Shown here: in pieces, positions 1-64,000 of the stretch | Numbering within the stretch: position 1 is the stretch's first letter | How the letters are laid out: each line of letters begins with the position of its first letter | Source of the DNA: a virus | IMG/VR virus record: IMGVR_UViG_3300020154_000003 | Location: 124,001-188,000 of that record | DNA length: 64,000 nt | Direction: 5' to 3' (one strand) | The notes under the pieces: model-generated | Told to the model about the DNA's origin: nothing | Databases searched by the model: none | What the model saw: the letters and a program-made list of their open reading frames with translations, nothing else | Translations under genes and position numbers: made by a program

Positions 1-2
1 CT

Positions 3-674
3 AAGGTTAAATCCAAATTGGATTATACACACATAATCGCAGTACTGGACAAATCCAGTTCTATGCATTCAGTAGCGAATGCTGCCATGAAAGGTTTTAA
101 TGAATTCCTGACATCACAAAAAGCCTTAAAAGGGAAAGCCACTATGGACGTGTTATTGTTCAGTAGTGCTGATAAAATCGACTATATCTCGCAGGGTGTT
201 GACATCAGTGAGGTTGCTGAATTAACCTCTGAGACTTATCGTCCTCAGGGCACTACAGCATTATTCGATGCAATCGTGAAAGCCACTTCAACTTACAAAC
301 TGAAGTATGATGAATTGAAGCCTTCAAAGAGACCCGATAAGATTTTGGTAATTGCTATTACTGATGGAGAAGAAAATAGCAGCACAGAATTTCCTATAAG
401 TAAAGTTGGTGATGTCAAAGCATTGATCACAAAACGTAAGTCGGAAAACTGGCAGTTTATGTTCTTGTGCTCGACTGAAGATGCCGTGTTAACTGGCGAA
501 TCTCTTGGAGTTTCAAGAGGTAACACAATGCAGTTTACCAATAGCGATCTTGGTAATCAAGCCATGTACTCTGCTGTGGCATCTGCTGCGACCATGTACA
601 GATCGACTTCACTGAGAAGTAAGAGTTTTAGCAAGGTCAGCGATAATTTGCTGGCTGAGGATGATATTTCCTAA
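3..674 (+). CDS. VWA-domain protein, 5' end possibly outside window
   Basis: The frame is open from the left edge, so the true start may lie upstream; a TTG at 18 is the first start-like codon in the window. The protein has a von Willebrand factor A fold: DKSSS near the N-terminus is a DxSxS MIDAS motif, PQGTTALFDAIV supplies the MIDAS threonine, and ITDGEENSS matches the third metal-binding loop. No signal peptide is visible, so it is likely cytoplasmic, as in TerY-type VWA proteins. A second, secreted VWA protein lies at 14923. The partner and role are unknown. Confidence 0.75.
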   Translation, partial: KVKSKLDYTHIIAVLDKSSSMHSVANAAMKGFNEFLTSQKALKGKATMDVLLFSSADKIDYISQGVDISEVAELTSETYRPQGTTALFDAIVKATSTYKLKYDELKPSKRPDKILVIAITDGEENSSTEFPISKVGDVKALITKRKSENWQFMFLCSTEDAVLTGESLGVSRGNTMQFTNSDLGNQAMYSAVASAATMYRSTSLRSKSFSKVSDNLLAEDDIS

Positions 675-683
675 ATTTAATTA

Positions 684-716
684 ATGGGTGGTATGAATAA
701 TACCATCCATTTTTTT
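684..716 (+). terminator. Rho-independent terminator
   Basis: A hairpin with arms ATGGGTGGTAT and ATACCATCCAT and loop GAATA is followed by seven T. It sits just after the VWA gene. It also argues against starting the next gene at the ATG at 684, which lies inside the stem. Confidence 0.75.
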
Positions 717-977
717 ATGAAACGAAAGAAAGAACCAGTACCAATATTTCGAGATTACGTAGTGTTCTATGAGGTTAAGAATGATAAAAACTCTACCAAA
801 TGGGACATGTTATGGCGAGAAACAGGCGAAAAGGCAGGTGATGTAGAATTTTTTAAAGATAAATTCGACACTTATGTTTATAATGTTTTCCCACAATTTA
901 AGCGTTTAAGCGGGGTTTGGGTTGATCTCAGGAAACTTATAAAAGAAAAATCTGGTCACGACATTGCAAAATTCTAA
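717..977 (+). CDS. hypothetical protein (86 aa)
   Basis: I chose the ATG at 717 because the in-frame ATGs at 684 and 693 fall within the terminator hairpin. The product is small, basic at the N-terminus (MKRKKEP) and rich in aromatic residues, with no recognised domain. It ends inside the promoter that drives the tRNA unit. Confidence 0.6.
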   Translation: MKRKKEPVPIFRDYVVFYEVKNDKNSTKWDMLWRETGEKAGDVEFFKDKFDTYVYNVFPQFKRLSGVWVDLRKLIKEKSGHDIAKF

Positions 978-994
978 AACATTTTTTAGATTTG
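963..994 (+). promoter_or_regulatory. Bacteroidota-type promoter
   Basis: ATTG (963-966), 20 nt, then TAGATTTG (987-994). This fits the Bacteroidota -33 TTG / -7 TAnnTTTG pattern. It precedes the Pth2-like gene, three tRNAs and the methyltransferase gene, which probably form one unit. Confidence 0.5.
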
Positions 995-1022
995 CACGTA
1001 TATATAGAAAACACCAAAAATC

Positions 1023-1403
1023 ATGAAAAAAGAACTGTAGATTTCCAATCCTAGCGATCTTAAACTGGTAACCATTACCAGACAAGACCTACCAATGGGC
1101 GCAATCATTGCCCAAACAGTACATTCAACAGCATCATTTGCCATCCAGTACCCTGACAAATTTCGTCATTGGGAACAAACATCAAACTACGTAGCGTGTC
1201 TAGCTGCAAAGGATGAGCAAGAACTACTCAAGTATTACGACCGATTAATAAAGGCAGGAGCCGATGTGGTATTATTCCGTGAACCCGACATGGATAACCA
1301 AGCAACATCCCTATGCTTTTACGGCACTCCTGAGTTTCGGAAAATTACAAGCAGTTTACCATTAATGTTCAAGCAGAAGAAGGAGGTGGCTATGGCAGCA
1401 TAA
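1023..1403 (+). CDS. Pth2-like peptidyl-tRNA hydrolase with in-frame TAG codon
   Basis: From the ATG at 1023 the frame runs MKKEL, TAG (1038-1040), then continues without a break through KLVTITRQDLPMGAIIAQ to TAA. That stretch is the Pth2 N-terminal strand and catalytic helix pattern (R-x-D-L-x-x-G-x-x-A-Q); a FREPD motif is shared with the gene at 7253. Pth2 releases peptides from stalled peptidyl-tRNA. A CUA-anticodon tRNA lies about 180 bp downstream, so the TAG is probably read as an amino acid (Gln by analogy with recoded crAss-like phages). The alternative is a start at the later ATG at 1095, but that would remove the conserved first strand. Confidence 0.72.
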
Positions 1404-1411
1404 TTTCACAT

Positions 1412-1486
1412 CCTTTGGTAGCTTAAGCTGGTTAAAGCCCATGACTGATCCTCATGGAGATGGTTGTTCGAATCGGCCCCAAAGGA
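1412..1486 (+). tRNA. tRNA-Ile-like (anticodon GAU)
   Basis: All arms can be drawn: acceptor CCTTTGG/CCAAAGG with discriminator A, D stem GCTT/AAGC, anticodon stem CATGA/TCATG, T stem GGTTG/CGGCC and T loop TTCGAAT. The anticodon loop CTGATCC gives GAU. Position 37 is C, not a purine, which is unusual, so the identity is less certain than the structure. CCA is not encoded. Confidence 0.65.
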
Positions 1487-1493
1487 CTTAAAA

Positions 1494-1573
1494 CCTCGTG
1501 TAGCTTAGTGGTCTAAAGCAGCATACTTATAATATGCCTATCGTCTTAAACGGTTCGAATCCTACCACGAGGA
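1494..1573 (+). tRNA. tRNA-Ile-like (anticodon UAU), weak T arm
   Basis: Acceptor CCTCGTG/CACGAGG, D stem GCTT/AAGC and anticodon stem GCATA/TATGC are perfect, and loop CTTATAA gives UAU with A37. The variable region is long (about 11 nt) and only two pairs of the T stem form, although TTCGAAT is present. It could be a degenerate or unusual tRNA. CCA is not encoded. Confidence 0.6.
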
Positions 1574-1585
1574 CTTTAAAAAAAT

Positions 1586-1658
1586 GAGAGTATGGCTCAG
1601 TGGTTAGAGCAAGGACTTCTAAACTCCTAGGTCGTGGGTTCGAATCCCACTACTCTCT
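1586..1658 (+). tRNA. amber-suppressor tRNA (anticodon CUA)
   Basis: Acceptor GAGAGTA/TACTCTC, D stem GCTC/GAGC, T stem GTGGG/CCCAC, T loop TTCGAAT and a 5-nt variable loop are all standard. By position the anticodon stem is AGGAC/CTCCT (C31-C39 mismatch) and the loop TTCTAAA gives CUA at 1619-1621, with U33 and A37 in place. Shifting the frame to UCU would break the stem further. The charging amino acid cannot be told from sequence. It is flanked by two genes with in-frame TAG. Confidence 0.75.
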
Positions 1659-1677
1659 CTCAATAAAATAAAAAGTT

Positions 1678-2205
1678 ATGAAAACAATTAGAGAAACAAG
1701 TCAACCAGTAATCGATGCTCTTTTGAAGCATGTCGATCTTTGTGATGATCATTAGATACTTGAACCTTCAGCAGGCTTCGGTAATCTTGCGGATGGAATC
1801 GTAAGAGCGTGTCCTGACATAAAAGTTGATTGTGTCGAATTGAATGAACGCAACGTACAAATTCTCAAGGAGAAAGGGCATAACGTAGTTGGTCGTGACT
1901 TCTTTCACTTCAAAACAGAAAAGAAGTACTGGTACATCATCGCAGCACCAAACTTCAAAGACAATATTGATGTCGAACACATCATGAAGATGTACACACA
2001 TCTTAGTAATGGTGGAACGATAGTATCACTCACATCCCCGTACTGGATGACAGGAAACTCTGAACGTCAGATTAAACTCAGGTACTGGTTAGCAGATAAA
2101 AATTATAAAATTGAAATGCTTCCAGACAACACTTTCATGGAAGATGGTCAGACTGTTCCAACGTGCATTATTGTAATACGTAAATCTTACTGTGATGGGA
2201 ATTGA
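1678..2205 (+). CDS. SAM-dependent methyltransferase-like protein with in-frame TAG codon
   Basis: From the ATG at 1678 the frame reads 25 codons, a TAG at 1753-1755, and then directly the SAM-binding motif ILEPSAGFGNLA, followed by an acidic motif II (VDCVELNERN) and a C-terminal beta-strand region. Motif I cannot be dispensable, so starting at the later ATG (1840) would give a non-functional fragment. The usual NPPF catalytic motif is replaced by APNFKDN, so the substrate is unclear. The suppressor tRNA ends 20 bp upstream. Confidence 0.72.
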
Positions 2206-2641
2206 AAATAGCAAATATAAACCAGCGAAGAAAGTCTCTCCAATCCAAGTACGATGGAATGAGCCGTTAGGTAAAGCTGAATGTCCGTATGCTTTTAGAT
2301 GGGTGTTAAACCTTTGGGCATTCTCATTTAGAATACACCACTTCGTTAGGTCTGATGATAAGAGACATTTCCATGATCACGGTTGGTGGTTCCTTACGTT
2401 GGTATTGAAAGGTAGTTACGTGGATGTTAGCCCCGATAGGAGAGATCAATTAACCGCAGGTAGCATTAGATTCAGAAAGGCGACACATAAGCATTATGTT
2501 GAAGTACCTGATGGCGGTGTGTGGACATTCTTAATGACAGGCCCAAGTATAAGAAATTGGGGATTTTGGGTGAATGGAAAATTTAAACGACCATTGAAAT
2601 ATTTTCATCGATATGGTCATCCCCCGTGTGACGAACAATAA
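2195..2641 (+). CDS. cupin-like phage protein
   Basis: The 148-residue product has HFHDHGWWFLTLVLKGSY near residue 65 and a later KATHKHYVEVP, the two His-containing motifs of a small cupin barrel seen in many phage hypothetical proteins. The ATG at 2195 overlaps the methyltransferase stop. A metal-binding site is likely; the reaction is not known. Confidence 0.65.
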   Translation: MGIENSKYKPAKKVSPIQVRWNEPLGKAECPYAFRWVLNLWAFSFRIHHFVRSDDKRHFHDHGWWFLTLVLKGSYVDVSPDRRDQLTAGSIRFRKATHKHYVEVPDGGVWTFLMTGPSIRNWGFWVNGKFKRPLKYFHRYGHPPCDEQ

Positions 2642-2809
2642 TTTAAAAACTAAATAATAACGCTATGAAAAACTTATAGAGTATCTCGCGACCACCATAA
2701 TTGGGTTATACCGAATCGGTATTATAGTTCCGAAATCAGAAAAAACTATACCAACTTAGTATAATAAATTTAAAAACAGGCAGTATAATGCCTACAAAGA
2801 AAAACAATT
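2642..2809 (+). other. intergenic region with a 15-bp palindrome
   Basis: No convincing gene is seen. ATACCGAATCGGTAT (2708-2722) is a perfect palindrome with a one-base centre and could be an operator. A mini-frame at 2665 (MKNL-TAG-SISRPP) is too short to judge. Confidence 0.4.
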
Positions 2810-3268
2810 ATGGAAAATACAATAGAAAAAAGACACATTAACGTGAAGGATGTAAATTATGAATTGATCATCACAACATTGAATCAAATCAAAACTTTCG
2901 TCAAGGAAAACAACTATCAATTCAAAGATGAGAAGGGGTTTGATGAGATCACAAAGGAGAACTTTGAAAAAGCTTGGAATGACTTGAGCAAGAAAAAAAG
3001 AAAGAAATTAGCGTCATACATTTGGGCAGTCACCAATCACCCAACTTTCGCTAAGGTGAATAAATTCTTGCACTTCTTGATGAAGCATTTCATGCATTCA
3101 GATACCAGAATTCGTGTAATCAAATCAGAAAAGGAAATCGCCATTCAAGAAAAACGAAAAATGTATAAGGAAGCTTTAGCGAAAGCGAAGGCAGCTTATG
3201 GAGCATATAAATTAGAGAAGGGCGACTTCTATAAAATAAGATTAGCTAAAAATCAGGGAGTTCAATAA
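2810..3268 (+). CDS. hypothetical protein (152 aa)
   Basis: A lysine-rich, largely helical protein with no recognised domain. Its TAA overlaps the next ATG (TAATG), which suggests translational coupling with the gene at 3268. Confidence 0.65.
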   Translation: MENTIEKRHINVKDVNYELIITTLNQIKTFVKENNYQFKDEKGFDEITKENFEKAWNDLSKKKRKKLASYIWAVTNHPTFAKVNKFLHFLMKHFMHSDTRIRVIKSEKEIAIQEKRKMYKEALAKAKAAYGAYKLEKGDFYKIRLAKNQGVQ

Positions 3269-3915
3269 TGAAAACAAAGGATTTTATAAAAATGCTACAG
3301 GAAGCAGACCCCACAGGTGAAGGCTATATACGCCTCCCTGATGGGGGTGCCCCGTGGTTCGCAGAACAGAAGCCCGGATATTGGGATGGGCCTTATCAGT
3401 ACTTGGAAAAAATTAACCCGGAACAACATGACCATGCAGGGAATTTCAAATTGATTACTTCAACCAAAGGTTATAAGGTGGACATCCATTGTATGGATTT
3501 TTCAAGTATTGTTTGGGATGAAGACGGTGACATGGAAGAGATCAAGAAGCGTATTGCGTTTGATTATGCTGGCTATGGCCCGGACATTAGATCAGAGAAA
3601 GAAGAGCGATGCTGGAAAACAATTGAAGACGAAGCTAAATATGCACGGAACTTACACGAAAAGTCGCTCATTGAATGGACTGATCGTGTCATACGTGATT
3701 ACGTTGACTGTGGATATGAGATACGCCAGCCGTTGGATAAACCTATTGGCTATTATCATTGCATGACTGCACATACTCTATTCACTAAAAAAGTGTTCTG
3801 TCAGGGTGAATGTATGGCCGTTATAATGAGTGGTAAATTTTATCCTGAAAAGGGAGAAAAACATTACGTCTGGAAATACGACCCGGAAAGGGGTAAAGAC
3901 TGGTCTATTCGTTGA
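3268..3915 (+). CDS. hypothetical protein (215 aa)
   Basis: An aromatic-rich protein (several W and Y residues, e.g. GGAPWFAEQKPGYWDGPYQY) with no domain I recognise. It is coupled to the preceding gene and is followed by a clear terminator. Confidence 0.65.
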   Translation: MKTKDFIKMLQEADPTGEGYIRLPDGGAPWFAEQKPGYWDGPYQYLEKINPEQHDHAGNFKLITSTKGYKVDIHCMDFSSIVWDEDGDMEEIKKRIAFDYAGYGPDIRSEKEERCWKTIEDEAKYARNLHEKSLIEWTDRVIRDYVDCGYEIRQPLDKPIGYYHCMTAHTLFTKKVFCQGECMAVIMSGKFYPEKGEKHYVWKYDPERGKDWSIR

Positions 3916-3939
3916 ATCCTTAATTAAGAAATTGAATTT

Positions 3940-3967
3940 AAGAGGCTTTTTTTAGCCTCTTTTTTTT
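3940..3967 (+). terminator. Rho-independent terminator
   Basis: Arms AAGAGGCT and AGCCTCTT with a T6 loop, followed by a T-run. Confidence 0.85.
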
Positions 3968-3995
3968 GTGTATTTGTTATTTATTACTAGATTTA
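3965..3995 (+). promoter_or_regulatory. Bacteroidota-type promoter
   Basis: TTTG (3965-3968), 19 nt, TAGATTTA (3988-3995). It lies just before the ATG at 4002, so the leader would be very short or absent. Confidence 0.45.
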
Positions 3996-4001
3996 CACAA
4001 T

Positions 4002-4274
4002 ATGCAAGATTTCATTTTACTCAAAAAAACCTATCCTGTCTCAATCTATGAGAGGGCTTGTGATGCCTATAAGTACTTCGCTGAGTGTACCACTGAAGAC
4101 CAGCGCAAAGAATGGGGTATCGATATATCAAAAATGAAAAAGACAATCCAACCTTACGAAAAATACATCTATCAAGCTGGTATTGAGGGAGGTAATTTTA
4201 AAACACTCAGCAGTTCTTTTGAAAACTATGCTCTTGTTCGAGAGCATGTTTTTGGTATAAAAGATAATGAGTGA
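4002..4274 (+). CDS. hypothetical protein (90 aa)
   Basis: I chose the ATG at 4002 because the upstream in-frame region holds the promoter box. The product (MQDFILLKKTYPVSIYE...) is a small helical protein with no known domain. Confidence 0.6.
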   Translation: MQDFILLKKTYPVSIYERACDAYKYFAECTTEDQRKEWGIDISKMKKTIQPYEKYIYQAGIEGGNFKTLSSSFENYALVREHVFGIKDNE

Positions 4275-4360
4275 TTTTTATTTCGAAAAGTTTGCATTTC
4301 TTAAACTATTCACATAAGTTTACTTCTGACATAATATTATATTAAATTCCAGAACGGAAT

Positions 4361-4795
4361 ATGAGTGGAACCACTAAAAATTTGAATCAAACAAATGAGC
4401 CTAAAAGTACTTTTGAAAGAGAAATGGAGAATCCAGCATTTAAAGCTGAATTTGAGAAAGAGTACGCAAAAGATATTGAAGTAGCAGAATTAACAGAAGA
4501 TCAAATAAAATCTAAAATCGCCGAACTTCAAGAAGAAGAAAATGCAAAAAGACTCTTAAAGATTGAGGAAGTAAGAGCATTACATCCTTCTAAAGTGCTC
4601 AACCGCGCACAGCTTGAAGCACTTTTGTCTATCAAGGAAGAAGAACTGACTGATGCTGATAAAAGCAGAGTTCAACTTGCAACCCTTAGACTAAAACATC
4701 ATAAATATACTGGTACAGGCTACTCTAGCACCGAACGCAAAAAGGTTAGAGCAGCAAGAAGAGTATCCAGAAAATCTCGTAAGGTGAATAGATAA
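4361..4795 (+). CDS. hypothetical charged protein with basic tail (144 aa)
   Basis: The N-terminal two-thirds is acidic and coiled-coil-like (AELQEEENAKRLLKIEEV), and the last 20 residues are strongly basic (RKKVRAARRVSRKSRK), which suggests nucleic-acid contact. No family is recognised. Confidence 0.6.
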   Translation: MSGTTKNLNQTNEPKSTFEREMENPAFKAEFEKEYAKDIEVAELTEDQIKSKIAELQEEENAKRLLKIEEVRALHPSKVLNRAQLEALLSIKEEELTDADKSRVQLATLRLKHHKYTGTGYSSTERKKVRAARRVSRKSRKVNR

Positions 4796-4803
4796 AATCC
4801 GTC

Positions 4804-5163
4804 ATGGCAGAGCAAATTATTCAAAAAAAATGGGTAAGAAAAGTCGGCTATGTTTCGGAATTCGAAATTGATGCACGTTGGGTTCTCTATGAAGATGGTA
4901 ACCCAAGACCTCAAGGAAGCTTGCGTATAGTAAGCTTCCCTGATTTGCCTCCCGGACATTTAAAAAGTTTTTGCAGTATCGTCATCAAAAGAACACCAAA
5001 AACAGAACAGGAGATTATGGATACTGTAACTAAAAATGATATGACTGTCGAAGAATTAGAATTGTATTCAATTGATGAGCATATCGAAACTTGGGATGTA
5101 ACAGATACAGCACCACTATACAAACTAGAAAAAACATACGGAGTAAAAGTTTTTAACAACTAA
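4804..5163 (+). CDS. hypothetical protein (119 aa)
   Basis: A small mixed alpha/beta protein, nine bases after the previous stop and nine before the dNMP kinase gene, so probably in the same operon. No family is recognised. Confidence 0.6.
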   Translation: MAEQIIQKKWVRKVGYVSEFEIDARWVLYEDGNPRPQGSLRIVSFPDLPPGHLKSFCSIVIKRTPKTEQEIMDTVTKNDMTVEELELYSIDEHIETWDVTDTAPLYKLEKTYGVKVFNN

Positions 5164-5171
5164 ACAATATA

Positions 5172-5870
5172 ATGATCATAGGACTCTCCGGGCATATCAA
5201 AAGTGGTAAATCCACAGCAGCCCAATTAATTCAAAGCGAAACCAATAATAAATTTGTTGAGAAATATTTTGCATACAAGTTAAAATTTATTGCCTCTTAC
5301 CTAACTGGTGACCCCATTCAATTGTTTGAAACTCAAGAAGGTAAGGAAGGATATTTGGAAGATTGGGGTATGACAAGGCGAGAAATTCTTCAAAAGCTTG
5401 GTACAGAATCACTCCGAGAAAATTTCGATAAAAACGTTTGGATAAAAGGAGTGTTTGCTGATTATAAACCACAATCAGTATCAGCACCTGCAGCCATATC
5501 TGGCAATCCTCAAATTGAAAAGTATCCTAATTGGATTATCTCCGATGTTCGTTTCCCCAACGAAGCTGACGCGATCAAAACAAAAGGTGGTCTATTACTT
5601 AGGGTTAACCGTCCAGTTGATTTGATATACCCCAATGAATGGAACTCTTATGCTAGTGAAAATAAGGATTCTGAGTTGAGTGAAAAAGGATTCCATGAAT
5701 GGTTATCATATGGCGATACTAAACAGTTTGATTTATTCAAAAAATTAACCCACCCATCAGAAATTGGATTGGATGACTATGAAGATTTTGACTTTATAGT
5801 TGACAATAATGACACCCTAGAATCTTTTCAAGGGAAAATTAAACATATTATTCACACACATTTAAACTAA
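5172..5870 (+). CDS. deoxynucleoside monophosphate kinase
   Basis: A P-loop GHIKSGKST at residues 7-15, RREILQKLGTESLRE in the middle and ISDVRFPNEA later match phage dNMP kinases of the T4 gp1 type, at the usual length (about 230 aa). It phosphorylates dNMPs to dNDPs for phage DNA synthesis. It abuts a HAD nucleotidase gene, which fits a nucleotide-pool operon. Confidence 0.8.
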   Translation: MIIGLSGHIKSGKSTAAQLIQSETNNKFVEKYFAYKLKFIASYLTGDPIQLFETQEGKEGYLEDWGMTRREILQKLGTESLRENFDKNVWIKGVFADYKPQSVSAPAAISGNPQIEKYPNWIISDVRFPNEADAIKTKGGLLLRVNRPVDLIYPNEWNSYASENKDSELSEKGFHEWLSYGDTKQFDLFKKLTHPSEIGLDDYEDFDFIVDNNDTLESFQGKIKHIIHTHLN

Positions 5871-6635
5871 ATGTCTTCACTAACATACGATGTTGCATTT
5901 GCAAAAACGCAACTAAATAAACTGATTCAAATATATGGTGCGCAACCTAATTATACTTGGTCAGTACTTTTATCAAAAATAGAACATCACTCCAATGCAA
6001 TTGCAAGGGGTGAAGACTATGATAGTAATGAGTTTCTTCATAGCGTATGGGTTCAATATTATTCATCTTTATTAAGTGAAAGTTACATTTTGAATCCTAA
6101 TGGGGATGATCGAAATCATTCATATTTGAACACTCCGAATATTGGTTTGGATATTGATGAAGTTTTAGCTGATTGGGTTACTGCTTGGACTAAGTTATAT
6201 AATTTAGAACGTCCAACAGCATGGTCTTTTGATCGTAAAATTTTAGAACGATTTAAGGAAATGGAGAAGGCAGGTACATTGGATGATTTCTATTTAAATT
6301 TAGAACCTAAATCAAAAGGTTGTGATCTTCCCTTTGAACCTGTTTGTTACATCACCTCAAGACCCGTAAAAAGCGAAGTGACTCAAGAATGGTTGCATAA
6401 ACACGGGTTCCCTTCAAAACCAGTTCATACTGTTCCAGTATACGAATCTAAAGTTAAAGTCGCGAAAGAAGCCAACGTAGAAATTTTTGTTGATGATGGA
6501 TGGCACAATTTCAGAGAGTTCAACAAGAACGGCATATGTTGTTATTTGTTTGACGCACTTCACAACCAAAAATATAAAGTAGGACATAAAAGAATTAAAT
6601 CACTAAACGAATTGCCATGTCTGTATTACAAATGA
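5871..6635 (+). CDS. HAD-superfamily 5'-nucleotidase-like protein with N-terminal extension
   Basis: Residues from about 90 on carry the HAD motifs: GLDIDEVLADW (motif I, DxD), CYITSRP (motif II) and FVDDGWHNF (motif IV). Phage proteins of this kind resemble 5'(3')-deoxyribonucleotidases. The first 85 residues form an extra helical domain (an N-rich phage domain of the dATP/dGTP-pyrophosphohydrolase neighbourhood type is possible, but I cannot name it). It starts directly at the dNMP kinase stop. Confidence 0.7.
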   Translation: MSSLTYDVAFAKTQLNKLIQIYGAQPNYTWSVLLSKIEHHSNAIARGEDYDSNEFLHSVWVQYYSSLLSESYILNPNGDDRNHSYLNTPNIGLDIDEVLADWVTAWTKLYNLERPTAWSFDRKILERFKEMEKAGTLDDFYLNLEPKSKGCDLPFEPVCYITSRPVKSEVTQEWLHKHGFPSKPVHTVPVYESKVKVAKEANVEIFVDDGWHNFREFNKNGICCYLFDALHNQKYKVGHKRIKSLNELPCLYYK

Positions 6636-7024
6636 TTTATTTGGGTTGTGCTACTCTGCTGCTTGCAGACGCATTGTTTATGTTATTCAATTTTAAATAT
6701 AGTTATAATGTGTATTTAAAAGAACGAAAGATACATCACATAAACACCACCACGGAGGAAAGATCAGTACTTAATGATGAACATTTCAATGAGATGGGGC
6801 TGTACCGAAGTTTAGTAAAAATTTTCGTGTACTGGTTTTGGTTTATTGCAGGATTCTTCACCTTCTTGTGGCCTATACACTGTTCCGTATTCTTAATTAA
6901 TTTAATATCGGAACTGTCGGTTGGTGGGAAAATAAATATCTCAACTTTTTCATTTTTCTTTAAACTGTTTCTATATTTGTCCGTATATTTGACAACAATC
7001 ATAACTTTGTTAACAAGTTATTAA
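6617..7024 (+). CDS. multi-pass membrane protein (135 aa)
   Basis: Three or four hydrophobic segments (near residues 5-25, 65-90 and 110-134) indicate an inner-membrane protein. It overlaps the end of the nucleotidase gene by 19 bp. Role unknown. Confidence 0.65.
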   Translation: MSVLQMIYLGCATLLLADALFMLFNFKYSYNVYLKERKIHHINTTTEERSVLNDEHFNEMGLYRSLVKIFVYWFWFIAGFFTFLWPIHCSVFLINLISELSVGGKINISTFSFFFKLFLYLSVYLTTIITLLTSY

Positions 7025-7034
7025 TCCCACCAAC

Positions 7035-7253
7035 ATGAGTATAGCAAAAGAAAAATCTTTAGAGTTGACCGACTACGAAATACTATTTAAAGATTCAAAT
7101 GAATATTTCTGTGTTGAGAAAGCCAAAATGATTCAGGAGGGCGTGTTTGTACGATTCATCTGCTTCGAATCTCAACAAGGTGTCTCCACTGTCAAGGAAA
7201 ATGTTTGGTTTCCTATAGCAAACATTCACCGCATTAAATCTTACGCAAAATAA
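7035..7253 (+). CDS. hypothetical protein (72 aa)
   Basis: A small protein, probably beta-rich, whose TAA overlaps the next ATG. No family is recognised. Confidence 0.6.
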   Translation: MSIAKEKSLELTDYEILFKDSNEYFCVEKAKMIQEGVFVRFICFESQQGVSTVKENVWFPIANIHRIKSYAK

Positions 7254-7738
7254 TGATTGACAACAACTTGGACTACAATACCCTTGTTCAGAGGATGTAT
7301 TGTTTAACACTGTATAATATTAGCCCGATACAACAAGGTATACAATCGCTACATGCAGTTGTGGAGTACGCCAATCATTATGGCGACACACCTTCATACA
7401 AAAGATGGGCTAATGTTGATAAGACGGTAATTATTTTAAATGGTGGCTCATCCATCAGTTTAGAATCTCACATTCTCAACTTAAAAGCAATTGGTGTTGA
7501 TCTTGCAGTATTCAGAGAGCCAGATTTATTCAACGGTATTACTGCAGTTGGCCTCTTGGCAGATGAAAGAATTTGGGATCGAGAAAAATATCCAGATCGA
7601 TTACCACCATTAGAACCAATCAACGGTTTGACACCTGCGATTCATCGCGAATTTGATCTTGAGTTTTTCAAGAAAAGTATCGGAGGCGAAATGAATTTTC
7701 AATTAAAAGAATACTTATCTAAATTAAAATTAGCATAA
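7253..7738 (+). CDS. divergent Pth2-like protein
   Basis: The stretch SPIQQGIQSLHAVVEYANHYG resembles the Pth2 catalytic helix (G-x-x-xxx-H-A). Later VDLAVFREPDLFNGITAVGLL matches the C-terminal strand of the Pth2-like protein at 1023 (VVLFREPDMDNQATSLCF). The N-terminal strand is weaker and the active site may have changed, so catalysis is uncertain. It is one of three such proteins in the window. Confidence 0.6.
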   Translation: MIDNNLDYNTLVQRMYCLTLYNISPIQQGIQSLHAVVEYANHYGDTPSYKRWANVDKTVIILNGGSSISLESHILNLKAIGVDLAVFREPDLFNGITAVGLLADERIWDREKYPDRLPPLEPINGLTPAIHREFDLEFFKKSIGGEMNFQLKEYLSKLKLA

Positions 7739-8068
7739 ATGGGAAAAGCGAGTTCGAATGCAGGAAAAGATTATTATAGAAGACCAGATTATCAACATTT
7801 ATTCAAAGAGATCAAGGAAAAAGTTAAAGGAATACCATTTACCACCGAAACCCCGACATTTGTGGATACAGTAGTGAACACCGAGTACAAAGATAAGAAT
7901 GGGAAAGATTTGTTTTTCAGGGATGAAGTTCAGTTACAAGACGAAAAATTTATCATTGACTACGATGGAAAGCAATTCAAATGGGTAGTAAAAAATGAAA
8001 GTAAGGTAATTATGTTAAAAGAGGTCTCTAAAAAGATCGTTTTGACGAAAAAGCAAAAAAACCGTTAA
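7739..8068 (+). CDS. hypothetical protein (109 aa)
   Basis: A lysine-rich small protein starting directly at the previous stop. No family is recognised. Confidence 0.6.
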   Translation: MGKASSNAGKDYYRRPDYQHLFKEIKEKVKGIPFTTETPTFVDTVVNTEYKDKNGKDLFFRDEVQLQDEKFIIDYDGKQFKWVVKNESKVIMLKEVSKKIVLTKKQKNR

Positions 8069-8111
8069 AACAGCTATTTTCAGCGTTTTTTAAACATTTC
8101 ACTTACTTTTT

Positions 8112-8119
8112 CGTATAAT
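8112..8119 (+). promoter_or_regulatory. CGTATAAT promoter element
   Basis: CGTATAAT after a T-run, 19 nt before the ATG at 8139. The same octamer recurs just before starts at 19465 (minus), 19583, 32444 (minus), 33579 (minus), 35884 (minus), 47845 (minus) and 53954. Confidence 0.5.
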
Positions 8120-8138
8120 ATTGTATTAAAGTATACAT

Positions 8139-8540
8139 ATGGACGAGGAAGAAATTTTGCTAGAAAAAACCGTTATGGCGATTAGAAACGATTTCCTTAA
8201 CAGTAATATTAAATCTCTAGGGGATTGGCTTAAAATCTATGGTGAAGAAACCTATGATGAAACGGCCAAGATCATTGAAGATTACGTTACAAAGGTCAGT
8301 GAAGGCAGATTTGACGAGATCGAGCATTGGCAAAAAGTAGTCATGCTTAATTCAATCGCACTGTACATGATTGAAATGGACTTCGATTTCATACCGCCAG
8401 TACCTGAACATAGGAATAAAATCGTTGCAACATTTATTGAAACCATCCGCACATACAAATACATTAAATTAGGGTATTTAAAACCTACAGGGGAGATATT
8501 GATCTCCAACCCTAAGACCCAAGAATTTGTACAGGCATAA
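8139..8540 (+). CDS. hypothetical protein (133 aa)
   Basis: An acidic, helical protein (MDEEEILLEKTVMAIR). First gene after a 70-bp gap carrying a promoter element. No family is recognised. Confidence 0.6.
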   Translation: MDEEEILLEKTVMAIRNDFLNSNIKSLGDWLKIYGEETYDETAKIIEDYVTKVSEGRFDEIEHWQKVVMLNSIALYMIEMDFDFIPPVPEHRNKIVATFIETIRTYKYIKLGYLKPTGEILISNPKTQEFVQA

Positions 8541-8563
8541 TCTTAATTAAGGATTTTATTAAA

Positions 8564-8851
8564 ATGACAGAAAAAGACAGATTGATCAGTAGATTGATCG
8601 AAAAGGGAGAAATTACGGAGCAAGAAGCTGCGTTGTTGAAAGAAAGTGAAATTGTAATTGTTAAGGAAGAAGATAATGTTTTCCCGAATGACGTGAATCC
8701 GTTCCCACCTGCACAGTTTCCGAAGAATAATTGGATTAACGATGAACTTCAAAGAAGGGCTGATATTGCCAAAAATTGTGGTTGTAATCCTGCCAATGGT
8801 GGTAGTGGTATTTGTGGATGCACCCTTACTGGCCCAATCATAACCTGTTAA
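8564..8851 (+). CDS. hypothetical protein with Cys/Gly-rich tail (95 aa)
   Basis: An acidic helical N-terminus is followed by NCGCNPANGGSGICGC, a compact Cys-rich tail that could bind metal. No family is recognised. Confidence 0.6.
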   Translation: MTEKDRLISRLIEKGEITEQEAALLKESEIVIVKEEDNVFPNDVNPFPPAQFPKNNWINDELQRRADIAKNCGCNPANGGSGICGCTLTGPIITC

Positions 8852-8879
8852 TTTAGCTTTTTTCTTAGTATTTATTAGC

Positions 8880-9296
8880 ATGAAAGTTAAAGAAATTAAG
8901 AAAACGATAAATGAAAATGTGGGTAGAATGATGATTGACGAAGAATCCTTCTTTGAAGGTCATAACTTCATTACCTACGGCAAACAAATTGAATTGGTTA
9001 GCAGCGACAGTGAGCAAGGTCAAGTTGACAAGGATTCAGTAGTGGTCAAATGGATTGCCAAATTCGACATTGGAAATATTGGTGTGTTTGGTGTTAATAT
9101 TGATGTTAAATCGATCACTGCTGAAATTGGTGACGATGAGGACGAAGAGATCGAAAGAGCACCATTGAACTTAAATGGTTTCGAACACGTAATCACAAAA
9201 CGTAAAAATCCTGAAGTACAGGAATTACAAGTTTTTTTGTCGAGCGTTCATATAAACACTGCAGAACATAAAATCGAATACGAATTCACAATATAA
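8880..9296 (+). CDS. hypothetical protein (138 aa)
   Basis: A beta-rich, acidic protein with an N-terminal KVKEIKKTINENVGRMM helix. It is last in the plus-strand run and is followed by a bidirectional terminator. Confidence 0.6.
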   Translation: MKVKEIKKTINENVGRMMIDEESFFEGHNFITYGKQIELVSSDSEQGQVDKDSVVVKWIAKFDIGNIGVFGVNIDVKSITAEIGDDEDEEIERAPLNLNGFEHVITKRKNPEVQELQVFLSSVHINTAEHKIEYEFTI

Positions 9297-9322
9297 AAAA
9301 AGCCCTCCTTCGAGGGCTTTTT
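9295..9322. terminator. bidirectional terminator
   Basis: Stem AGCCCTC/GAGGGCT with loop CTTC, flanked by an A-run on the left and a T-run on the right. It serves the convergent genes 8880 (plus) and 9326 (minus). Confidence 0.85.
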
Positions 9323-9325
9323 CAT

Positions 9326-10204
9326 TTACCACATTACTGGTATTAAGTTTCTCAAAAAATCTTTATCCTGAGTGAAAATAGGTGGCTCAACGACTTGCCA
9401 AGTATTTCTCTTGATATAGTACTGGCCAACCCTTTCCAAATTCGGATGTTGATCATCATCTATCAACCATTTAACATTATCTGCAGTTTTAGGATTTTTC
9501 AAAGCAAGTTTGGCACGATCTTCGGGAAGTGCAACCCATGTCTCTTGTTTAAGAATTACCCTTCCTCTTTTTTGACCTACCGGATAATCATTCCAGTTCT
9601 GACCCTTTTTCCAAATCAGGTCTTGAAGTTGATCAGTGCTCTTCCCATTCAATTCCTTGTGTGAATATAGTGATTGAGCAACGGCCTGAATGGAGTTTCT
9701 GGTTGCATCTTGCTGCCTCCAAATGAAGTAATTAATGACTTCCTCTGATGGTGGAATGGTAAATAACCTGCTGTCAAACATTGCTGTTTTAAAATTTTCA
9801 ATATCCTCTGCAATCGGTATTAAGGCAGTTTCCTTAAACCAACGAGCAAGTCGTAATTGATTGAATTTAGCGGTAGCGAGACTCGATGAAATGGATGCCA
9901 TTTTCTGAACGTTACCATCAAACCATGCTGAGGTGGTTGTCTTTTCAAAATCACTCAATAGAATCGAAATTTCATCTGACTGGACATAACCAAATTTGGC
10001 TCCTTGAATGTTATCACAGAGATATTTTGTGGTTTCATCCATATCCTTAATTAAGTCCGCATCGAATGGTCGCTTAAGTCCACGAGTATAGGTGTGAAAT
10101 GCCTTCCCATCGATCCTTATCATTGTATAGGTTCTTCTAGGAAGATAGGTTCTACTTCTATCCTCATAATAGGTTTTCATTCTGTCGCCAAGTTCATCTT
10201 TCAT
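9326..10204 (-). CDS. Thg1-like tRNA 3'-5' polymerase (tRNA-His guanylyltransferase family)
   Basis: MIRIDGKAFHTYTRGLKRPFD near residue 28 and GYVQSDEISILLSD near residue 90 are the metal-binding carboxylate motifs of Thg1 and Thg1-like proteins, and the length (292 aa) fits. In bacteria, archaea and phages such proteins (TLPs) repair 5'-truncated tRNAs by templated 3'-5' addition. With three phage tRNAs, a suppressor among them, and several Pth2-like proteins nearby, tRNA repair is a sensible role here, but that is inference. It is a lone minus-strand gene among plus-strand genes. Confidence 0.85.
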   Translation of the reverse strand: MKDELGDRMKTYYEDRSRTYLPRRTYTMIRIDGKAFHTYTRGLKRPFDADLIKDMDETTKYLCDNIQGAKFGYVQSDEISILLSDFEKTTTSAWFDGNVQKMASISSSLATAKFNQLRLARWFKETALIPIAEDIENFKTAMFDSRLFTIPPSEEVINYFIWRQQDATRNSIQAVAQSLYSHKELNGKSTDQLQDLIWKKGQNWNDYPVGQKRGRVILKQETWVALPEDRAKLALKNPKTADNVKWLIDDDQHPNLERVGQYYIKRNTWQVVEPPIFTQDKDFLRNLIPVMW

Positions 10205-10251
10205 GATTCAAAATATTTTTTGTAAAAATACGAATAATTTAAATAATATCA

Positions 10252-10259
10252 TATATTTG
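10252..10259 (+). promoter_or_regulatory. possible TAnnTTTG promoter box
   Basis: TATATTTG lies in the divergent gap between the Thg1-like gene and 10264. No well-spaced -33 box is seen, so confidence is low. Confidence 0.3.
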
Positions 10260-10263
10260 CCAT

Positions 10264-10461
10264 GTGAAGCACACAAATTTCATCAAAGATAATGAAGTAC
10301 TACTTAAAGTTGACTTTATTTTTGAGCCAATCAAGGAAATTTCGGCTGTAATTAGGATTAAAGACTGTTTATATCGAGTTGAAAAATTTTGTGATGATTT
10401 CCCCGGACATCCAAATGCACATATACGACACGTCTTTCTAATAGATTGTGAACAATTTTAA
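10264..10461 (+). CDS. hypothetical protein (65 aa)
   Basis: The start is a GTG; the overlapping ATG is followed at once by TGA. The small product (KHTNFIKDNEVLLKV...) is probably beta-rich. No family is recognised. Confidence 0.5.
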   Translation: MKHTNFIKDNEVLLKVDFIFEPIKEISAVIRIKDCLYRVEKFCDDFPGHPNAHIRHVFLIDCEQF

Positions 10462-10503
10462 AACAAAAACAAGAACTTTACGTAAAATTCATAAATCCCC
10501 ACA

Positions 10504-11379
10504 ATGACACTAATATTAGACCTCACCAAAGGAGTCACCGAAACCACAGCATACAAAGCATGGAAATTTCCGGGTGGCGAAATTCACTTCAAGTTCTCAG
10601 ATGAATTTATACGTTGGCTAAATTCTCACAGATCGCTCGAAATTCAGACCAGAATAAACACCTCAGATGATTTTCTGTTTTTACTTCTAGTAATTGATAC
10701 GTTGAAGAAGGATTATCAGAATCACACCATCGATGTTTTCATCCCTTATATGCTTTACCAGCAAGCAGATAGAGATTTCAGTGTTGGCGAATGTTTTAGT
10801 CTCAGAACTGTAACCAAAATTCTGAATGCCATTGGTGTAAATTCATACACGATTTACGATCCCCACTCAGATGTTACTCCAGCTTTACTTCAGAACTGTA
10901 AGGTTATCGACAATAGCGATTACATCAAATGGGTGCTTGAGCAACTACCTTCATTAGGTAAATATTCCAATGGATTCAACGTTGTTATGCTTTCCCCCGA
11001 TGCTGGTGCATATAAGAAAATCTATAAACTCGCCAATAAAATTCAATTCAAGGGTGAGGTTGCGTCAGCCAATAAATCTCGTTCGATTTCAACTGGAAAT
11101 ATAGACTCATTGGAACTGTCGAAACATGATTTCGAAGGTAAGGATGTGTTGATTGTTGATGACATCTGTATCGGTGGTAGAACCTTTATTGAACTAGCAA
11201 AGAAGTTGAAGGAACGGAATGTTGGTGATTTATATCTCGCAATTTCTCACGGCATTTTTAGTAACGGATATGATGAACTAAGTCTCTACTACAAAAAGGT
11301 ATTCACTACTAACAGTAGAAAAAATGAATACAATCACGAATTAATTTCAACCTTTAACATTTTTGGCGATAATGACTGA
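10504..11379 (+). CDS. PRPP-synthetase-like enzyme, candidate ADP-ribose pyrophosphokinase (Adps-like)
   Basis: The protein has the ribose-phosphate pyrophosphokinase layout: FIPYMLYQQADRDFSVGECFS in the N-terminal half and the PRPP-binding loop VDDICIGGRTF near residue 220. It is a little shorter than cellular Prs (291 versus about 315 aa). Prs makes PRPP. In the phage NARP1 pathway a Prs homologue, Adps, instead pyrophosphorylates ADP-ribose for use by a NAMPT homologue, and a NAMPT-like gene lies at 12210. Sequence alone does not settle which substrate is used. Confidence 0.75.
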   Translation: MTLILDLTKGVTETTAYKAWKFPGGEIHFKFSDEFIRWLNSHRSLEIQTRINTSDDFLFLLLVIDTLKKDYQNHTIDVFIPYMLYQQADRDFSVGECFSLRTVTKILNAIGVNSYTIYDPHSDVTPALLQNCKVIDNSDYIKWVLEQLPSLGKYSNGFNVVMLSPDAGAYKKIYKLANKIQFKGEVASANKSRSISTGNIDSLELSKHDFEGKDVLIVDDICIGGRTFIELAKKLKERNVGDLYLAISHGIFSNGYDELSLYYKKVFTTNSRKNEYNHELISTFNIFGDND

Positions 11380-11791
11380 TAGTTCGTTAGATACATTTTT
11401 CGATATTAAAACTTGTATTGATAGACTTTACTGCGAGTGGAAGAAACATCCCAAATTAATTATCGCTGTCGATTTCGATGACACGGTTTTTGATTTCCAT
11501 AATAGAAATCAAGTTCATGATAATGTGATTAATCTCCTTCATGAATGTAAAAAAGAAGGTTTCTACATTGTCGTATTCACAGCATCCAAGCCTGAACGCT
11601 ATGACTTCATAAAGGACTACATGGAAATGAAGGGTATCGAAATTGATGGCATTAATAAAAATGTTATCGAACTTCCTTACGGCAATAACGGAAAGATATA
11701 CTACAACATTTTATTGGATGACCGTGCTGGCTTATTTCAAGCTGTTACTATTCTCACTAGCGTTTTATTTAAAATACGAAACAAAGCATGA
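11372..11791 (+). CDS. HAD-like phosphatase
   Basis: AVDFDDTVFDF (motif I DxD), VVFTASK (motif II) and LLDDRAG (motif IV) mark a compact HAD hydrolase of the phage nucleotidase kind. I chose the ATG at 11372, which overlaps the previous stop; the next gene overlaps its own stop (ATGA). It therefore sits inside the Prs-like/NAMPT-like operon. Confidence 0.7.
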   Translation: MTDSSLDTFFDIKTCIDRLYCEWKKHPKLIIAVDFDDTVFDFHNRNQVHDNVINLLHECKKEGFYIVVFTASKPERYDFIKDYMEMKGIEIDGINKNVIELPYGNNGKIYYNILLDDRAGLFQAVTILTSVLFKIRNKA

Positions 11792-12213
11792 TAGTATTTG
11801 TGGCGACTCCATTTTGGAGTTTTGATAAAGAAGTGTCTGAACGAAGAACTGCGATAATAAGCAAGTATTGCGGGCAATTATTGCGTGAGGGTATTATGTG
11901 TACTTCGCCAGTTGTTTTTGGAGTAACTATACTGAAATATACTGACCTACCGGGAAATTTTGCCTTTTGGGATAAACTTAGTTTTACCACTTTGGCAGCT
12001 TCAGATGTGCTACACGTACTTATGCTCCCCGGATGGGATGAATCGAGAGGCGTTAGTGAGGAAATAAAATTCGCACTAGAAAGAAAAATACCAATAAAAT
12101 ATTTTGATGTTTCCGAAGATAGATATGGCAGTCCCACTTTCAAAGAAAATAGCAGATCAATAGCTATTGGCAACCTAATAAGAAAAATTAATCATAAAAA
12201 AAATAACCCATGA
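11788..12213 (+). CDS. DUF1937-like (nucleoside 2-deoxyribosyltransferase-fold) protein
   Basis: VFVATPFWSFDKEVSERR at the start, CTSPVVFG in the middle and LPGWDESRGVSEEIKFAL in the second half follow the DUF1937 pattern, related to the nucleoside 2-deoxyribosyltransferase fold. Such folds bind nucleotide sugars. Coupled by ATGA overlaps on both sides to the HAD and NAMPT-like genes, so a role in the same NAD/nucleotide step is plausible. Confidence 0.6.
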   Translation: MIVFVATPFWSFDKEVSERRTAIISKYCGQLLREGIMCTSPVVFGVTILKYTDLPGNFAFWDKLSFTTLAASDVLHVLMLPGWDESRGVSEEIKFALERKIPIKYFDVSEDRYGSPTFKENSRSIAIGNLIRKINHKKNNP

Positions 12214-13781
12214 AAATGAATCCATTTTTAATGGCTGACTTTTACAAGATCGGTCACCCATTTCAATACCCCAAAGGTACAAATCTTGTTTATGCTAACT
12301 TAACACCACGTAATTCCAGAATCAAGGGAGTTGACAAGATGGTGTTCTTTGGCCTTCAATATTTTATCAAGCATTACTTGATTAAGTATTTCAACGAAAA
12401 CTTCTTCGATCTTCCGAAAGACGAAGTGATGAATTCATACAGAAGAAGAATTCTCACCTCATTAGGTTCCGATCTACCTTATTATGATCACATTGCAAAT
12501 CTTCACGATTTGGGTTATCTCCCAATCGAGATTAAAGCTTTGCCAGAAGGAAGCAAGGTGAAGATGCGTGTGCCAGTACTGACTGTCAAAAATACACACC
12601 CTGAATTTTATTGGTTGACCAATTTCATAGAAACAATCATGTCCGATATTGTGTGGCAACCATGTACCTCCGCTACTATTGCCCACGAATACCGTAAACT
12701 TCTCAACAAGTTTGGTGAAGAAACTGGTATGCACCCCGACTTTATTCAATGGCAAGGTCACGACTTCAGCTTTAGAGGTATGAGTTCCTTCGAGAGTGCA
12801 TATACTTCAGCTATGGGGCACTTATTATCTTTTACTGGCACTGACACCATTCCGGGGATTGATGCTCTTGAAACGTATTACAATGCTAATGCGGATTACG
12901 AATTAATTGGTGGTAGTGTCAATGCTACCGAACACAGTGTTATGTGTGCTGGTGAAAAGGATTCAGAGTACGAGACTTACAGACGTTTGATCTGTGATGT
13001 ATACCCTAAAGGCATCGTATCAATTGTTTCAGATACTTGGGATTTATGGTTCGTACTAACTCAGATCATACCTCAATTGAAAGAAGCGATTCTCAATAGG
13101 GAAGGTAAGGTTGTTATTCGTCCTGACAGTGGCGATCCTGTTAAAATTCTTACAGGTTACTTCAAGAACGAATTGACTGTGATCGATGGCAAATATTACC
13201 GTAACACTGATGTTGATGCTCATGATATTGACGCAACTAAGCTAACGCTTAAAGCAGGTGCCAAAGAAGTTGGTGAAGCTGAAAGAAAAGGTGTTATTGA
13301 GGTTCTTTGGGACGTGTTTGGTGGAACCATCACTGACAAAGGTTACAAACTACTGGACGAACATATTGGGGCAATTTACGGTGACAGTATCACACTTACT
13401 CGTGCAGAAGAAATTTGTCAGCGATTGAAAGATAAGGGATTTGCTTCACAAGTTGTACTTGGTATCGGTAGCTACACTTATCAGTACAACACCAGAGATA
13501 CCTTTGGTACTGCAATGAAGTCTACCTATGTTGAAGTTAACGGTGAAGGAAGAGAAATTTTCAAATCTCCTGCGACTGATGATGGAACTAAAAAATCTGC
13601 CAGAGGCTTGCTGAAAGTTGTGAAAGATGAGGACGGTGAATTCGTACTTGTAGATCAGGTGTCTTGGGAAGAAGAGGCTGAGGGAGAATTAACACCAGTC
13701 TTTAAGGATGGTAAGTTACTTGTTGACCAGTCATTGAGCGAAATAAGGGCAAGATTGAGTGAAGTAGTAGAGGTAGTATAA
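12210..13781 (+). CDS. NAMPT-like nicotinamide (ADP-)phosphoribosyltransferase, NadV/Namat-like
   Basis: Length 523 aa and motifs DFYKIGHPFQYP (start), HDFSFRGM, ATEHSVM (the conserved catalytic-region His), VIRPDSGDP and YGDSIT match nicotinamide phosphoribosyltransferases. NAMPT joins nicotinamide to PRPP to give NMN; the phage homologue Namat joins nicotinamide to ADP-ribose pyrophosphate to give NAD+ directly. Position two genes after a Prs homologue favours the NARP1 arrangement, which restores NAD+ during infection against NAD-depleting defences. Confidence 0.85.
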   Translation: MKMNPFLMADFYKIGHPFQYPKGTNLVYANLTPRNSRIKGVDKMVFFGLQYFIKHYLIKYFNENFFDLPKDEVMNSYRRRILTSLGSDLPYYDHIANLHDLGYLPIEIKALPEGSKVKMRVPVLTVKNTHPEFYWLTNFIETIMSDIVWQPCTSATIAHEYRKLLNKFGEETGMHPDFIQWQGHDFSFRGMSSFESAYTSAMGHLLSFTGTDTIPGIDALETYYNANADYELIGGSVNATEHSVMCAGEKDSEYETYRRLICDVYPKGIVSIVSDTWDLWFVLTQIIPQLKEAILNREGKVVIRPDSGDPVKILTGYFKNELTVIDGKYYRNTDVDAHDIDATKLTLKAGAKEVGEAERKGVIEVLWDVFGGTITDKGYKLLDEHIGAIYGDSITLTRAEEICQRLKDKGFASQVVLGIGSYTYQYNTRDTFGTAMKSTYVEVNGEGREIFKSPATDDGTKKSARGLLKVVKDEDGEFVLVDQVSWEEEAEGELTPVFKDGKLLVDQSLSEIRARLSEVVEVV

Positions 13782-13782
13782 T

Positions 13783-14208
13783 TTGAAAGGCGAAGATAGA
13801 TTAGATTTAAATCAGTTACTGAAAGGTTACCCAAAATGTGATCTTTTGGTGACTGATTTTTTTGGAGTTGAGGATAAGAACGAAATCCATTTCAGGGATT
13901 TATATGATTTTTTTGATAAGTACGATTACCATCCCACTGTTGAACACTATTATCGTAACGAAAACGCATATTGGGTTCACAATATAATGAACCCTTCGCA
14001 CCTACCAGTAAGTAAACAAAAAGAATTTAAGTATAGGAAAGATGCTGAACTGCAGATGTTTATACTCTCATTCCATAATATGGAGGAAATATTAACTCCA
14101 TTGGAACCACATTATAGAACTGACACAACATCAAACTTTGGATTTTATAATTATGGCGATAATGACGCTAACCAAAACACTACTGACTTTACGGAATTGC
14201 CTTTCTGA
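13783..14208 (+). CDS. hypothetical protein (141 aa)
   Basis: Starts at a TTG right after the NAMPT-like stop. Aromatic- and His-rich (HPTVEHYYRNENAYWVHN), ending in an Asn/Asp-rich tail. No family is recognised. Confidence 0.55.
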   Translation: MKGEDRLDLNQLLKGYPKCDLLVTDFFGVEDKNEIHFRDLYDFFDKYDYHPTVEHYYRNENAYWVHNIMNPSHLPVSKQKEFKYRKDAELQMFILSFHNMEEILTPLEPHYRTDTTSNFGFYNYGDNDANQNTTDFTELPF

Positions 14209-14545
14209 CGATCTTCTCAAACCAAAATATAGAAATCGGTATCGACCAATTAAAAGCACTGGTCATTGCTATGTCGCCTCTGAAGCAGTATATTATTTGG
14301 TTGGAAAGAAATTAGGATATAAACCACATTACGTTAAAATTAATGGTGATACCCATTGGTTTTTAATGACAGACAATGGAGTGGACATACTCGATCCCAC
14401 GTATGATCAATTTCCCTCATTACCAAATTATAGTTCAGGAAAGCGGTGTGGATTTTTAACAAAAAAGCCATCAAAAAGATGTAAAATTTTGTTGAAAAAG
14501 ATAAAAAGTTTAAATTTGAATAATGGACAAAGTAAACGAAATTGA
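14153..14545 (+). CDS. putative papain-like peptidase-fold protein
   Basis: I chose the ATG at 14153. GHCYVASEAVYYL, a later THWFLM and ILDPTYDQF supply Cys, His and Asp in the order of a papain/NlpC-like triad; this combination recurs in phage hypothetical proteins. Catalysis is inferred from these residues only. It overlaps both neighbours. Confidence 0.5.
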   Translation: MAIMTLTKTLLTLRNCLSDDLLKPKYRNRYRPIKSTGHCYVASEAVYYLVGKKLGYKPHYVKINGDTHWFLMTDNGVDILDPTYDQFPSLPNYSSGKRCGFLTKKPSKRCKILLKKIKSLNLNNGQSKRN

Positions 14546-14933
14546 ACAACCTTCCTCATTGGAGAGTTGTTTTGAATATCTGGATAAGAAATTAGTCGAT
14601 AAAGACTTATTTAAAAACTCACCAGAAAATAAAGTGCTTGGAATGTGCCACTTTTCCTTGGGAATGTGGATGAGAAATAATTGGTATCTCTGGTGGAGTG
14701 AAGATTTGGCAAAGCAATTTGCTGAGAAGGGTTACCCACAAGAAAAACCTCTTCTAGTAAAATACTTCAATGAAGAGTTAGGGATATTTCATGCTGATGA
14801 TATGAGTAGCATTATCATAACTTCGTATCATAGAAAACTTAATGACCTCACCTTACGTCTTGACCTGCAGGCTAAGAAATATCAAGATTTCTGGCAAAAT
14901 AGTGTCGATAAAAAATTGATGGATGAAGAATAA
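14523..14933 (+). CDS. DUF6794-type protein
   Basis: LGMCHFSLGMWMRNNWYLWW and HADDMSSIIITSYHRKL match the DUF6794 pattern (G-M-W-x-R-N-x-W then DDMSxII), a family common in Bacteroidota and their phages. Function unknown. Confidence 0.6.
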   Translation: MDKVNEIEQPSSLESCFEYLDKKLVDKDLFKNSPENKVLGMCHFSLGMWMRNNWYLWWSEDLAKQFAEKGYPQEKPLLVKYFNEELGIFHADDMSSIIITSYHRKLNDLTLRLDLQAKKYQDFWQNSVDKKLMDEE

Positions 14934-15552
14934 AATATCATACATATTAATACTCTTATTAGTAATATTAACTTCCTTTAATTCAAAACCAGCAACTGGT
15001 TGTCTCGAACTCGATTTAATTCTCATCGGGGATTACTCGTCCAGTTTAAGGGGTCAAGAACATTATTTTGTAGGTGCATGTAGAACATTCGTTAAGAAAT
15101 TTCAATTATCTGAACAAACAATCAAAATTGGTATAGTAACCTTTAATGATACTGCAAAACTAATCAGTCCTTTAAGTAGTGATACTTCCTTTATCACTAG
15201 CAGAATTAATGAGTTGGCTGAAGAAATAGGTGAAGATTGGACTAATATGGAGAAAGGATTATTCGTGGCTTTTAATGAGTTCACAAATAACGGCAGACCA
15301 AATGCACAGAAAATGATTATAATCCTTTCTGACGGTGCAGTCAACGATCCGGGCGATAAAACTTCAGCACCCATAACTACGATGGAAATTATTCAACAAC
15401 TTAGAATGACTGGTATGGGTGTGTGTAGCATCTTAATTAAGAGCGGTGAAGAGGAACCAGAATTCATGAAAGCGATTTCATCAGGATGTTACGCAGAATC
15501 TAGCTACGAAAATCTAGCAATCGAATTGGCTAAATTAGATGTTTGTCTCTAA
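14923..15552 (+). CDS. secreted VWA-domain protein
   Basis: A signal peptide (MKNKISYILILLLVILTSF) is followed by a VWA fold: GDYSSSLRG (DxSxS MIDAS), a central threonine region (DWTNMEKGL) and LSDGAVND. The mature protein should be periplasmic or outside the cell. It could bind a protein partner through Mg2+, but the partner is unknown. Its start overlaps the previous stop. Confidence 0.75.
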   Translation: MKNKISYILILLLVILTSFNSKPATGCLELDLILIGDYSSSLRGQEHYFVGACRTFVKKFQLSEQTIKIGIVTFNDTAKLISPLSSDTSFITSRINELAEEIGEDWTNMEKGLFVAFNEFTNNGRPNAQKMIIILSDGAVNDPGDKTSAPITTMEIIQQLRMTGMGVCSILIKSGEEEPEFMKAISSGCYAESSYENLAIELAKLDVCL

Positions 15553-16153
15553 AAAAAATGTGTGGAAGCCAGCTTCTCTGGATGTGATGCGTCAAATTGC
15601 AAACGCTGAGAAAGATTGGGCATCCTTACTGAAATCGGAGAACACATATAAAAAATTTTTCAAGAAATTGCTTTTTTGGCGTAAACCAAAAACACAATTC
15701 GAAGGAGTTACGTTTCCGGTAGTAAGAAAAGTCTTTGCTAATTTGATGGCTAACGATATTGTTGGAGTACAACCAATGGCAGCACCATCCAATGGTCTTT
15801 ATGCGAATTACATCACAATAACATTCAAACTTGGGAAACCAATTAAGCATAAAATTGTTGGAAAGACACCCGGAGAATATTTAATAAATTTAATACATGC
15901 TTGGAATAGTTTGCCTGATCGATTTGTGAAAGAGGACATTGTTGGTTACTATCACTATAAACTCGCGGCACTGCTTAAGGTTTATCCTACCATCCTCGAT
16001 GAGTATGAAACTGACGATTACACAAAAGATTTGATGTTTGTATTGGAAGGACAGAAGCCCAAACATAAATTTGAAGGTTACAAACCGATACCCCAAATTT
16101 TAAATGGTAATGATGGACATATACCGTTATGGCCTATTCCAAATAAAATATAG
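15539..16153 (+). CDS. protein with T4 gp23-like capsid motif (204 aa)
   Basis: FPVVRKVFANLMANDIVGVQ, continuing PMAAPSNGLYA, closely follows the T4 gp23 segment VRRAIPNLIAFDICGVQPM. The rest does not look like a full capsid protein, which would be over 400 aa. It may be a detached capsid-derived domain. The gene ends in TAG; readthrough would add only four more codons after it (CAA AAT GAA GAC) before TAA. Confidence 0.55.
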   Translation: MFVSKKNVWKPASLDVMRQIANAEKDWASLLKSENTYKKFFKKLLFWRKPKTQFEGVTFPVVRKVFANLMANDIVGVQPMAAPSNGLYANYITITFKLGKPIKHKIVGKTPGEYLINLIHAWNSLPDRFVKEDIVGYYHYKLAALLKVYPTILDEYETDDYTKDLMFVLEGQKPKHKFEGYKPIPQILNGNDGHIPLWPIPNKI

Positions 16154-16157
16154 CAAA

Positions 16158-16997
16158 ATGAAGACTAACAAAAAACAAAAACATATTGCAGTATTATTTT
16201 CCTCAGGATTGGATTCAACATATCTCATCTATAAAAATCTGAAGGAAGGACATATAGTCCAACCCTATTATGTTGACATTAAAAACAATGAGAATAAGCG
16301 GATAGTGGAATTGCAAAACGTGCAGAAGTTAACTGAATTATTCATTGAGGAATTTCCAAACATGCGATTCCATAAAACGTTGACTGAAGTTTCGGTTAAT
16401 ATTGAATGGGGTTGCGATCTTTTATTCACACAAATCCCTGTGTGGTTGTTTAGTTTATCTTTCATAAGCAATCCGAATGTTCAGGAAATTCATATCGGTT
16501 ATGTTTCAAACGATGATGCAATTTCTTATATAGATGAAATAAAGAAATTTTATAAAGCACAGCAGTGGTTACATAGAGATAAACTTCCTAAACTTTGTTT
16601 CCCGCTTTTGAAAGAAACGAAATCAAGTATGATGGAGGAACTACCAGTAAAGTACAGAACCTATATTACTTCTTGTGAAAATCCAACTTTAAAACCATAT
16701 TTTATTAAAAGTGGAAGTCGAAGAATCCAGTACTTCGAACCTTGTGGTACATGTGTCGCTTGTAATAGGGTTATAAGAGAAAAATTAGATTACAATTTTC
16801 AATATAGAAAACTCATAGTAGATCACTATAAAAAATTGGAGGAAGCACAATATTTTGCACGATTTAAAGAGCATCATCCCAAAGAATATGATGGGATTTT
16901 GAAACTCATTGAAGAAACGAATAGTAATGCTTTTGAGCAGGTGTGGATAGAATCAGGTGGGGATGTTAAAGGAGGTTATGAAGCTGTAGGATGTTGA
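16158..16997 (+). CDS. QueC-like PP-loop ATPase
   Basis: I chose the ATG at 16158. IAVLFSSGLDSTYLIYK is a PP-loop (SGGxDS type) and EPCGTCVACNR with an upstream SC forms the Zn-binding Cys set of QueC (7-cyano-7-deazaguanine synthase). QueC homologues in phages take part in preQ0-based DNA modification. No QueD, QueE, FolE or transglycosylase gene is in this window, so a pathway cannot be claimed; another PP-loop nucleotide enzyme is possible. Confidence 0.6.
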   Translation: MKTNKKQKHIAVLFSSGLDSTYLIYKNLKEGHIVQPYYVDIKNNENKRIVELQNVQKLTELFIEEFPNMRFHKTLTEVSVNIEWGCDLLFTQIPVWLFSLSFISNPNVQEIHIGYVSNDDAISYIDEIKKFYKAQQWLHRDKLPKLCFPLLKETKSSMMEELPVKYRTYITSCENPTLKPYFIKSGSRRIQYFEPCGTCVACNRVIREKLDYNFQYRKLIVDHYKKLEEAQYFARFKEHHPKEYDGILKLIEETNSNAFEQVWIESGGDVKGGYEAVGC

Positions 16998-17092
16998 TTT
17001 TAAGCACTTTATGAATTTTTCTTAGGGGTTTTCGTACCAAAGTAAAAAATGCTGGTATTTATAGAATATTACGCAATAAACTAAAGCATGGT

Positions 17093-17293
17093 ATGAATTA
17101 TATATTAACTGTCGATAGTTCCAAAGTAGATAAGGTTATCTCTCAGCTTTCTGCGCTGAACATTGAAATAACTGATGTCGTCCGATCAAGTGGGTACATT
17201 CATGTTAATACCAAGACCTCTCAAAAATTGAATCAATTAAATGAAGTGGTTGAAATCAAAAGAGACACATTTTTCTCCCAACTTCTTTTCTAA
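17093..17293 (+). CDS. hypothetical protein (66 aa)
   Basis: A small alpha/beta protein resembling a ferredoxin-like half-fold (YILTVDSSKVDKVISQLSAL...). No family is recognised. Confidence 0.5.
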   Translation: MNYILTVDSSKVDKVISQLSALNIEITDVVRSSGYIHVNTKTSQKLNQLNEVVEIKRDTFFSQLLF

Positions 17294-17345
17294 ATTAAGC
17301 ATTTTTTTAAAAACATTTTCATTCCAGTTACGTATATTTACTACG

Positions 17346-17522
17346 GTGGATAAAAGCAAAATAGTAAGTATTAAGCTTGAAATATTAGAACAAAATTATT
17401 GGGAACACTTTAAATTTGCGAAGGATTTGGCACAATATTTTCCAATAAGCCACCCCAAACGGCAATTACTCGATAAAGAGATGAATTCAATGCTTAAACA
17501 GATAAACGCATTAAAACAATGA
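17346..17522 (+). CDS. hypothetical protein (58 aa)
   Basis: I chose the GTG at 17346, which follows a CGTATATT box (17329 region). The helical product ends HPKRQLLDKEMNSMLKQ. Its C-terminal region resembles the small paralogue family at 24.3 and 57-62 kb only loosely. Confidence 0.45.
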   Translation: MDKSKIVSIKLEILEQNYWEHFKFAKDLAQYFPISHPKRQLLDKEMNSMLKQINALKQ

Positions 17523-17656
17523 AAAATCACGAAACAACCACAGCCCCTCAACCTACAATAAAGCCCGATGTTGCTCCATCACCTACGATCACTCCTAGGC
17601 CAACTCAAACCCCATTCACCCCTTCTATAGAGCCAGAAACGACTCCTAAAGGGTAA
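17519..17656 (+). CDS. Pro/Thr-rich small protein (45 aa)
   Basis: The ATG overlaps the previous TGA. The product is low complexity, with repeated TP and PT pairs (TAPQPTIKPDVAPSPTITPR), like a flexible linker. The next gene starts after one base. Confidence 0.5.
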   Translation: MKNHETTTAPQPTIKPDVAPSPTITPRPTQTPFTPSIEPETTPKG

Positions 17657-17657
17657 A

Positions 17658-18044
17658 ATGGAACCAGCTAAGAATCTCTTGATATTACTTTTGGCAATGG
17701 GCGTATTTACCGCCCTTTGCTGTTTATTGGGGGAAATTATTTTCCGTTACTTGAAACGGTTAGGTCAAAAGCATATGATGACATATGCCGAATACATCCC
17801 TGACTGTACTATCGGTGAAAGGGACGATAATAGATTTTTTGTCGTTTCTGGAGTGATTCGTAAGGATGGAATATTCCACTCTGGATGGTTTGTCTATGAT
17901 AGAGAACTTAAAAAATATGTTGACGTTGATTTTTCAACCACGGATCATCCTCTCGGTGTAGCAAAAGATCGTGCAGGTCTTCTCAATCATGCCAGCAGTA
18001 ATCAACCATACAATAAAGTCGTTTGGGATTTTATACAAAACTAG
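17658..18044 (+). CDS. membrane-anchored protein (128 aa)
   Basis: An N-terminal membrane segment (NLLILLLAMGVFTALCCLLG) is followed by a soluble domain. The stop is TAG (18042-18044); readthrough would extend it by about 16 codons to TGA. Confidence 0.6.
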   Translation: MEPAKNLLILLLAMGVFTALCCLLGEIIFRYLKRLGQKHMMTYAEYIPDCTIGERDDNRFFVVSGVIRKDGIFHSGWFVYDRELKKYVDVDFSTTDHPLGVAKDRAGLLNHASSNQPYNKVVWDFIQN

Positions 18045-18066
18045 GTATTTATGAGAAATCATAGAT

Positions 18067-18378
18067 ATGAAAAAGAACAGACTCTTTGAAGTATTCGAGT
18101 ACGTTACTGGTGTTAAAATCAATGAAGACTTAACCTACGCTCACGTAGATGATGCTTCGCCTGAGCAAGATCAATCTCAGATCGGTACTGAAGTCAGTGA
18201 AGGTAGAGGAATATATAACTTTGACAACAAGCCCGGACAGTCCAAGAACAATTTCCTTCAGAACGAATGGTCGAAGAAATACAGAAGACAATTCGGTTCT
18301 TATCGAGAATATCTAGCTGCAATGGAAAGTAAGGCAGTATTGAATCCTGAAACGCAGACCTATCAGTGGTCTATGTAA
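18067..18378 (+). CDS. hypothetical protein (103 aa)
   Basis: An acidic middle and a basic C-terminus; no family is recognised. It is followed by a bidirectional terminator. Confidence 0.6.
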   Translation: MKKNRLFEVFEYVTGVKINEDLTYAHVDDASPEQDQSQIGTEVSEGRGIYNFDNKPGQSKNNFLQNEWSKKYRRQFGSYREYLAAMESKAVLNPETQTYQWSM

Positions 18379-18388
18379 TAAAAACAAA

Positions 18389-18457
18389 TCCCCGTAGGCC
18401 ACTCCAAACAGGATGTACAGCCATTTGTGATGCACACTTTACGGGGACATTTTTTTA
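18389..18457. terminator. bidirectional terminator with long loop
   Basis: TCCCCGTA and TACGGGGA pair across a 43-nt loop; a T-run follows on the plus side and an A-run on the other. It separates convergent genes. Confidence 0.65.
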
Positions 18458-19465
18458 ATCTACGTACTTGTTCTTCTCGTAGTCTTTCAAATCGTAGTAG
18501 CAATTTCTTGCCAGTACCTCAAATTTTGAACGATTGGGATTACCATTCAGAATACCTTCGGTAAGTGATACTACATCGTCAGCAGGAAGTTTCGATAGTG
18601 CGACAATGAACATTTCGAAGAAAGATGGATGTTCGTAATACTTCTCAAAGTTGTCGAGCAAGTAAGTTCGGAGTGCATTGAGTAACATCTTACCACACCC
18701 AATATCTTCAATCTCGCTATAGATCGAATCAGTATATTCAGTGATCTCATAGTACTCATTCACGTCATCATAAGCATTGAGCGTGAGATAAGTGTATACT
18801 CCTTTGATAATCTCATGAACCAAGTTCACGTAATTCTTGGCCCTAGCTACAATATAAGGAACCCCATTTCTGAATTCAACTTTATTTGTGCCTCCCACAT
18901 CGTTGTGATCATTCGCCATCATAGCCATCCTTGCAAAGTGCTCGGTAGGAATGTTCAAATAAGCTGCTTCATTTGACTTCATGAGCACGTCATAATTCTC
19001 TATGAGGAACGGGCTGACATGGTTCATAGCCTCAGAGTTCATATGATGAATACTATTCATCGACACCCCTGCACCCTGAGTAATGGCATTGAGTATTTTT
19101 TGTTTGGCAATTTTTTTGTATAATTCGGGATTATCCTTCGGGGTTGGTTTAGGGAAATTTGGTGTTCCCCTTGGACTGAGATCAGTATGAGAAATCTCAT
19201 AAGAAATTTCAGCCTCGATTTGGATTTTGGCAATATCAATTACAGGGAACAATTCCTTGGCTGTTGTAACGGCCATCTGCTCCAACTGTGGTTTGTAACT
19301 AGCCTCCATGCCGATGATTTTGACCAGTGTGGGGATAATTTTACTGTAGTCAACCTGAAAGTTCAAGGCAGCAGCTTGCTGCTCTTTGAAAGCTTCGTAT
19401 TTTCGTTGGAAGGTTTGTCCAAAGAAATTAGGGTCGGCAAAACTGATGAAATTTTTATTCTTCAT
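18455..19465 (-). CDS. hypothetical protein, possible virion protein (336 aa)
   Basis: I chose the ATG at 19465 over the TTG two codons upstream. The mostly helical protein contains NYVNLVHEIIKGVYTYLTL, a HEIIKG pattern I associate with uncharacterised structural proteins of large myoviruses, not with a proven metalloprotease. Lone minus-strand gene in this region. Confidence 0.6.
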   Translation of the reverse strand: MKNKNFISFADPNFFGQTFQRKYEAFKEQQAAALNFQVDYSKIIPTLVKIIGMEASYKPQLEQMAVTTAKELFPVIDIAKIQIEAEISYEISHTDLSPRGTPNFPKPTPKDNPELYKKIAKQKILNAITQGAGVSMNSIHHMNSEAMNHVSPFLIENYDVLMKSNEAAYLNIPTEHFARMAMMANDHNDVGGTNKVEFRNGVPYIVARAKNYVNLVHEIIKGVYTYLTLNAYDDVNEYYEITEYTDSIYSEIEDIGCGKMLLNALRTYLLDNFEKYYEHPSFFEMFIVALSKLPADDVVSLTEGILNGNPNRSKFEVLARNCYYDLKDYEKNKYVD

Positions 19466-19471
19466 ATACAA

Positions 19472-19479
19472 ATTATACG
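19472..19479 (-). promoter_or_regulatory. CGTATAAT promoter element
   Basis: It ends 7 nt before the ATG at 19465, so transcription would begin at or next to the start codon (leaderless mRNA). Confidence 0.5.
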
Positions 19480-19569
19480 CAAAAATAGATAAAAGGTTTT
19501 GAATTGTTTAAACTATACTTTATTTTTGATAAATCTTTGCATGAATTTGCAACAAAATACTACGTTTTC

Positions 19570-19577
19570 CGTATAAT
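19570..19577 (+). promoter_or_regulatory. CGTATAAT promoter element
   Basis: It lies 5 nt before the ATG at 19583, again implying a leaderless transcript. Confidence 0.5.
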
Positions 19578-19582
19578 TAACC

Positions 19583-21601
19583 ATGAAAGTAACGAAAGAA
19601 TATCTCAAGGCCAGAAACATCAGCGAAAACAACGGTGCTGTTCAAGCCATCCTGAAACTTACTGAAAAAAACCCAAATTATGAATTCTTTTTCATAAAAT
19701 CCCATTTTGGGACGGAGCACGTTGCCTTGAAAGATATTGAGGAAACCTTTAAAACCATGCGGGATAAAAACATTAAGGTTTCCCGGTCAGTTGATCAGTA
19801 CGTGAGATTTGTCGTTAAAGAAGCCTTCACCCATAAAGTCAACACTTATAATGATAAGGGTGAGATCACAGGCGAAAAGAAAACCGACTTTGAACAGGGT
19901 GAGGTCATTGATAAAAAACTCTATAAATCACTTCCTGACTTCGATAAAGAAAAGGTTGACGTTCGCACAGACTTCGAAGCTTTCTCTGATGAAATTCGGG
20001 ATGCGTTAACAAAAACGAACGCAAACAAAATTATCCAGCAATTCCCTGCAGCAGCTAAACATGTTGTTGAAAACTTAACTCCAGAAGAAAAGAAAGAATT
20101 TTACTTCAACTTGAATTCTTTGTTGGAAATGAACACCAAATATTTGGTGGTGAATCCCTTCGTAAAAAAATATAAAGTTGAACGTGGCGATAGAACCGAA
20201 GTCGCTGAAAAAACTTTCAACCGTGGAGCCAAACTCACTCTTGAAGTTTACAAAACTCTTACCGATGCACAAAGGGAGAATGTACTTGAAGAATATCAAA
20301 AACCCCTTCTGGCCTTCATTAAAAAATCTGCAAGGTATAAAAACAAAGAAGCATTGTTCTCTGATCTCAATGCTGCCATGTATTCTCTTTCAGGTGATGA
20401 GGAATACAAAAGCCTGATCGAGAGAATCGAAGATACGGAAGGTGCAATACTTGAAGGTCTGAATCCTGATAAGGGTATTGTGGTTGCCTCTGCTTTGAAT
20501 GCAGAAGCCTACAAGAAAATAGGTGGTAATAACACTAACCATTGTATTCGTGCTCAACACACCTTTTCTTCGTATGTTAAATTCGCATACAAGCAATATT
20601 TAATTACCAACACGAAATTGGAGCCTACTGATGACCTTCGCATTATCGGTATGACTATTGATGGGAGGGGCAACGTGACCCATGCTCACACTAAAAGTGA
20701 CGTTAACATCCGTGATAGAATATCTGGTATCCTATTAAAATGGAATATTGCTCAGTACGTTAAACCGATGAGTGAAGATGACATCATTGAGATGTTGTAC
20801 ATCGGTATCAATGATGGCACCATATTCACGGACAAGGAACGTTCTGATATGGTGGTTGCTTATCTCCCTAAACTGGATAAGACCAGATTTGAAAAGAAAA
20901 AGTTGTTGCAATTTATCCGTCATTGCCATGAGCCTAAAGAAATGATGGAGATTGTTAGAACTTCTCTGGACATGAGAAATTCTAAGGAATTCAGCGAGAA
21001 CTATGATTACTTGGCAAACAACATTTTGAAGTTGATTTCCGATGAAAATCAGTCTTACAATATCGTTCAGTCTTTTGTTGCGGAATACAACAACAAGGTT
21101 GGAATAACTCCTGAAGATGCAGTGACCATGCTGGTTAATAAATCCAAGTACATCCAACCTAATAAGTTGCTTGAAATTATTGGAAGAGATAAATTCCAGA
21201 CGTTCATAAAAGAATTTACTGAAGAGCAGTTCGAAAAAATATTGAACACTATCCCTCAATTCTTTATCAATTTTGTTAGGGATAGAAAGACTCTGAACAA
21301 CCGTGAGATCGTCAAAATCATTGCTGCGATGTATGAGTATGAAACAAGAAAAGACATCAGACAACTGGTTTTGATAAAAATCTACAAGAAAGGTTATTTT
21401 GATAACTTGGATTTGACTAGTCATCCTCAGTTGTTGAACTTAATTGTGGCTGACAATAATCCTTTGGACAATGCAATATTGGCCATTGCAGTTAAGTTAG
21501 GTCACAAGGACAATAAAATCAAGGTAGACGATAAGAAAATAGATTTCGCAAGTGCCATACAGTCAATAACCTCATCGTTAAAACCGTCTAGTCAACGGTA
21601 A
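19583..21601 (+). CDS. large hypothetical protein (672 aa)
   Basis: The largest gene in the window. The centre has ALNAEAYKKIGGNNTNHCIR, then a beta segment IIGMTIDGRGNVTHAHTKSD; the HC motif followed by a G/N-rich strand resembles PcfJ-like proteins from mobile elements. The C-terminal half is all-helical with repeat-like units. It has its own promoter element and terminator. The function is unknown and the PcfJ link is tentative. Confidence 0.65.
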   Translation: MKVTKEYLKARNISENNGAVQAILKLTEKNPNYEFFFIKSHFGTEHVALKDIEETFKTMRDKNIKVSRSVDQYVRFVVKEAFTHKVNTYNDKGEITGEKKTDFEQGEVIDKKLYKSLPDFDKEKVDVRTDFEAFSDEIRDALTKTNANKIIQQFPAAAKHVVENLTPEEKKEFYFNLNSLLEMNTKYLVVNPFVKKYKVERGDRTEVAEKTFNRGAKLTLEVYKTLTDAQRENVLEEYQKPLLAFIKKSARYKNKEALFSDLNAAMYSLSGDEEYKSLIERIEDTEGAILEGLNPDKGIVVASALNAEAYKKIGGNNTNHCIRAQHTFSSYVKFAYKQYLITNTKLEPTDDLRIIGMTIDGRGNVTHAHTKSDVNIRDRISGILLKWNIAQYVKPMSEDDIIEMLYIGINDGTIFTDKERSDMVVAYLPKLDKTRFEKKKLLQFIRHCHEPKEMMEIVRTSLDMRNSKEFSENYDYLANNILKLISDENQSYNIVQSFVAEYNNKVGITPEDAVTMLVNKSKYIQPNKLLEIIGRDKFQTFIKEFTEEQFEKILNTIPQFFINFVRDRKTLNNREIVKIIAAMYEYETRKDIRQLVLIKIYKKGYFDNLDLTSHPQLLNLIVADNNPLDNAILAIAVKLGHKDNKIKVDDKKIDFASAIQSITSSLKPSSQR

Positions 21602-21620
21602 TTTAAAATCCCCTATTTAT

Positions 21621-21658
21621 AAGTATGATGCCTCATAATTGGTGTCATACTTATTTTT
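21621..21658 (+). terminator. Rho-independent terminator
   Basis: AAGTATGA and TCATACTT pair across a 16-nt loop, followed by ATTTTTG. It supports starting the next gene at 21664 and not at the ATG within the hairpin. Confidence 0.6.
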
Positions 21659-21663
21659 GTATT

Positions 21664-22101
21664 ATGAAACAACCTGACTCGCATAAATGGGAAATCCGCA
21701 CCGTCACACTAAGTTCTGACGAACTAAAAAAACAGCTAGGAGAAAAACGATTTGCTGCATTGATGGATGATATAAATAATAGATTGAATGTAACTATTAT
21801 TTACGAATTCTACGATGAGAATGATGACATGTTTCCTGATCAGGGAGCCTACGCACATGTCATAGGAGTAAAACCTTCAAATTTGAAAATTCAACTCAAC
21901 AACATGTCATCCTCAACTCTGAAAAAAATAATCTCGCAATCATTCGAGTCGATGGAAGAAAATCTAAAAAAGGTAATTGAAAGGCAGTCAAGGGGTGAGT
22001 ATACCTGTATTGGTTATAATGCTTACGCAGAAGATCGTAAAACATATACCATTCTGTACATTCAGTATAAACTTAAAAAGTTAGAAACAGAGGTTAATTA
22101 A
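21664..22101 (+). CDS. hypothetical protein, paralogue of next gene (145 aa)
   Basis: VTIIYEFYDENDDMFPDQ and YAEDRKTYTILYIQYKLKKL align with VIYEYYDEEDNLFLVKD and YCEYRKDSAIVYVQYKV of the next gene, so the two are tandem duplicates. No known family. Confidence 0.6.
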   Translation: MKQPDSHKWEIRTVTLSSDELKKQLGEKRFAALMDDINNRLNVTIIYEFYDENDDMFPDQGAYAHVIGVKPSNLKIQLNNMSSSTLKKIISQSFESMEENLKKVIERQSRGEYTCIGYNAYAEDRKTYTILYIQYKLKKLETEVN

Positions 22102-22103
22102 GA

Positions 22104-22481
22104 ATGGAACAATATGAGGATGAATTTGAAGACGATCAAGGGGATTTTTCTGATGATGATCCTGATCAAATAGATCAAATCGACAACAGGTTGTATCTCT
22201 ATTCTGATAATTACAATACCACCGTCATATATGAGTATTATGATGAAGAGGATAATTTATTTTTAGTTAAAGACAAAAAATATGTTGGACTTATAAGTAA
22301 GAGAAATATCCAAAGCATGGTTGACTTTTCTCGTACTGAAGAATACTTCAATGAAACGGAAAAACAAATTCAAAATAATGAAAATACTTTAATTTTACAT
22401 GCCATTCATAGCTATTGCGAATATCGAAAAGATAGTGCAATCGTGTATGTACAGTATAAAGTCAGTGCAAAAAATGAGTGA
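22104..22481 (+). CDS. hypothetical protein, paralogue of previous gene (125 aa)
   Basis: A very acidic N-terminus (EQYEDEFEDDQGDFSDDDPD) is followed by the domain shared with the gene at 21664. Its stop overlaps the next start. Confidence 0.6.
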   Translation: MEQYEDEFEDDQGDFSDDDPDQIDQIDNRLYLYSDNYNTTVIYEYYDEEDNLFLVKDKKYVGLISKRNIQSMVDFSRTEEYFNETEKQIQNNENTLILHAIHSYCEYRKDSAIVYVQYKVSAKNE

Positions 22482-22731
22482 GAAAGAACTTAAGGATGAA
22501 TTAGAATACTGTTATAGCACCCTTGATACTGACAAGAATGGGGAAGATGAAGATTTATCGTACATTGACTATGATATGAGACAAGCTGATCTAGTCGATG
22601 CGTATGAAGAGTGGGAAGAACATAGTAGAAATATAATTTTCCAGAACACCCTCAATAAAATGCTTAAGAAGCAAATGAAAACTGAACGAAGAAAATATTT
22701 GAAATCGATCAATCAATTTTTAAAGTCCTAA
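22474..22731 (+). CDS. hypothetical protein (85 aa)
   Basis: The ATG at 22474 overlaps the previous stop. An acidic N-terminal half and a basic C-terminal half; helical. No family is recognised. Confidence 0.55.
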   Translation: MSEKELKDELEYCYSTLDTDKNGEDEDLSYIDYDMRQADLVDAYEEWEEHSRNIIFQNTLNKMLKKQMKTERRKYLKSINQFLKS

Positions 22732-22734
22732 AAA

Positions 22735-22971
22735 GTGTATTGTGCAAAACCATCCATAAATCTAAAACTAACCAGCATCGTAGTTCAAGCTGAGACAAGA
22801 AAATTACGTGCAGAATGGACACCTGAAGCAGTGATGGAAATAAATAATTTTATAGACATGGACATGGGTGTTAATGTAAATGAAGTTATGGTAGATATGT
22901 TGGTTGCAAATTTAAAAGAAAAGGAAATTATAAAATATAACGAACTCCTAAATGATTGGTTGAAACTATGA
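22735..22971 (+). CDS. small protein with T4 gp23-like motif (78 aa)
   Basis: VVQAETRKLRAEWTPEAVMEI followed by a helical stretch resembles the gp23 segment IEAKSRQLKAAYSIELAQDL. It is far too short to be a capsid protein. The start codon is GTG; a TTG five bases later is possible. Paired in theme with the gene at 15539. Confidence 0.5.
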   Translation: MYCAKPSINLKLTSIVVQAETRKLRAEWTPEAVMEINNFIDMDMGVNVNEVMVDMLVANLKEKEIIKYNELLNDWLKL

Positions 22972-23147
22972 AAGGCGAAAAAGTAATTAATGAAACTATA
23001 AAATATCTCAACAATAATTCCAATAGGGTGGGGGAGAAATTAACCGAATATGATTGGCGCGAATGCTGTGACCTAATTATGTGCTTGGAGGAATTGTTGA
23101 AAACAGGAGTACTAAAAAATGTTGAACTACCTAAAAATAAATTATGA
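22968..23147 (+). CDS. hypothetical protein (59 aa)
   Basis: ATGA overlap with the previous gene and with the next one. The small helical product has WRECCDLIMCLEELL. No family is recognised. Confidence 0.55.
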   Translation: MKGEKVINETIKYLNNNSNRVGEKLTEYDWRECCDLIMCLEELLKTGVLKNVELPKNKL

Positions 23148-23476
23148 AATACGAATGGAGTTTAAGGAAGTACTGGAAGTCTTGGTTCATTCAAGATGTA
23201 AAAAAAATCTGGTATAAAACAGTGCATGGTATTGAATTAGGAAACTACAAAACCATCATCCCTAGTACTGGCAATGGTAGATTTTATTCCGTGAAAAGGA
23301 AAACAGCAATCTTCGAGATTACTGAAAAGAAAACAGGTAATTTGGTTAGGATTATTCCATACAAAGAAAACCACGGGTTCATGATTGAAAATTGGATGGA
23401 TGGAAAGTTGATCAGCAGGAAATGTTTGGGTTTCGAGGAATTATGGGTTGGTGCAGAAATTCATGAAAATGCTTAG
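23144..23476 (+). CDS. hypothetical protein (110 aa)
   Basis: A basic, Trp-rich N-terminus (KYEWSLRKYWKSWFIQD). The gene ends in TAG, followed directly by a TTAATTAAG motif. No family is recognised. Confidence 0.55.
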   Translation: MKYEWSLRKYWKSWFIQDVKKIWYKTVHGIELGNYKTIIPSTGNGRFYSVKRKTAIFEITEKKTGNLVRIIPYKENHGFMIENWMDGKLISRKCLGFEELWVGAEIHENA

Positions 23477-23496
23477 TTAATTAAGTATTTATTGGT

Positions 23497-24309
23497 ATGG
23501 ATTTACGTAAACTAGTTCAGGAAGAGTTTGAAAATCAGATTGTACCGACACATTCTGGCCAATTCCTCTACCACGTAACCAATACCAAGAACTACAACGA
23601 CATAAAGTCCTATGGCCTGCTACCTCAATTTGGTGAGACCGTAAAACAAGCCTATGGCGATTCTTACGATCTGGATGGTGATGGAGATAACGAAGAACTG
23701 GTTAAATTGGATATTGATGGCCTGCTATTTTTCTCCGAGAAACCAATGCTTGGGTATTCTCAACCAATGCAGCAGAATTTTAAGTGGAATGAGGTACTGG
23801 TTGTGATTGTGGAAAAGAATGACACTATCTTTAGAAAGGTGGATTCTTACCCCAAATTCACTGATCATCAAGGTAATGAGGTGAGTTCTGTTAATTACAT
23901 ACACATCCATGATCTTCCTATAATCATTGAAACAGGAGATTGGTTTTCATTTGAAGAGCAGGAACCTGCCTACCTGCTTTATGGCGATCTCCTAATGAAA
24001 TTTCTGGAGAAAAACTTCCCCGATCTTATAGAAAAACACACTCCAACCTCCTTAAATGAGGGTTCCGACTTTGAGAAGTTAAAGAAAAATAAGGTAACTT
24101 TGACCGATGAGGAACGTGCTGAGGTCATGAAGCGCAAAGCTGTATGGCATATGGGGGCTGATGGGAAGGCTTCTCCTGCGGTTTGGAAGAGCGTAAACGA
24201 CAAAGGGGAGGTAACTTATGTTACCAATACTCACCGAGCCTATAACACAGCTAAAACGCTTAAAGGAGCCATTGGAAGGTATCATAAATTTATCAAAGGA
24301 ACTGCTTAA
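23497..24309 (+). CDS. two-domain protein, ADP-ribosyltransferase-like N-terminus
   Basis: The N-terminal part has FLYHVTNTKNYNDIKSYGLLP, then LLFFSEKP, a pattern of RNA 2'-phosphotransferase/ADP-ribosyltransferase folds (YHxT...GLxP). The C-terminal 75 residues (LTDEERAEVMKRKAVWHMG then VTNTHRAYNTAKTLKGAI) form a small domain found at the ends of various phage proteins. The acidic insert GDSYDLDGDGDNEE is unusual. Enzyme activity is not shown. Confidence 0.55.
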   Translation: MDLRKLVQEEFENQIVPTHSGQFLYHVTNTKNYNDIKSYGLLPQFGETVKQAYGDSYDLDGDGDNEELVKLDIDGLLFFSEKPMLGYSQPMQQNFKWNEVLVVIVEKNDTIFRKVDSYPKFTDHQGNEVSSVNYIHIHDLPIIIETGDWFSFEEQEPAYLLYGDLLMKFLEKNFPDLIEKHTPTSLNEGSDFEKLKKNKVTLTDEERAEVMKRKAVWHMGADGKASPAVWKSVNDKGEVTYVTNTHRAYNTAKTLKGAIGRYHKFIKGTA

Positions 24310-24313
24310 TTAA

Positions 24314-24511
24314 ATGGATGAGGAATTATTATATCCATCAACTGGCTTGGTTTATGCTACAGATTATACTGCGACCTTCACCGAGCGATCCTTAGTAGAT
24401 AGAATTTATGTTGATGGTGAGATGTCAATGGCCCTAATGCTTCAAAAGATAAAAAATGATGAATATAACGCTTATAACGAATCAGTAATAAAATTTGCTT
24501 ATGGAGAATGA
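24314..24511 (+). CDS. small paralogue-family protein (65 aa)
   Basis: YATDYTATFTERSLVDRIYV and IKNDEYNAYNESVIKFAYG fit the small-protein family also seen at 57220, 57511, 59498, 62097 and 62314 (closing motif N-x-E-Y-x-x-Y). Overlaps the next gene. Confidence 0.55.
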   Translation: MDEELLYPSTGLVYATDYTATFTERSLVDRIYVDGEMSMALMLQKIKNDEYNAYNESVIKFAYGE

Positions 24512-24731
24512 GATAGTTATTACCGAAATGCAAATGCCTGTTGATTATGTTGAAAACAGCACTGCGGAAAATGATTATCTGACAGCGTATATGGACACAT
24601 TACTTGAGATATGTCTAATAGAACAAGAGCAATCCCATCAAATAAAAAAAAGGCGAATGTTGCTCAAGAAAATTAAAGTTGAAGAACACAAAGCATACAA
24701 TAAACAAGTCAACCTTTTTATTGCTTCATGA
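24501..24731 (+). CDS. small paralogue-family protein (76 aa)
   Basis: The ATG at 24501 is used. It ends with KVEEHKAYNKQVNLFIAS, matching the closing motif of the preceding gene. Its stop overlaps the next ATG. Confidence 0.55.
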   Translation: MENEIVITEMQMPVDYVENSTAENDYLTAYMDTLLEICLIEQEQSHQIKKRRMLLKKIKVEEHKAYNKQVNLFIAS

Positions 24732-24886
24732 AAAAAATGAAATTCTCTGATCGAGATATTTTTACTAAAATAAGATACACCGAAGGGAAAAAATATCGCG
24801 AAAACAATCCATTTTATTTCGAAACCCTTGAAGCATTTCTAGGGAAAAAAATATGTCTCTATAAACGAGACGGAGAATTTAGGTAA
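24728..24886 (+). CDS. hypothetical small protein (52 aa)
   Basis: ATGA overlap with the previous gene. A basic, aromatic product (MKKMKFSDRDIFTKIRY). It is last in the plus-strand run; the facing minus-strand gene ends five bases away with no clear terminator between them. Confidence 0.55.
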   Translation: MKKMKFSDRDIFTKIRYTEGKKYRENNPFYFETLEAFLGKKICLYKRDGEFR

Positions 24887-24890
24887 ATGT

Positions 24891-25106
24891 TTATTTAAAC
24901 AATCGATTTCTGAAAGTAAACAACAAACCAGAAATACATCCCAACAAAATTAATCCATAACCTGCAATCGCTCTGAATGTTTGATTGCACAGATAACTAT
25001 CATTGCATTGCCAATCCAAAGTGTATATCAAACCAAGTCCGGGTAGTATTAGAAGTATTCCATACAACAAATCTCCTAGTCCTAAATTTTTAAAGATTTT
25101 TTTCAT
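24891..25106 (-). CDS. two-pass membrane protein (71 aa)
   Basis: Two hydrophobic segments (DLLYGILLILPGLGLIYTL and AGYGLILLGCISGLLFTF) joined by a short loop with two Cys. It could act in lysis or be an envelope protein; nothing in the sequence decides. Confidence 0.6.
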   Translation of the reverse strand: MKKIFKNLGLGDLLYGILLILPGLGLIYTLDWQCNDSYLCNQTFRAIAGYGLILLGCISGLLFTFRNRLFK

Positions 25107-25720
25107 GTTACTTTTGGGGTTTCCCTGTCGAAAATATGACCTACTACCCTGACGGTTCCTTTATCAATATCAAAATAATAGTCTGACGTTTTCCACCAAA
25201 GTTTAAAACCACCATCTCGAAACTTAACAACTAAGTTGATCGTAACATCTTTGATGTAATTGTTAGTGTATGATACAATGTCGCCTTCGTAAATTTCAAC
25301 TCCAGTTATGTCCTTGATGCCAGTATATTCCTGCCACACATAATTTGCATCGGATTTAAATAAAGATTTATCCGTGATGTAAATCTCCTTACTTATGTTG
25401 TTGAATTGTACTGCATCGTAAATGATTTTCTTAGCATCCAAATCCCACGCTCTAAATTTAATGATTCTTTGAGATGGTAATACGGCATGATTCTTATTCA
25501 TTTCCTCAACTTCAAATGTTGTATAGGTTGTTTCACATAGCGGACAAATGTAACCCGCAGTGCGAATACCTCCAACTTTATTCTGTGGTTTTAATTCCCC
25601 ACATTCACATATCTGACAGATAGCACGACTTATCTCCTGAGGATTGAGAGAAACGAGGTTTGATCTTACTTCTGCTGTTTGACGTAACACTTTGAAAATT
25701 AGGGTTGAATGAGTTTCCAT
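25103..25720 (-). CDS. YopX-domain protein with zinc-ribbon N-terminus
   Basis: The C-terminal half has IIKFRAWDLDAKKI, VWQEYTGIKDITGVEIYEGD and VVKFRDGGFKLWW, the YopX family signature. The N-terminal 80 residues carry CQICECG and CPLC pairs like a zinc ribbon. YopX proteins are common in phages of Firmicutes and Bacteroidota; function unknown. Overlaps both neighbours. Confidence 0.8.
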   Translation of the reverse strand: METHSTLIFKVLRQTAEVRSNLVSLNPQEISRAICQICECGELKPQNKVGGIRTAGYICPLCETTYTTFEVEEMNKNHAVLPSQRIIKFRAWDLDAKKIIYDAVQFNNISKEIYITDKSLFKSDANYVWQEYTGIKDITGVEIYEGDIVSYTNNYIKDVTINLVVKFRDGGFKLWWKTSDYYFDIDKGTVRVVGHIFDRETPKVT

Positions 25721-25911
25721 TTAAACTTAAACTTGTCTGTATTATAGGGTTTAGGTTCACCTGTACTGGCAATTTCCCGAAAAGGCAATGTCGCGAATTC
25801 TGTTGTTGTAAGTGATTTACCGCAATTAAGACATTGATACCATGCGGATAATGATCCTTGATGGTACGTTAATTGACCACCACAACTACACGCTCTTTCA
25901 GGCTCGTTCAT
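25699..25911 (-). CDS. zinc-ribbon protein (70 aa)
   Basis: ACSCGG and CLNCGK make two Cys pairs about 20 residues apart. It overlaps the YopX gene. Confidence 0.6.
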   Translation of the reverse strand: MNEPERACSCGGQLTYHQGSLSAWYQCLNCGKSLTTTEFATLPFREIASTGEPKPYNTDKFKFKWKLIQP

Positions 25912-26102
25912 GATGTAAGTTCTGCTTTTCCAAACATTAGTGCAAGAGCCAATCTCATATCACCAGATGCAAGCGCACCGTTGATACAAATATCTCTTTC
26001 TTTTTCATTATCCAAAATAAATTGGGCAACTTTTGTTCGCTCTTCGATACTTAAATTTTCTCTACCTCTAGCTAACAATTCCTCAAATTCTTTTTTATTC
26101 AT
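25908..26102 (-). CDS. hypothetical protein (64 aa)
   Basis: I chose the internal ATG (26102) because the upstream stretch belongs to the small membrane gene at 26107-26259 in another frame. Helical product MNKKEFEELLARGRENLS. Confidence 0.55.
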   Translation of the reverse strand: MNKKEFEELLARGRENLSIEERTKVAQFILDNEKERDICINGALASGDMRLALALMFGKAELTS

Positions 26103-26106
26103 AATC

Positions 26107-26259
26107 TCAAAGTTTAAAGACAACAAAACAACCCCATATCCCATAAGCACCAATAGCAATAAAAACTAGATAGGCAAGCCAAGGGCATTCATCAAACATG
26201 CAAGTCGGATTGGGCCTTGGGCTAAGGTGCAAGTAAATGGCTTTAAATATTTTTTTCAT
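26107..26259 (-). CDS. single-pass membrane protein (50 aa)
   Basis: A short N-terminal soluble part with two Cys (PTCMFDEC) and a membrane segment WLAYLVFIAIGAYGIWGCFV. Its start overlaps the end of the gene upstream. Confidence 0.5.
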   Translation of the reverse strand: MKKIFKAIYLHLSPRPNPTCMFDECPWLAYLVFIAIGAYGIWGCFVVFKL

Positions 26260-26441
26260 CTTCCTTCTTGATAACAATGTTTGATGCGGGGATGTATGGG
26301 TTCATCACCTAATGCCCTAAGATATTTTGGATAAATAAACGTCTTACAAAACATCATGACTCTCTGATCACCCTCTGCGATGGCTGCAAGGAGAATACTT
26401 TCGAGTTCATACAATTTGGTTGTTGGCAATGTGACACTCAT
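26256..26441 (-). CDS. hypothetical protein (61 aa)
   Basis: Helical product (TTKLYELESILLAAIAEGDQ). ATGA overlap with the next gene downstream. No family is recognised. Confidence 0.55.
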   Translation of the reverse strand: MSVTLPTTKLYELESILLAAIAEGDQRVMMFCKTFIYPKYLRALGDEPIHPRIKHCYQEGR

Positions 26442-26445
26442 AATT

Positions 26446-26811
26446 TCACGAATTTTCTCTGGCCTTTAGTTGAGCGTAATCTACAAAAACGAAAGTGAAA
26501 CATTCACTATCATCTGACTGAGTTTTTTTCATTGTGGGTATTCTAAAAACAAATTTATCAGTCAGAACGATATATTCTTCAACTCCTTCACTAATTTGTC
26601 TGGTGTCAAGAGGAAGTATGATTTTACGATCATCTTTCCTGTAAAAATTCTTTTTGAACGTACAATCGAATCCACTGTAATTCTTAATTACCCTTTCGAT
26701 TCTATTGATGATAAGCTGAGGTAATTCACTCACTCCTTTATGAATTGTATTAAACTCATCAACATTATTGGTAATGATATTGGGGAAGTATGGTTTTTCG
26801 GTGGTATTCAT
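26446..26811 (-). CDS. hypothetical protein (121 aa)
   Basis: An alpha/beta protein whose start overlaps the stop of the first tandem paralogue. No family is recognised. Confidence 0.6.
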   Translation of the reverse strand: MNTTEKPYFPNIITNNVDEFNTIHKGVSELPQLIINRIERVIKNYSGFDCTFKKNFYRKDDRKIILPLDTRQISEGVEEYIVLTDKFVFRIPTMKKTQSDDSECFTFVFVDYAQLKARENS

Positions 26812-27437
26812 TGCCTGTATGGTTTGGTGTATTTTTTAAAATGTCCTTTACTGATTCTACCATCATCAAACTGCACATCGATGAGTGTTTCCTCACCTGA
26901 CTCATATTCGGAAAGAATTCTGGCAGGTAGATAGAATTGTGAGTTATCACCAACATCACCAATTTTTTGCCATGAGTCAGAATCGAATACGGTGACCTTA
27001 TCTTGTTTCATCATCTCGTTGTATGCTTTAACAAAATTAACGACACCCTTAAAGATCGCTTCCTTCTTGCTTAATGACTCTGCCTTCTCAATAGTTTCTA
27101 AATCCATCAACGTTTCTGCAATGACGTTGTAATCCAAACTCACAACAAACTGATGAAATTTCCCACCTGCAGAATCACGGTACTCGATAGCTGTGTGGTA
27201 ACCCATCGACTCAATTTTCTCCACAACTTCCATCAACCATTCCCAATCAGTCCTGTAGTAAAGACCTTTTTCGTCACAAATAACATATTCTTTATCCTTG
27301 ATAATTCTGCGATTAAACGGCCATGTTGATTTGAAGTGATACATGAACCTGTCACCAAACCCAAGATTATATACGTGCTGTTCAGCACCCATAAATATTG
27401 CTACAATCTCTTCATCAGTTAATGGTGTCTTTTTCAT
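26808..27437 (-). CDS. tandem paralogue family member 6 (209 aa)
   Basis: It has the three signatures of the array: EEIVAIFMGAEQ, YYRTDWEWLMEVVEKIESMG and FKGVVNFVKAYNEM. It alone carries about 60 extra C-terminal residues. The family is unknown; members run in the same direction with short overlaps. Confidence 0.65.
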   Translation of the reverse strand: MKKTPLTDEEIVAIFMGAEQHVYNLGFGDRFMYHFKSTWPFNRRIIKDKEYVICDEKGLYYRTDWEWLMEVVEKIESMGYHTAIEYRDSAGGKFHQFVVSLDYNVIAETLMDLETIEKAESLSKKEAIFKGVVNFVKAYNEMMKQDKVTVFDSDSWQKIGDVGDNSQFYLPARILSEYESGEETLIDVQFDDGRISKGHFKKYTKPYRQ

Positions 27438-27808
27438 GCCCTATCTTGTTTGTTGTTATAATACCAATCCATAAAATTCGCAACTGCCTTGTATAAGTGA
27501 TCGATTGATAAAAAAGAATCTCTGAAATAAATCCGAACAATACGCAACCTGCCAGCCCTTGTATTTGAAATGATGATTGCGTTCTCTCCAATACTCTGCT
27601 CCCAACAAACACCATATTTCTGCCTACCCCAACTCATGATCTTAATCCATACAGGCATGAGCGTATGCCATTTACGGTAATCTGGCAAAGGTACTGGCAT
27701 AGGGTCTTCCGCTCCTTTAAACCACCACTTATTACCAGTACAAATACCACCCATGAATTTGGCGATCATTGTGTCGAACTCAACTTTCCTTGTTGCTTCA
27801 ATCTCCAT
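27434..27808 (-). CDS. tandem paralogue family member 5 (124 aa)
   Basis: I chose the ATG at 27808. FDTMIAKFMGG, LMPVWIKIMSWG and YKAVANFMDWYYNNK match the family; the WEWL core is changed to KWHTLMPV. Confidence 0.6.
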   Translation of the reverse strand: MEIEATRKVEFDTMIAKFMGGICTGNKWWFKGAEDPMPVPLPDYRKWHTLMPVWIKIMSWGRQKYGVCWEQSIGENAIIISNTRAGRLRIVRIYFRDSFLSIDHLYKAVANFMDWYYNNKQDRA

Positions 27809-28325
27809 ACATCGCTTCAAATTTCTTCTTCCATTCATTGAAATCAATCCCATTAATCCCTGCAGCGTAAGCAGCACGAAGTTTATCGTCAGTATGCTTC
27901 TTCTTTCGAAATCTTACTGATTTCGGTCTAACAGGGTTGTTGAACCATTCTATGAATTCAACAACTGCTTTGTATGTGGCTTGTTGCTTTGTTACATGTA
28001 ATGGTACTGGAATATTGGAAATAATTAAGTTTTCTGCTTTACGTCTATATGATGGTATACTGTCCCATACCTGACATTGATGACCATCCTCATCTTTGAA
28101 AATAGTCGTATCAAAACCAAGACTTTCAATTTTATCCACTGCAAGCATTATCCACTCCCATGAAAGGTGGAAAGCAAGATGATCAGGGTCAAATGATTTG
28201 TCATTCCCGGTAATTGGGTTGTAGAGAAAATCATCAAATTGTTTGTAATATCCGTAGACCCCGATACTATTCAGTTTCCAACCTAAAAAATCAGCGATCA
28301 GCTTATTATTTACTTGCGTGTTCAT
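27798..28325 (-). CDS. tandem paralogue family member 4 (175 aa)
   Basis: NKLIADFLGWKL, HLSWEWIMLAVDKIESLGF and YKAVVEFIEWFNN match the family. A 50-residue basic C-terminal tail (RFRKKKHTDDK) is extra. Confidence 0.65.
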   Translation of the reverse strand: MNTQVNNKLIADFLGWKLNSIGVYGYYKQFDDFLYNPITGNDKSFDPDHLAFHLSWEWIMLAVDKIESLGFDTTIFKDEDGHQCQVWDSIPSYRRKAENLIISNIPVPLHVTKQQATYKAVVEFIEWFNNPVRPKSVRFRKKKHTDDKLRAAYAAGINGIDFNEWKKKFEAMYGD

Positions 28326-28638
28326 TGTGCCATTTAATATAATCAACAACTCCCATATATACGGCTTGTTTCTTTGTGCGTCTCAGTGTGCCAATTTCAA
28401 TCCACCCACTAGCGTCATCGGTGTTCTCAATTAAGATTCCTGATCGTTCAATTGTCACCCGATGCTTTTCTTCGATTTTGCTAACAACTTCCATTAGCCA
28501 TTCCCAAGAAGTGTCAAACTTGAATGTGTTAATCGTTTCAACACGTCCACCAAACCTGTACACATGATTTTTATCTGGAAATGAGTTATCAATAACCCAC
28601 CCCATGAAAATGGCAATCAACTCGTTATCGTTTCTCAT
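28306..28638 (-). CDS. tandem paralogue family member 3 (110 aa)
   Basis: NELIAIFMGWVI, DTSWEWLMEVVSKIEEK and YMGVVDYIKWHNEH match the family. This is close to the minimal form. Confidence 0.65.
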   Translation of the reverse strand: MRNDNELIAIFMGWVIDNSFPDKNHVYRFGGRVETINTFKFDTSWEWLMEVVSKIEEKHRVTIERSGILIENTDDASGWIEIGTLRRTKKQAVYMGVVDYIKWHNEHASK

Positions 28639-28978
28639 TCTCGTTAAGCCATTTAATGAAGTCAACAACAGCTTCGTAAAGCACTTCGAACTTCACGAAT
28701 ATTTTCATGTTTCCAATCCTGTCGGTTTGCTCAGGATATGCAAGACGATAAGTAAGCACCTGATTAACTACTGGCATAAGCCACTCATACGACTCATCAT
28801 ATTTCAATTCCTCAACTTCGACCAATTGTCCATGAAGCTTCCAGTTTGGCTTACGAAACAAAATGAATGTTCCATCTTCATTTTCAGCTTCAACCTCACC
28901 ACCCATGAAGGCAGCGATCAGTGGGTTGTAAACAGTTTTGTTGATCTTAAAAAGATCACCCATTAGTTCTTTCTCCAT
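28625..28978 (-). CDS. tandem paralogue family member 2 (117 aa)
   Basis: NPLIAAFMGGEVE, DESYEWLMPVVNQVL and YEAVVDFIKWLNENE match the family. Confidence 0.65.
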   Translation of the reverse strand: MEKELMGDLFKINKTVYNPLIAAFMGGEVEAENEDGTFILFRKPNWKLHGQLVEVEELKYDESYEWLMPVVNQVLTYRLAYPEQTDRIGNMKIFVKFEVLYEAVVDFIKWLNENEKR

Positions 28979-29375
28979 GACTGTTATAATATTTTATGAA
29001 TTCAACAATTGCGAGATAGGTTTTATCCAAATAAGGAATCTGGTACTTGATATTACTGAAAATACCCAACGGCCCTGAAGGAGGATGTGGCCTGTCACCA
29101 GTAGATGGTAGATTGCAAATCTTTTGGTATACTACCATGAGCCATTCCCATGAGGAGTGAAACTGCATAGACCTTGTTTCCATCATCTTTTGAGATTTAC
29201 CGTTTATTATTATCCCTTCGCGGGGATGTTCAAAGATGTTGAAGTCTTTATCAGTTGGAGTTGTGTTAATGTACCCCATGAACTTCGCAATCATTCTGTT
29301 GGTAGCATAATGAGATGGCTCGAACTGTTTTCGCATAGATTCAATATCCCAATGACAATGATCTTTAGGTGTCAT
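28956..29375 (-). CDS. tandem paralogue family member 1 (139 aa)
   Basis: NRMIAKFMGYINT, HSSWEWLMVVYQKICN and YLAIVEFIKYYNSHG match the family. First gene of the array in transcription order. Confidence 0.65.
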   Translation of the reverse strand: MTPKDHCHWDIESMRKQFEPSHYATNRMIAKFMGYINTTPTDKDFNIFEHPREGIIINGKSQKMMETRSMQFHSSWEWLMVVYQKICNLPSTGDRPHPPSGPLGIFSNIKYQIPYLDKTYLAIVEFIKYYNSHGERTNG

Positions 29376-29623
29376 ACTTCTTCTTTGGCTTGATGATATT
29401 CTTCTTCTGCCTTATCAGCAGTGATCGACCAGTACATGATTTCCTTCTGATTGATCTCACTCTCGTAAGGTGAAATCCAACAATAAACAGGATTACCACG
29501 TTGAACCCTTCTGTTAAGTCCGTGAGGATCGTCAATTCGATCAAGCTTCAATGCTTCAATCAAATCTTCAGCATCCCTGTATTTGGCTTGCTTAAAGGTT
29601 GAACCGTTGTAAACGTAGATCAT
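29372..29623 (-). CDS. hypothetical protein (83 aa)
   Basis: Small alpha/beta protein ending in a charged helix (DKAEEEYHQAKEEV). Overlaps the first array member by 4 bp. Confidence 0.55.
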   Translation of the reverse strand: MIYVYNGSTFKQAKYRDAEDLIEALKLDRIDDPHGLNRRVQRGNPVYCWISPYESEINQKEIMYWSITADKAEEEYHQAKEEV

Positions 29624-29627
29624 CGAT

Positions 29628-29819
29628 TCAGACAGTTATCTTATCAAAAAGAAATTTAAACGTTTCGATTTTGGATTGAACTGAAGCGAAAATGGTTTGA
29701 TGAACCTCAACAGGTAATTCACCATCCATGCGAAGTAATTCAATTCTCTTTCCCTTGGCTGGTTTGAAGTAGATAGGTCTGTCACCCATCCACCTATCAG
29801 GCATAATTAATTTTCCCAT
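29628..29819 (-). CDS. hypothetical protein (63 aa)
   Basis: I chose the ATG at 29819, five bases after the previous stop. Product MGKLIMPDRWMGDRPIYFKP; no family is recognised. Confidence 0.55.
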   Translation of the reverse strand: MGKLIMPDRWMGDRPIYFKPAKGKRIELLRMDGELPVEVHQTIFASVQSKIETFKFLFDKITV

Positions 29820-29823
29820 AGTT

Positions 29824-30120
29824 TTATTCTTTGAAATTGAATGGTAATTGATCTCCACGCTTCAACCTCTGAAGCACGTCCTCCCAACAGTAAGCCATAT
29901 TAGCCATAGCTGCCAGCTTCTTGGCAATCTCTGTTAACTTCTCTTCTCTGGTAGGAGGTTCAAACTCCTTAAGAACAACCCCTTGCTGTTCAGCAATCTT
30001 CAACATTTCATCGATACCCGTTTGACAAGCATACATCCAGATGTCGTAATGTAAAAAATTATCGGATGTAACACTCATGTAAAGGTGTCTCGCAAGTTTC
30101 TTTGAATCTATTTTTTCCAT
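29824..30120 (-). CDS. hypothetical protein (98 aa)
   Basis: A helical protein with a central PPTREEKLTEIAKKLAAM segment. No family is recognised. Confidence 0.6.
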   Translation of the reverse strand: MEKIDSKKLARHLYMSVTSDNFLHYDIWMYACQTGIDEMLKIAEQQGVVLKEFEPPTREEKLTEIAKKLAAMANMAYCWEDVLQRLKRGDQLPFNFKE

Positions 30121-30121
30121 A

Positions 30122-30517
30122 TTATTTAAATCTTGCTTTAATCAACTCACTGGCAAGCTTACCATCGTAACGACCACCGTACTCTGCCTTCAGCACGGCC
30201 ATGATCTTGCCCATATCCTTAATGGAATTACAACCCTCATCGTCACCGATCTGAGCAATCAACATCTTAAGCTGATCCTCAGTAAGCATCGCAGGCAAGT
30301 ACGAATAAATGATCTCTGCTTCAACAGGATTCGCACTTGCAGGGTTCGTGGCATTCTCCAACATCTTTTTCAAAATGGCAGAAGCCTTCGCATCGTCAAC
30401 CTCCTTACCAACACGGTTAAACTCTCCGATGATAACCCGAAGCAACGACTTCTTAGTCTCATCCTTTGCAAGCATCGCCTGCTTTAAATCCTGTGTGATC
30501 TTCTCCTGTATAGTCAT
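30122..30517 (-). CDS. GatB/YqeY-domain protein
   Basis: MTIQEKITQDLKQAMLAKDE, then LLRVIIGEF and YSYLPAMLTEDQLKMLI, with GKIMAVLKAEYGGRYDGK near the end, is the YqeY pattern at near full length (131 aa). The domain resembles the tRNA-binding tail of GatB; its role in phages is unknown. Another link to tRNA in this genome. Confidence 0.85.
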   Translation of the reverse strand: MTIQEKITQDLKQAMLAKDETKKSLLRVIIGEFNRVGKEVDDAKASAILKKMLENATNPASANPVEAEIIYSYLPAMLTEDQLKMLIAQIGDDEGCNSIKDMGKIMAVLKAEYGGRYDGKLASELIKARFK

Positions 30518-30519
30518 AA

Positions 30520-30636
30520 TCATTTCATTTCAGTGTACTTAAAAGAAATCAATGCAAGTAAAGCACCACGCTTAAACCAAAACTTACTGTGCTTTGTAGG
30601 TGCATAGGTACGCTTTACTTTAGCATTCATTTCCAT
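30520..30636 (-). CDS. small basic protein (38 aa)
   Basis: ATG at 30636; a Lys/Arg-rich peptide with KFWFKRGALLALISF. Ends just before the YqeY-like gene. Small size limits certainty. Confidence 0.45.
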   Translation of the reverse strand: MEMNAKVKRTYAPTKHSKFWFKRGALLALISFKYTEMK

Positions 30637-30780
30637 AGTCGATAGTACTGGCCGCAAAGCAAACAAGTGTCAAGCGGCTTCGTTTATATTTTTTTATAAA
30701 TTTTTTCAAAAACCCGCTTCTCAATACTCATAAAGAATATCTCCCTGCGTACAACCAGTACCAGATTAGATAATATTCGT

Positions 30781-30954
30781 TTAACCGTTTTCATTTTCTG
30801 TGGTGTTTATTTGCCTTACAAAATCCATAGCCTTCTTCGTTTCCTCCACAATGTACTTCTCACTCACTGGCCCTATGGTTATACTCATGCCCGGACGCAA
30901 TAAAGGTGCCTCGATCTTAATTATATATGGGGTATTCTTAACTGTCTTTGCCAT
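30781..30954 (-). CDS. hypothetical small protein (57 aa)
   Basis: ATG at 30954, 5 bp from the upstream gene's stop. Product KTVKNTPYIIKIEAPLLRPG, a mostly beta peptide with a helical end. No family is recognised. Confidence 0.55.
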   Translation of the reverse strand: MAKTVKNTPYIIKIEAPLLRPGMSITIGPVSEKYIVEETKKAMDFVRQINTTENENG

Positions 30955-30958
30955 GTTT

Positions 30959-31282
30959 TTATTTATTCAATTCAATCTCCTGTTTTTCAAGCAAACCCAA
31001 ACCCCTCATAAAATCCTGCTTCGCTTCATCAAAATATCTGGTGGCAGATTCACCATACTCATACCCAAGCAATGTACAAAGGTATCTGGCTGCATCCACA
31101 CTGTTACCCTCAAGTTCAATGTCCCCACCCGAACTATCCTTAAACACCAAGCTGAAATATACCAACTTGTCGTTCGCCTTGTCATCATCCTCATTCACAG
31201 GATGACCAACCTGAATGGCACATTCCCTCCTAAAGAAATTCAACACATCCCTCTTATAATACTCCGCTTTCAAATATTTCAT
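30959..31282 (-). CDS. hypothetical protein (107 aa)
   Basis: A degenerate CCAGTACC site lies 3 nt before the ATG. Alpha/beta protein with an acidic middle. No family is recognised. Confidence 0.6.
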   Translation of the reverse strand: MKYLKAEYYKRDVLNFFRRECAIQVGHPVNEDDDKANDKLVYFSLVFKDSSGGDIELEGNSVDAARYLCTLLGYEYGESATRYFDEAKQDFMRGLGLLEKQEIELNK

Positions 31283-31297
31283 ATCCAGTACCTTTGT

Positions 31298-31510
31298 TTA
31301 TTTTCTAAACTTCCAACTATCATTTATGCCAGACCAATTACTGGCCCGCGATAACTCCATCTGATTTCCAATCTCACGCGACTCGTAATAAAACTGAACG
31401 TCCCTGCGATCCTGAGCACTCAAACTCGCCAGTACCTTCTTCGCTCTGGCAATACGCTCTTCATTCTCACGCTTCATGCGTTCACGCCATTGCTCAACCG
31501 TCTCTTCCAT
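31298..31510 (-). CDS. hypothetical coiled-coil-like protein (70 aa)
   Basis: A highly charged helix (EETVEQWRERMKRENEERIA). A full CCAGTACTGG palindrome ends 2 nt before the ATG. Confidence 0.6.
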   Translation of the reverse strand: MEETVEQWRERMKRENEERIARAKKVLASLSAQDRRDVQFYYESREIGNQMELSRASNWSGINDSWKFRK

Positions 31511-31528
31511 ATCCAGTACTGGTTTATT

Positions 31529-31834
31529 TTATCGTTTTCTTCTGTCAGACCAACCTTCAAATGTCCAAACAGGTAAGGACGTATCCTTCTCAGGTAAAGC
31601 CAGTACCCGTTCCAAATCACTCTGACCGTCCGACCTTTTCTCTAACTGGCTTTCAGCCAAATATCCCCAAATGTGACCTGTCTTTTCTTCCATCACAAAA
31701 GGTACATACCAGCCCCTGTGGTCACCGTCCAGACATGCGTTGCACATTACTCGCTCCTGTCTGAAGAACTCGCCATACGGCCTGTATAAGCGAACCTGCG
31801 TGTCCTTGCAACCGTGACAGATATATTTTGCCAT
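31529..31834 (-). CDS. zinc-finger-like protein (101 aa)
   Basis: CHGC at residues 5-8 and CNAC about 30 residues later could bind zinc. A near-palindrome (AAGTACTGG on the plus strand) lies next to the start. Confidence 0.6.
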   Translation of the reverse strand: MAKYICHGCKDTQVRLYRPYGEFFRQERVMCNACLDGDHRGWYVPFVMEEKTGHIWGYLAESQLEKRSDGQSDLERVLALPEKDTSLPVWTFEGWSDRRKR

Positions 31835-31847
31835 ATCAAGTACTGGT

Positions 31848-32186
31848 TTAAGCTTTGTATCTGCAAACTTCCTGCGAAGTAAGAACCTTATTCAAAAGCT
31901 TCTCCTTCAATTCCATAAGATTCATACGCTCCTTGCGCAATGCATCTTCATCTGCCTGCAACTCTTCCAGCTTTTTCCAAACGTGCTTGTTTGTTGCTAT
32001 GGTGAAAACACCAGCACCTCCAAAGACCACAAGAAACCCTGCAACAACAAGCGCAGGCAAAATAAAGCCCCAATTCAAGGATACAAAGTCGATTGGCTTC
32101 TGTGACCAAATACTGATCGCCACAACAGCTATAAACATGGTGGCGATAATAGACATCGTGGCACAAATTTTATAAAGCGTTCTCAT
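31848..32186 (-). CDS. two-pass membrane protein with coiled-coil tail (112 aa)
   Basis: Membrane segments at about 10-30 and 42-66, then a charged helix (KKLEELQADEDALRKERMNL). Layout suits a membrane-anchored scaffold. Role unknown. Confidence 0.6.
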   Translation of the reverse strand: MRTLYKICATMSIIATMFIAVVAISIWSQKPIDFVSLNWGFILPALVVAGFLVVFGGAGVFTIATNKHVWKKLEELQADEDALRKERMNLMELKEKLLNKVLTSQEVCRYKA

Positions 32187-32195
32187 TTTTATTAT

Positions 32196-32444
32196 TTATT
32201 TAACAGTAATTGAAACCTTTCTCCAATCTGTCTCAGTGACAGAACATGACCAGTTGGCATCTTCTATGATATTGCTCCCGATCATGTCGCAAAGAAATAG
32301 GTACACAATGGGCCTATCAGAATAATCTGCCAGATAATTCTCCAACCCTCCAGTTTCCCTGTCAAAAGCTTCCTTGAGACCATTCTCTCTGGCCAATTCA
32401 ACAATGGTAGTGTAAACCTTGGGCTTTAATGTGACCTTTTTCAT
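32196..32444 (-). CDS. hypothetical protein (82 aa)
   Basis: Alpha/beta protein; a CGTATAAT element lies 17 nt before its start. No family is recognised. Confidence 0.6.
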   Translation of the reverse strand: MKKVTLKPKVYTTIVELARENGLKEAFDRETGGLENYLADYSDRPIVYLFLCDMIGSNIIEDANWSCSVTETDWRKVSITVK

Positions 32445-32461
32445 TTTGTTGCGTTTATTCT

Positions 32462-32469
32462 ATTATACG
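32462..32469 (-). promoter_or_regulatory. CGTATAAT promoter element
   Basis: Minus-strand CGTATAAT upstream of the gene starting at 32444. Confidence 0.45.
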
Positions 32470-32487
32470 CAGAAAAATGTATATTGT

Positions 32488-33579
32488 TTAGGATTTTGTA
32501 ACCGTAAGGGTAACCTTATGGGATTGCATCACATTGAACTCACGCTCAATTACTTTGTACCTTTTTTCACCAACGTTGATCACATCACCCTTGTTTGGTA
32601 CAACATCAGCAATATATTCAACGATGGGAGAATCACTACTGCTATCCAAATAACCCCTTACCGTGATGTTGAACATCCCCGGTCTACGAGCCTTGAAATC
32701 CATATCCTCCTTGGTGATGAAATTAACTTTCTCACGATTCAAATGGCTGGATGGCATCTCATGATTGATCACAGGTTGATCAGTACCAATACGCCCAATC
32801 TTGCTCCTGTATTCAGGAGAAGTATACGCTTTGACAGCTTGGTCAGCATCCAGACAATTCACGCCCGGAATAGGTTTCATATCGTAAGACACCTTCCTTG
32901 AAACCTGTAAATCAACCCCCGAATCAGGATGGAATTCACCATACAGGGAATTCTTCTCAGATTTTAATCCAGTACCATCCGCTTTTTGAGGAATTTCCAC
33001 GATCTCGATCTTGGGTGTGGAACGCAAGAAGTTAGCAACCTCCTTGGAGAATTCCGGGGTACGCTCAGGTTCCTTGTAAACAAGTTCCTGAAACTTAAGA
33101 CTCTGCAGCGAACTGTGCAAAATGTGGGTCAGTACCTGAAGACCAGTACCTGCCTTCCCAACAATGGCAACTTGGAATTTGTCATCGACCTTTTTCATGG
33201 TTGAAATTATTTCGGGTAAAAGATGATTATTATAATAGTTTTCAGCACCCTCTAACGCATCATGAATGGTTGCGTACTTGTGCTGGACTGTGGTAGCCCC
33301 GTTAAGGTGAGATTCGCTTTTGGGATGCGTGATCTGATAGCCCCACATCGGATTGCCAGTACTAGTAGAAAAATCCTCATAGATCACAGAAACCAGATGG
33401 TCATCCAAAAACCCGACTTTAGCATAATCAGGTACTGGCCTGAATACAGCCTTGGCATTGCGATAATTCCTTTCAGCTTCCTGCCTTGCTTCGGTTATGC
33501 TGGTTCCATATTGGATTCTGACCTTATTATTCATCTTGTTTTGTTTGTAATCGTGATAATGTTTCTGCGTGTAAGGCAT
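32488..33579 (-). CDS. hypothetical protein (363 aa)
   Basis: Mixed alpha/beta protein. VAIVGKAGTGLQVLTHIL looks like a P-loop at first sight but lacks the GK[ST] ending, so it is not called an ATPase. The C-terminal 60 residues are beta-rich. No family is recognised. Confidence 0.6.
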   Translation of the reverse strand: MPYTQKHYHDYKQNKMNNKVRIQYGTSITEARQEAERNYRNAKAVFRPVPDYAKVGFLDDHLVSVIYEDFSTSTGNPMWGYQITHPKSESHLNGATTVQHKYATIHDALEGAENYYNNHLLPEIISTMKKVDDKFQVAIVGKAGTGLQVLTHILHSSLQSLKFQELVYKEPERTPEFSKEVANFLRSTPKIEIVEIPQKADGTGLKSEKNSLYGEFHPDSGVDLQVSRKVSYDMKPIPGVNCLDADQAVKAYTSPEYRSKIGRIGTDQPVINHEMPSSHLNREKVNFITKEDMDFKARRPGMFNITVRGYLDSSSDSPIVEYIADVVPNKGDVINVGEKRYKVIEREFNVMQSHKVTLTVTKS

Positions 33580-33602
33580 ATGATTGATCTGGTACTGGTT
33601 AA

Positions 33603-33610
33603 ATTATACG
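33603..33610 (-). promoter_or_regulatory. CGTATAAT promoter element
   Basis: Minus-strand CGTATAAT 23 nt before the gene starting at 33579, next to a half CCAGTACC site. Confidence 0.45.
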
Positions 33611-33637
33611 TAAATATCGTTAAATTGTTTCCAGTAC

Positions 33638-33952
33638 CTATTTAATTTCGATTTTATTGAATAGATCAAGATACTGTAGTCTATTGATTCCGTAGAGTTT
33701 CACTTTTGTCCACATCCATTGAATATTCATAAATTCCTTTTCATTCCAATGGGTGTTCCAAGTAGGCACTTCGCTAAACTCAAATCCCTCAATCAGATAG
33801 ATTTTACCCCTTTGCAGGTCTTTAGGGGTCTTATATTGCTTATCCTCATCGGTATCATCATCAACACATATGATTCGATCTCCCACAGCCAGACCGAATT
33901 TCTCCAATAACTGCTTTTCTTCTTTTCTCGTCAATTTAGTCATCTTCTCCAT
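33638..33952 (-). CDS. hypothetical protein (104 aa)
   Basis: A basic N-terminal helix (MTKLTRKEEKQLLEKFG) is followed by VGDRIICVDDDTDEDKQY, suggesting a small beta barrel. No family is recognised. Confidence 0.6.
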   Translation of the reverse strand: MEKMTKLTRKEEKQLLEKFGLAVGDRIICVDDDTDEDKQYKTPKDLQRGKIYLIEGFEFSEVPTWNTHWNEKEFMNIQWMWTKVKLYGINRLQYLDLFNKIEIK

Positions 33953-34138
33953 TGTTTAGGTTGGTTAAGTAGAACATTCATTTTTACCAAATTCAAAAAA
34001 TTTCCCGGAAAAATTTTAGGGCTTTTTTCTAAACCTAAAAAAATTTCCCCAAAAAAAATTATAAAATTTTATAAAAGGAAGAGGTCGATTTTCTAGGGAG
34101 GAAAATATTTATTCATGTAGGGCCGACAGCCCTATAGA

Positions 34139-34181
34139 GGGGGCGGGGGAGGGAGGGGAGACCAAGGGGGGGATACGGGGG
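34139..34181 (+). repeat. G-rich tract, G-quadruplex-like
   Basis: Runs of 5, 5, 3, 4, 7 and 5 G separated by 1-7 bases, in an otherwise AT-rich region. It meets the usual quadruplex pattern several times over. Confidence 0.6.
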
Positions 34182-34220
34182 CCACAGTGGGAGGGTAGTC
34201 CCAAGGTGGGAAGGGTGTCC

Positions 34221-34276
34221 CATAATGAGAAAGCCCCACCGTATTGGTGAGGCTTAATTCAGATGGGCTTTCTTAA
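34221..34276 (-). terminator. nested hairpin, probable terminator
   Basis: An outer stem AGAAAGCCC/GGGCTTTCT encloses an inner stem GCCTCACC/GGTGGGGC. There is no long T-run, so termination strength is uncertain. Confidence 0.45.
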
Positions 34277-34277
34277 T

Positions 34278-34562
34278 TTACTTTACCATTGCTTTGAGTT
34301 CAGCCTTAACTCTTTTTGCAACCTCCCCGCGCCAAGTGCTGGCATTGCTAAGGAAGTAGAGCACGATACTTTTTGCGTCATCCGCACCATACATATCGTT
34401 CACTGAGTTGAGCGTTCCCATTGCTTGCAGATAAGGAACAGCACCAAAGTTAACGTTTTTCCAGTCACTGCGGATTTCGCGGGCGATTTCAGATAGACTT
34501 CTTTTGCGAGTCAAATCTTTGTTCAGAAGAGTTCCGTTTGTTGTCATGATGATAAGTGCCAT
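34278..34562 (-). CDS. conserved phage hypothetical protein (94 aa)
   Basis: VPYLQAMGTLNSVNDMYGAD and IVLYFLSNASTWRGEVAKRV form a pattern I have seen in many phage and plasmid hypothetical proteins. Function unknown. First of the promoter-gene-terminator cassettes. Confidence 0.65.
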   Translation of the reverse strand: MALIIMTTNGTLLNKDLTRKRSLSEIAREIRSDWKNVNFGAVPYLQAMGTLNSVNDMYGADDAKSIVLYFLSNASTWRGEVAKRVKAELKAMVK

Positions 34563-34584
34563 TTTGTTTCGTTGTTTATACTAA

Positions 34585-34613
34585 GTTAAACGGGAATTCT
34601 TAATTAAGGTTAC
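34585..34613 (-). promoter_or_regulatory. phage promoter, cassette class
   Basis: GTAACCTT (34606-34613), 13 nt carrying AATTAAG, then CGTTTAAC. Faces the gene at 34278-34562. Confidence 0.65.
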
Positions 34614-34921
34614 AGTATATCCGCTTTTTCTTTGTAGCATTTTTCAGCATACTGAATTGCCTCAAAGTCATCGTTGGCCACAACCAGCCCATGAGTTTCC
34701 CCGAAACTTGTTAGCCAAAAGTATAAGGTTGCCTTTACCTTTCCAACCAGACAAGGGTAAATTCCTGCTTCAGTTGGCACAGGTTCAGCGATACTGAAAA
34801 TATCGTATCCGTTTTCACTCTCCAATTTGCCGTGCAGGTAAGTGAAAGGAATGCGTTTGGAAGGGAAGTCGAAACGTTGCTTTCCTAAAACTGATTCGGG
34901 GTTGATCCTAAGTGTTTCCAT
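34610..34921 (-). CDS. hypothetical protein (103 aa)
   Basis: Alpha/beta protein with VPTEAGIYPCLVGKVKATLYFW. No family is recognised. The end of the gene overlaps the -35 box of the next cassette. Confidence 0.6.
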   Translation of the reverse strand: METLRINPESVLGKQRFDFPSKRIPFTYLHGKLESENGYDIFSIAEPVPTEAGIYPCLVGKVKATLYFWLTSFGETHGLVVANDDFEAIQYAEKCYKEKADIL

Positions 34922-34924
34922 ATC

Positions 34925-34956
34925 TCATTAAACGTCAAATAGTTAATTAAGGTTAC
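34925..34956 (-). promoter_or_regulatory. phage promoter, cassette class
   Basis: GTAACCTT (34949-34956), 14 nt with AATTAA, then CGTTTAAT. Faces the gene at 34610-34921. Confidence 0.6.
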
Positions 34957-34965
34957 ACAAAAGTA

Positions 34966-34995
34966 ATAAAAAAAAGGGACTTTTTTAAGTCCCGT
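34966..34995 (-). terminator. Rho-independent terminator
   Basis: GGGACTT/AAGTCCC stem and a T8 run on the minus strand, downstream of the gene at 35000. Confidence 0.8.
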
Positions 34996-34999
34996 ATTT

Positions 35000-35884
35000 T
35001 TATGCTGCTTCAACCGTTTCGGTTTCTTTGGTCAACTTTTTGTCGAACAGTTGCAGGATGTTCGCATAGATTTTATTGTCGGCTTCCATGCGTAACTTTT
35101 GCGAAAGGTCTGCTTCACAATTTTCCAAGATAAAGTTCATGGAATTGTAAAGTATCCAAAGGTTCAAGTCACATTCAAACACGTCCATTTCATACTCAAT
35201 CCGTTGAATCGTTTCGTCAATCGACTTGAGCGGGAAGTGAGTTCCTTTGACAAGGTTGCGAATTAATTTTTCAATTTTCGCAGACGTTGGCTTTTCAATG
35301 GTCACGGCTTTCATAAGGTTGATCTGATTTTCAACCGTCTCAAAATTCGTGATATAGTTATCAATGTGGGTTGAAACCTCTTCCATTGAATAAATCGCTG
35401 AGTTGCTATGTTTGAATTCATACACGAAAGAAAGACCTTTCAGGTACGTTGAGAACGTTACAGATACACGTCCCTTTTCGTCAACCATATAGCGAACCAG
35501 CCCACCGATTGCTTGTGCTTTGATTTTTCCATCGTAAGAATTCACGAAAGAAACGGCAGGCAGAATGATTTCAGATTTCGGGCTGACAGTCGGGATAGTC
35601 GGAGTAACGTTCACGAAAAATTGTGCATCTTTCGTTGACTTTACGCGAGTCTCAAAACCTTTGAATTTCTTTTCCAGTACTGGCATAAGAGGTTCGAGCA
35701 CGGCACTGTTTTCAACCAGCTTGTAAACGTCTGAACAAAAGTTCAGGGCTTTTTTACGTTTACCGATACGACCAACAATGGCGTAAGCGTTTTCGCTATT
35801 CACTTCCATTGTCGCATCTTTGAAGAGTTCCACAGTCGCCTCTTTTGTGACAGGGAAACAGATAGCTTTAATTTCGGGATGCAT
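35000..35884 (-). CDS. DUF932-like protein
   Basis: Near residue 55 it has VYKLVENSAVLEPLMPVLEK, then a strand-rich middle with VSFVNSYDGKIKAQAIGGLVRY, as in DUF932 (phage/plasmid-like) proteins, and a helical C-terminus. The length (294 aa) fits. These are abundant early phage proteins of unknown function. Confidence 0.55.
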   Translation of the reverse strand: MHPEIKAICFPVTKEATVELFKDATMEVNSENAYAIVGRIGKRKKALNFCSDVYKLVENSAVLEPLMPVLEKKFKGFETRVKSTKDAQFFVNVTPTIPTVSPKSEIILPAVSFVNSYDGKIKAQAIGGLVRYMVDEKGRVSVTFSTYLKGLSFVYEFKHSNSAIYSMEEVSTHIDNYITNFETVENQINLMKAVTIEKPTSAKIEKLIRNLVKGTHFPLKSIDETIQRIEYEMDVFECDLNLWILYNSMNFILENCEADLSQKLRMEADNKIYANILQLFDKKLTKETETVEAA

Positions 35885-35905
35885 ATTTTTGGTTGTTTGT
35901 TATAT

Positions 35906-35937
35906 CCTATTATACGTACTTAATTCAGAAAGGTTGC
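35906..35937 (-). promoter_or_regulatory. phage promoter, cassette class with CGTATAAT
   Basis: GCAACCTT (35930-35937), 13 nt, then CGTATAAT (35909-35916). It joins the two promoter families seen in the window. Faces the DUF932-like gene. Confidence 0.65.
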
Positions 35938-35943
35938 CTTAAT

Positions 35944-36168
35944 TTAGAATATTTTTCTTAATTCCCTGCTAGGTACTGGCACGTATCCGGTGAATTCATA
36001 AACCTCCACTATCCTGCCAGCCGTATTGTATTTGACAAATAGCGACCTGTTTTGAGTGTATTCCCTTTTAATGAGTTCAAACACTTTTACGACTGCTAAT
36101 TGAGCACGGACTAAAGTATAGTCGGGATTGCCTAAAATATCGTTGACAGTTTTCATATTAGAATACAT
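35944..36168 (-). CDS. hypothetical protein (74 aa)
   Basis: Helical start, beta end (YNTAGRIVEVYEFTGYVPVP). It overlaps the gene at 36158 by 11 bp. No family is recognised. Confidence 0.55.
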   Translation of the reverse strand: MYSNMKTVNDILGNPDYTLVRAQLAVVKVFELIKREYTQNRSLFVKYNTAGRIVEVYEFTGYVPVPSRELRKIF

Positions 36169-36451
36169 AACAGTTCAGTTCATACTTTACTTTCATGCCA
36201 TAGACTTGAACGGCAAGGGCTTTCTTTGACTCTTTGCCATCTTTCAGAAGGGCAATTATATAGCGATTAGTTATTCCCTCAGAAGGTCTTTTTGGCCCTA
36301 CTGTGACCTTATTAAACCAGTCCGTTTCGTCAATGGTGAAACCTTTGGAGGTTGCAACGCGAACGGCCTCTGCCATTGCTGAGGTAAAAGAGTCGTGATA
36401 TAGTTGAAAGTTCATGTGAGTATTAACGTAGTTAATTAAGAAAGGTTGCAC
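36158..36451 (-). CDS. hypothetical protein (97 aa)
   Basis: Alpha/beta protein (SFTSAMAEAVRVATSKGFTI). Its own cassette promoter lies directly upstream and covers the downstream gene too. Confidence 0.6.
   Translation of the reverse strand: MQPFLINYVNTHMNFQLYHDSFTSAMAEAVRVATSKGFTIDETDWFNKVTVGPKRPSEGITNRYIIALLKDGKESKKALAVQVYGMKVKYELNCYVF
36418..36449 (-). promoter_or_regulatory. phage promoter, cassette class
   Basis: GCAACCTT (36442-36449), 13 nt with TTAATTAA, then CGTTAATACTC. Faces the gene at 36158. The ORF start overlaps the element, so the real start may be the inner ATG at 36416. Confidence 0.6.
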
Positions 36452-36458
36452 TAAATTA

Positions 36459-36485
36459 AGAAAAAAGCCCGTTAATTTACGGGCT
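36459..36485 (-). terminator. Rho-independent terminator
   Basis: AGCCCGT/ACGGGCT stem with a T-run on the minus strand; it overlaps the stop of the gene at 36472. Confidence 0.75.
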
Positions 36486-36798
36486 GTTCATTTGCAATGC
36501 GAGTCAATTGCTTTGCGTATTTCATGATTTTCTTTTTGGCCATTGCCAGTTGCTTTGCAGTCATGAAACCCTTTTCAATATACCACTTTGCAAATTTAGT
36601 CATGATAAACGCATCCGTACCGTTGAAACCTACTCCATTGTTGTGAGCAGTCGAATCGGAATTCTTTTCGTCTTCCGTTTGACGTTCATAGATTTTCACT
36701 ACCGAACGCATAACAAATTTGTCATCGTTTTCGAGCAGCAATTTGATTTGTTCAACTTGCCAGACTCTTTTTTTGGTTGCTATGATCGTTGTTTCCAT
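36472..36798 (-). CDS. hypothetical protein (108 aa)
   Basis: Helical, basic protein with DAFIMTKFAKWYIEKGFMTA near the centre. No family is recognised. Confidence 0.6.
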   Translation of the reverse strand: METTIIATKKRVWQVEQIKLLLENDDKFVMRSVVKIYERQTEDEKNSDSTAHNNGVGFNGTDAFIMTKFAKWYIEKGFMTAKQLAMAKKKIMKYAKQLTRIANEQPVN

Positions 36799-36802
36799 AC
36801 TG

Positions 36803-36832
36803 AGTTAAACGGACTTAATTAAGAAAGGTTGC
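36803..36832 (-). promoter_or_regulatory. phage promoter, cassette class
   Basis: GCAACCTT (36825-36832), 13 nt with TTAATTAAG, then CGTTTAACTC. Faces the gene at 36472. Confidence 0.65.
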
Positions 36833-36852
36833 GTTAATTAAGAAATATTTTT

Positions 36853-36945
36853 CCAGTACTGGTAAAAAAAATAAAAAGTAGGTTGGAGTACACTCTCTCG
36901 AAAACATTGACGTTTTCCACCCATCTTAACATATTGCAGGTTCGA
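36853..36945 (-). ncRNA. candidate small RNA a1 (minus strand)
   Basis: A cassette promoter (36949-36980) is followed by no reading frame. The transcript would contain a GAAAAC/GTTTTC hairpin, the near-palindrome GAGTGTACTC, a T-rich tract and a CCAGTACTGG site. GAGTRTACTCCAAC and the ending are shared with the locus at 38246. Confidence 0.5.
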
Positions 36946-36948
36946 TAA

Positions 36949-36980
36949 GTATATTAACGGCAATACTTAATTAAGGTTGC
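36949..36980 (-). promoter_or_regulatory. phage promoter, cassette class
   Basis: GCAACCTT (36973-36980), 13 nt, CGTTAATATAC. No gene follows; it drives the candidate RNA a1. Confidence 0.65.
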
Positions 36981-37003
36981 GTAAAAGCTAAATTATTTTC
37001 GAA

Positions 37004-37252
37004 TTATTTTGGAGGTCTGACAGACCAGTTCAGTTCCCCGTTGTGGATGTAGTAACCAAACTGTTTAAATTTATCCGGGCTGTTCAGTGTAACCCTGATA
37101 ATAAAATCATGTTTCTCCTTTTCGCTCCATTGTTGTGGCATTGTTTGGCTTTCCCTATGTTCCGGGAAGTCGCACCAAAGATTTACAAGGGTATGCATAA
37201 AATGGTCAGTGCTTACCACAAAGTTTGCAAAAGTTAAAATGTGTGCTTTCAT
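37004..37252 (-). CDS. hypothetical protein (82 aa)
   Basis: His/Trp-rich small protein (TFANFVVSTDHFMHTLVNLW). No family is recognised. Confidence 0.6.
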   Translation of the reverse strand: MKAHILTFANFVVSTDHFMHTLVNLWCDFPEHRESQTMPQQWSEKEKHDFIIRVTLNSPDKFKQFGYYIHNGELNWSVRPPK

Positions 37253-37259
37253 ATACTGA

Positions 37260-37288
37260 GTTAAACGGGTAAACTTAATTAAGGTTAC
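37260..37288 (-). promoter_or_regulatory. phage promoter, cassette class
   Basis: GTAACCTT (37281-37288), 13 nt with AATTAAG, CGTTTAACTC. Faces the gene at 37004. Confidence 0.65.
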
Positions 37289-37294
37289 ATAAAA

Positions 37295-37322
37295 AGAAAA
37301 AAATCCCTGATTTATTCAGGGA
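37295..37322 (-). terminator. Rho-independent terminator
   Basis: TCCCTGA/TCAGGGA stem with a T-run on the minus strand; it overlaps the end of the gene at 37312. Confidence 0.75.
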
Positions 37323-38181
37323 CTGACATATAAACGTCTTCCATTATACTATGAGTGTAACCACGTCTAAGGGTATAATTTGGTACTTCATTCTTACCGA
37401 TTAGCACGGCTTTCCAAGTGATATTCCCCTCTGAATCTTTGTAAAGTTTCACGTCCATACCGTCAAAATAATTTGCAAGTTCTTGAGCGGGATTGTTAGT
37501 ACAAAACTCTTCAAAGAATGCGTAAAAGTCACAAAGGGTATTTCTGTTTTCCAAAGTATCGGGAATCATTTTTGCAGCCATACGGTAACCGTATCTATGG
37601 AGGTCAGCAATTTTGCGGAAACTCACAGACTTTTTATAATCTTCCCCGTATTGTCTTTCATCTTCATAGTTAGTATCGGGTGAAAATTGTTTCACCTTAT
37701 TCCAGTACTCAGATATTTGATCTTCCAAGTCATAGTCATTTGTCGGACGTTGTTTCGGTACGTTGCTTTCCAGCGTTGAACCAAACTGAGTATTCCCGCA
37801 TTCAATAGATTCTTGAATCATGTCTTGAGTCGTTAACCTCATTAGTTCAGCATTTGAATAGCGATAGTTACGACCTTGCAGCCTATTCCATACTCCGAGC
37901 GTATTGATATAATACCACATTGCGCCCATTGCAGCCATTTCGCCCCCTACATTCATTGCATAGTCCCCGCGAAAGTATTTGTTTGAATATTCATGACTAT
38001 GTTCAAACACGTCATGAAAAATTCCAGTACCACCCCAAAATGCATTGAATGACGAACCTGAATGGTTATTGTCATAGGTATCTTTGTGCGCTAAACCATA
38101 TTCACCAGTTGCATCGTCACAAAAGAACGTCAATTCGACTTTTTTAACTAACCGTTTCATATTCTTTGTTGTTGTGTTCAT
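37312..38181 (-). CDS. hypothetical protein (289 aa)
   Basis: The N-terminal half has many aromatic and acidic residues, e.g. FFCDDATGEYGLAHKD and WGGTGIFHDVFEHSHEY; the HDVFEHSHE cluster could bind metal. The C-terminal part is helical. No family is recognised. Confidence 0.6.
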   Translation of the reverse strand: MNTTTKNMKRLVKKVELTFFCDDATGEYGLAHKDTYDNNHSGSSFNAFWGGTGIFHDVFEHSHEYSNKYFRGDYAMNVGGEMAAMGAMWYYINTLGVWNRLQGRNYRYSNAELMRLTTQDMIQESIECGNTQFGSTLESNVPKQRPTNDYDLEDQISEYWNKVKQFSPDTNYEDERQYGEDYKKSVSFRKIADLHRYGYRMAAKMIPDTLENRNTLCDFYAFFEEFCTNNPAQELANYFDGMDVKLYKDSEGNITWKAVLIGKNEVPNYTLRRGYTHSIMEDVYMSVPE

Positions 38182-38183
38182 GA

Positions 38184-38215
38184 GTATATTAACGGACTTA
38201 ATTAAGAAAGGTTGC
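38184..38215 (-). promoter_or_regulatory. phage promoter, cassette class
   Basis: GCAACCTT (38208-38215), 13 nt with TTAATTAAG, CGTTAATATAC. Faces the gene at 37312. Confidence 0.65.
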
Positions 38216-38245
38216 CTTAATTAAGATTTTTTTTGAATTATTTCA

Positions 38246-38308
38246 CCAGTACTGGTAAAAAAAAGAGGGCGTGTTGGAGTATACTCGGTGCCGTTTTTAA
38301 GAAACGTT
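38246..38308 (-). ncRNA. candidate small RNA a2 (minus strand)
   Basis: Behind its own cassette promoter (38313-38345) there is no reading frame. The transcript has GAGTATACTC, the shared CCAAC, a T8 run and a CCAGTACTGG site, as in a1. Confidence 0.5.
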
Positions 38309-38312
38309 ACAA

Positions 38313-38345
38313 GTATATTAACGGGCAAACCTTAATTAAGGTTAC
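38313..38345 (-). promoter_or_regulatory. phage promoter, cassette class
   Basis: GTAACCTT (38338-38345), 14 nt with AATTAAGG, CGTTAATATAC. Drives candidate RNA a2. Confidence 0.65.
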
Positions 38346-38354
38346 ACAAAAGAT

Positions 38355-38384
38355 GAAAAAAAGAGGGACTTTTTTTGTCCCTCC
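38355..38384 (-). terminator. Rho-independent terminator
   Basis: GAGGGAC/GTCCCTC stem with a T-run on the minus strand, after the gene at 38393. Confidence 0.8.
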
Positions 38385-38392
38385 CTTTCGTG

Positions 38393-38524
38393 TTAACTGA
38401 TTGCACTTTCCGGGCATCCCTCTGCTTTCATTGCCATTTCCTTGGCAGCTTTCAGGGATTGAGCGGTGACCTTTAAAACCTTTGTCCCGTTGTCATGTTT
38501 CAATCTGAGTGCAAAGGTTGTCAT
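38393..38524 (-). CDS. hypothetical small protein (43 aa)
   Basis: ATG at 38524; beta strand then helix (FALRLKHDNGTKVLKV, AQSLKAAKEMAMKAEG). No promoter of its own is seen, so it is probably co-transcribed with the gene at 38545. Confidence 0.55.
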   Translation of the reverse strand: MTTFALRLKHDNGTKVLKVTAQSLKAAKEMAMKAEGCPESAIS

Positions 38525-38544
38525 TCTTAAGTGTCGAGGCAATT

Positions 38545-38790
38545 TCATGCGTTTTGTGGGTTACGTAAAAGATTCATTTCGATAACTTTTTCACGGCATT
38601 GTCTACAGCTAGGCAAACTTAATGCCTGCCCCATAAATGTGGGAACCAGATTCAAACTACCTTTACCACCGTTCCATAGTCCTTTCCCGCAAAGGGTAGA
38701 GCCGTGCTGGAATTGTGTCAATCCTTCCCGACTTGCGGGCATGTGAGTAAGATCGTTTAAGTTCGTTGTCATATGTATACTAACGGGCAT
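38545..38790 (-). CDS. hypothetical protein (81 aa)
   Basis: Small protein with single Cys residues (STLCGK, LPSCRQCREK), perhaps metal-binding. No family is recognised. Confidence 0.55.
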   Translation of the reverse strand: MPVSIHMTTNLNDLTHMPASREGLTQFQHGSTLCGKGLWNGGKGSLNLVPTFMGQALSLPSCRQCREKVIEMNLLRNPQNA

Positions 38791-38806
38791 CCTTAATTAA
38801 GGTTAC
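38775..38806 (-). promoter_or_regulatory. phage promoter, cassette class
   Basis: GTAACCTT (38799-38806), 13 nt with TTAATTAAGG, CGTTAGTATAC. Faces the genes at 38545 and 38393; the upstream-most start codon of 38545 lies within it, so the later ATG (38772) is more likely. Confidence 0.6.
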
Positions 38807-38817
38807 ACAAAAAGGAT

Positions 38818-38845
38818 AAAAAAAAGGGACTTTTTTTCAAGTCCC
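38818..38845 (-). terminator. Rho-independent terminator
   Basis: GGGACTT/AAGTCCC stem with a T8 run on the minus strand, after the gene at 38853. Confidence 0.8.
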
Positions 38846-38852
38846 CTAATTT

Positions 38853-39098
38853 TCAGGCTGTTAGCAGATGTGCCACTTTGAACTTTGTCACCGTGTCGTT
38901 GAAGTCGTCAGCGAGGTTGTTTTCCTCATAGGTACGTTTCAGTTCTGCCAGTACCTTGAGATTCGATGCACCTTTGGGCAGTCCCACCAGTCTCTTAAAT
39001 TGAGCCTTTACAGGGGCAGCATTTCTGGCGATAGGCATTCCGAATTTAATTTCGGTAATGATCGACATAAGGAGGACTTTTAGAGTGAATGAATTCAT
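38853..39098 (-). CDS. hypothetical protein (81 aa)
   Basis: Either the ATG at 39098 or an inner ATG (MSIITEIKFGM) may start it. Basic helical protein with KVLAELKRTYEENNLADDF. No family is recognised. Confidence 0.55.
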   Translation of the reverse strand: MNSFTLKVLLMSIITEIKFGMPIARNAAPVKAQFKRLVGLPKGASNLKVLAELKRTYEENNLADDFNDTVTKFKVAHLLTA

Positions 39099-39120
39099 AT
39101 TGTTTTTTGTTTTGTTATAT

Positions 39121-39152
39121 GAGTTATAACGGCATTCCTTAATTAAGGTTAC
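39121..39152 (-). promoter_or_regulatory. phage promoter, cassette class
   Basis: GTAACCTT (39145-39152), 13 nt with AATTAAGG, CGTTATAACTC. Faces the gene at 38853. Confidence 0.6.
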
Positions 39153-39162
39153 ACAAAACGAG

Positions 39163-39188
39163 AAAAAAAAGGGACTTTTTTCAGTCCC
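39163..39188 (-). terminator. Rho-independent terminator
   Basis: GGGACT/AGTCCC stem with a T-run on the minus strand, after the gene at 39189. Confidence 0.8.
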
Positions 39189-39551
39189 TTAAATTTTGAT
39201 CGCTTTGTTGGTTACATGTGGCTTATTCCATTTCCCTATGTGGATGTTATAGTAATAATTCGGGATATTACCATAGTCGCCATCGGTTGAAACCGTTCTG
39301 CTTTTTGCGCTGATTATTTCAGCGATTGACAAAAGGAATTCAAGATAAGGCTTTCCCGCATGATGTTCTTTTATGTACATCGGGATAGGATTGAGTTGCA
39401 TGTAATTTTCGGGAAACTCAAAAGGGCTTTCCATTACCGCGACCTCAATGGTCGAAAGGTGTTGGCGTGTTATGCTAAATTTCACATTCGGATATTTAGC
39501 TTTGATCTTTGCCCTCATTTCCTGAACGGTCTCGGTTGTGATATAACTCAT
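39189..39551 (-). CDS. hypothetical protein (120 aa)
   Basis: Alpha/beta protein (VQEMRAKIKAKYPNVKFSITR at the start, a beta-rich end). No family is recognised. Preceded in the same unit by a 25-residue membrane peptide. Confidence 0.6.
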   Translation of the reverse strand: MSYITTETVQEMRAKIKAKYPNVKFSITRQHLSTIEVAVMESPFEFPENYMQLNPIPMYIKEHHAGKPYLEFLLSIAEIISAKSRTVSTDGDYGNIPNYYYNIHIGKWNKPHVTNKAIKI

Positions 39552-39555
39552 AACT

Positions 39556-39633
39556 TTAACGGTTATAAAGTGAAAGTAAGTAAAAACTGGTTAACACCAA
39601 AAAAACGAAGATGTTTATTATTATGCGTTTCAT
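39556..39633 (-). CDS. 25-residue membrane peptide
   Basis: ATG at 39633 follows the promoter -10 closely. Sequence MKRIIINIFVFLVLTSFYLL is one basic-then-hydrophobic segment, as in small phage membrane peptides. Its size limits certainty. Confidence 0.4.
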   Translation of the reverse strand: MKRIIINIFVFLVLTSFYLLSLYNR

Positions 39634-39635
39634 GA

Positions 39636-39668
39636 GTATATTAACGGGCAAACGTTAATTAAGGTTAC
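39636..39668 (-). promoter_or_regulatory. phage promoter, cassette class
   Basis: GTAACCTT (39661-39668), 14 nt with TTAATTAAC-type core, CGTTAATATAC. Faces 39556 and 39189; a plus-strand copy starts 33 bp away in the other direction. Confidence 0.65.
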
Positions 39669-39700
39669 AAAAAAAAATATTTTATTTTTTCGTGAATAAT

Positions 39701-39732
39701 GTAACCTTTGTGAATAGTTCACGTTAATATAC
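39701..39732 (+). promoter_or_regulatory. phage promoter, cassette class, plus strand
   Basis: GTAACCTT, 13 nt with the palindrome GTGAATAGTTCAC, CGTTAATATAC. Drives candidate small RNA s1. Confidence 0.65.
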
Positions 39733-39734
39733 AT

Positions 39735-39813
39735 ACGAACGCTGACAAGCTAGTAGGAGAGCCGAAAAGAAGGAAAAGGAGAGAACGGTTTCTGCAGCCA
39801 TCCGTTCTTTTTT
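39735..39813 (+). ncRNA. candidate small RNA s1 (about 79 nt)
   Basis: Promoter upstream, no start codon with a usable frame, and a terminator (AGAACGG/CCGTTCT plus T-run) at 39781-39813. ACATACGAACGC, AGTAGGAGAGCCGAAAA and AACGGTT..TGCAG recur in s2 (47184) and s3 (48288), which points to a conserved RNA. Flanked by minus-strand genes. Confidence 0.6.
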
Positions 39814-39830
39814 AAAAAAAAGAGAAACAA

Positions 39831-39853
39831 AAAAAGGGGATTATTCTCCCCTT
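39831..39853 (-). terminator. terminator hairpin
   Basis: AAGGGGA/TCCCCTT stem with a T-run on the minus strand; it overlaps the end of the gene at 39841. Confidence 0.6.
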
Positions 39854-39966
39854 GCTTCTTTGTCAAGTTGTTCTTTCAGGTCTTGTTCGTGCTGTTTTTC
39901 AGCCTCGATGTCCAAAAGTTCCTCAACTTGCTGCTCGATAATAAAATCCGGGATTTCGTCTTCCAT
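39841..39966 (-). CDS. small acidic protein (41 aa)
   Basis: ATG at 39966; a single charged helix (IIEQQVEELLDIEAEKQHEQ). Co-transcribed with the gene at 39973. Confidence 0.5.
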   Translation of the reverse strand: MEDEIPDFIIEQQVEELLDIEAEKQHEQDLKEQLDKEARGE

Positions 39967-39972
39967 TGCTTT

Positions 39973-40251
39973 TTATTTAAGTTGTGGGTATCTCCATAGA
40001 GTATCTTTCACCGTGCGGTTGTTAACTATGACTTTCGTTTCATCCATGATGCAGGAAAGTTCACAGTTCCCGAAGTAGGATGTTTGAGCGTTTTTCTTTG
40101 CTTGTTTCAAAGAATTGCCCCAACCTTCCCGGACTGAATAACCTGATTGTTTCAGGCCATTTTTTTCGCAAAGTACCCTTTCCATTGCATCAGCTAAAAA
40201 GAATTCGACCAATAGAAAGTAGCAGGCGTTTCGTGTTGTTGTGTGTCTCAT
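39973..40251 (-). CDS. hypothetical protein (92 aa)
   Basis: FLADAMERVLCEKNGLKQSG and NSLKQAKKNAQTSYFGN indicate a helical protein; no family is recognised. Confidence 0.6.
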   Translation of the reverse strand: MRHTTTRNACYFLLVEFFLADAMERVLCEKNGLKQSGYSVREGWGNSLKQAKKNAQTSYFGNCELSCIMDETKVIVNNRTVKDTLWRYPQLK

Positions 40252-40253
40252 GA

Positions 40254-40285
40254 GTATATTAACGGGGATTGTTAATTAAGGTTGC
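40254..40285 (-). promoter_or_regulatory. phage promoter, cassette class
   Basis: GCAACCTT (40278-40285), 13 nt with TTAATTAAC core, CGTTAATATAC. Faces 39973 and 39841. Confidence 0.65.
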
Positions 40286-40307
40286 GTGAAAAGAAAAAAT
40301 ATTTTTT

Positions 40308-40340
40308 GTAACCTTTGTTGCATTGTTCCCGTTAACAATG
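40308..40340 (+). promoter_or_regulatory. phage promoter, cassette class, plus strand
   Basis: GTAACCTT (40308-40315), 14 nt, CGTTAACAATG. Faces the gene at 40358; divergent from the copy at 40254. Confidence 0.55.
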
Positions 40341-40357
40341 CCAAACAACGAAAAACT

Positions 40358-40573
40358 ATGAAATTTTATGGCTATGTTCCCACAAAAGAGGGGAAAGAAC
40401 CTTTAGGGACTGAAGGGCGCACAATGTTTGAACTTGAAACAGTTCCGGGCGCAATTCGAAAGATGAGACGGTATGCCAGTACTGTGAATTCTCCTAAACT
40501 TTCCGCTCCATCATTTAAGCTATTCAGCTATTCTAATTTTTACGATCAATCAACTTTTACTGAAATTATTTAA
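40358..40573 (+). CDS. hypothetical protein (71 aa)
   Basis: I chose the ATG at 40358, 18 nt after the promoter. Small basic product (KFYGYVPTKEGKEPLGTEGR). A lone plus-strand gene in a minus-strand block. Confidence 0.6.
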   Translation: MKFYGYVPTKEGKEPLGTEGRTMFELETVPGAIRKMRRYASTVNSPKLSAPSFKLFSYSNFYDQSTFTEII

Positions 40574-40576
40574 AAG

Positions 40577-40616
40577 GAAAGGGACTATTTTTTAGTCCTT
40601 TTTAGTCCCTTTTTTT
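40577..40616. terminator. bidirectional terminator
   Basis: AAAGGGACT/AGTCCCTTT with an alternative inner pairing and T-runs on both strands, between convergent genes 40358 and 40592. Confidence 0.75.
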
Positions 40617-41017
40617 GCCTTTACCCTTGCGTAATTTCCGCTACTCTTATAGTATGTTCCCACATACGTTAGGCCATTCACTGCCTTTATTGTGACTGCC
40701 TGTCGCTTGTCACCAAAGTTTGATCGCCATTCCCTGCCAAGTACCACTACTCCTAATTTGTCGCCTGTCCAAGTTGTGGCGTATGTCATCGGAGTTCCTT
40801 CAGTGATATACAGGAAATAATTCTCAGGCTTATCGTGCATGAATTCGTAGCACTCAACCAGACTGCGAAGATCGTTTGTAACAATGTCCGCATGAGGGAA
40901 TGTCGCACAGATTTCAGCAGGGATGCCATTGGTCTTGTGCAATGTACGGTACTCTAAAGATGCTGCATCGTATTCAGCGATTTTCATCTTGTAGATTGCG
41001 TAATGTTCAGCGTTCAT
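40592..41017 (-). CDS. hypothetical protein (141 aa)
   Basis: Helical N-terminal half, then beta-rich with GDKLGVVVLGREWRSNFGDK and a basic tail (ARVKAKKGTKK). No family is recognised. Confidence 0.6.
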   Translation of the reverse strand: MNAEHYAIYKMKIAEYDAASLEYRTLHKTNGIPAEICATFPHADIVTNDLRSLVECYEFMHDKPENYFLYITEGTPMTYATTWTGDKLGVVVLGREWRSNFGDKRQAVTIKAVNGLTYVGTYYKSSGNYARVKAKKGTKKD

Positions 41018-41039
41018 ATCGTGTTTGTTTTGTTGTTAA

Positions 41040-41071
41040 GTATATTAACGGACAATGTACGTAAAGGTTAC
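41040..41071 (-). promoter_or_regulatory. phage promoter, cassette class, ACAATGTAC spacer
   Basis: GTAACCTT (41064-41071), 13 nt spanning ACAATGTAC, CGTTAATATAC. Faces the gene at 40592. Confidence 0.65.
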
Positions 41072-41089
41072 ATAAAATGTTATATTATT

Positions 41090-41200
41090 TTAGGACAATG
41101 TTCACCGTGCCAGTACTGGTATAGGACAATGTACGTGCTGGTTAATTAAGGATAGGACAATGTACGCTGGCAGGGCATGAGGGAAGGACAATGTACATAA
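41090..41200. repeat. cluster of GGACAATGTAC repeats and a CCAGTACTGG site
   Basis: GGACAATGT at 41093, and ACAATGTAC at 41126, 41157 and 41188 are spaced about 31 bp, three helical turns, with CCAGTACTGG at 41110 and TTAATTAAG at 41142. No gene. The phasing suggests cooperative protein binding. Confidence 0.55.
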
Positions 41201-41203
41201 AAT

Positions 41204-41233
41204 AAAAAAAGGGGGTTAACAACTCCCCCTTTT
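41204..41233 (-). terminator. Rho-independent terminator
   Basis: GGGGG/CCCCC stem with a T7 run on the minus strand, after the gene at 41260. Confidence 0.7.
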
Positions 41234-41259
41234 GAACACAAAACAACAAAACAACAATG

Positions 41260-41898
41260 CTAATTATTATGACCCCATTCACCGTCCCAATTCGGATTGA
41301 TGTGGGAGTTCTTTTTATCTGCGATCATTCGGTCGATGAAAAGTTTCTGTCCGGGATTCAATCCCTTGATGTCAACGCGACCGTTTTTAAATGCTTTCAC
41401 TGAAATCTTTTGAACTAGTTCACCTTTCTCATCCAGAATGTGAATATCCTTCAGGTCGTTACCTGCTGCCCGGAATTCTTTTGCAATGTCAGCAGCGATG
41501 GTAAAATCCGGGTCTTGTTTCTTCAGGATCACAAAGCGAAGGAAACCAAACAGGTTTGTATCCGCATAGTGAATGTCTGAGATGGTATAATGGTCGCCAG
41601 ACTTTCTGAAGTAATAGTGCCAAAACAGGCTGTTATTGTTCGCATACGCGAGAAACAGATTTTTGTTTCCATCGTAATTTTTCTTCAGCCACTGGTCGAA
41701 CCTGTCAGCATTCCACTGAAAAGATTTCGTAAAATCGAACAGGGAGCGACCAAAGAACCTGCTTTCCCTCGGATAATATCCGATATACGTGCTCACTTTG
41801 TTTTCTGTGATTGCTTTCACAGTATCCATCAGGGCATCCTCATCCAATAGATCAAGATTATCGGAGATGTACTTGAGTCTTTTCTGAATTGTATCCAT
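41260..41898 (-). CDS. hypothetical protein (212 aa)
   Basis: Mixed alpha/beta protein; a beta-hairpin near the end (VQKISVKAFKNGRVDIKGL) and a charged, His/Asn-rich tail. No family is recognised. Confidence 0.6.
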   Translation of the reverse strand: MDTIQKRLKYISDNLDLLDEDALMDTVKAITENKVSTYIGYYPRESRFFGRSLFDFTKSFQWNADRFDQWLKKNYDGNKNLFLAYANNNSLFWHYYFRKSGDHYTISDIHYADTNLFGFLRFVILKKQDPDFTIAADIAKEFRAAGNDLKDIHILDEKGELVQKISVKAFKNGRVDIKGLNPGQKLFIDRMIADKKNSHINPNWDGEWGHNN

Positions 41899-41921
41899 TT
41901 TCTTTAGTTGTTTGTTGTTAC

Positions 41922-41953
41922 TACGTTTAACGGAAACAGTTTGAAAAGGTTAC
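41922..41953 (-). promoter_or_regulatory. phage promoter, cassette class
   Basis: GTAACCTT (41946-41953), 13 nt, CGTTAAACG-type box. Faces the gene at 41260. Confidence 0.55.
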
Positions 41954-41954
41954 A

Positions 41955-42293
41955 TTATTCTTCAGTTATTTGCCCCAAAAGTTCAACCAAGTCAGCAGCC
42001 GTGAATAAATTTCTTCCAGTACCTTCCAGATCATAGCTGGAATTGTATGCAAAATCATCTTCTTCAGCATCTTCAAAATCCATGTTCCCTTCATTTTCAG
42101 TTGCCAGTACCTCCACAATTCCCTTATCGCTTACCCATGCACCAACGATTGACACGTTCTCATCTTTCTCAGCAGCGAAGGGATTATCAATCAGGATTTT
42201 CCCTAATTGTTTTACCTGCTTTATAATAGCTTCGCGGGCCTGATCTTCAATCCCCTGAAGTTGTTCGAGTAATACTATTGATAGCTTATCCAT
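41955..42293 (-). CDS. hypothetical acidic protein (112 aa)
   Basis: I chose the ATG at 42293. Acidic alpha/beta product with MDFEDAEEDDFAYNSSYDLE. Follows 42298 by 4 bp, so same transcript. Confidence 0.6.
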   Translation of the reverse strand: MDKLSIVLLEQLQGIEDQAREAIIKQVKQLGKILIDNPFAAEKDENVSIVGAWVSDKGIVEVLATENEGNMDFEDAEEDDFAYNSSYDLEGTGRNLFTAADLVELLGQITEE

Positions 42294-42297
42294 CGGA

Positions 42298-42579
42298 TTA
42301 AAGATTTTTGTCTGAAACAATTTTTTGTGCTTCTTTGAGACTCATTTTCGGTTGCTCATCTTCCCCTGAGAGGTTGAATGCTTCTTCTTCAGTCACAATT
42401 GCTTTTTGTACTGCCGTATCCTGAATGTGGTCAATGAGATTGATGATTCCTTCCAGCGTATCCCATTCAGGTTTGGTGATTGTCTTCTTTGCCTGAAGGT
42501 TAACCAGTACTGATTTTTGTGCTTTCAGTAGGGTGAAGTCCAGTTTCATTAGAACTTCGAATGCGGGTGCTGTTGCCAT
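42298..42579 (-). CDS. hypothetical protein (93 aa)
   Basis: Helical protein (EVLMKLDFTLLKAQKSVLVN). No family is recognised. Confidence 0.6.
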   Translation of the reverse strand: MATAPAFEVLMKLDFTLLKAQKSVLVNLQAKKTITKPEWDTLEGIINLIDHIQDTAVQKAIVTEEEAFNLSGEDEQPKMSLKEAQKIVSDKNL

Positions 42580-42603
42580 TTTCTTTTGTTGTTTGTTTTG
42601 TAT

Positions 42604-42636
42604 GTATACTAACGGCTGCTATCCGCAAAAGGTTAC
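42604..42636 (-). promoter_or_regulatory. phage promoter, cassette class, GATAGCAGC spacer
   Basis: GTAACCTT (42629-42636), 14 nt with GCGGATAGCAGC, CGTTAGTATAC. Faces 42298 and 41955. Confidence 0.65.
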
Positions 42637-43331
42637 GCATTCACAAAAGATTTTACGGATTTGTTGTATTGTTTGAATTCTAAATTAAACTTGTCGAATT
42701 CTTTAACGTTCAAACCTCCGAGACCATTTGTGAATAAGTCCACATCTTTCACATAGAAAGATTTGTGTTTGAAATACCACACAACAAAATCGTATGCTTC
42801 TTTCAAAGTAGGGAAACTCATTCCAGCGTACCCACCGATTCCCATTCTGCCAGCTTCGAAACTGAATTGTATGGTTCTGTTCGGGTTCTGCCAGACTTCA
42901 TAAAAGGTTTTTTCCTTTGGAAGTCTTTCCCTACTCCATACGGGTTCGAAAGTTCCCGTTATGGTGAGGTTGTATTTTTTAATTAAGATGCTCTTTCTGA
43001 ATTCAGGGTATTTCATCCCTACTTCACAACGTTGGTTGCCTTTCATGTATTGTTCTGCGAACTCAATTGCAATGCCCAACATAATCGTATCGTGCATACG
43101 CGACCAATTCCAGCTACTAGCCAATTCATTTTCGCATTGAGGCGTTTCAGGAATGCCGTGAACGGCAGCGTGAGCGTATTTGTGAGGGATGCCTGCGAAT
43201 TCCAAAATTTCAATTGCAGCTTCATTCGCTCCGGGAATTTCAATGTATCTTTCCCGGTTTTTGATGGTGGAGAAAGTGATGCCCAACTTTTTGCATACTT
43301 CGAGCACCTTGTTTGTTAATTCCGTTTTCAT
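42633..43331 (-). CDS. hypothetical protein (232 aa)
   Basis: No recognised family. SFEAGRMGIGGYAGMSFPTL suggests a strand-turn-strand; the stop codon lies inside the -35 of the next cassette. Confidence 0.6.
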   Translation of the reverse strand: MKTELTNKVLEVCKKLGITFSTIKNRERYIEIPGANEAAIEILEFAGIPHKYAHAAVHGIPETPQCENELASSWNWSRMHDTIMLGIAIEFAEQYMKGNQRCEVGMKYPEFRKSILIKKYNLTITGTFEPVWSRERLPKEKTFYEVWQNPNRTIQFSFEAGRMGIGGYAGMSFPTLKEAYDFVVWYFKHKSFYVKDVDLFTNGLGGLNVKEFDKFNLEFKQYNKSVKSFVNA

Positions 43332-43351
43332 CGCTTTGTTGTTTTGTTGTT

Positions 43352-43385
43352 GCTATGTTTAACGGCTGCTATCCGCAAAGGTTAC
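43352..43385 (-). promoter_or_regulatory. phage promoter, cassette class, GATAGCAGC spacer
   Basis: GTAACCTT (43378-43385), 13 nt with GCGGATAGCAG, CGTTAAACATAG. Faces 42633 and lies entirely within the end of the upstream gene 43359. Confidence 0.6.
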
Positions 43386-43664
43386 ATTATTTCCGACTAA
43401 ATTTGAAAAAGGATAAAAATAATCGAATTGAACCTCAACAAAATCGGAAGTGAATGCCATAAAGGCCATCAGTTTATTTTTGTAATACACTGAAATTACC
43501 CAACCATTTGTCGAGCGAATTTCAGAACTTACCCTAGGATCAATGTTTTTCACATTCTGAATATCCAGCGTGTAAACACTATGTTTCACCTTTCCTTCGG
43601 TGAGTTTTACGTTACCTCTTTTGAGAGACTGGAAAATCTTTTCGACACGTTTGGGAGTAGTCAT
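43359..43664 (-). CDS. hypothetical protein (101 aa)
   Basis: I chose the ATG at 43664 (TTPKRVEKIFQSLKR). Its last codons (NNVTFADSSR) are encoded by the promoter of the next gene, a notable double use. Confidence 0.6.
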   Translation of the reverse strand: MTTPKRVEKIFQSLKRGNVKLTEGKVKHSVYTLDIQNVKNIDPRVSSEIRSTNGWVISVYYKNKLMAFMAFTSDFVEVQFDYFYPFSNLVGNNVTFADSSR

Positions 43665-43687
43665 TTTGTGTGTTTGTTGTGTTGTAC

Positions 43688-43719
43688 GTATATTAACGAA
43701 AAAACCCTGCAAAGGTTGC
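43688..43719 (-). promoter_or_regulatory. phage promoter, cassette class
   Basis: GCAACCTT (43712-43719), 13 nt, CGTTAATATAC. Faces 43359. Confidence 0.65.
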
Positions 43720-43747
43720 AAGGTTTTCGTTTTTTTCTTTTCACCTT

Positions 43748-44017
43748 TTAGCTTATCGCATGGTGAGTCACATTGCCATCGGGAGTCATAAGGGCATAGT
43801 CAATTTTGATTTGATTCCTACCCTTTGCCGTTTGTGGCCAAATTTCAGCACTTACTACCGAGTTCCCTTTTTCTTTCTGGTACTGGTTCTCTGCTGCGAT
43901 AATTCCTTTCACTTCTTTGAAAGTCATTGCACCGTAACAGGTCTGAGTGCTCAACACTTTTCCACCGTTGGAGAGGTTGATGTTTACTGCGAAGTTACAA
44001 GTTACTGAGCGTCCCAT
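43748..44017 (-). CDS. hypothetical protein (89 aa)
   Basis: Small beta-alpha-beta product (SVTCNFAVNINLSNGGKVLS, FKEVKGIIAAENQYQ). No family is recognised. Confidence 0.6.
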   Translation of the reverse strand: MGRSVTCNFAVNINLSNGGKVLSTQTCYGAMTFKEVKGIIAAENQYQKEKGNSVVSAEIWPQTAKGRNQIKIDYALMTPDGNVTHHAIS

Positions 44018-44040
44018 ATCGTTTTGTTTTGTTGTTAATT

Positions 44041-44070
44041 AGTTAAACGTGAACAAAACGAAAAGGTTAC
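44041..44070 (-). promoter_or_regulatory. phage promoter, cassette class
   Basis: GTAACCTT (44063-44070), 13 nt, CGTTTAACT. Faces 43748. Confidence 0.6.
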
Positions 44071-44357
44071 GATAATCCGTGAATAAAATTGAATAATTCT
44101 TCCACCTGCAATTCCAAAATTATTTGTAAGGATAGTTCTGAGTCCTCATTCACGAAATCGCCTTGCCTATCTGTAATTGCATAGAAAGGATTATTTATAT
44201 CCTTAATTACACTTCCAAGTAGTACGTGCTTTTCGTATGGAATGTATTTTGTGCTGGCATAGAACTTTGTGACCAGTACTGGCAGATGTGCTGCTACCCG
44301 CTTTTTCCAGTCCTTAAACTTTTCGCGGGCATATCGCTTATATCTTGCGGTTGCCAT
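44067..44357 (-). CDS. hypothetical protein (96 aa)
   Basis: Basic N-terminus (ATARYKRYAREKFKDWKKR). Its ATG overlaps the stop of 44357. A CCAGTACTGG site (44273) lies inside the coding region (LPVLVTK part). Confidence 0.6.
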   Translation of the reverse strand: MATARYKRYAREKFKDWKKRVAAHLPVLVTKFYASTKYIPYEKHVLLGSVIKDINNPFYAITDRQGDFVNEDSELSLQIILELQVEELFNFIHGLS

Positions 44358-44656
44358 TACCAGAAAAGTGATTTTGGCAGCTTTGCTTTTTCTCTAATCC
44401 AGTCCATTACTTGTTCAGAATAGTAATGCGTAGTCAACTCATTCAGAAATTGCGTGAGTGTTCTTTGCAGTTGTGGGTCACCGATAGCCACAGTTTCGCG
44501 TGTGAATTCTTTTGCGTTTGACTGGTTGGAAGACTTTCCATAGCCTGTTGAAGTATCCCAATCTTTACCGATAACGGTGATGGTCTTCTTTGTAATTTCA
44601 ACGGTGATAACACCACCTTTGCAGTACTCACCGATTTTGAATGTTTTCGTTGCCAT
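44357..44656 (-). CDS. hypothetical protein (99 aa)
   Basis: Beta-rich start (TFKIGEYCKGGVITVEITKK), helical end. No family is recognised. Confidence 0.6.
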   Translation of the reverse strand: MATKTFKIGEYCKGGVITVEITKKTITVIGKDWDTSTGYGKSSNQSNAKEFTRETVAIGDPQLQRTLTQFLNELTTHYYSEQVMDWIREKAKLPKSLFW

Positions 44657-44679
44657 TTAGTTTGTTGTTTGTGTTATAC

Positions 44680-44712
44680 TATCTTTTAACGGCTGCTATG
44701 TGAAAAGGTTAC
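44680..44712 (-). promoter_or_regulatory. phage promoter, cassette class, ATAGCAGC spacer
   Basis: GTAACCTT (44705-44712), 13 nt with CATAGCAG, CGTTAAAAG. Faces 44357 and 44067. Confidence 0.6.
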
Positions 44713-45035
44713 ATTCTTTTCAATTTATTTAGCAAACGCATATGTTCATCGATGTATCCTTTCTTTTTCCATTTGATAGGATCGTAACAGAATTGAGGAT
44801 CGAATACCCTTCCCGATTCCCGCTCGAATTCGTTAATTAAGGATAGCAGGCGTTTGACCGTTGGATTGCTTTTTGGAATTTCTTCACCCGTTTTGAGACT
44901 GACAAATTCAACTCCATAGCAGTTAACTACCCATTGGTACTTATCACATACTCGAACTATTTCACCAAGTATTGTATCTTCGATGTGAGTAGCAAGTTTG
45001 TGAAGTTTGTCGTATTCTTTTCGTAGCGTTCTCAT
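44709..45035 (-). CDS. hypothetical protein (108 aa)
   Basis: Helical, with IVRVCDKYQWVVNCYGVEFV in the middle. No family is recognised. Confidence 0.6.
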   Translation of the reverse strand: MRTLRKEYDKLHKLATHIEDTILGEIVRVCDKYQWVVNCYGVEFVSLKTGEEIPKSNPTVKRLLSLINEFERESGRVFDPQFCYDPIKWKKKGYIDEHMRLLNKLKRM

Positions 45036-45037
45036 AA

Positions 45038-45070
45038 TGTTAATTAACGAACCAGTACTGGAAAGGTTAC
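45038..45070 (-). promoter_or_regulatory. phage promoter, cassette class, CCAGTACTGG spacer
   Basis: GTAACCTT (45063-45070), 13 nt that contain the full CCAGTACTGG palindrome (45052-45061), CGTTAATTAAC. Faces 44709. It ties the palindrome to promoter control. Confidence 0.65.
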
Positions 45071-45080
45071 ACTATATAAC

Positions 45081-45108
45081 AAAAAAAAGGGAGAAACTTT
45101 CCCCCTTT
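45081..45108 (-). terminator. terminator hairpin
   Basis: AAAGGG/CCCTTT stem with a T8 run on the minus strand, after the gene at 45107. Confidence 0.65.
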
Positions 45109-45304
45109 AAACTAACCTGTATTTGTAGACAAGTTCTTTCGTGCTTTCCTTTTGCAGGGCTTCTGCGATAGCTTTGCAATAGTCCCGGAAAAACATTTGT
45201 CCACTGCTGAGTCTTTTCTTTTTACTCTTTCGGGCAATTTCATTTACCAAGGCATTGATTTGATGCGTTGGAAGATTCTGAATGTTTTCGACCAAATTTT
45301 CCAT
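45107..45304 (-). CDS. hypothetical protein (65 aa)
   Basis: Helical and basic (EIARKSKKKRLSSGQMFFRD). Five bases after 45309's stop; same transcript. Confidence 0.6.
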   Translation of the reverse strand: MENLVENIQNLPTHQINALVNEIARKSKKKRLSSGQMFFRDYCKAIAEALQKESTKELVYKYRLV

Positions 45305-45308
45305 AGCT

Positions 45309-45665
45309 TTATGATTTGTTTTCGTTTCTTTTATTTTTTACGAATTCAGCCCAATACTTGTCTCTGGCCACATGTTCTTTGATGTCCTTACCAGTCATCC
45401 GGTGTGCCAAGGGTGCATCCCATGCGTCACCTATCGGAAGGTGAATAAGTTTCACAGGTTTGGTACTGAAAACTACGTAGGCTGCTTTTCCATCAGCGTG
45501 AGGGATGTAGATCGTTTCCCCTGCGAGTTCATCTTTGCTGTTTTTCTTTGCCCATTCGCGAATGCTATTCACGTAAGCCTCTTCTGCTTCTCTTGATGCT
45601 TTCAAGTTGCGAAAGTCGAATTTCGGTAGTTCGAATTCTTTTGGAGCGTTATAAACTTTTCCCAT
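45309..45665 (-). CDS. hypothetical protein (118 aa)
   Basis: Charged helical ends and a beta middle (AAYVVFSTKPVKLIHLPIGD). No family is recognised. Confidence 0.6.
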   Translation of the reverse strand: MGKVYNAPKEFELPKFDFRNLKASREAEEAYVNSIREWAKKNSKDELAGETIYIPHADGKAAYVVFSTKPVKLIHLPIGDAWDAPLAHRMTGKDIKEHVARDKYWAEFVKNKRNENKS

Positions 45666-45689
45666 TGTTTTGTTAGTTTGTTTTGTGTT

Positions 45690-45723
45690 ACTACATTTAA
45701 CGGGAAAGATTTGGTAAGGTTAC
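45690..45723 (-). promoter_or_regulatory. phage promoter, cassette class
   Basis: GTAACCTT (45716-45723), 13 nt, CGTTAAATG. Faces 45309 and 45107. Confidence 0.6.
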
Positions 45724-45929
45724 GTAAAATGTAAATTATTTTCTTTTTTGTATTTCTCCCATTCCGCTATGACTCTATGTTCAGACTCAAACGGATAGCG
45801 GGCGCAAAGTGTGCTCATGAGGTCGCTGGCAAAATAGGCAGCGTTATAGTTTTGCTGAACAGTATACTTTTGGCGTTCATTGTGAATTAACCATTTGGCG
45901 AATTCCAGTAGTTCATTTTTCTTTTCCAT
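45720..45929 (-). CDS. hypothetical protein (69 aa)
   Basis: Helical (LEFAKWLIHNERQKYTVQQN). Overlaps the gene at 45913. Confidence 0.55.
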   Translation of the reverse strand: MEKKNELLEFAKWLIHNERQKYTVQQNYNAAYFASDLMSTLCARYPFESEHRVIAEWEKYKKENNLHFT

Positions 45930-46224
45930 CTACGTTAAATGTTTTTCTTGCAACGTTAATTAACTGTTCATCCGTCAATCGTTCTAACCTATGGAATTCA
46001 TTCGAGGTTGCTAAACTTGCATGGATACCACAGGAACATCTTACAAAAAATGCAAGTCCTTTAAGATCATTTCTTACCTGTTCAGGCTTTCTTGTACCAT
46101 AGGCAAGCGATTCCAATTGTATCATGAAGAACCTTTTGATATGACCCTCAATTAACTCCGAAGGAATTTTTTGGTCGTCAGCAATTGGCCTGCCCGGACA
46201 AGATGTATCGTATATTGGATACAT
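45913..46224 (-). CDS. hypothetical protein (103 aa)
   Basis: Cys pairs FVRCSCGIHA could bind metal. Its ATG overlaps the previous stop. No family is recognised. Confidence 0.55.
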   Translation of the reverse strand: MYPIYDTSCPGRPIADDQKIPSELIEGHIKRFFMIQLESLAYGTRKPEQVRNDLKGLAFFVRCSCGIHASLATSNEFHRLERLTDEQLINVARKTFNVDGKEK

Positions 46225-46418
46225 TATTCTTTATCTTTGATTGATACCTCAGTTCTTTTATTCCATGTTCTGGAATATCTGAAACCTTTTGCAGATTCCA
46301 CAACCAGATCAACTTTCCCGGAAGGAGTGCTGATACCTGCTGAGGGAGCGACAACCACTTTCACATTTGTGGGAGTAAGGATGTCACCTACACTTAAATC
46401 TTTTACCAGTTTTTTCAC
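46224..46418 (-). CDS. hypothetical protein (64 aa)
   Basis: Beta-rich small protein (LSVGDILTPTNVKVVVAPSA). No family is recognised. Confidence 0.55.
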   Translation of the reverse strand: MKKLVKDLSVGDILTPTNVKVVVAPSAGISTPSGKVDLVVESAKGFRYSRTWNKRTEVSIKDKE

Positions 46419-46421
46419 GGC

Positions 46422-46604
46422 TCAATTGTTTTCTGATTTCTGAAAATAAACAAACTCTTTTATTTCATCCTCGAAGTCACGTTTCACGTCATGAAAGTTA
46501 GGATATTTGCAAGCATAGTATGCTTGAACTTCCTTTTGCTTTTCCTCGGATGAGGCACGATACCATTCCTTTGCATCACTCCAAGATATTGTTTCTGTTT
46601 CCAT
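46422..46604 (-). CDS. hypothetical protein (60 aa)
   Basis: ATG at 46604. Acidic, with an EWYRASSEEKQKEVQAYYA helix. Heads a four-gene overlapping run; a promoter was not clearly seen in front of it. Confidence 0.55.
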   Translation of the reverse strand: METETISWSDAKEWYRASSEEKQKEVQAYYACKYPNFHDVKRDFEDEIKEFVYFQKSENN

Positions 46605-46667
46605 ACCCATATAAACGAAAAAAAGTACTGTAGGGTTACAGTACTTTTCACATTTTTCAAACTTTTT

Positions 46668-47063
46668 TTAATCTTCGACTGTTACGTCATCCAGTTTCAG
46701 GAAGTCATAGGCATCGGAACCACGTTGGTGTGCTGCTTTTTCTGACCTTTCCTCTAAGCCTTGTATTTGAGCAATTATCCTTGGATACCCGAAACGAGGT
46801 ACGGTAATGTGACCGAACGCTCTACCTTCATCCACAAAGGCATCCGCATAGATGATTCCCTTTTCAGAACCGATCATATAATACTTGATATTCGGGCTGC
46901 TGAAATGGAGTTTCAGTTTTACCGTTTTGCCATTGACAATGCCTGACACTGAAAGATCATCATGGTCAATCAGTACCCGTATATCAATGCCAGTTGCAAT
47001 TGTTGCCAGTACTGACAGAATGAGGGCGATGTCATGCTTTTGATGTGATTGAACAATTTCCAT
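46668..47063 (-). CDS. hypothetical protein (131 aa)
   Basis: I chose the ATG at 47063 because the region upstream is a cassette promoter. SHQKHDIALILSVLATIATG is followed by a beta-rich body. No family is recognised. Confidence 0.6.
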   Translation of the reverse strand: MEIVQSHQKHDIALILSVLATIATGIDIRVLIDHDDLSVSGIVNGKTVKLKLHFSSPNIKYYMIGSEKGIIYADAFVDEGRAFGHITVPRFGYPRIIAQIQGLEERSEKAAHQRGSDAYDFLKLDDVTVED

Positions 47064-47086
47064 AGTTTTTTGTTGTTTGGTGATAT

Positions 47087-47118
47087 GAGTATAAACGGCA
47101 CTATTCACAAAAGGTTGC
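47087..47118 (-). promoter_or_regulatory. phage promoter, cassette class
   Basis: GCAACCTT (47111-47118), 13 nt, CGTTTATACTC. Faces 46668. Confidence 0.6.
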
Positions 47119-47149
47119 CAGAAATTTAAAATATATTTTCTTGAATATT

Positions 47150-47181
47150 GTAACCTTTTCAAACGGCATCCGTTAATATAC
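47150..47181 (+). promoter_or_regulatory. phage promoter, cassette class, plus strand
   Basis: GTAACCTT (47150-47157), 13 nt, CGTTAATATAC. Drives candidate small RNA s2. Confidence 0.65.
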
Positions 47182-47183
47182 AT

Positions 47184-47270
47184 ACGAACGCTAACAAAGC
47201 AAGTAGGAGAGGGGAAACCAACCAAATTAGAGGACGGTTATTGCAGGGGTCTGTCTGTTTACTATTGATG
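47184..47270 (+). ncRNA. candidate small RNA s2
   Basis: After the promoter, ACATACGAACGC, AAGTAGGAGAG and ACGGTTATTGCAGGGGTCTG match s1 and especially s3. No reading frame. The 3' end is uncertain; GGACGG and CTGTCT can pair weakly. Confidence 0.55.
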
Positions 47271-47284
47271 GCAAATATAGGAGG

Positions 47285-47845
47285 TTACAATTCGAACTCC
47301 AAAGTTTCTCCGTTCATTCTGATTTCAACCAACTTGTCAACGCAAAACTGTCTGAACGTATTGGTTTTCAAATTTTTGCGAATGATGTTTTTCGCGATTG
47401 TCAAAGGTGCGCTATTCACTTCCCGGTATCTTACAGGAACCAGCACTTCTTTTGAGATACGATTTCCGTAAACGTAAACTCTGCCAGTTTCATTGTGAAC
47501 GCGAACATTCGGGAAAACTTGGGTATACGTACCCTGCTGCGCCCGCGACTGATTTGATTCATTCTCAATGGCATACAAAAGGGCTATCCGGGCTTGCTCC
47601 GCATATTGAGCCACAGAACCAAATTCGAGACCAGCAATATTGCTAGGGTCGCTAAGGAATTTTCTGTCAGCTTCTTTTGCGTTTGCATAGGAGGCACCAA
47701 CGTTTACCACGTAGTTTGAAATTTCACCCTGATTGTTGCAGTAGTTTTTTACCGATACAAAGGTAGGGGTTTTTTGACCTGCCAAATTCGCATACAATTT
47801 GAGTTGAGCGATAACTTCGGAAGGTGATAAGAGGACAAGTATCAT
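47285..47845 (-). CDS. hypothetical protein (186 aa)
   Basis: Helical first half (EVIAQLKLYANLAGQ...), then VFPNVRVHNETGRVYVYGN and a helical end. No family is recognised. Confidence 0.6.
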   Translation of the reverse strand: MILVLLSPSEVIAQLKLYANLAGQKTPTFVSVKNYCNNQGEISNYVVNVGASYANAKEADRKFLSDPSNIAGLEFGSVAQYAEQARIALLYAIENESNQSRAQQGTYTQVFPNVRVHNETGRVYVYGNRISKEVLVPVRYREVNSAPLTIAKNIIRKNLKTNTFRQFCVDKLVEIRMNGETLEFEL

Positions 47846-47870
47846 GGTTCGTTTTGTGTTTGGTTATATG

Positions 47871-47900
47871 TATTATACGGCTGCTTCAATAAAAGGTTGC
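47871..47900 (-). promoter_or_regulatory. phage promoter, cassette class with CGTATAAT
   Basis: GCAACCTT (47893-47900), 13 nt with GAAGCAGC, CGTATAAT. Faces 47285. Confidence 0.65.
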
Positions 47901-47923
47901 GATAATATAGGGTTATTTTTCAA

Positions 47924-48157
47924 TTAATCCATATATCCATGCTCAATTGAAAAGTCACTTTCCTTTGCACCCTCATTCTCAATTAAGTGTGCCTTAACGC
48001 GATCAAAGTAGGCGTAGTTAGTCATATTACCCTGAACAATTCCCTCAGTAATTGTCCTTCCATTTTGTCTTAAGCGCATACCGATGCAGCAAGTTCCTTG
48101 GTCACCCATTTCAGATATGACCTCCTTTGCGATTTGTTTCAGTGTTATTGCGTCCAT
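47924..48157 (-). CDS. hypothetical protein (77 aa)
   Basis: AKEVISEMGDQGTCCIGMRL includes a CC pair. No family is recognised. Confidence 0.6.
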   Translation of the reverse strand: MDAITLKQIAKEVISEMGDQGTCCIGMRLRQNGRTITEGIVQGNMTNYAYFDRVKAHLIENEGAKESDFSIEHGYMD

Positions 48158-48180
48158 GTTTTTTTGTGTTTGTTAATATA

Positions 48181-48211
48181 GAGTTAAACGGCCATGCCCG
48201 CAAAAGGTTGC
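48181..48211 (-). promoter_or_regulatory. phage promoter, cassette class
   Basis: GCAACCTT (48204-48211), 13 nt with GGGCATGGC, CGTTTAACTC. Faces 47924. Confidence 0.6.
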
Positions 48212-48254
48212 GTAATTAAGGATAAAAAAAGTTAAATTATTTTCACAAATAATG

Positions 48255-48286
48255 TAACCTTTGTGAATAGTTCCCGTTAATATACA
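48255..48286 (+). promoter_or_regulatory. phage promoter, cassette class, plus strand
   Basis: GTAACCTT (48255-48262), 13 nt with GTGAATAGTTCC, CGTTAATATAC. Nearly identical to the s1 promoter. Drives s3. Confidence 0.65.
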
Positions 48287-48287
48287 T

Positions 48288-48355
48288 ACGAATCAAGTAG
48301 GAGAGCCGAAAAAAAGGAAATTAGAAAACGGTTATTGCAGGGGTCTGTCTTGTTT
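48288..48355 (+). ncRNA. candidate small RNA s3
   Basis: CATACGAA, CAAGTAGGAGAGCCGAAAA and ACGGTTATTGCAGGGGTCTG align with s1 and s2. No reading frame. It ends before CCAGTACTGG (48364). Confidence 0.58.
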
Positions 48356-48404
48356 AACTTATGCCAGTACTGGAAAAAATATTTAAACTATTTTCGTGAA
48401 AAAC

Positions 48405-48437
48405 GTAACCTTTGTACAAAAGTCAACGTATAAAGAG
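48405..48437 (+). promoter_or_regulatory. phage promoter, cassette class, plus strand
   Basis: GTAACCTT (48405-48412), 14 nt, CGTATAAAG. Faces the GP88 gene. Confidence 0.6.
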
Positions 48438-48474
48438 CATACGCAAACAACAAACAAAACAAACTTTACTAGCT

Positions 48475-49278
48475 ATGCGACACGACTTTAATTTTTCCTA
48501 CATTGGCGGTGTTAACCTGACTGCGAAAATTGCACACGGTAAAGAGTACGGTATTGATACTTATACTCTATATTTTGCTCCTTATAAATTGAGCGGGCAA
48601 AACGTGTGCGCAAAGGCAACAAAGGAATGTATAATGGGTTGCCTTAACACGTCCGGGCGGGTTAAAATGGACAAAAAGAACATTATTGTCAATGCCCGCA
48701 CACAAAGGACTATTGCCTTTTACGAACAAAGGGAAAAATTTATGACTTTAATGATTCATGAAATTTCCCTTGCAAAAAAGCGTTCGGAAAAAAAGGGGAC
48801 TATCTTTGCAGTCCGTTTAAACGGTACTTCCGACCTGTCCCCGGAAATTTTCAAAGCGTTCGGGCAAAATATTCTCGAATTGTTCCCGGATGTTCAGTTT
48901 TACGATTACACAAAGGTACTGAACCGCAAAAAGTTGGTTGAAAAATACCCAAATTACGACCTGACTTTTTCTTATACGGGCTACAATTGGTCTGAATGCC
49001 AGCAAGCGTTATCGGACAATGTTCGGGTCGCTGTAGTGTTTGACGTGAAAAGAGGTAAAGCCCTGCCTAAAACTTTCAACGGGTACAAAGTTATTGACGG
49101 TGATTTGAATGATTACCGTCCAATGGATGAAAAGAATGTGATTGTAGGCTTACGGTGGAAAGATATTGCAAACCGTGAAAATAATACCGCGATCAAAAAT
49201 AGTCCCTTCGTGGTAAAGGTAACGACTGAAAATGTCGTTACCACTTCGGACAATGTACATGAAACACAAACAGTTTAA
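48475..49278 (+). CDS. GP88-family phage protein
   Basis: I chose the ATG at 48475, after the promoter. FNFSYIGGVNLTAKIAHGK, the Cys-rich NVCAKATKECIMGCLNTSGR, RTIAFYEQREKF, VRLNGTSDLSPE and FYDYTKVLNR follow the GP88 family, known from mycobacteriophages and many others. Function unknown; the Cys cluster suggests a metal centre. Confidence 0.75.
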   Translation: MRHDFNFSYIGGVNLTAKIAHGKEYGIDTYTLYFAPYKLSGQNVCAKATKECIMGCLNTSGRVKMDKKNIIVNARTQRTIAFYEQREKFMTLMIHEISLAKKRSEKKGTIFAVRLNGTSDLSPEIFKAFGQNILELFPDVQFYDYTKVLNRKKLVEKYPNYDLTFSYTGYNWSECQQALSDNVRVAVVFDVKRGKALPKTFNGYKVIDGDLNDYRPMDEKNVIVGLRWKDIANRENNTAIKNSPFVVKVTTENVVTTSDNVHETQTV

Positions 49279-49289
49279 ATAGTACTGGC

Positions 49290-49535
49290 ATGAAAACTAC
49301 AAACCTACTCAGAAAATACAATAGGCTTGAGGACAATAACGATCACAATGAAGCTGCTGCCTTGCTGGTTAATAACTTTGGTACGGATGACGAAAAGCAA
49401 ACCATGAAGGAAATTATTGCCCGTGCTGAAAAACAAAACGGCATGACCAGTGAGGATATAAAATTGAGGTATGAAATATCTCAAAAGTACTATCCGATAA
49501 TCACAGGCAAAGCCTATCCAATACAAAAGAAGTAA
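49290..49535 (+). CDS. hypothetical protein (81 aa)
   Basis: A TAGTACTGG near-palindrome lies one base before the ATG. Helical protein, no family. Confidence 0.6.
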   Translation: MKTTNLLRKYNRLEDNNDHNEAAALLVNNFGTDDEKQTMKEIIARAEKQNGMTSEDIKLRYEISQKYYPIITGKAYPIQKK

Positions 49536-49568
49536 CCCGGACAATGTTCACCCTTAATTAATAAAGCT

Positions 49569-49874
49569 ATGGACACTCAAAAAATTGATAACCTTATCCA
49601 TCAATTGGATAGTATTGCACGAAGTTACGATGGCTATGAGTATGGCCTGCCTACTCATCATGACCATACGATGATTGAAATGGAGAATGCTATTAAACAT
49701 GCTTTCCCGGACAATGTACAGACCAGTACTGACAAGTCAGAAAAGATGCGGGCGGTATTGGAAAAATTGGTAGCTTCGTTCCCGGAAATGGATACCGATG
49801 AACCAATAGCTGGCAGCGATGCCGTTGACATCCTTTGCGGGATGTGGGATGAAATTAAAGACGCTATAAAATAA
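49569..49874 (+). CDS. hypothetical protein (101 aa)
   Basis: Helical, acidic protein (DTQKIDNLIHQLDSIARSYD). ACAATGTAC (49711) lies within the coding region. No family. Confidence 0.6.
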   Translation: MDTQKIDNLIHQLDSIARSYDGYEYGLPTHHDHTMIEMENAIKHAFPDNVQTSTDKSEKMRAVLEKLVASFPEMDTDEPIAGSDAVDILCGMWDEIKDAIK

Positions 49875-49880
49875 CCTCCT

Positions 49881-50033
49881 ATGAAAAATCCGATTATCAT
49901 AATTAAGGTTGGTAAAACTGTAATTGGAGATACTAGGGATTCACGTACAACTAATGATGCTAAGAGAAAATTTCTCAAGCAATACTCAGGGTACAATCCT
50001 AAATCAGTTACTGCGACTATTAAATATAACTAA
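49881..50033 (+). CDS. hypothetical small protein (50 aa)
   Basis: ATG at 49881, TAA at 50031. Basic product (NPIIIIKVGKTVIGDTRDSR). The next gene starts after one base. Confidence 0.55.
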   Translation: MKNPIIIIKVGKTVIGDTRDSRTTNDAKRKFLKQYSGYNPKSVTATIKYN

Positions 50034-50034
50034 T

Positions 50035-50307
50035 ATGGCAAAGAAAAATAAAATTGTCATCACTGACAATAAGGAAATGATAGCAGAGTTCATGAACTTA
50101 ATTAACAAACCCATCTACGAAAAGAAGTCCCCGATGTTCTTTAAGGATGAGGGAGGTTATTACGTAACCAAACTGACTGCCAGTAATGAGCCTGCTGACC
50201 CTAACAAAATGTATGAATTCGGTACGCTCACAGAGGTGCCAGTACCAAATAAAAGGACTGCCATCCAATACGCAAAACAATTCGGTCGCACTGCAATATT
50301 TGGTTAG
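50035..50307 (+). CDS. hypothetical protein (90 aa)
   Basis: I chose the ATG at 50035. Product AKKNKIVITDNKEMIAEFMN; small alpha/beta. No family. Confidence 0.6.
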   Translation: MAKKNKIVITDNKEMIAEFMNLINKPIYEKKSPMFFKDEGGYYVTKLTASNEPADPNKMYEFGTLTEVPVPNKRTAIQYAKQFGRTAIFG

Positions 50308-50313
50308 AATAAT

Positions 50314-50345
50314 GTAACCTTTACGTACAATGTACGTTAGATAAC
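50314..50345 (+). promoter_or_regulatory. phage promoter, cassette class, ACAATGTAC spacer
   Basis: GTAACCTT (50314-50321), 13 nt centred on ACAATGTAC (50327-50335), CGTTAGATAAC. It ends 2 nt before the ATG at 50348, so the mRNA may be leaderless. Confidence 0.65.
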
Positions 50346-50347
50346 AT

Positions 50348-50590
50348 ATGAACAAACGCATCTTAGAATTCGCAAAGCTTCCCTTGGAGGAAAGAATCAA
50401 AGTGATCATGCTCTTCGGAGTATCCCTGATGACTATCCCTCATTGTGGCCTGATTGGTTCACTCTTTACCCTTGGCACTGAGTACGTTGAAATGATGGCT
50501 GATACCCGTACTGGTGAGATAGTTCACCTTGGCATCGCGGATTACAGCGACCTGAATAAGTACGCTGCTCACATCGACCTCGATATTTAA
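50348..50590 (+). CDS. hypothetical protein (80 aa)
   Basis: A central hydrophobic segment (KVIMLFGVSLMTIPHCGLIG) may be buried or membrane-associated. No family. Confidence 0.6.
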   Translation: MNKRILEFAKLPLEERIKVIMLFGVSLMTIPHCGLIGSLFTLGTEYVEMMADTRTGEIVHLGIADYSDLNKYAAHIDLDI

Positions 50591-50601
50591 TAAACTGTAC
50601 A

Positions 50602-51267
50602 ATGTACGTCAAGTATAACGATTTCAAAGATCATTGTGGATTACTGCCTGACTGGTACTCTGAAGAGATACATGATCAAATAAACAAATACCTGCCTGAA
50701 AGTAAGCTGCAGGCCGTTAAGTATCTGAAGGACACCTCCAAAGAATTCGAGACTGAAACCACGCATGGCTTAGGGCTGAAGGAATGTAAAGACATCGTTG
50801 ACTCGATGGCCACAGTACTGGCAAAGCTTGAGTCTATTCGAGAGGCATATGATCATGAACTTTCTTCATTTATTGAGCATTCATTAATTAAGAATACCAA
50901 TACCGCCCTGTCTCTAAAAGAATTCAAACAAAAAGCAAAAATCATTCTCCCAAACTGGTATACTGAATCTTTCCATCAAAAGGTCGTTAACCTGATGGTC
51001 AATGAACAGAAACTCAATGCCTGCAAATTGATCTGCGATACCTCATCCAGCTATGGAACCCGCCACATCTATGATCTGAAGTGGGCAAAGATTGAAATCG
51101 TTGACGTACTCAACGATATGATGAGCAAAATCAATAAAGATGAACTGTCTGGCAAAATTATATCCTTAATTGAGGATGGAGCCTTCCGCACCAGTATTTT
51201 AAAAGAAGTACTGGAATTCGTCCCAAAAGCGGAAATGCTTAAAATAGTTGAAAAATATTCACCATAA
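50602..51267 (+). CDS. duplicated-domain protein resembling bL12 C-terminal domain
   Basis: Two repeats of about 95 residues: LPDWYSEEIHDQI then KLQAVKYLKD and HGLGLKECKDIVDSM; and LPNWYTESFHQKV then KLNACKLICD and YDLKWAKIEIVDVL. The K-x-x-A-(V/C)-K plus G-L-K-E-x-K-D-(I)-V pattern is that of the L7/L12 C-terminal domain, which contacts translation factors; phage versions exist. The start ATG lies within an ACAATGTAC motif. Confidence 0.6.
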   Translation: MYVKYNDFKDHCGLLPDWYSEEIHDQINKYLPESKLQAVKYLKDTSKEFETETTHGLGLKECKDIVDSMATVLAKLESIREAYDHELSSFIEHSLIKNTNTALSLKEFKQKAKIILPNWYTESFHQKVVNLMVNEQKLNACKLICDTSSSYGTRHIYDLKWAKIEIVDVLNDMMSKINKDELSGKIISLIEDGAFRTSILKEVLEFVPKAEMLKIVEKYSP

Positions 51268-51291
51268 TTCGAAACAATTTTCTTAACTTTC

Positions 51292-51323
51292 GCAACCTTT
51301 ACGTACAATGTACGTTAGTATAC
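51292..51323 (+). promoter_or_regulatory. phage promoter, cassette class, ACAATGTAC spacer
   Basis: GCAACCTT (51292-51299), 13 nt with ACAATGTAC (51305-51313), CGTTAGTATAC. Faces the sigma-factor gene, which may thus control itself. Confidence 0.65.
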
Positions 51324-51355
51324 ATAAAAGAAAATAACTTTAACTAACCACTCTT

Positions 51356-51919
51356 ATGAAATCCAGCAAAGTTGTCATCCTTGAGATCAATGCAATTTAC
51401 AAAGCTTTCAAGCCTGCGATCACGAAGTACGTGAATCTCAAGATCAGGGATAAGATGATTGCTGAAGAACTCATCAATGACGTGTTCGTTAAAGTTCACA
51501 CATCTCTCCGCACCTACGATTCGAAGAAAGCACAATTTAATACTTGGATATTCAACATCGCCAAGAATGTGCTGATCGACCACTTCAGAAAGAAGTCGCT
51601 CGAAACCACCTCTCTGGAAGTTTCCAAACAGGATGACTCTGAAGACACAATGTCTGAGACTCTGCCCGTGGCTACCCCGGATCGGAACCCCCTTGAATCC
51701 ATGATCAGCGATGAAACAATGTACAATGTACAAACCGCTATGGGCCACCTCAATGAGACTCAACGTGAAATGCTCACAATGTACGCTCTGGATAACCTGA
51801 CCTACGAAGAGATCGCAGCCATGCTCAACATGCCTATGGGTACTGTCAAAGGCACGATCTTTAACGCTCGTACCAGACTGAAAGAAATCCTTGGCAACCG
51901 TATACCAGTACTGGCATGA
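51356..51919 (+). CDS. ECF-like sigma-70-family factor
   Basis: 187 residues, the ECF size. Region 2 is seen as IAEELINDVFVKVHTSLRTY and FNTWIFNIAKNVLIDHFRKK; region 4 as LNETQREMLTMYALDNLTYEEIAAMLNM then GTVKGTIFNARTRLKEIL (helix-turn-helix). A linker of about 35 residues is acidic. Candidate reader of the 33 cassette promoters, as T4-like phages use gp55; this needs testing. Coupled by ATGA to a zinc-ribbon gene. Confidence 0.85.
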   Translation: MKSSKVVILEINAIYKAFKPAITKYVNLKIRDKMIAEELINDVFVKVHTSLRTYDSKKAQFNTWIFNIAKNVLIDHFRKKSLETTSLEVSKQDDSEDTMSETLPVATPDRNPLESMISDETMYNVQTAMGHLNETQREMLTMYALDNLTYEEIAAMLNMPMGTVKGTIFNARTRLKEILGNRIPVLA

Positions 51920-52092
51920 ATAATATAGCACAACCTGAAGACATGTTGAAGTGTAGCGATTGTAAGACAATCTACGATCCTCTGCTCAACAAAAGATGTC
52001 CCTGCTGTGGGAATAACCAGCGATTTCTTAATAGCGTTATTGAAGGGCTGGATGATGAGTCCAACTTCATTGGCGAGGATGATGACCATTAA
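51916..52092 (+). CDS. zinc-ribbon protein coupled to sigma factor (58 aa)
   Basis: CSDCKTIYDPLLNKRCPCCG gives two Cys pairs; the tail is acidic. The ATG overlaps the sigma stop, so the two are translated together. It might bind the sigma factor, but nothing in the sequence proves that. CCAGTACTGG lies one base before its ATG. Confidence 0.65.
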   Translation: MNNIAQPEDMLKCSDCKTIYDPLLNKRCPCCGNNQRFLNSVIEGLDDESNFIGEDDDH

Positions 52093-52103
52093 TTAAGGAA
52101 ACC

Positions 52104-52250
52104 ATGTTACAAGCATTCTTAGCACAAACCGCACAAGATTACGATCTGCCAGTACATATCGTGCAACAGATTTGGGAGAAGTATGAAGGTACTGGATTGT
52201 TTTACGATAAATTGGAAGAATATCTCAAAAGTCGTAACCTTTGTAACTAG
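52104..52250 (+). CDS. hypothetical small protein (48 aa), TAG stop
   Basis: ATG at 52104; the gene ends in TAG inside the spacer of the next promoter. Readthrough would give about 44 unrelated codons across the next gene, so here TAG is probably a real stop. Confidence 0.5.
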   Translation: MLQAFLAQTAQDYDLPVHIVQQIWEKYEGTGLFYDKLEEYLKSRNLCN

Positions 52251-52265
52251 TTCTCGTTAACATAC
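52234..52265 (+). promoter_or_regulatory. phage promoter, cassette class
   Basis: GTAACCTT (52234-52241), 13 nt (TGTAACTAGTTCT), CGTTAACATAC. It ends five bases before the ATG at 52270. Confidence 0.65.
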
Positions 52266-52269
52266 TCAT

Positions 52270-52437
52270 ATGGACTCACCCAAAGAAATTGTAGTAAGCG
52301 TCAAGACGAAACACACCTACAAGGTAGGGGAAGACCGTCTGGAACTCGACACACCTCTGACTGTCGATATGAAGAAATATAAAAAGACAGGGGAAAATAA
52401 CCACTTCATCTTCTATACCAGAAAGTCTTCCAAATGA
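52270..52437 (+). CDS. hypothetical small protein (55 aa)
   Basis: Beta-rich basic product (EIVVSVKTKHTYKVGEDRLE). ATGA overlap with the next gene. Confidence 0.6.
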   Translation: MDSPKEIVVSVKTKHTYKVGEDRLELDTPLTVDMKKYKKTGENNHFIFYTRKSSK

Positions 52438-52703
52438 ATAAGCATCTCATCAACACGGGAACCCCGAAGTCAGCCCAACAAGCTTATAACAAACTTGCAA
52501 GCTTTCTTCATAAGAATTCTCAAGGGATCAATGATCCTGACACAGCCTTCCTGAAGCACCAGAAAGTATTATCAGTACTGGTTGGGAGGTACACGCCCGC
52601 TATCGATATGATGATCAGGGTCTGGTATAACGTGGAAGACTTCGTGGCTGATGGCGAACCTATGGATCAGGTATGGGCTGACATCGAAGACATGTGCAAT
52701 TAA
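52434..52703 (+). CDS. hypothetical protein (89 aa)
   Basis: Helical protein (KSAQQAYNKLASFLHKNSQG). No family. Followed by CCAGTACTGG. Confidence 0.6.
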   Translation: MNKHLINTGTPKSAQQAYNKLASFLHKNSQGINDPDTAFLKHQKVLSVLVGRYTPAIDMMIRVWYNVEDFVADGEPMDQVWADIEDMCN

Positions 52704-52716
52704 ACCAGTACTGGAT

Positions 52717-52920
52717 ATGAATAAGAAAGATATAAAAGTAGCTTGCTGGCTCAAGAATGGTACTGAATGGTATTATCCGGTAAAGACTATCGACTTGAGC
52801 GAATACGATCACGTTCAACTCCTAATCAAGGATGACCATTCAGGTGACATTTACATTGCTTGGAATGGTGATTCTGATGCTCAGAAACATGCCACAGGTA
52901 GACTCTTCAAATCAAAATAA
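52717..52920 (+). CDS. hypothetical protein (67 aa)
   Basis: I chose the ATG at 52717, two bases after the CCAGTACTGG palindrome; the upstream in-frame part overlaps the previous gene. Product MNKKDIKVACWLKNGTEWYY. Confidence 0.6.
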   Translation: MNKKDIKVACWLKNGTEWYYPVKTIDLSEYDHVQLLIKDDHSGDIYIAWNGDSDAQKHATGRLFKSK

Positions 52921-52932
52921 ACCAGTACTGGT

Positions 52933-53106
52933 ATGACATCATTATCCGAACAACAACTCAATGACGTTTTGGAACATCTCAAAGAAAAACTTGAGGTAAA
53001 AGTCAAGACCAAAAGAGACGAAGGTTATCTCGCAGTAAGGGTTGAACTCTATTTGGATGGCGAAGTCATCGCTGCTGATGAGGACTCAGCCAGAGTGGAT
53101 TACTAA
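52933..53106 (+). CDS. hypothetical small protein (57 aa)
   Basis: ATG one base after CCAGTACTGG. Alpha then beta product (LNDVLEHLKEKLEVKVKTKR). No family. Confidence 0.6.
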   Translation: MTSLSEQQLNDVLEHLKEKLEVKVKTKRDEGYLAVRVELYLDGEVIAADEDSARVDY

Positions 53107-53121
53107 ATTAAGGATCGGACA

Positions 53122-53412
53122 ATGTACAAGACACCCACAATAGTCGAACAATTGGATCGAATAGGAGAGGATATATTGCGAGTACTGGCCGAAGAGAAGA
53201 CCCCTATGACTGTCTTTCAACTACACGTCTTGAGAGATAAGGAAAAATGCGATCTCTCATCCTATGGCTGGTCATTCGCCCTCGATAGACTCGAAAGAAA
53301 ACATCTGGTAGAATTCGTATCACCATGCCACTGGCAACTCAAAGATCAATCCCGCACAATGTACATAAGAGAACTCGAAGATTTATTGGATAAAAGAATA
53401 ACCCCCGACTAA
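53122..53412 (+). CDS. winged-helix-like protein (96 aa)
   Basis: DILRVLAEEKTPMTVFQLHV, then YGWSFALDRLERKHLVEFVS and a beta hairpin look like a winged helix-turn-helix. It might bind DNA, perhaps one of the palindromes here. The ATG is inside an ACAATGTAC motif. Confidence 0.5.
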   Translation: MYKTPTIVEQLDRIGEDILRVLAEEKTPMTVFQLHVLRDKEKCDLSSYGWSFALDRLERKHLVEFVSPCHWQLKDQSRTMYIRELEDLLDKRITPD

Positions 53413-53579
53413 TGAAATATTTCAGGATCACCAGCAAAAAAACCAGTACTGGTGAAGTTCACTATTACATCGAAGCAAAAAGGAAATGGTATCACTTCTG
53501 GAAACTGCAGGGTGTATATGCAACCCATAAGATCGCTGCAGGAGTACTGGAGAAGCTGCTGGCTCAACCCCTTAATTAA
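53412..53579 (+). CDS. hypothetical small basic protein (55 aa)
   Basis: ATG overlaps the previous TAA. Basic and aromatic (EAKRKWYHFWKLQGVYATHK). A CCAGTACTGG site (53443) is inside the coding region as KTSTGE. Confidence 0.55.
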   Translation: MKYFRITSKKTSTGEVHYYIEAKRKWYHFWKLQGVYATHKIAAGVLEKLLAQPLN

Positions 53580-53598
53580 GTAAACTGTACAATGTACG

Positions 53599-53904
53599 AT
53601 GAATAAGAACGTCAAAATCTATAAGCGAGACGAAATCCAAAAGGTCTATCATCAACACGCTTACCATTGTGGTTCCGTGCTCTATTCCAATGATGGCTAT
53701 ACGTGGCAGTCAGTACCGATGGATTCCGGGAAATGGGATATTCACAAATGGTCATTCGCCTTCATTGAACGGCCAAAAACCAGTACCGTGACATCGCTGC
53801 AGAGATTCCAGAATTATGTCTATAAGAATATCTGTGGGGCATATACCCCGGAGAAGCGACTGAAATCAATCGAAACATTGTACAGTAAAATTAATGGAAA
53901 TTGA
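53599..53904 (+). CDS. hypothetical protein (101 aa)
   Basis: ACAATGTAC ends two bases before the ATG. Aromatic-rich product (YHQHAYHCGSVLYSNDGYTW). No family. Confidence 0.6.
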   Translation: MNKNVKIYKRDEIQKVYHQHAYHCGSVLYSNDGYTWQSVPMDSGKWDIHKWSFAFIERPKTSTVTSLQRFQNYVYKNICGAYTPEKRLKSIETLYSKINGN

Positions 53905-53936
53905 TCCTGAATTCATGAACAAGTTAATACTTTTGA

Positions 53937-53944
53937 CGTATAAT
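53937..53944 (+). promoter_or_regulatory. CGTATAAT promoter element
   Basis: TTTTGA then CGTATAAT, 9 nt before the ATG at 53954. Confidence 0.5.
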
Positions 53945-53953
53945 TGATCACAT

Positions 53954-54253
53954 ATGAACTCTCCAATCATTTCAGTTAAACCAGTACGAGGCAGCAAAGG
54001 AAAGCTTGAAGTCTTCCCCCAACACCTCTTCGTAAAGAATTGGGTCTTCAATGAAGACGAAAAGGATGAGGCAGCACTCGCCCATTACATCGCTGCAGTA
54101 GCTGAAAAGAATGGTATGTCAGCAAATGAAGTATACCAAATATTCCCTGCCATGCTCCGTATGCTCAGAAGCAATATCGATTGGGCTAACCCCAATAAGA
54201 TCACTCAAGCTGATCTCGATAAGGCAAATGAAAAAGGAATGATGTCCAAATAA
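53954..54253 (+). CDS. hypothetical protein (99 aa)
   Basis: Alpha/beta product with EVFPQHLFVKNWVFNEDEKD and a helical end. No family. Confidence 0.6.
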   Translation: MNSPIISVKPVRGSKGKLEVFPQHLFVKNWVFNEDEKDEAALAHYIAAVAEKNGMSANEVYQIFPAMLRMLRSNIDWANPNKITQADLDKANEKGMMSK

Positions 54254-54267
54254 ACCAGTACTGGATA

Positions 54268-54552
54268 ATGACAACAACCATCGAGAAACTCAGAGACCTG
54301 ACCGTGGAGCAACTACTCATCCTGTCAAACGAACTTTGTCAAACGACAGTACCTGAAGACGCTCTTATCCGGGAAGTGATCAAAGATACCCAACTAGACA
54401 CACTAACTCCGGGTCTGGCTTTCATTGGCTTGGCAGGCCATCTACATGTGGAAATGGCTGAACGTCTTAAACTCTTGACCAGTACTGGACAAATATCTTC
54501 CCCGGATGATACCTTAGAAAGATTGAACCCGAAAGGAAAAATGATCCTCTAA
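54268..54552 (+). CDS. hypothetical protein (94 aa)
   Basis: CCAGTACTGG lies three bases before the ATG, and a second copy (54479) is inside the gene as TSTG. Helical, no family. Confidence 0.6.
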   Translation: MTTTIEKLRDLTVEQLLILSNELCQTTVPEDALIREVIKDTQLDTLTPGLAFIGLAGHLHVEMAERLKLLTSTGQISSPDDTLERLNPKGKMIL

Positions 54553-54561
54553 TCAGTAATT

Positions 54562-54678
54562 ATGAATATGGAATTCCGATTCGTCCTCATGGTGCCTTGC
54601 CCTAATTGCCATATCCAAATAAGCTGCATGGCCAGTACTTGCACCCATTGCAAAACCAAAGTGAGCAATCACAATTAA
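54562..54678 (+). CDS. mini zinc-ribbon protein (38 aa)
   Basis: CPNC and CTHC Cys pairs 14 residues apart fit a zinc ribbon. ATG at 54562, TAA at 54676. Confidence 0.5.
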   Translation: MNMEFRFVLMVPCPNCHIQISCMASTCTHCKTKVSNHN

Positions 54679-54694
54679 AAACCAGTACTGGACA

Positions 54695-54928
54695 ATGTAC
54701 AAGACTCTTGCGCTCATCAGCATATTCCTTTTATCCTTCTCCTGTTCCCCTAAATTAAGTAAGATAGAAAGACAACAAGCCAACGCTGACTCGCTATTAA
54801 CAAAATCCCAACCAGAACAACAGCGAATTCTTAAAGAAAAGAAATATCACATTACCACAGCCAAGATTAGCTTAATTGTCTTTGCAGTATGGTTTGTGGC
54901 CTTCCAAAATGCTGAAGATAAGGATTGA
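54695..54928 (+). CDS. lipoprotein with C-terminal membrane segment, spanin-like layout (77 aa)
   Basis: MYKTLALISIFLLSFSCSPK has a lipobox-like LSFSC; a charged linker follows, and the C-terminus has KISLIVFAVWFVAF as a membrane segment. A lipid anchor at one end and a membrane anchor at the other is the plan of unimolecular spanins (T1 gp11), although this protein is short for one. The ATG is in an ACAATGTAC motif two bases after CCAGTACTGG. Confidence 0.5.
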   Translation: MYKTLALISIFLLSFSCSPKLSKIERQQANADSLLTKSQPEQQRILKEKKYHITTAKISLIVFAVWFVAFQNAEDKD

Positions 54929-54929
54929 C

Positions 54930-55190
54930 TTACTCGTCATTGATCTTGGCCAGCATCTTCTTAATTACATCAACCCTCTTCGAAGCTACCTTCAGTTCCT
55001 TTTCCAATACACTCCTGAGAATAGGCTCTTCATTCCCATCCACATGAAAGGTGATCTCATACCCATCAACCTTTACCTTCGTGTTGACATTGTTCGACTC
55101 CTGCTCTCCATCGTTCTCTGGAAACTTAGTGCGCTTCATGCTCGTCTTACCAGTACCTTTCTTGTTACGATTATAAATTCCTCTTGGCAT
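54930..55190 (-). CDS. hypothetical basic protein (86 aa)
   Basis: A basic N-terminus (PRGIYNRNKKGTGKTSMKRT) and a C-terminal helix (ASKRVDVIKKMLAKI). Convergent with the gene at 54695, one base apart. Confidence 0.6.
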   Translation of the reverse strand: MPRGIYNRNKKGTGKTSMKRTKFPENDGEQESNNVNTKVKVDGYEITFHVDGNEEPILRSVLEKELKVASKRVDVIKKMLAKINDE

Positions 55191-55494
55191 ATTAAAAATT
55201 GTTTAAGTGAAAAATCTAGTCCCAATTGGTTTAATGGCCCCAAGTTAAGAAATTTTATATACCCTCCAAATCACTGACGGTACAATGTACGTTCCCGCTC
55301 GGTAATATTTACCCCTCTCCAGTACTGGCCTATACCAAATGTTCCCGCACGGTAATATATAAATCCCACAACACCATATCCTAATACCAGTACTGGCCCC
55401 TGTCAATATCAACCCCGTTTTGACAGATCGTACAATGTACTGTCAATCTTAATTAAGACTACCCCACAATGTACGGTGATAAACCAGTACCTGT

Positions 55495-55519
55495 ATAATA
55501 AACCTCCCTAGTTTATTAT
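55495..55519. repeat. perfect 9-bp inverted repeat
   Basis: ATAATAAAC and GTTTATTAT around a CTCCCTA loop. Confidence 0.65.
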
Positions 55520-55534
55520 CCGAGATCAGGTTTA

Positions 55535-55596
55535 TTATATGCAATCACATATAATGTACGCCTCTCCAGTACTGGTTATATGCATTCACATATAAT
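55535..55596 (+). repeat. pair of 21-bp direct repeats
   Basis: Copies at 55535-55555 and 55576-55596, core TATATGCAWTCACATATAA, spaced 41 bp (four helical turns), with CCAGTACTGG between them. Confidence 0.65.
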
Positions 55597-55600
55597 TCCC

Positions 55601-55617
55601 GTTCATGGCCCATGAAC
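55601..55617. repeat. 17-bp palindrome
   Basis: GTTCATGG-C-CCATGAAC is perfect around one base. Confidence 0.6.
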
Positions 55618-55971
55618 ATGTAAACTTCGTGAACAGAAATTTACCAGTACTGGTTCCTGAATTAAGTATCCAGTACCTAATTAAGTATTCGAGTATTAAT
55701 TAAGGTACAGTAAAAAACAGGTACTGGCAGCAGGATACCGCGAAGAAAACGCCCATTCTGGTACTGGTTTCCACTTTTGGTACTTATAAATTTTTATAAA
55801 ACAGGATTCCCAAAATGGTACTGGTCTTAAATCGAGACATGTGGGGCATACATAAACGCTAAAATTTACGTATATGGGTTAAAAATCGCAATATCCAGTA
55901 CTTGAGTAAGATACAAAAGTACGTATACCCCCCCTATTAAGGTACAATTAAAATGGGGTTAAAAACCAGTA

Positions 55972-56313
55972 CTACTTAACTTGTAAATGTTCGATATAGG
56001 ATTTCATCATTGCGTGAACAATGGAATTAAACATTTCTATTATTGTCTTATTATCAAATTCTTTAATCCTCAACTTAGGATTTTTACGGTTTAATTTCAT
56101 TCTGACGTATAGATCGAATCTATCCCAATCATTCTGTATAGTCTCAGGTAAATGCTTTTTAAAAACATTCAATCTCGACTTTATATATTGATGAACAGAC
56201 TTTACTTTATCGTAATGGCTCTCTGATGAAGCAGCCACTCCCATAAGACCATGAAAAAATACTTCAAATAAAATATAGGTATCGGTTACGTGAGTAGGAT
56301 ATTCTTCTTCCAT
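55972..56313 (-). CDS. hypothetical protein (113 aa)
   Basis: Helical protein (DRFDLYVRMKLNRKNPKLRI, then NSIVHAMMKSYIEH). A CCAGTACTA near-site lies by its stop. No family. Confidence 0.6.
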   Translation of the reverse strand: MEEEYPTHVTDTYILFEVFFHGLMGVAASSESHYDKVKSVHQYIKSRLNVFKKHLPETIQNDWDRFDLYVRMKLNRKNPKLRIKEFDNKTIIEMFNSIVHAMMKSYIEHLQVK

Positions 56314-56331
56314 AACTTATATTTAGGTGGT

Positions 56332-56583
56332 TTAATTATCTGATCCTAATCTTTTAATGCCAAGGAATTCGATCCATTCATTATAATAGGTCTGACCGAA
56401 TGTTGGAATATATCCTAATCTATGGCAAGTCTGTATTAATAATTCCTTATTTTCAATACGTACTGGAAAGCCATTATTCATAATGACCTGATCACCACGT
56501 TCCAGTTTTTCAAGGAGTCTACCATATTCGACACCATAGGTGAAGGATTGCGATGCATCGGGGAAGGAGATGAATAATTCCAT
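56332..56583 (-). CDS. hypothetical protein (83 aa)
   Basis: Alpha/beta product (YGRLLEKLERGDQVIMNNGF, CHRLGYIPTFGQTYYNEW). No family. Confidence 0.6.
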   Translation of the reverse strand: MELFISFPDASQSFTYGVEYGRLLEKLERGDQVIMNNGFPVRIENKELLIQTCHRLGYIPTFGQTYYNEWIEFLGIKRLGSDN

Positions 56584-56611
56584 TGGTTATAGGATAAAGT
56601 AAAGTGGGTGA

Positions 56612-57208
56612 TCACTTTTTATAATCCCATCCAGTAAGGATGGCGTGTTTATGTTTTGCTTCCACCCAAGTTTTAGGGGATATAAACTTATCTAACCAAA
56701 AATCATCATAGGCCATACGCATTTGTTTTGCTGCTTGTCCGAAGGGCATTGCACCGACACCAGTACAGAATCCGCTCATTGTTATGGAATTAATATTACG
56801 GTCAGGAGCATATTCTTTTAGGGTTAGGAATACAGCACGGGCAGCGAGATAGGCATTCAATGTATCTGGAACGAACAATGGAATTCGCATTGTTGGGGCT
56901 ACGATACACCAAGGAATATCTGTATGAGTGGTATCCACCAGAATTGCTTGGCCAACCAAGAGTTCTCCACTATAATAGTTTCTTATTATGTTTTGAACTT
57001 TAGTTTGTAGTTGCCAACCGAATCTTTTTGAAATAACCAGATCAAGGCCACCATCCATATATCCGAACGAATTAGCGGGAGAAACGATACAATCTACTTT
57101 TTGGGAGAAGAAATCACCATGTATGACATTTACGTCATTTTCACCGTGGAATTCTTTTCTCCACATTTCGACCATTTCTTCGTTTCTATCTATTAGGTAG
57201 AACTTCAT
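56612..57208 (-). CDS. macro-domain protein
   Basis: VDCIVSPANSFGYMDGGLDL, GELLVGQAILVDTTH, CIVAPTMRIP and MSGFCTGVGAMPFGQAAKQM cover the whole macro-domain core, as in phage tail-associated macro proteins. Macro domains bind ADP-ribose and can remove it from targets. In a genome that also has Adps/Namat-like and ART-like genes, a link to ADP-ribose or NAD metabolism is worth testing. A CCAGTACTA near-site is one base from the start. Confidence 0.85.
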   Translation of the reverse strand: MKFYLIDRNEEMVEMWRKEFHGENDVNVIHGDFFSQKVDCIVSPANSFGYMDGGLDLVISKRFGWQLQTKVQNIIRNYYSGELLVGQAILVDTTHTDIPWCIVAPTMRIPLFVPDTLNAYLAARAVFLTLKEYAPDRNINSITMSGFCTGVGAMPFGQAAKQMRMAYDDFWLDKFISPKTWVEAKHKHAILTGWDYKK

Positions 57209-57219
57209 TCCAGTACTAT

Positions 57220-57492
57220 TTAGGAATATAACTGATGGTTGAGATAAAGGAATTCGGATAGGGTTGCATCGTATGCTTTATAGTCTTTATTCATTCTATT
57301 ACACTGGTCATATACGTGAGTGGCAAAATCGTTGGAATTGATAAGTTCTTGGTACACTACTTTTCTTGATAATATATCGATAATCTTCACCAATCTTGAT
57401 GGTATGATTAATTTGGGGATGGTATGTTCAGTATGTGGTTCCACCTTTATTTTCCCATAAAATAAGGCTTCTTCAACTAAGTATTTTCCCAT
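57220..57492 (-). CDS. small paralogue-family protein (90 aa)
   Basis: LVKIIDILSRKVVYQELINS and YDQCNRMNKDYKAYDATLSEFL match the small family whose last motif is C-x-x-M/L-N-x-E/D-Y-x-x-Y. Confidence 0.6.
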   Translation of the reverse strand: MGKYLVEEALFYGKIKVEPHTEHTIPKLIIPSRLVKIIDILSRKVVYQELINSNDFATHVYDQCNRMNKDYKAYDATLSEFLYLNHQLYS

Positions 57493-57510
57493 ATCAGTAC
57501 CTTGATTTTT

Positions 57511-57807
57511 TTATTGGGAGTTGACATATTCGAGTACTATTTTTTGGTAAGCTTCGTATTCATCATTAAGCATGATACATCTATCAAGAATATAGGATGC
57601 GGGTTCACAACTTTGGGTTATGTTTACCGTATGCACAGGGGTTTTAGGGTTGAATCTATCCATAATTCTCATTATACGACAGGGTATTGGATCGAGATCA
57701 TATATTCTTCCTTGGGATGCTATTTTAGGAGGATCGGAGAATGCTAAGAGTTCATCAATATAGTATCGATCATTTTTATCGCTGCGTAATGCAGGTATGT
57801 TATTCAT
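57511..57807 (-). CDS. small paralogue-family protein (98 aa)
   Basis: RIMRIMDRFNPKTPVHTVNI and LDRCIMLNDEYEAYQKIVLEYV match the family. CCAGTACTGG (57809) ends one base from its start. Confidence 0.6.
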   Translation of the reverse strand: MNNIPALRSDKNDRYYIDELLAFSDPPKIASQGRIYDLDPIPCRIMRIMDRFNPKTPVHTVNITQSCEPASYILDRCIMLNDEYEAYQKIVLEYVNSQ

Positions 57808-57819
57808 ACCAGTACTGGT

Positions 57820-58245
57820 TTAAAACAATTCCAGTTTACTAGTGATTTCATCTACTTCATCTGACCATGCAGGCCCGATTGCGCAGCAGGTGATGGTTGG
57901 TACGCCATTAAACTCGGTCAGTCCTGCATCTTTAATTAAGGAACATGGTAATCCTTTCTGTCTTGCAGCCCCATAGAGTGCCATAATTTCTTCTTCGGTT
58001 TCGACCACACAGCAGATTTTGGTGAAGATACCTGTAATCCAGTTATGTATTGCACTTTCTTTATCCAAGGTCAATACCAAATTATCCCAATCATTAGCAC
58101 CTTTTACAAATTCACCAGAGTCAAGAATTGCCTTCAGGGATGCATGGGCACCTTGGCCGATATACTTTCCTTTTCTTGGGGTGACTTTCTTTCCATCGAC
58201 AACGAAGGATTTACGCATCACTATGACTTGTTTGCTTACTTTCAT
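57820..58245 (-). CDS. peptidyl-tRNA hydrolase 2 (Pth2)
   Basis: KQVIVMRKSF at the start, KYIGQGAHASLKAI (catalytic helix), IFTKICCVVETEEEIMALYG, GLPCSLIKDAGLTEF and TCCAIGPAWSDEVDEITSKL cover a full Pth2 domain; length 141 aa. Catalyses hydrolysis of peptidyl-tRNA (EC 3.1.1.29). This is the clearest of three Pth2-like proteins here. It likely recycles tRNA from drop-off products in heavy phage translation. Confidence 0.88.
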   Translation of the reverse strand: MKVSKQVIVMRKSFVVDGKKVTPRKGKYIGQGAHASLKAILDSGEFVKGANDWDNLVLTLDKESAIHNWITGIFTKICCVVETEEEIMALYGAARQKGLPCSLIKDAGLTEFNGVPTITCCAIGPAWSDEVDEITSKLELF

Positions 58246-58547
58246 ATGAATGTCTTTAGTTCTCTCATGTAATTCAATTTATTCACCTTCTTTGCCTTCT
58301 CATCTATAAACTCATCAACTGGCAACACGTAAACAATATATTCATCCCCCTTTTTAATGAATTTCAAAATATTGTATTTAGACTTACGGATAAGTATGAT
58401 GTTTCGTTTTTCAATAAACTCTTTAAAACTGGTGATAAGGTATCTTGCCCACGAATTATCTTTTTTTGGATGTTTATCTTTCCAATATAGATGACCTGTT
58501 TTAAAATCATAATAGGATAATGTTATTTTATCCATCATGTGCTTCAA
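58242..58547 (-). CDS. hypothetical protein (101 aa)
   Basis: Basic alpha/beta product (TSFKEFIEKRNIILIRKSKY). Overlaps the Pth2 start by 4 bp. No family. Confidence 0.6.
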   Translation of the reverse strand: MKHMMDKITLSYYDFKTGHLYWKDKHPKKDNSWARYLITSFKEFIEKRNIILIRKSKYNILKFIKKGDEYIVYVLPVDEFIDEKAKKVNKLNYMRELKTFI

Positions 58548-58908
58548 ATACTATATATCCTTTGGGGAGGTCGGAGTTGAATTCTTTCCAATCCCACCAC
58601 CCTTCGGTTTTTGTTTTCTTATAGGTGCCACTGGCTGAATGATAAGAAATCCAATTAGAATTAATCTCACAAACATCATTCAAGGGATCATAATTAACAC
58701 CTTTGATCAGGCTATGTGCTGGTATTGGGGTTTGGTGTTCGATGCCGTGTTGGACATAAAAATCGTCACCCTCGCGATAGTCTTTATAAAGGTTTTCGAA
58801 ATAAGTTCGCATAGCTTGAAAAGCTTCTTCCATTGAATCAGCCACGACAATCCACATCACTACTTCGTAGCTACCGAATACCTTTTGGAATATGAAGGTT
58901 TTATTCAT
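58528..58908 (-). CDS. hypothetical protein (126 aa)
   Basis: VVMWIVVADSMEEAFQAMRTYF looks like a beta-alpha unit; the second half is Trp-rich (KKTKTEGWWDWKEFN). No family. Confidence 0.6.
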   Translation of the reverse strand: MNKTFIFQKVFGSYEVVMWIVVADSMEEAFQAMRTYFENLYKDYREGDDFYVQHGIEHQTPIPAHSLIKGVNYDPLNDVCEINSNWISYHSASGTYKKTKTEGWWDWKEFNSDLPKGYIVFEAHDG

Positions 58909-58915
58909 TTACAAA

Positions 58916-59233
58916 TTAAGGTTTATTCACTTTATTATGCAATTCCACGATCTGCAGTTTCAGCAATTCGACTTCCAGTTCTTCTTTTGTGAGGTTTACC
59001 ACAGCTACGGTAAATCCGGTATGATGTGAGGTATTATCCATACTCAGGCTCCATACGCCATACTTCATCCCATGACGTTCTTCTTCATGGTACTGGTAAT
59101 TAAAGTAAGAACTATTGTCATAAAATTTTTCCTTTGTGGAATAAGATCGTTCTTGTGCATCTGCGGTTCTTGGTTTAATCTCACAGTTAGCCAGTACTGT
59201 GAAAATGGCTATGAGTATAATTATCTTTTTCAT
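58916..59233 (-). CDS. exported protein or lipoprotein (105 aa)
   Basis: KKIIILIAIFTVLANCE is a signal peptide ending in a Cys at a lipobox-like LANC, although Asn before Cys is unusual. The mature part is polar with a C-terminal helix. Role unknown. Confidence 0.6.
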   Translation of the reverse strand: MKKIIILIAIFTVLANCEIKPRTADAQERSYSTKEKFYDNSSYFNYQYHEEERHGMKYGVWSLSMDNTSHHTGFTVAVVNLTKEELEVELLKLQIVELHNKVNKP

Positions 59234-59496
59234 TCTTCAGGTATGGATTTTAATTCAATAGTAAATTTCAGGGTTTTGATGTCGTAGCCACGTTCTTCCA
59301 GTTCTTTAAGGAAGTTTTCCATCTTATATGGTGGACGGTGGTTATATTTGTTTTCACTCCATTTGGTGTAGTCGAAGATCATCCTGTCACTGAGTAGCAT
59401 ATAATGGACGAGTGCGCCATCACATCTTCGTGGGTAGTGTATCATCAGATCATTCTCCCGTTTGCTCCATTTGACTGCCAGTACTGTGTCTTTCAT
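59230..59496 (-). CDS. hypothetical protein (88 aa)
   Basis: Alpha/beta product (LLSDRMIFDYTKWSENKYNH). ATGA overlap with 58916. No family. Confidence 0.55.
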   Translation of the reverse strand: MKDTVLAVKWSKRENDLMIHYPRRCDGALVHYMLLSDRMIFDYTKWSENKYNHRPPYKMENFLKELEERGYDIKTLKFTIELKSIPEE

Positions 59497-59497
59497 C

Positions 59498-59722
59498 TTA
59501 ATTTAGGGCAGTAACTCGCCTCAAGTATGTGTTATATTCCTCATTCAGGACTTTACAGCGTTTGTCCATTTCAGTTTCAATCTTAATTACAAATTCAATT
59601 ATGGATGAACCTGTGACTTCGCCATCTTGAATTTCTTCGACTATTTGATTATTCTTATGTCTGTCAACCACACAATAATATTTTCCATCACGGGGATCAA
59701 CATCTACAGCATATCGTTCCAT
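59498..59722 (-). CDS. small paralogue-family protein (74 aa)
   Basis: RYAVDVDPRDGKYYCVVDRH and MDKRCKVLNEEYNTYLRRV match the family; its start overlaps the next gene's stop by one base. Confidence 0.6.
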   Translation of the reverse strand: MERYAVDVDPRDGKYYCVVDRHKNNQIVEEIQDGEVTGSSIIEFVIKIETEMDKRCKVLNEEYNTYLRRVTALN

Positions 59723-59943
59723 CAGGTATTAATTTGATCAATGAGCAGTTTCACGTAATGGAGAGCATTCTTTTTATTGGGTTTCAAGCTGGAATGCCAA
59801 GTCATTTGATCTCCATCGTAGACCACTGTGATTATGTAGTTGTACTTTTTGTAATTGAGGTTATTGTCTTTCCATATGTGAGGACGTGTTGTCCACAGTA
59901 CGTAGCCATTATCGAGATTGAATTGAACTGATTTTATTTTCAT
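59722..59943 (-). CDS. hypothetical protein (73 aa)
   Basis: Beta-rich (SVQFNLDNGYVLWTTRPHIW) with a C-terminal helix. No family. Confidence 0.55.
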   Translation of the reverse strand: MKIKSVQFNLDNGYVLWTTRPHIWKDNNLNYKKYNYIITVVYDGDQMTWHSSLKPNKKNALHYVKLLIDQINT

Positions 59944-59944
59944 C

Positions 59945-60145
59945 TTAGCCCTTATGTTTTCTCATGATGGCCAGTACTGCTTCACCGAACGCAATTAATT
60001 CACGTTCCTTTACGACTATAGCTTCAACACCACGTTCTTCCCAAATGGCCAGTCGTTCTCTCCTGCGGGCTTGTACTCGTTCATACTGTTCGATAGTATA
60101 ACCCTCTTCAATAATGTCTTTGGCTGCTTCTTCTGGATTTCTCAT
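59945..60145 (-). CDS. hypothetical coiled-coil-like protein (66 aa)
   Basis: Charged helix (EQYERVQARRRERLAIWEER). One base from each neighbour. No family. Confidence 0.6.
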   Translation of the reverse strand: MRNPEEAAKDIIEEGYTIEQYERVQARRRERLAIWEERGVEAIVVKERELIAFGEAVLAIMRKHKG

Positions 60146-60379
60146 TTATCTGTGTTTATACCTCACCTTCGAATCGTATCGCCTGCTTAGGTCTGCATAA
60201 TCCACATCATTGAAGTTCTCAGATGCCTCACCATCAGTGAAGGCAATGATCAGGTTATCATCATTAAAACCTTGGGCAGATGTAAAGAATACGTCTTTGA
60301 TGTCTTTCTTGATACCTTTGTGGATAGCAAATTTAGCATCACGTTTTATCCACCATGTAAATTCGGTATGGCCGCTCAT
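60146..60379 (-). CDS. hypothetical protein (77 aa)
   Basis: Mixed product (KDVFFTSAQGFNDDNLIIAF). Its start overlaps the stop of 60376. No family. Confidence 0.6.
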   Translation of the reverse strand: MSGHTEFTWWIKRDAKFAIHKGIKKDIKDVFFTSAQGFNDDNLIIAFTDGEASENFNDVDYADLSRRYDSKVRYKHR

Positions 60380-60561
60380 GATTTTTCAGGGATTAGTTCA
60401 TCCAGATAAGTGAGGGAAGTGCAGTTATCACAGCAGATTACCACAGCCTGTTTCTCTTGTTGCGTATCGTCCTCAACGTATTTGCTTATTTTATAATTGA
60501 AGAACTTATTACTTCCACATATTCCGCAGATGATATGTATTCGTGGATTAGCAATTGCCAT
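60376..60561 (-). CDS. zinc-ribbon protein (61 aa)
   Basis: CGICGS and CCDNC pairs fit a zinc ribbon. CCAGTACTGG (60564) ends two bases from its start. Confidence 0.6.
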   Translation of the reverse strand: MAIANPRIHIICGICGSNKFFNYKISKYVEDDTQQEKQAVVICCDNCTSLTYLDELIPEKS

Positions 60562-60581
60562 CGCCAGTACTGGTTAATATT

Positions 60582-61019
60582 TTAGTCTTCCTGATATATT
60601 TTTTCATCCTCAGGAAGTCCTTCGTTGCTATCCAGCATGGTAAGCTGTTCAGCGAAATCTCCTTCATACTTACCATTCTTGTCAGGGATAAGCAATCTCA
60701 ACACTTTTCTTCCGCATTCCATTGCTTCGATGAATCTGACCATATATCCACCTCCTACAATATTTGCGTACTCTTTATTGGGTTCAAATCTTTCCCCTGC
60801 CTTGATCTTATCAATGATGTCACCTACGATATGGTGAGCAGTTTCCATACGCAATGGTAGTACGATCTGGATGTTGGGATGGTTGTAGGATGCTTCCATA
60901 CCGTGTGTGTGGTAGTTGTAACCTCCACACGGCGTATTGTCACCTGCTGGAACGCAATGGGCGAACCATCCAAATTTCTCGAAACCTTGTTCGTCTGAAT
61001 GTGAGAGTGTGTGTGGCAT
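60582..61019 (-). CDS. DUF4262-like protein
   Basis: GDNTPCGGYNYHTHGMEASY, then HPNIQIVLPL, HHIVGDIIDKIKAGERF resemble DUF4262 (pattern HTHG...P..qIvlpl...ii..ikaGe.F). Function of the family is unknown. Confidence 0.5.
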   Translation of the reverse strand: MPHTLSHSDEQGFEKFGWFAHCVPAGDNTPCGGYNYHTHGMEASYNHPNIQIVLPLRMETAHHIVGDIIDKIKAGERFEPNKEYANIVGGGYMVRFIEAMECGRKVLRLLIPDKNGKYEGDFAEQLTMLDSNEGLPEDEKIYQED

Positions 61020-61023
61020 ATTT

Positions 61024-61431
61024 TTACATTCTTGCTGTCAAATAGGTGAACGCTTTCTCTATTGCTCCATCAAAGGCATCATATTTCGTAGCGAACTCTT
61101 TATCACGGGAAATTTCAGCACCATGTTTACCAACATCAAATTTCCATTGCCACTGGCCATTATATCTGAAAGCATAGATGTAAATATCATATCGCTCAAA
61201 CCAGTCAATGACTTGCCAGTACATGGGAGCGGAAACTATATCGTCAACGGGGGATGAACGCCATGTTTTGTTGAACTCGAAGTTATTGTAGTTTAACGGC
61301 TTTCCTATTCCGATTGGCCCATTCTCTGGATAGTCCTCGTTATAGATTGAGAAGCATGGGTCAACAAATCCAAGTTCTTTTAACTTCTTTGCGGTTGGGT
61401 ATTTGACGAATACGTTTTTGAAGTCTTTCAT
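61024..61431 (-). CDS. hypothetical protein (135 aa)
   Basis: MYWQVIDWFERYDIYIYAFR and DAFDGAIEKAFTYL are reminiscent of the WEWL...KIE / VVeFIkW plan of the 27-29 kb array, but too weak to assign. Overlaps 61428 by 4 bp. Confidence 0.6.
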   Translation of the reverse strand: MKDFKNVFVKYPTAKKLKELGFVDPCFSIYNEDYPENGPIGIGKPLNYNNFEFNKTWRSSPVDDIVSAPMYWQVIDWFERYDIYIYAFRYNGQWQWKFDVGKHGAEISRDKEFATKYDAFDGAIEKAFTYLTARM

Positions 61432-61706
61432 GGTTTCTCTTTTCGCAATGCTACGAGTTTATTGATAAGTTCCTCATGAAGTAGTCTACCTTCTTGTGAC
61501 AGGTAGGGCTTATATCCACCGCTTCCCCATTGGGAGAAAGGTATATAGACACGACCAGCTTCCAAGTCTTCAGCAGCCCTTAACATTTCGTATGCATCGG
61601 GAGAGGTGTATTTCTCTTCGATGGGGTCTGAGGTTGGGTCATAGTCTGGTCTGACACCAGCATACTGGTCAATAAATTTCCTTATTTCTTCTGAGAGTGT
61701 CATCAT
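61428..61706 (-). CDS. hypothetical protein (92 aa)
   Basis: Helical with DAYEMLRAAEDLEAGRVYIP. No family. Its start abuts the stop of 61706. Confidence 0.6.
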   Translation of the reverse strand: MMTLSEEIRKFIDQYAGVRPDYDPTSDPIEEKYTSPDAYEMLRAAEDLEAGRVYIPFSQWGSGGYKPYLSQEGRLLHEELINKLVALRKEKP

Positions 61707-62056
61707 TATTTAACGTATTCCATTTCACCCAATTCTCTTATGGTTTGGTCAAGCATCGATTTATAGAAGTATTCCTTACCCATTTTCTCGATAATCTCCA
61801 CAATAAATTTAGTTGCCTCAAGGTATTGTTGGTCAAGAGAGTTTGGATTTTTAACTTCTTGTATCCATCGTTCGTAACGAGCGAAGACATCATCTTTAAA
61901 CCTGATCGTGATGTATAGATCAAGTTCCTTAAAATATCGCCTTGCTTCTTGGTCTGGTACAATGGATTGGGAAAGGTATTTCACCCTGAAATCTTCGATC
62001 TCAGTCTTGCTCATCGAGTCCAGTACCTGCTTACCTTTTGGTTTTATTGTTGCCAT
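61706..62056 (-). CDS. hypothetical protein (116 aa)
   Basis: Helical product (ELDLYITIRFKDDVFARYER). A CGTATAAG element (62063-62070) lies 6 nt before the start. No family. Confidence 0.6.
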   Translation of the reverse strand: MATIKPKGKQVLDSMSKTEIEDFRVKYLSQSIVPDQEARRYFKELDLYITIRFKDDVFARYERWIQEVKNPNSLDQQYLEATKFIVEIIEKMGKEYFYKSMLDQTIRELGEMEYVK

Positions 62057-62062
62057 TTATTT

Positions 62063-62070
62063 CTTATACG
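62063..62070 (-). promoter_or_regulatory. possible CGTATAAK promoter element
   Basis: TTTACGTATAAG on the minus strand; one mismatch from the octamer used elsewhere. Confidence 0.35.
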
Positions 62071-62096
62071 TAAACATGAGGAAATTGTTCAAATCC

Positions 62097-62324
62097 TTAA
62101 TTAAGGATGTCTGCCATTACTTTCTCATATTCCTCATGTTCGCGGTTCAACTCTTCACACAATCTATTTAACTGATCACGGTGTGGAGAATTGCCAGCAG
62201 AGAACCTTGATTTTCTAACGGTTACTTCCTCCACAACCTTCAATCCGTTCATCGTATCTAAAATACCAAAGGTTCGATAATTATGTATGGTCACCGACCT
62301 AAGGATATATCTTTTATTCACCAT
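62097..62324 (-). CDS. small paralogue-family protein (75 aa)
   Basis: YRTFGILDTMNGLKVVEEVT and LNRLCEELNREHEEYEKVM match the family. Confidence 0.6.
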   Translation of the reverse strand: MVNKRYILRSVTIHNYRTFGILDTMNGLKVVEEVTVRKSRFSAGNSPHRDQLNRLCEELNREHEEYEKVMADILN

Positions 62325-62559
62325 TATAATGAGGCCAACAACCTAATTCCATCAACTCTTTATTATACCACCTATATTCCCTATTCATCTGCTTACACAT
62401 AAATTTAATATTTCTATGCCCATCATCTTCATAATTGAATATATTAAAAAATTCTTCCTTATGAATTATTTGATATTGATTATAAGTATCTCTGAGGATG
62501 TAACGATGTTTTGAATCAACCATTTCCACATCCACAACATATCTTTCTTCAACTCCCAT
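62314..62559 (-). CDS. small paralogue-family protein (81 aa)
   Basis: RYVVDVEMVDSKHRYILRDT and MCKQMNREYRWYNKELMEL match the family; overlaps 62097 by 11 bp. Confidence 0.6.
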   Translation of the reverse strand: MGVEERYVVDVEMVDSKHRYILRDTYNQYQIIHKEEFFNIFNYEDDGHRNIKFMCKQMNREYRWYNKELMELGCWPHYNGE

Positions 62560-62673
62560 TCAACAACTACAGATTGACAATAGCACAATTATAAAAAACA
62601 TGAGTAGACCTGACAGGCCAGCAAGACCGAGTATCCAAGGATTGGTTTCCTTTTCCAGTTTTTTGCCTTCCAT
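62560..62673 (-). CDS. single-pass membrane protein (37 aa)
   Basis: ATG at 62673, TGA at 62560. Charged start (EGKKLEKETN) then PWILGLAGLSGLLMFFIIVL and a CSC end. Could be holin-like or just a small membrane peptide. Confidence 0.5.
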   Translation of the reverse strand: MEGKKLEKETNPWILGLAGLSGLLMFFIIVLLSICSC

Positions 62674-62675
62674 GT

Positions 62676-63008
62676 TTATCTATCTTGAAGGGATGCAGTC
62701 ACAATAAATTTAGAGGCAATCATCTTGCAGCGTTTCAGCTTAACAAAATTGAATGTGGTTATTGTTGTGGTTTCTCCATCGCGATCACTCACTATCCAAG
62801 AATCCTTAGTTTTAGTTCTTGTCTTCCAATTATTCTGATGGAGTTTTGTATATCCGTTACCTCTACGATGTTCCTTTTCCTTTTTATCAACATACTTCCT
62901 AGCAGCCTTTCCATTTTCAAATAGAAGGTCACCCATTACGTATGAAGCAGAATGCTCGTAATCAGTTTTATAGTTTGAGTGTTGGATGTGTTTGAGAATA
63001 ACAACCAT
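62676..63008 (-). CDS. hypothetical protein (110 aa)
   Basis: Basic central helix (RKYVDKKEKEHRRGNGYTKL) and beta end (SWIVSDRDGETTTITTFNFV). No family. Confidence 0.6.
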   Translation of the reverse strand: MVVILKHIQHSNYKTDYEHSASYVMGDLLFENGKAARKYVDKKEKEHRRGNGYTKLHQNNWKTRTKTKDSWIVSDRDGETTTITTFNFVKLKRCKMIASKFIVTASLQDR

Positions 63009-63011
63009 TAC

Positions 63012-63212
63012 TTAAAATTTAGGATCAAATCTTTCGTCAACATAGGTTCGTCTTGCCCTTGCAGCCATGTTACAGCGATCCTGTATCATTTGGTGCAGCT
63101 TCCAAGCATCTTCTTCTGCAAGGTAGATCACTAATGCTGTTTGACCATCCTCTTGGGTAAAGGTCATCTTGATCTTTCCTTGGTTGTAATCGACTGCTTC
63201 TGGATTTAACAT
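63012..63212 (-). CDS. hypothetical protein (66 aa)
   Basis: Beta then helix (KIKMTFTQEDGQTALVIYLA, AWKLHQMIQDRCNMAAR). No family. Confidence 0.6.
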   Translation of the reverse strand: MLNPEAVDYNQGKIKMTFTQEDGQTALVIYLAEEDAWKLHQMIQDRCNMAARARRTYVDERFDPKF

Positions 63213-63218
63213 GAGCGT

Positions 63219-63944
63219 TTACTTTATATGTTTTTGAAACCATTCATCGGAAGACATGTGTGTAATTTGGAACTTCTCAGGTGCAGTTCTATTTCCTTCC
63301 ATTGCCTTGATGAAGTTGTGATACTTATAGCAGAAGGTAATCACTTCGTCTCGCGTGTATTTTTCTTCTTCCTCAACACGATGGAGAGTAGTTTTATAGT
63401 TGGAATTTAGTTTGACTTCATATCGCCACTTATATCTATGCTCAACCCTATCCTCTGGATTAGGGTGATACACCTTTTCACATTCTACCAATACCTTATC
63501 ACCATTCTTCATCTTACCATCTACAATTGCTTGCATATGTTCAGGTGAGAATTGTTCAGGTAGGACAAGTACCTTCTTTCCCATTCCATTTGGTTCAAAA
63601 GCACCATAGTCTTTATCTTCTTTAGTATGAATTATATCGCCAGTGAAAGGCATCCACCATTTATCACCTGACTCTATATTCTCTGTTTCAGAAATGATAA
63701 TTGGTTTGTAGCATTTACCTTTAGAATCACCATCTGAGTTTATACCTAGGAATGGCTCACAGAGAAATAATCTACCGTCCGATTTCTTAAAAATTAGATA
63801 TTTATTTTCCTCCCAATGTGTTTCAATAAGAAGAAGTTTACCTTCAACAACAGGCACATCCATCGTTACCATTTGAGGTAGTCCATCATTATTATCAGGA
63901 TATGTGATGGTGTGATTTTTAATGTTTCTAACCTTAATTCCCAT
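63219..63944 (-). CDS. hypothetical protein (241 aa)
   Basis: Beta-rich protein with many charged strands (NGDKVLVECEKVYHPNPEDR) and a helical end (EVITFCYKYHNFIKAMEGNR). No family is recognised. Confidence 0.6.
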   Translation of the reverse strand: MGIKVRNIKNHTITYPDNNDGLPQMVTMDVPVVEGKLLLIETHWEENKYLIFKKSDGRLFLCEPFLGINSDGDSKGKCYKPIIISETENIESGDKWWMPFTGDIIHTKEDKDYGAFEPNGMGKKVLVLPEQFSPEHMQAIVDGKMKNGDKVLVECEKVYHPNPEDRVEHRYKWRYEVKLNSNYKTTLHRVEEEEKYTRDEVITFCYKYHNFIKAMEGNRTAPEKFQITHMSSDEWFQKHIK

Positions 63945-64000
63945 GTCTTCCTTTTATGAAGTTTTTCTTTTTAAATTCTTCCCATGCAGTTTCATCACTA
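63934..64000 (-). CDS. 3' end of a gene cut by the window edge
   Basis: An open minus-strand frame enters from the right edge, encodes SDETAWEEFKKKNFIKGRHG-N and stops at TAA (63934-63936), overlapping the next start by 11 bp. Too little remains to name it. Confidence 0.5.
   Translation of the reverse strand, partial: SDETAWEEFKKKNFIKGRHGN

Follow-up and report, generated by a model that had tools for sequence, protein, structure and literature searches.

A candidate family of promoter-driven small non-coding RNAs shared by two related jumbo phages

Three short plus-strand units of a jumbo phage genome (s1, s2 and s3) are proposed here to be copies of a gene for a trans-acting non-coding RNA of ~70-80 nt, present together with its promoter as a cassette in two related jumbo phages, a reading to which, judging from sequence, we assign a probability of about 0.5. 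The analyzed window (64,000 bases) covers bases 124001-188000 of the virus record IMGVR_UViG_3300020154_000003 (G000; 366,038 bases), and the second phage, IMGVR_UViG_3300032157_000001 (G001; 371,504 bases), carries four further copies (r1-r4). An original prediction made for this DNA had named three plus-strand units, all of which were found in place, each behind a promoter as perfect as it had been described. An RNA of 69-79 nt would be compatible with the sequence. The individual features, in window coordinates unless a genome is given, are as follows.

39702..39732, plus strand: s1 promoter, TAACCTTTGTGAATAGTTCACGTTAATATAC; strict pattern match and maximal score
39733..39813, plus strand: predicted s1 RNA (s1 unit, 39733-39811) with 5' stem, AGTAGGAGAG core (39752-39761), CC/GG helix, purine linker and terminator
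39782..39813, plus strand: s1 intrinsic terminator with a T run after the stem AGAACGG/CCGTTCT; from sequence and fold
47151..47181, plus strand: s2 promoter; strict pattern match and maximal score
47182..47260, plus strand: predicted s2 RNA, core 47202-47211; helix swapped to GG/CC; positional ortholog of r2 in G001
48255..48285, plus strand: s3 promoter, spacer almost identical to the s1 spacer; strict pattern match and maximal score
48286..48354, plus strand: predicted s3 RNA, core 48296-48305; a clean deletion has removed the inner 5' stem; r4 of G001 is its positional ortholog
G001:263028-263104: r4, found with the RNA-part model (E = 9e-9)

Directly upstream of each of s1-s3 lies the arrangement GTAACCTTT-N13-CGTTAATATAC, and all three promoters reach the maximum for their class (18.3 + 13.8) under a two-box matrix built from 15 window promoters, these three among them. 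Many genes on both strands have a promoter of this class, and their ATG follows it at a distance of 1-4 nt or of 17-32 nt; behind the s1-s3 promoters, no ATG frame of at least 35 codons begins within 86-189 nt. G000 has six matches to the strict form of the promoter (TAACCTT-N14-18-GTTAATATAC), namely ahead of s1-s3, of a non-coding unit at 38323 and of two genes, and G001 has three, those ahead of r1-r3 (control patterns gave 0). The r4 promoter is of the ordinary G001 gene type (CGTATTAATAC), and its spacer is almost the same as that of the gene behind r4.

The ATG stands just 1-4 nt past the -10 region in many genes (e.g., 38785, 40264, 38194, 36428 (-)), so that their mRNAs are probably leaderless; in other genes, 17-32 nt of A-rich leader precede the ATG. 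The box-to-box spacers often contain a palindrome (TTAATTAA, GTACAATGTAC or CCAGTACTGG, e.g., at 38323, 41050, 45049 and 51313; GTGAA-TAG-TTCAC in the s1 promoter), as if operators of different regulators had been swapped into one promoter frame. Copies of the palindrome CCAGTACTGG number 26 in G000, 44 in G001 and 21 in the window, where 0 are expected, and they concentrate in the part of the genome that also contains the RNAs (densest at 48-58 kb of the window; 155-185 kb in G000; 252-274 kb in G001). A second type of promoter-driven unit, likewise devoid of a long frame, is located on the minus strand at 38313-38344 (RNA to ~38254) and 36949-36980 (RNA to ~36862); both units contain CGAG-N-TACTCCAAC, after which come a T run and CCAGTACTGG, and they possibly represent a second small RNA family, of which no copies were found in G001. 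Elsewhere in the window, a tRNA at 1586-1659 (plus strand; anticodon CTA), called tRNA-Pyl by ARAGORN, is more likely a phage amber suppressor.

The conservation of the units reaches past their promoters, as is indicated by the promoter-free detection of the G001 copies, including r4, and by the orthology of s2 with r2 and of s3 with r4. Within the 64-kb window, AGTAGGAGAG occurs exactly three times, once per unit, and in all seven copies the invariant core is GAGAG, inside AAGUAGGAGAG, with variable 3' hairpins. A model built from the post-promoter sequence alone recovered the six copies already known and added the seventh, r4, at E = 9e-9, which constitutes an independent test since r4 had been left out of model building. 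The orthologs s2 and r2 share 27 of 31 post-promoter bases and 24 of 49 farther downstream, beyond which similarity is lost. Conservation confined to the promoter, which the original prediction had named among the outcomes that would speak against it, was thus not observed. In addition, s3 looks mosaic (promoter spacer of s1, 3' end of s2) and r1 and r4 have a 3' module in common, which suggests recombination between copies.

The family is known from these two genomes among 2.9 million viral contigs scanned. Both BLAST with s3 and the promoter-free RNA model identified exactly three copies, s1-s3, in the whole 366-kb record of G000, and the pattern scans singled out G001 as the only relative with RNA copies, r1-r3 being detected by these scans and r4 by the promoter-free model. 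The terminases of the two phages are 72% identical; more distant terminase relatives (52%) have neither the promoter nor the RNA. Other candidate relatives (L005, L006, L008, L009, L010, L023, L024, L056-L066, L074 and L075) were rejected as chance matches, mostly in coding sequence and none with the phage promoter.

Coding potential was tested because the ACG at the start of s1-s3 occupies the position of the ATG in leaderless genes and because r4 has an ATG followed by 17 codons. For the latter reason we retain, as an unlikely alternative, a leaderless mini-gene that gives, or once gave, a short basic peptide, its copies being started by non-AUG codons or decaying: the ACG lies exactly at the leaderless ATG position, 2 nt after TATAC, six copies start with ACG or ACC while r4 keeps the ATG (MNARKASKRGDENQRRG, 17 codons), and a common frame runs through s2, r1, r2 and r4, with r1 and r4 ending at the same TGA. 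However, only one of the seven copies has the ATG, s1, s3 and r3 change frame on the way from the start to the core, the C-termini differ, and over the 36 gap-free columns common to all seven copies the differences are spread evenly over the three codon positions (104, 99 and 111; P = 0.36). A conserved coding peptide was rejected on account of this lack of periodicity and the broken frame, and decay of a former gene would leave both the top-scoring promoters and the compensatory changes in the stems unexplained.

Three proposed helices are common to the copies. The outer 5' stem is UAC/GUA, replaced by UUA/UAA in r3 and UAU/GUA in r4; the inner 5' stem is GCU/AGC, replaced by GCA/UGC in r2, CAGU/ACUG in r3, GCU/GGC in r4 and GC/GC in r1; and the CC/GG mini-helix becomes GG/CC in s2 and r4. 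In s3 the inner stem is lost through a 10-base deletion that spares the outer stem. In alignment A5, 86.5% of the cells pair with a covariation score of 0.304, neither value being reached in 500 shuffles, figures which overstate the structure since it was derived from the same sequences and some pairs (r3) were registered by hand; slid versions of the structure give at most 35% pairing. At 2-4 bp the helices are short, the folding energies of single sequences are not better than those of shuffled ones, and the automatic RNAalifold consensus retains just the 2-bp CC/GG helix. A transcript starting at the A of ACG instead of 1-2 nt upstream would have an outer stem shorter by one pair. Read from the alignment, stem covariation together with frame-breaking indels makes the conservation RNA-like. 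As for the 3' ends, s1 possesses the clear terminator that had been anticipated for it, the only one among the family RNAs, the 3' hairpin of the others being weaker or different: s2 and s3 have no canonical terminator, only a weak hairpin with a GUUU tail, and r2 is followed by a strong bidirectional terminator ~100 nt further on.

Genomic context provides a further line of argument. In G001, r4 is located between the orthologs of genes 47285-47845 and 48475-49278, which is the exact position of s3 in G000, and r2, like s2, adjoins the ortholog of gene 47285-47845; the remaining copies are not syntenic. The units had been described as lying between minus-strand genes, a statement that requires correction for s3, which is found at a point of divergence in front of a plus-strand GP88-like gene. 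Action in trans is favored because no gene of the same orientation comes directly after s1, s2 or r2 and because the genes next to s3, r3 and r4 have promoters of their own. We consider it fairly unlikely that the element works in cis as a structured 5' leader which, through leader control or put/nut-like antitermination, influences the attached transcript or RNA polymerase so as to let transcription reach downstream genes. The location of the element at the extreme 5' end of the predicted transcript in 7/7 copies and of s3, r1, r3 and r4 some 110-190 nt upstream of co-directional genes would agree with such a leader, against which stand not only the self-promoted genes but also the terminators of s1 and r2, the antisense course of s2 and r2 into the next gene, and neighbors that are unconserved save for s2/r2 and s3/r4. 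An element acting at the DNA level, either an operator or a replication origin with a purine-rich transcript as R-loop primer, appears improbable: strong promoters without a frame, a purine-rich RNA, the divergent transcription at s3 and the abundance of operator-like palindromes in the region could all be accommodated, but GC skew does not turn at the copies, the three to four copies per genome occupy mostly different places, and compensatory changes in stems with internal loops indicate an RNA.

Overall, the units combine their own promoter and the lack of a reading frame with conservation between related phages, as expected of phage-encoded small non-coding RNAs. The earlier description of conserved, independently transcribed units without a frame appears well founded in view of the promoters, the synteny in two phages, the frame-breaking indels, the flat codon positions and the stem covariation. 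In the trans-acting reading, a strong phage-type promoter would yield an RNA whose start near ACGAA is supported by sequence, with a small 5' stem-loop (UAC/GUA, GCU/AGC), the exposed purine-rich AAGUAGGAGAG, the CC/GG mini-helix and a 3' hairpin. It would be produced from a region of host-takeover genes and may act in trans, stabilized by its 5' and 3' hairpins, with the exposed GAGAG core as the binding site for an RNA-binding protein or for a host RNA rich in pyrimidines, as an antisense regulator or a sponge; several paralogs might serve to increase the dose or to diversify the 3' specificity.

The suggested role as regulatory RNAs or RNA decoys is plausible. No base-pairing targets were revealed at phage gene starts, a search that had been recommended: apart from the strand antisense to the units themselves, pairing at the gene starts of the window did not exceed that with shuffled cores. 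Pairing with the second unit type (38323, 36959) gave nothing conserved, the duplex energies being without a shuffle control. A CsrA/Rsm sponge was rejected since GGA lies between helices rather than in loops and neither G000 nor G001 encodes CsrA, a link to a phage-encoded bS21 since bS21 is absent from the phages, and no Rfam 15 family scored above its gathering cut-off.

A ribosome-directed RNA is suggested by a richness in Shine-Dalgarno (SD)-like 4-mers (33 vs. 13.5 by chance in s1-s3 and r1-r3, whose relatedness means that these are not six independent tests) in combination with SD-less genes (an SD at 6/107 window gene starts, not beyond chance). A Bacteroidota host is inferred from two features: SD use is absent, as it is in Bacteroidota, and the named phages with the best terminase matches are Flavobacterium phages (26%). 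In Flavobacteria, bS21, bS18 and bS6 occlude the anti-SD (PMC8710568). The multi-copy RNA might then offer SD-like purine motifs to Bacteroidota-type host ribosomes, with their normally occluded anti-SD, and capture or reprogram 30S subunits during infection, a scenario that we rate as very improbable. The general trans-acting reading is kept in preference to it because GAGAG is invariant while AGGAG is not universal (it is lost in r3 and in the r4 core), and because the phages lack bS21 and no mRNA target was seen among the phage genes of the window.

Among known systems, the put and nut antitermination RNAs of lambdoid phages are short hairpins at the 5' end of transcripts. The likeness of the s/r RNAs to them is one of position only, and, unlike put and nut, several of the present copies have terminators (s1, r2) or antisense genes next to them. 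RNA anti-CRISPRs (Racrs) are likewise short, promoter-driven phage RNAs without a frame, but they are solitary mimics of CRISPR repeats (PMC10651486). The rpsU leader of Flavobacteria also displays a purine-rich SD-like motif where genes do not use SD (PMC8710568), whereas the s/r RNAs have no rpsU or other ribosomal gene attached, and it is GAGAG, not a full SD, that stays invariant in them.

Small RNAs of virulent phages (reviewed in PMC12197685) are few and mostly without an assigned function, and several paralogs with two syntenic pairs and covarying helices offer a concrete object for their study, in jumbo phages that place their best promoters ahead of non-coding units. The closest precedents are sRNA1 and sRNA2 of PAK_P3 and the band C/D RNAs of T4, ~100-nt intergenic small RNAs of lytic phages with unknown function, one of the PAK_P3 RNAs having been proposed to bind the ribosome (PMC4933390). 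The RNAs proposed here are similarly small and intergenic; the PAK_P3 RNAs were seen by RNA-seq, while s1-s3 and r1-r4 are predictions from sequence. Given these precedents and the lack of an Rfam match, the kind of RNA is already known and the family is new in the collections searched, differing from those of PAK_P3 and T4 in being multi-copy, with its own promoter, a core common to its members and further copies, some of them syntenic, in another phage.
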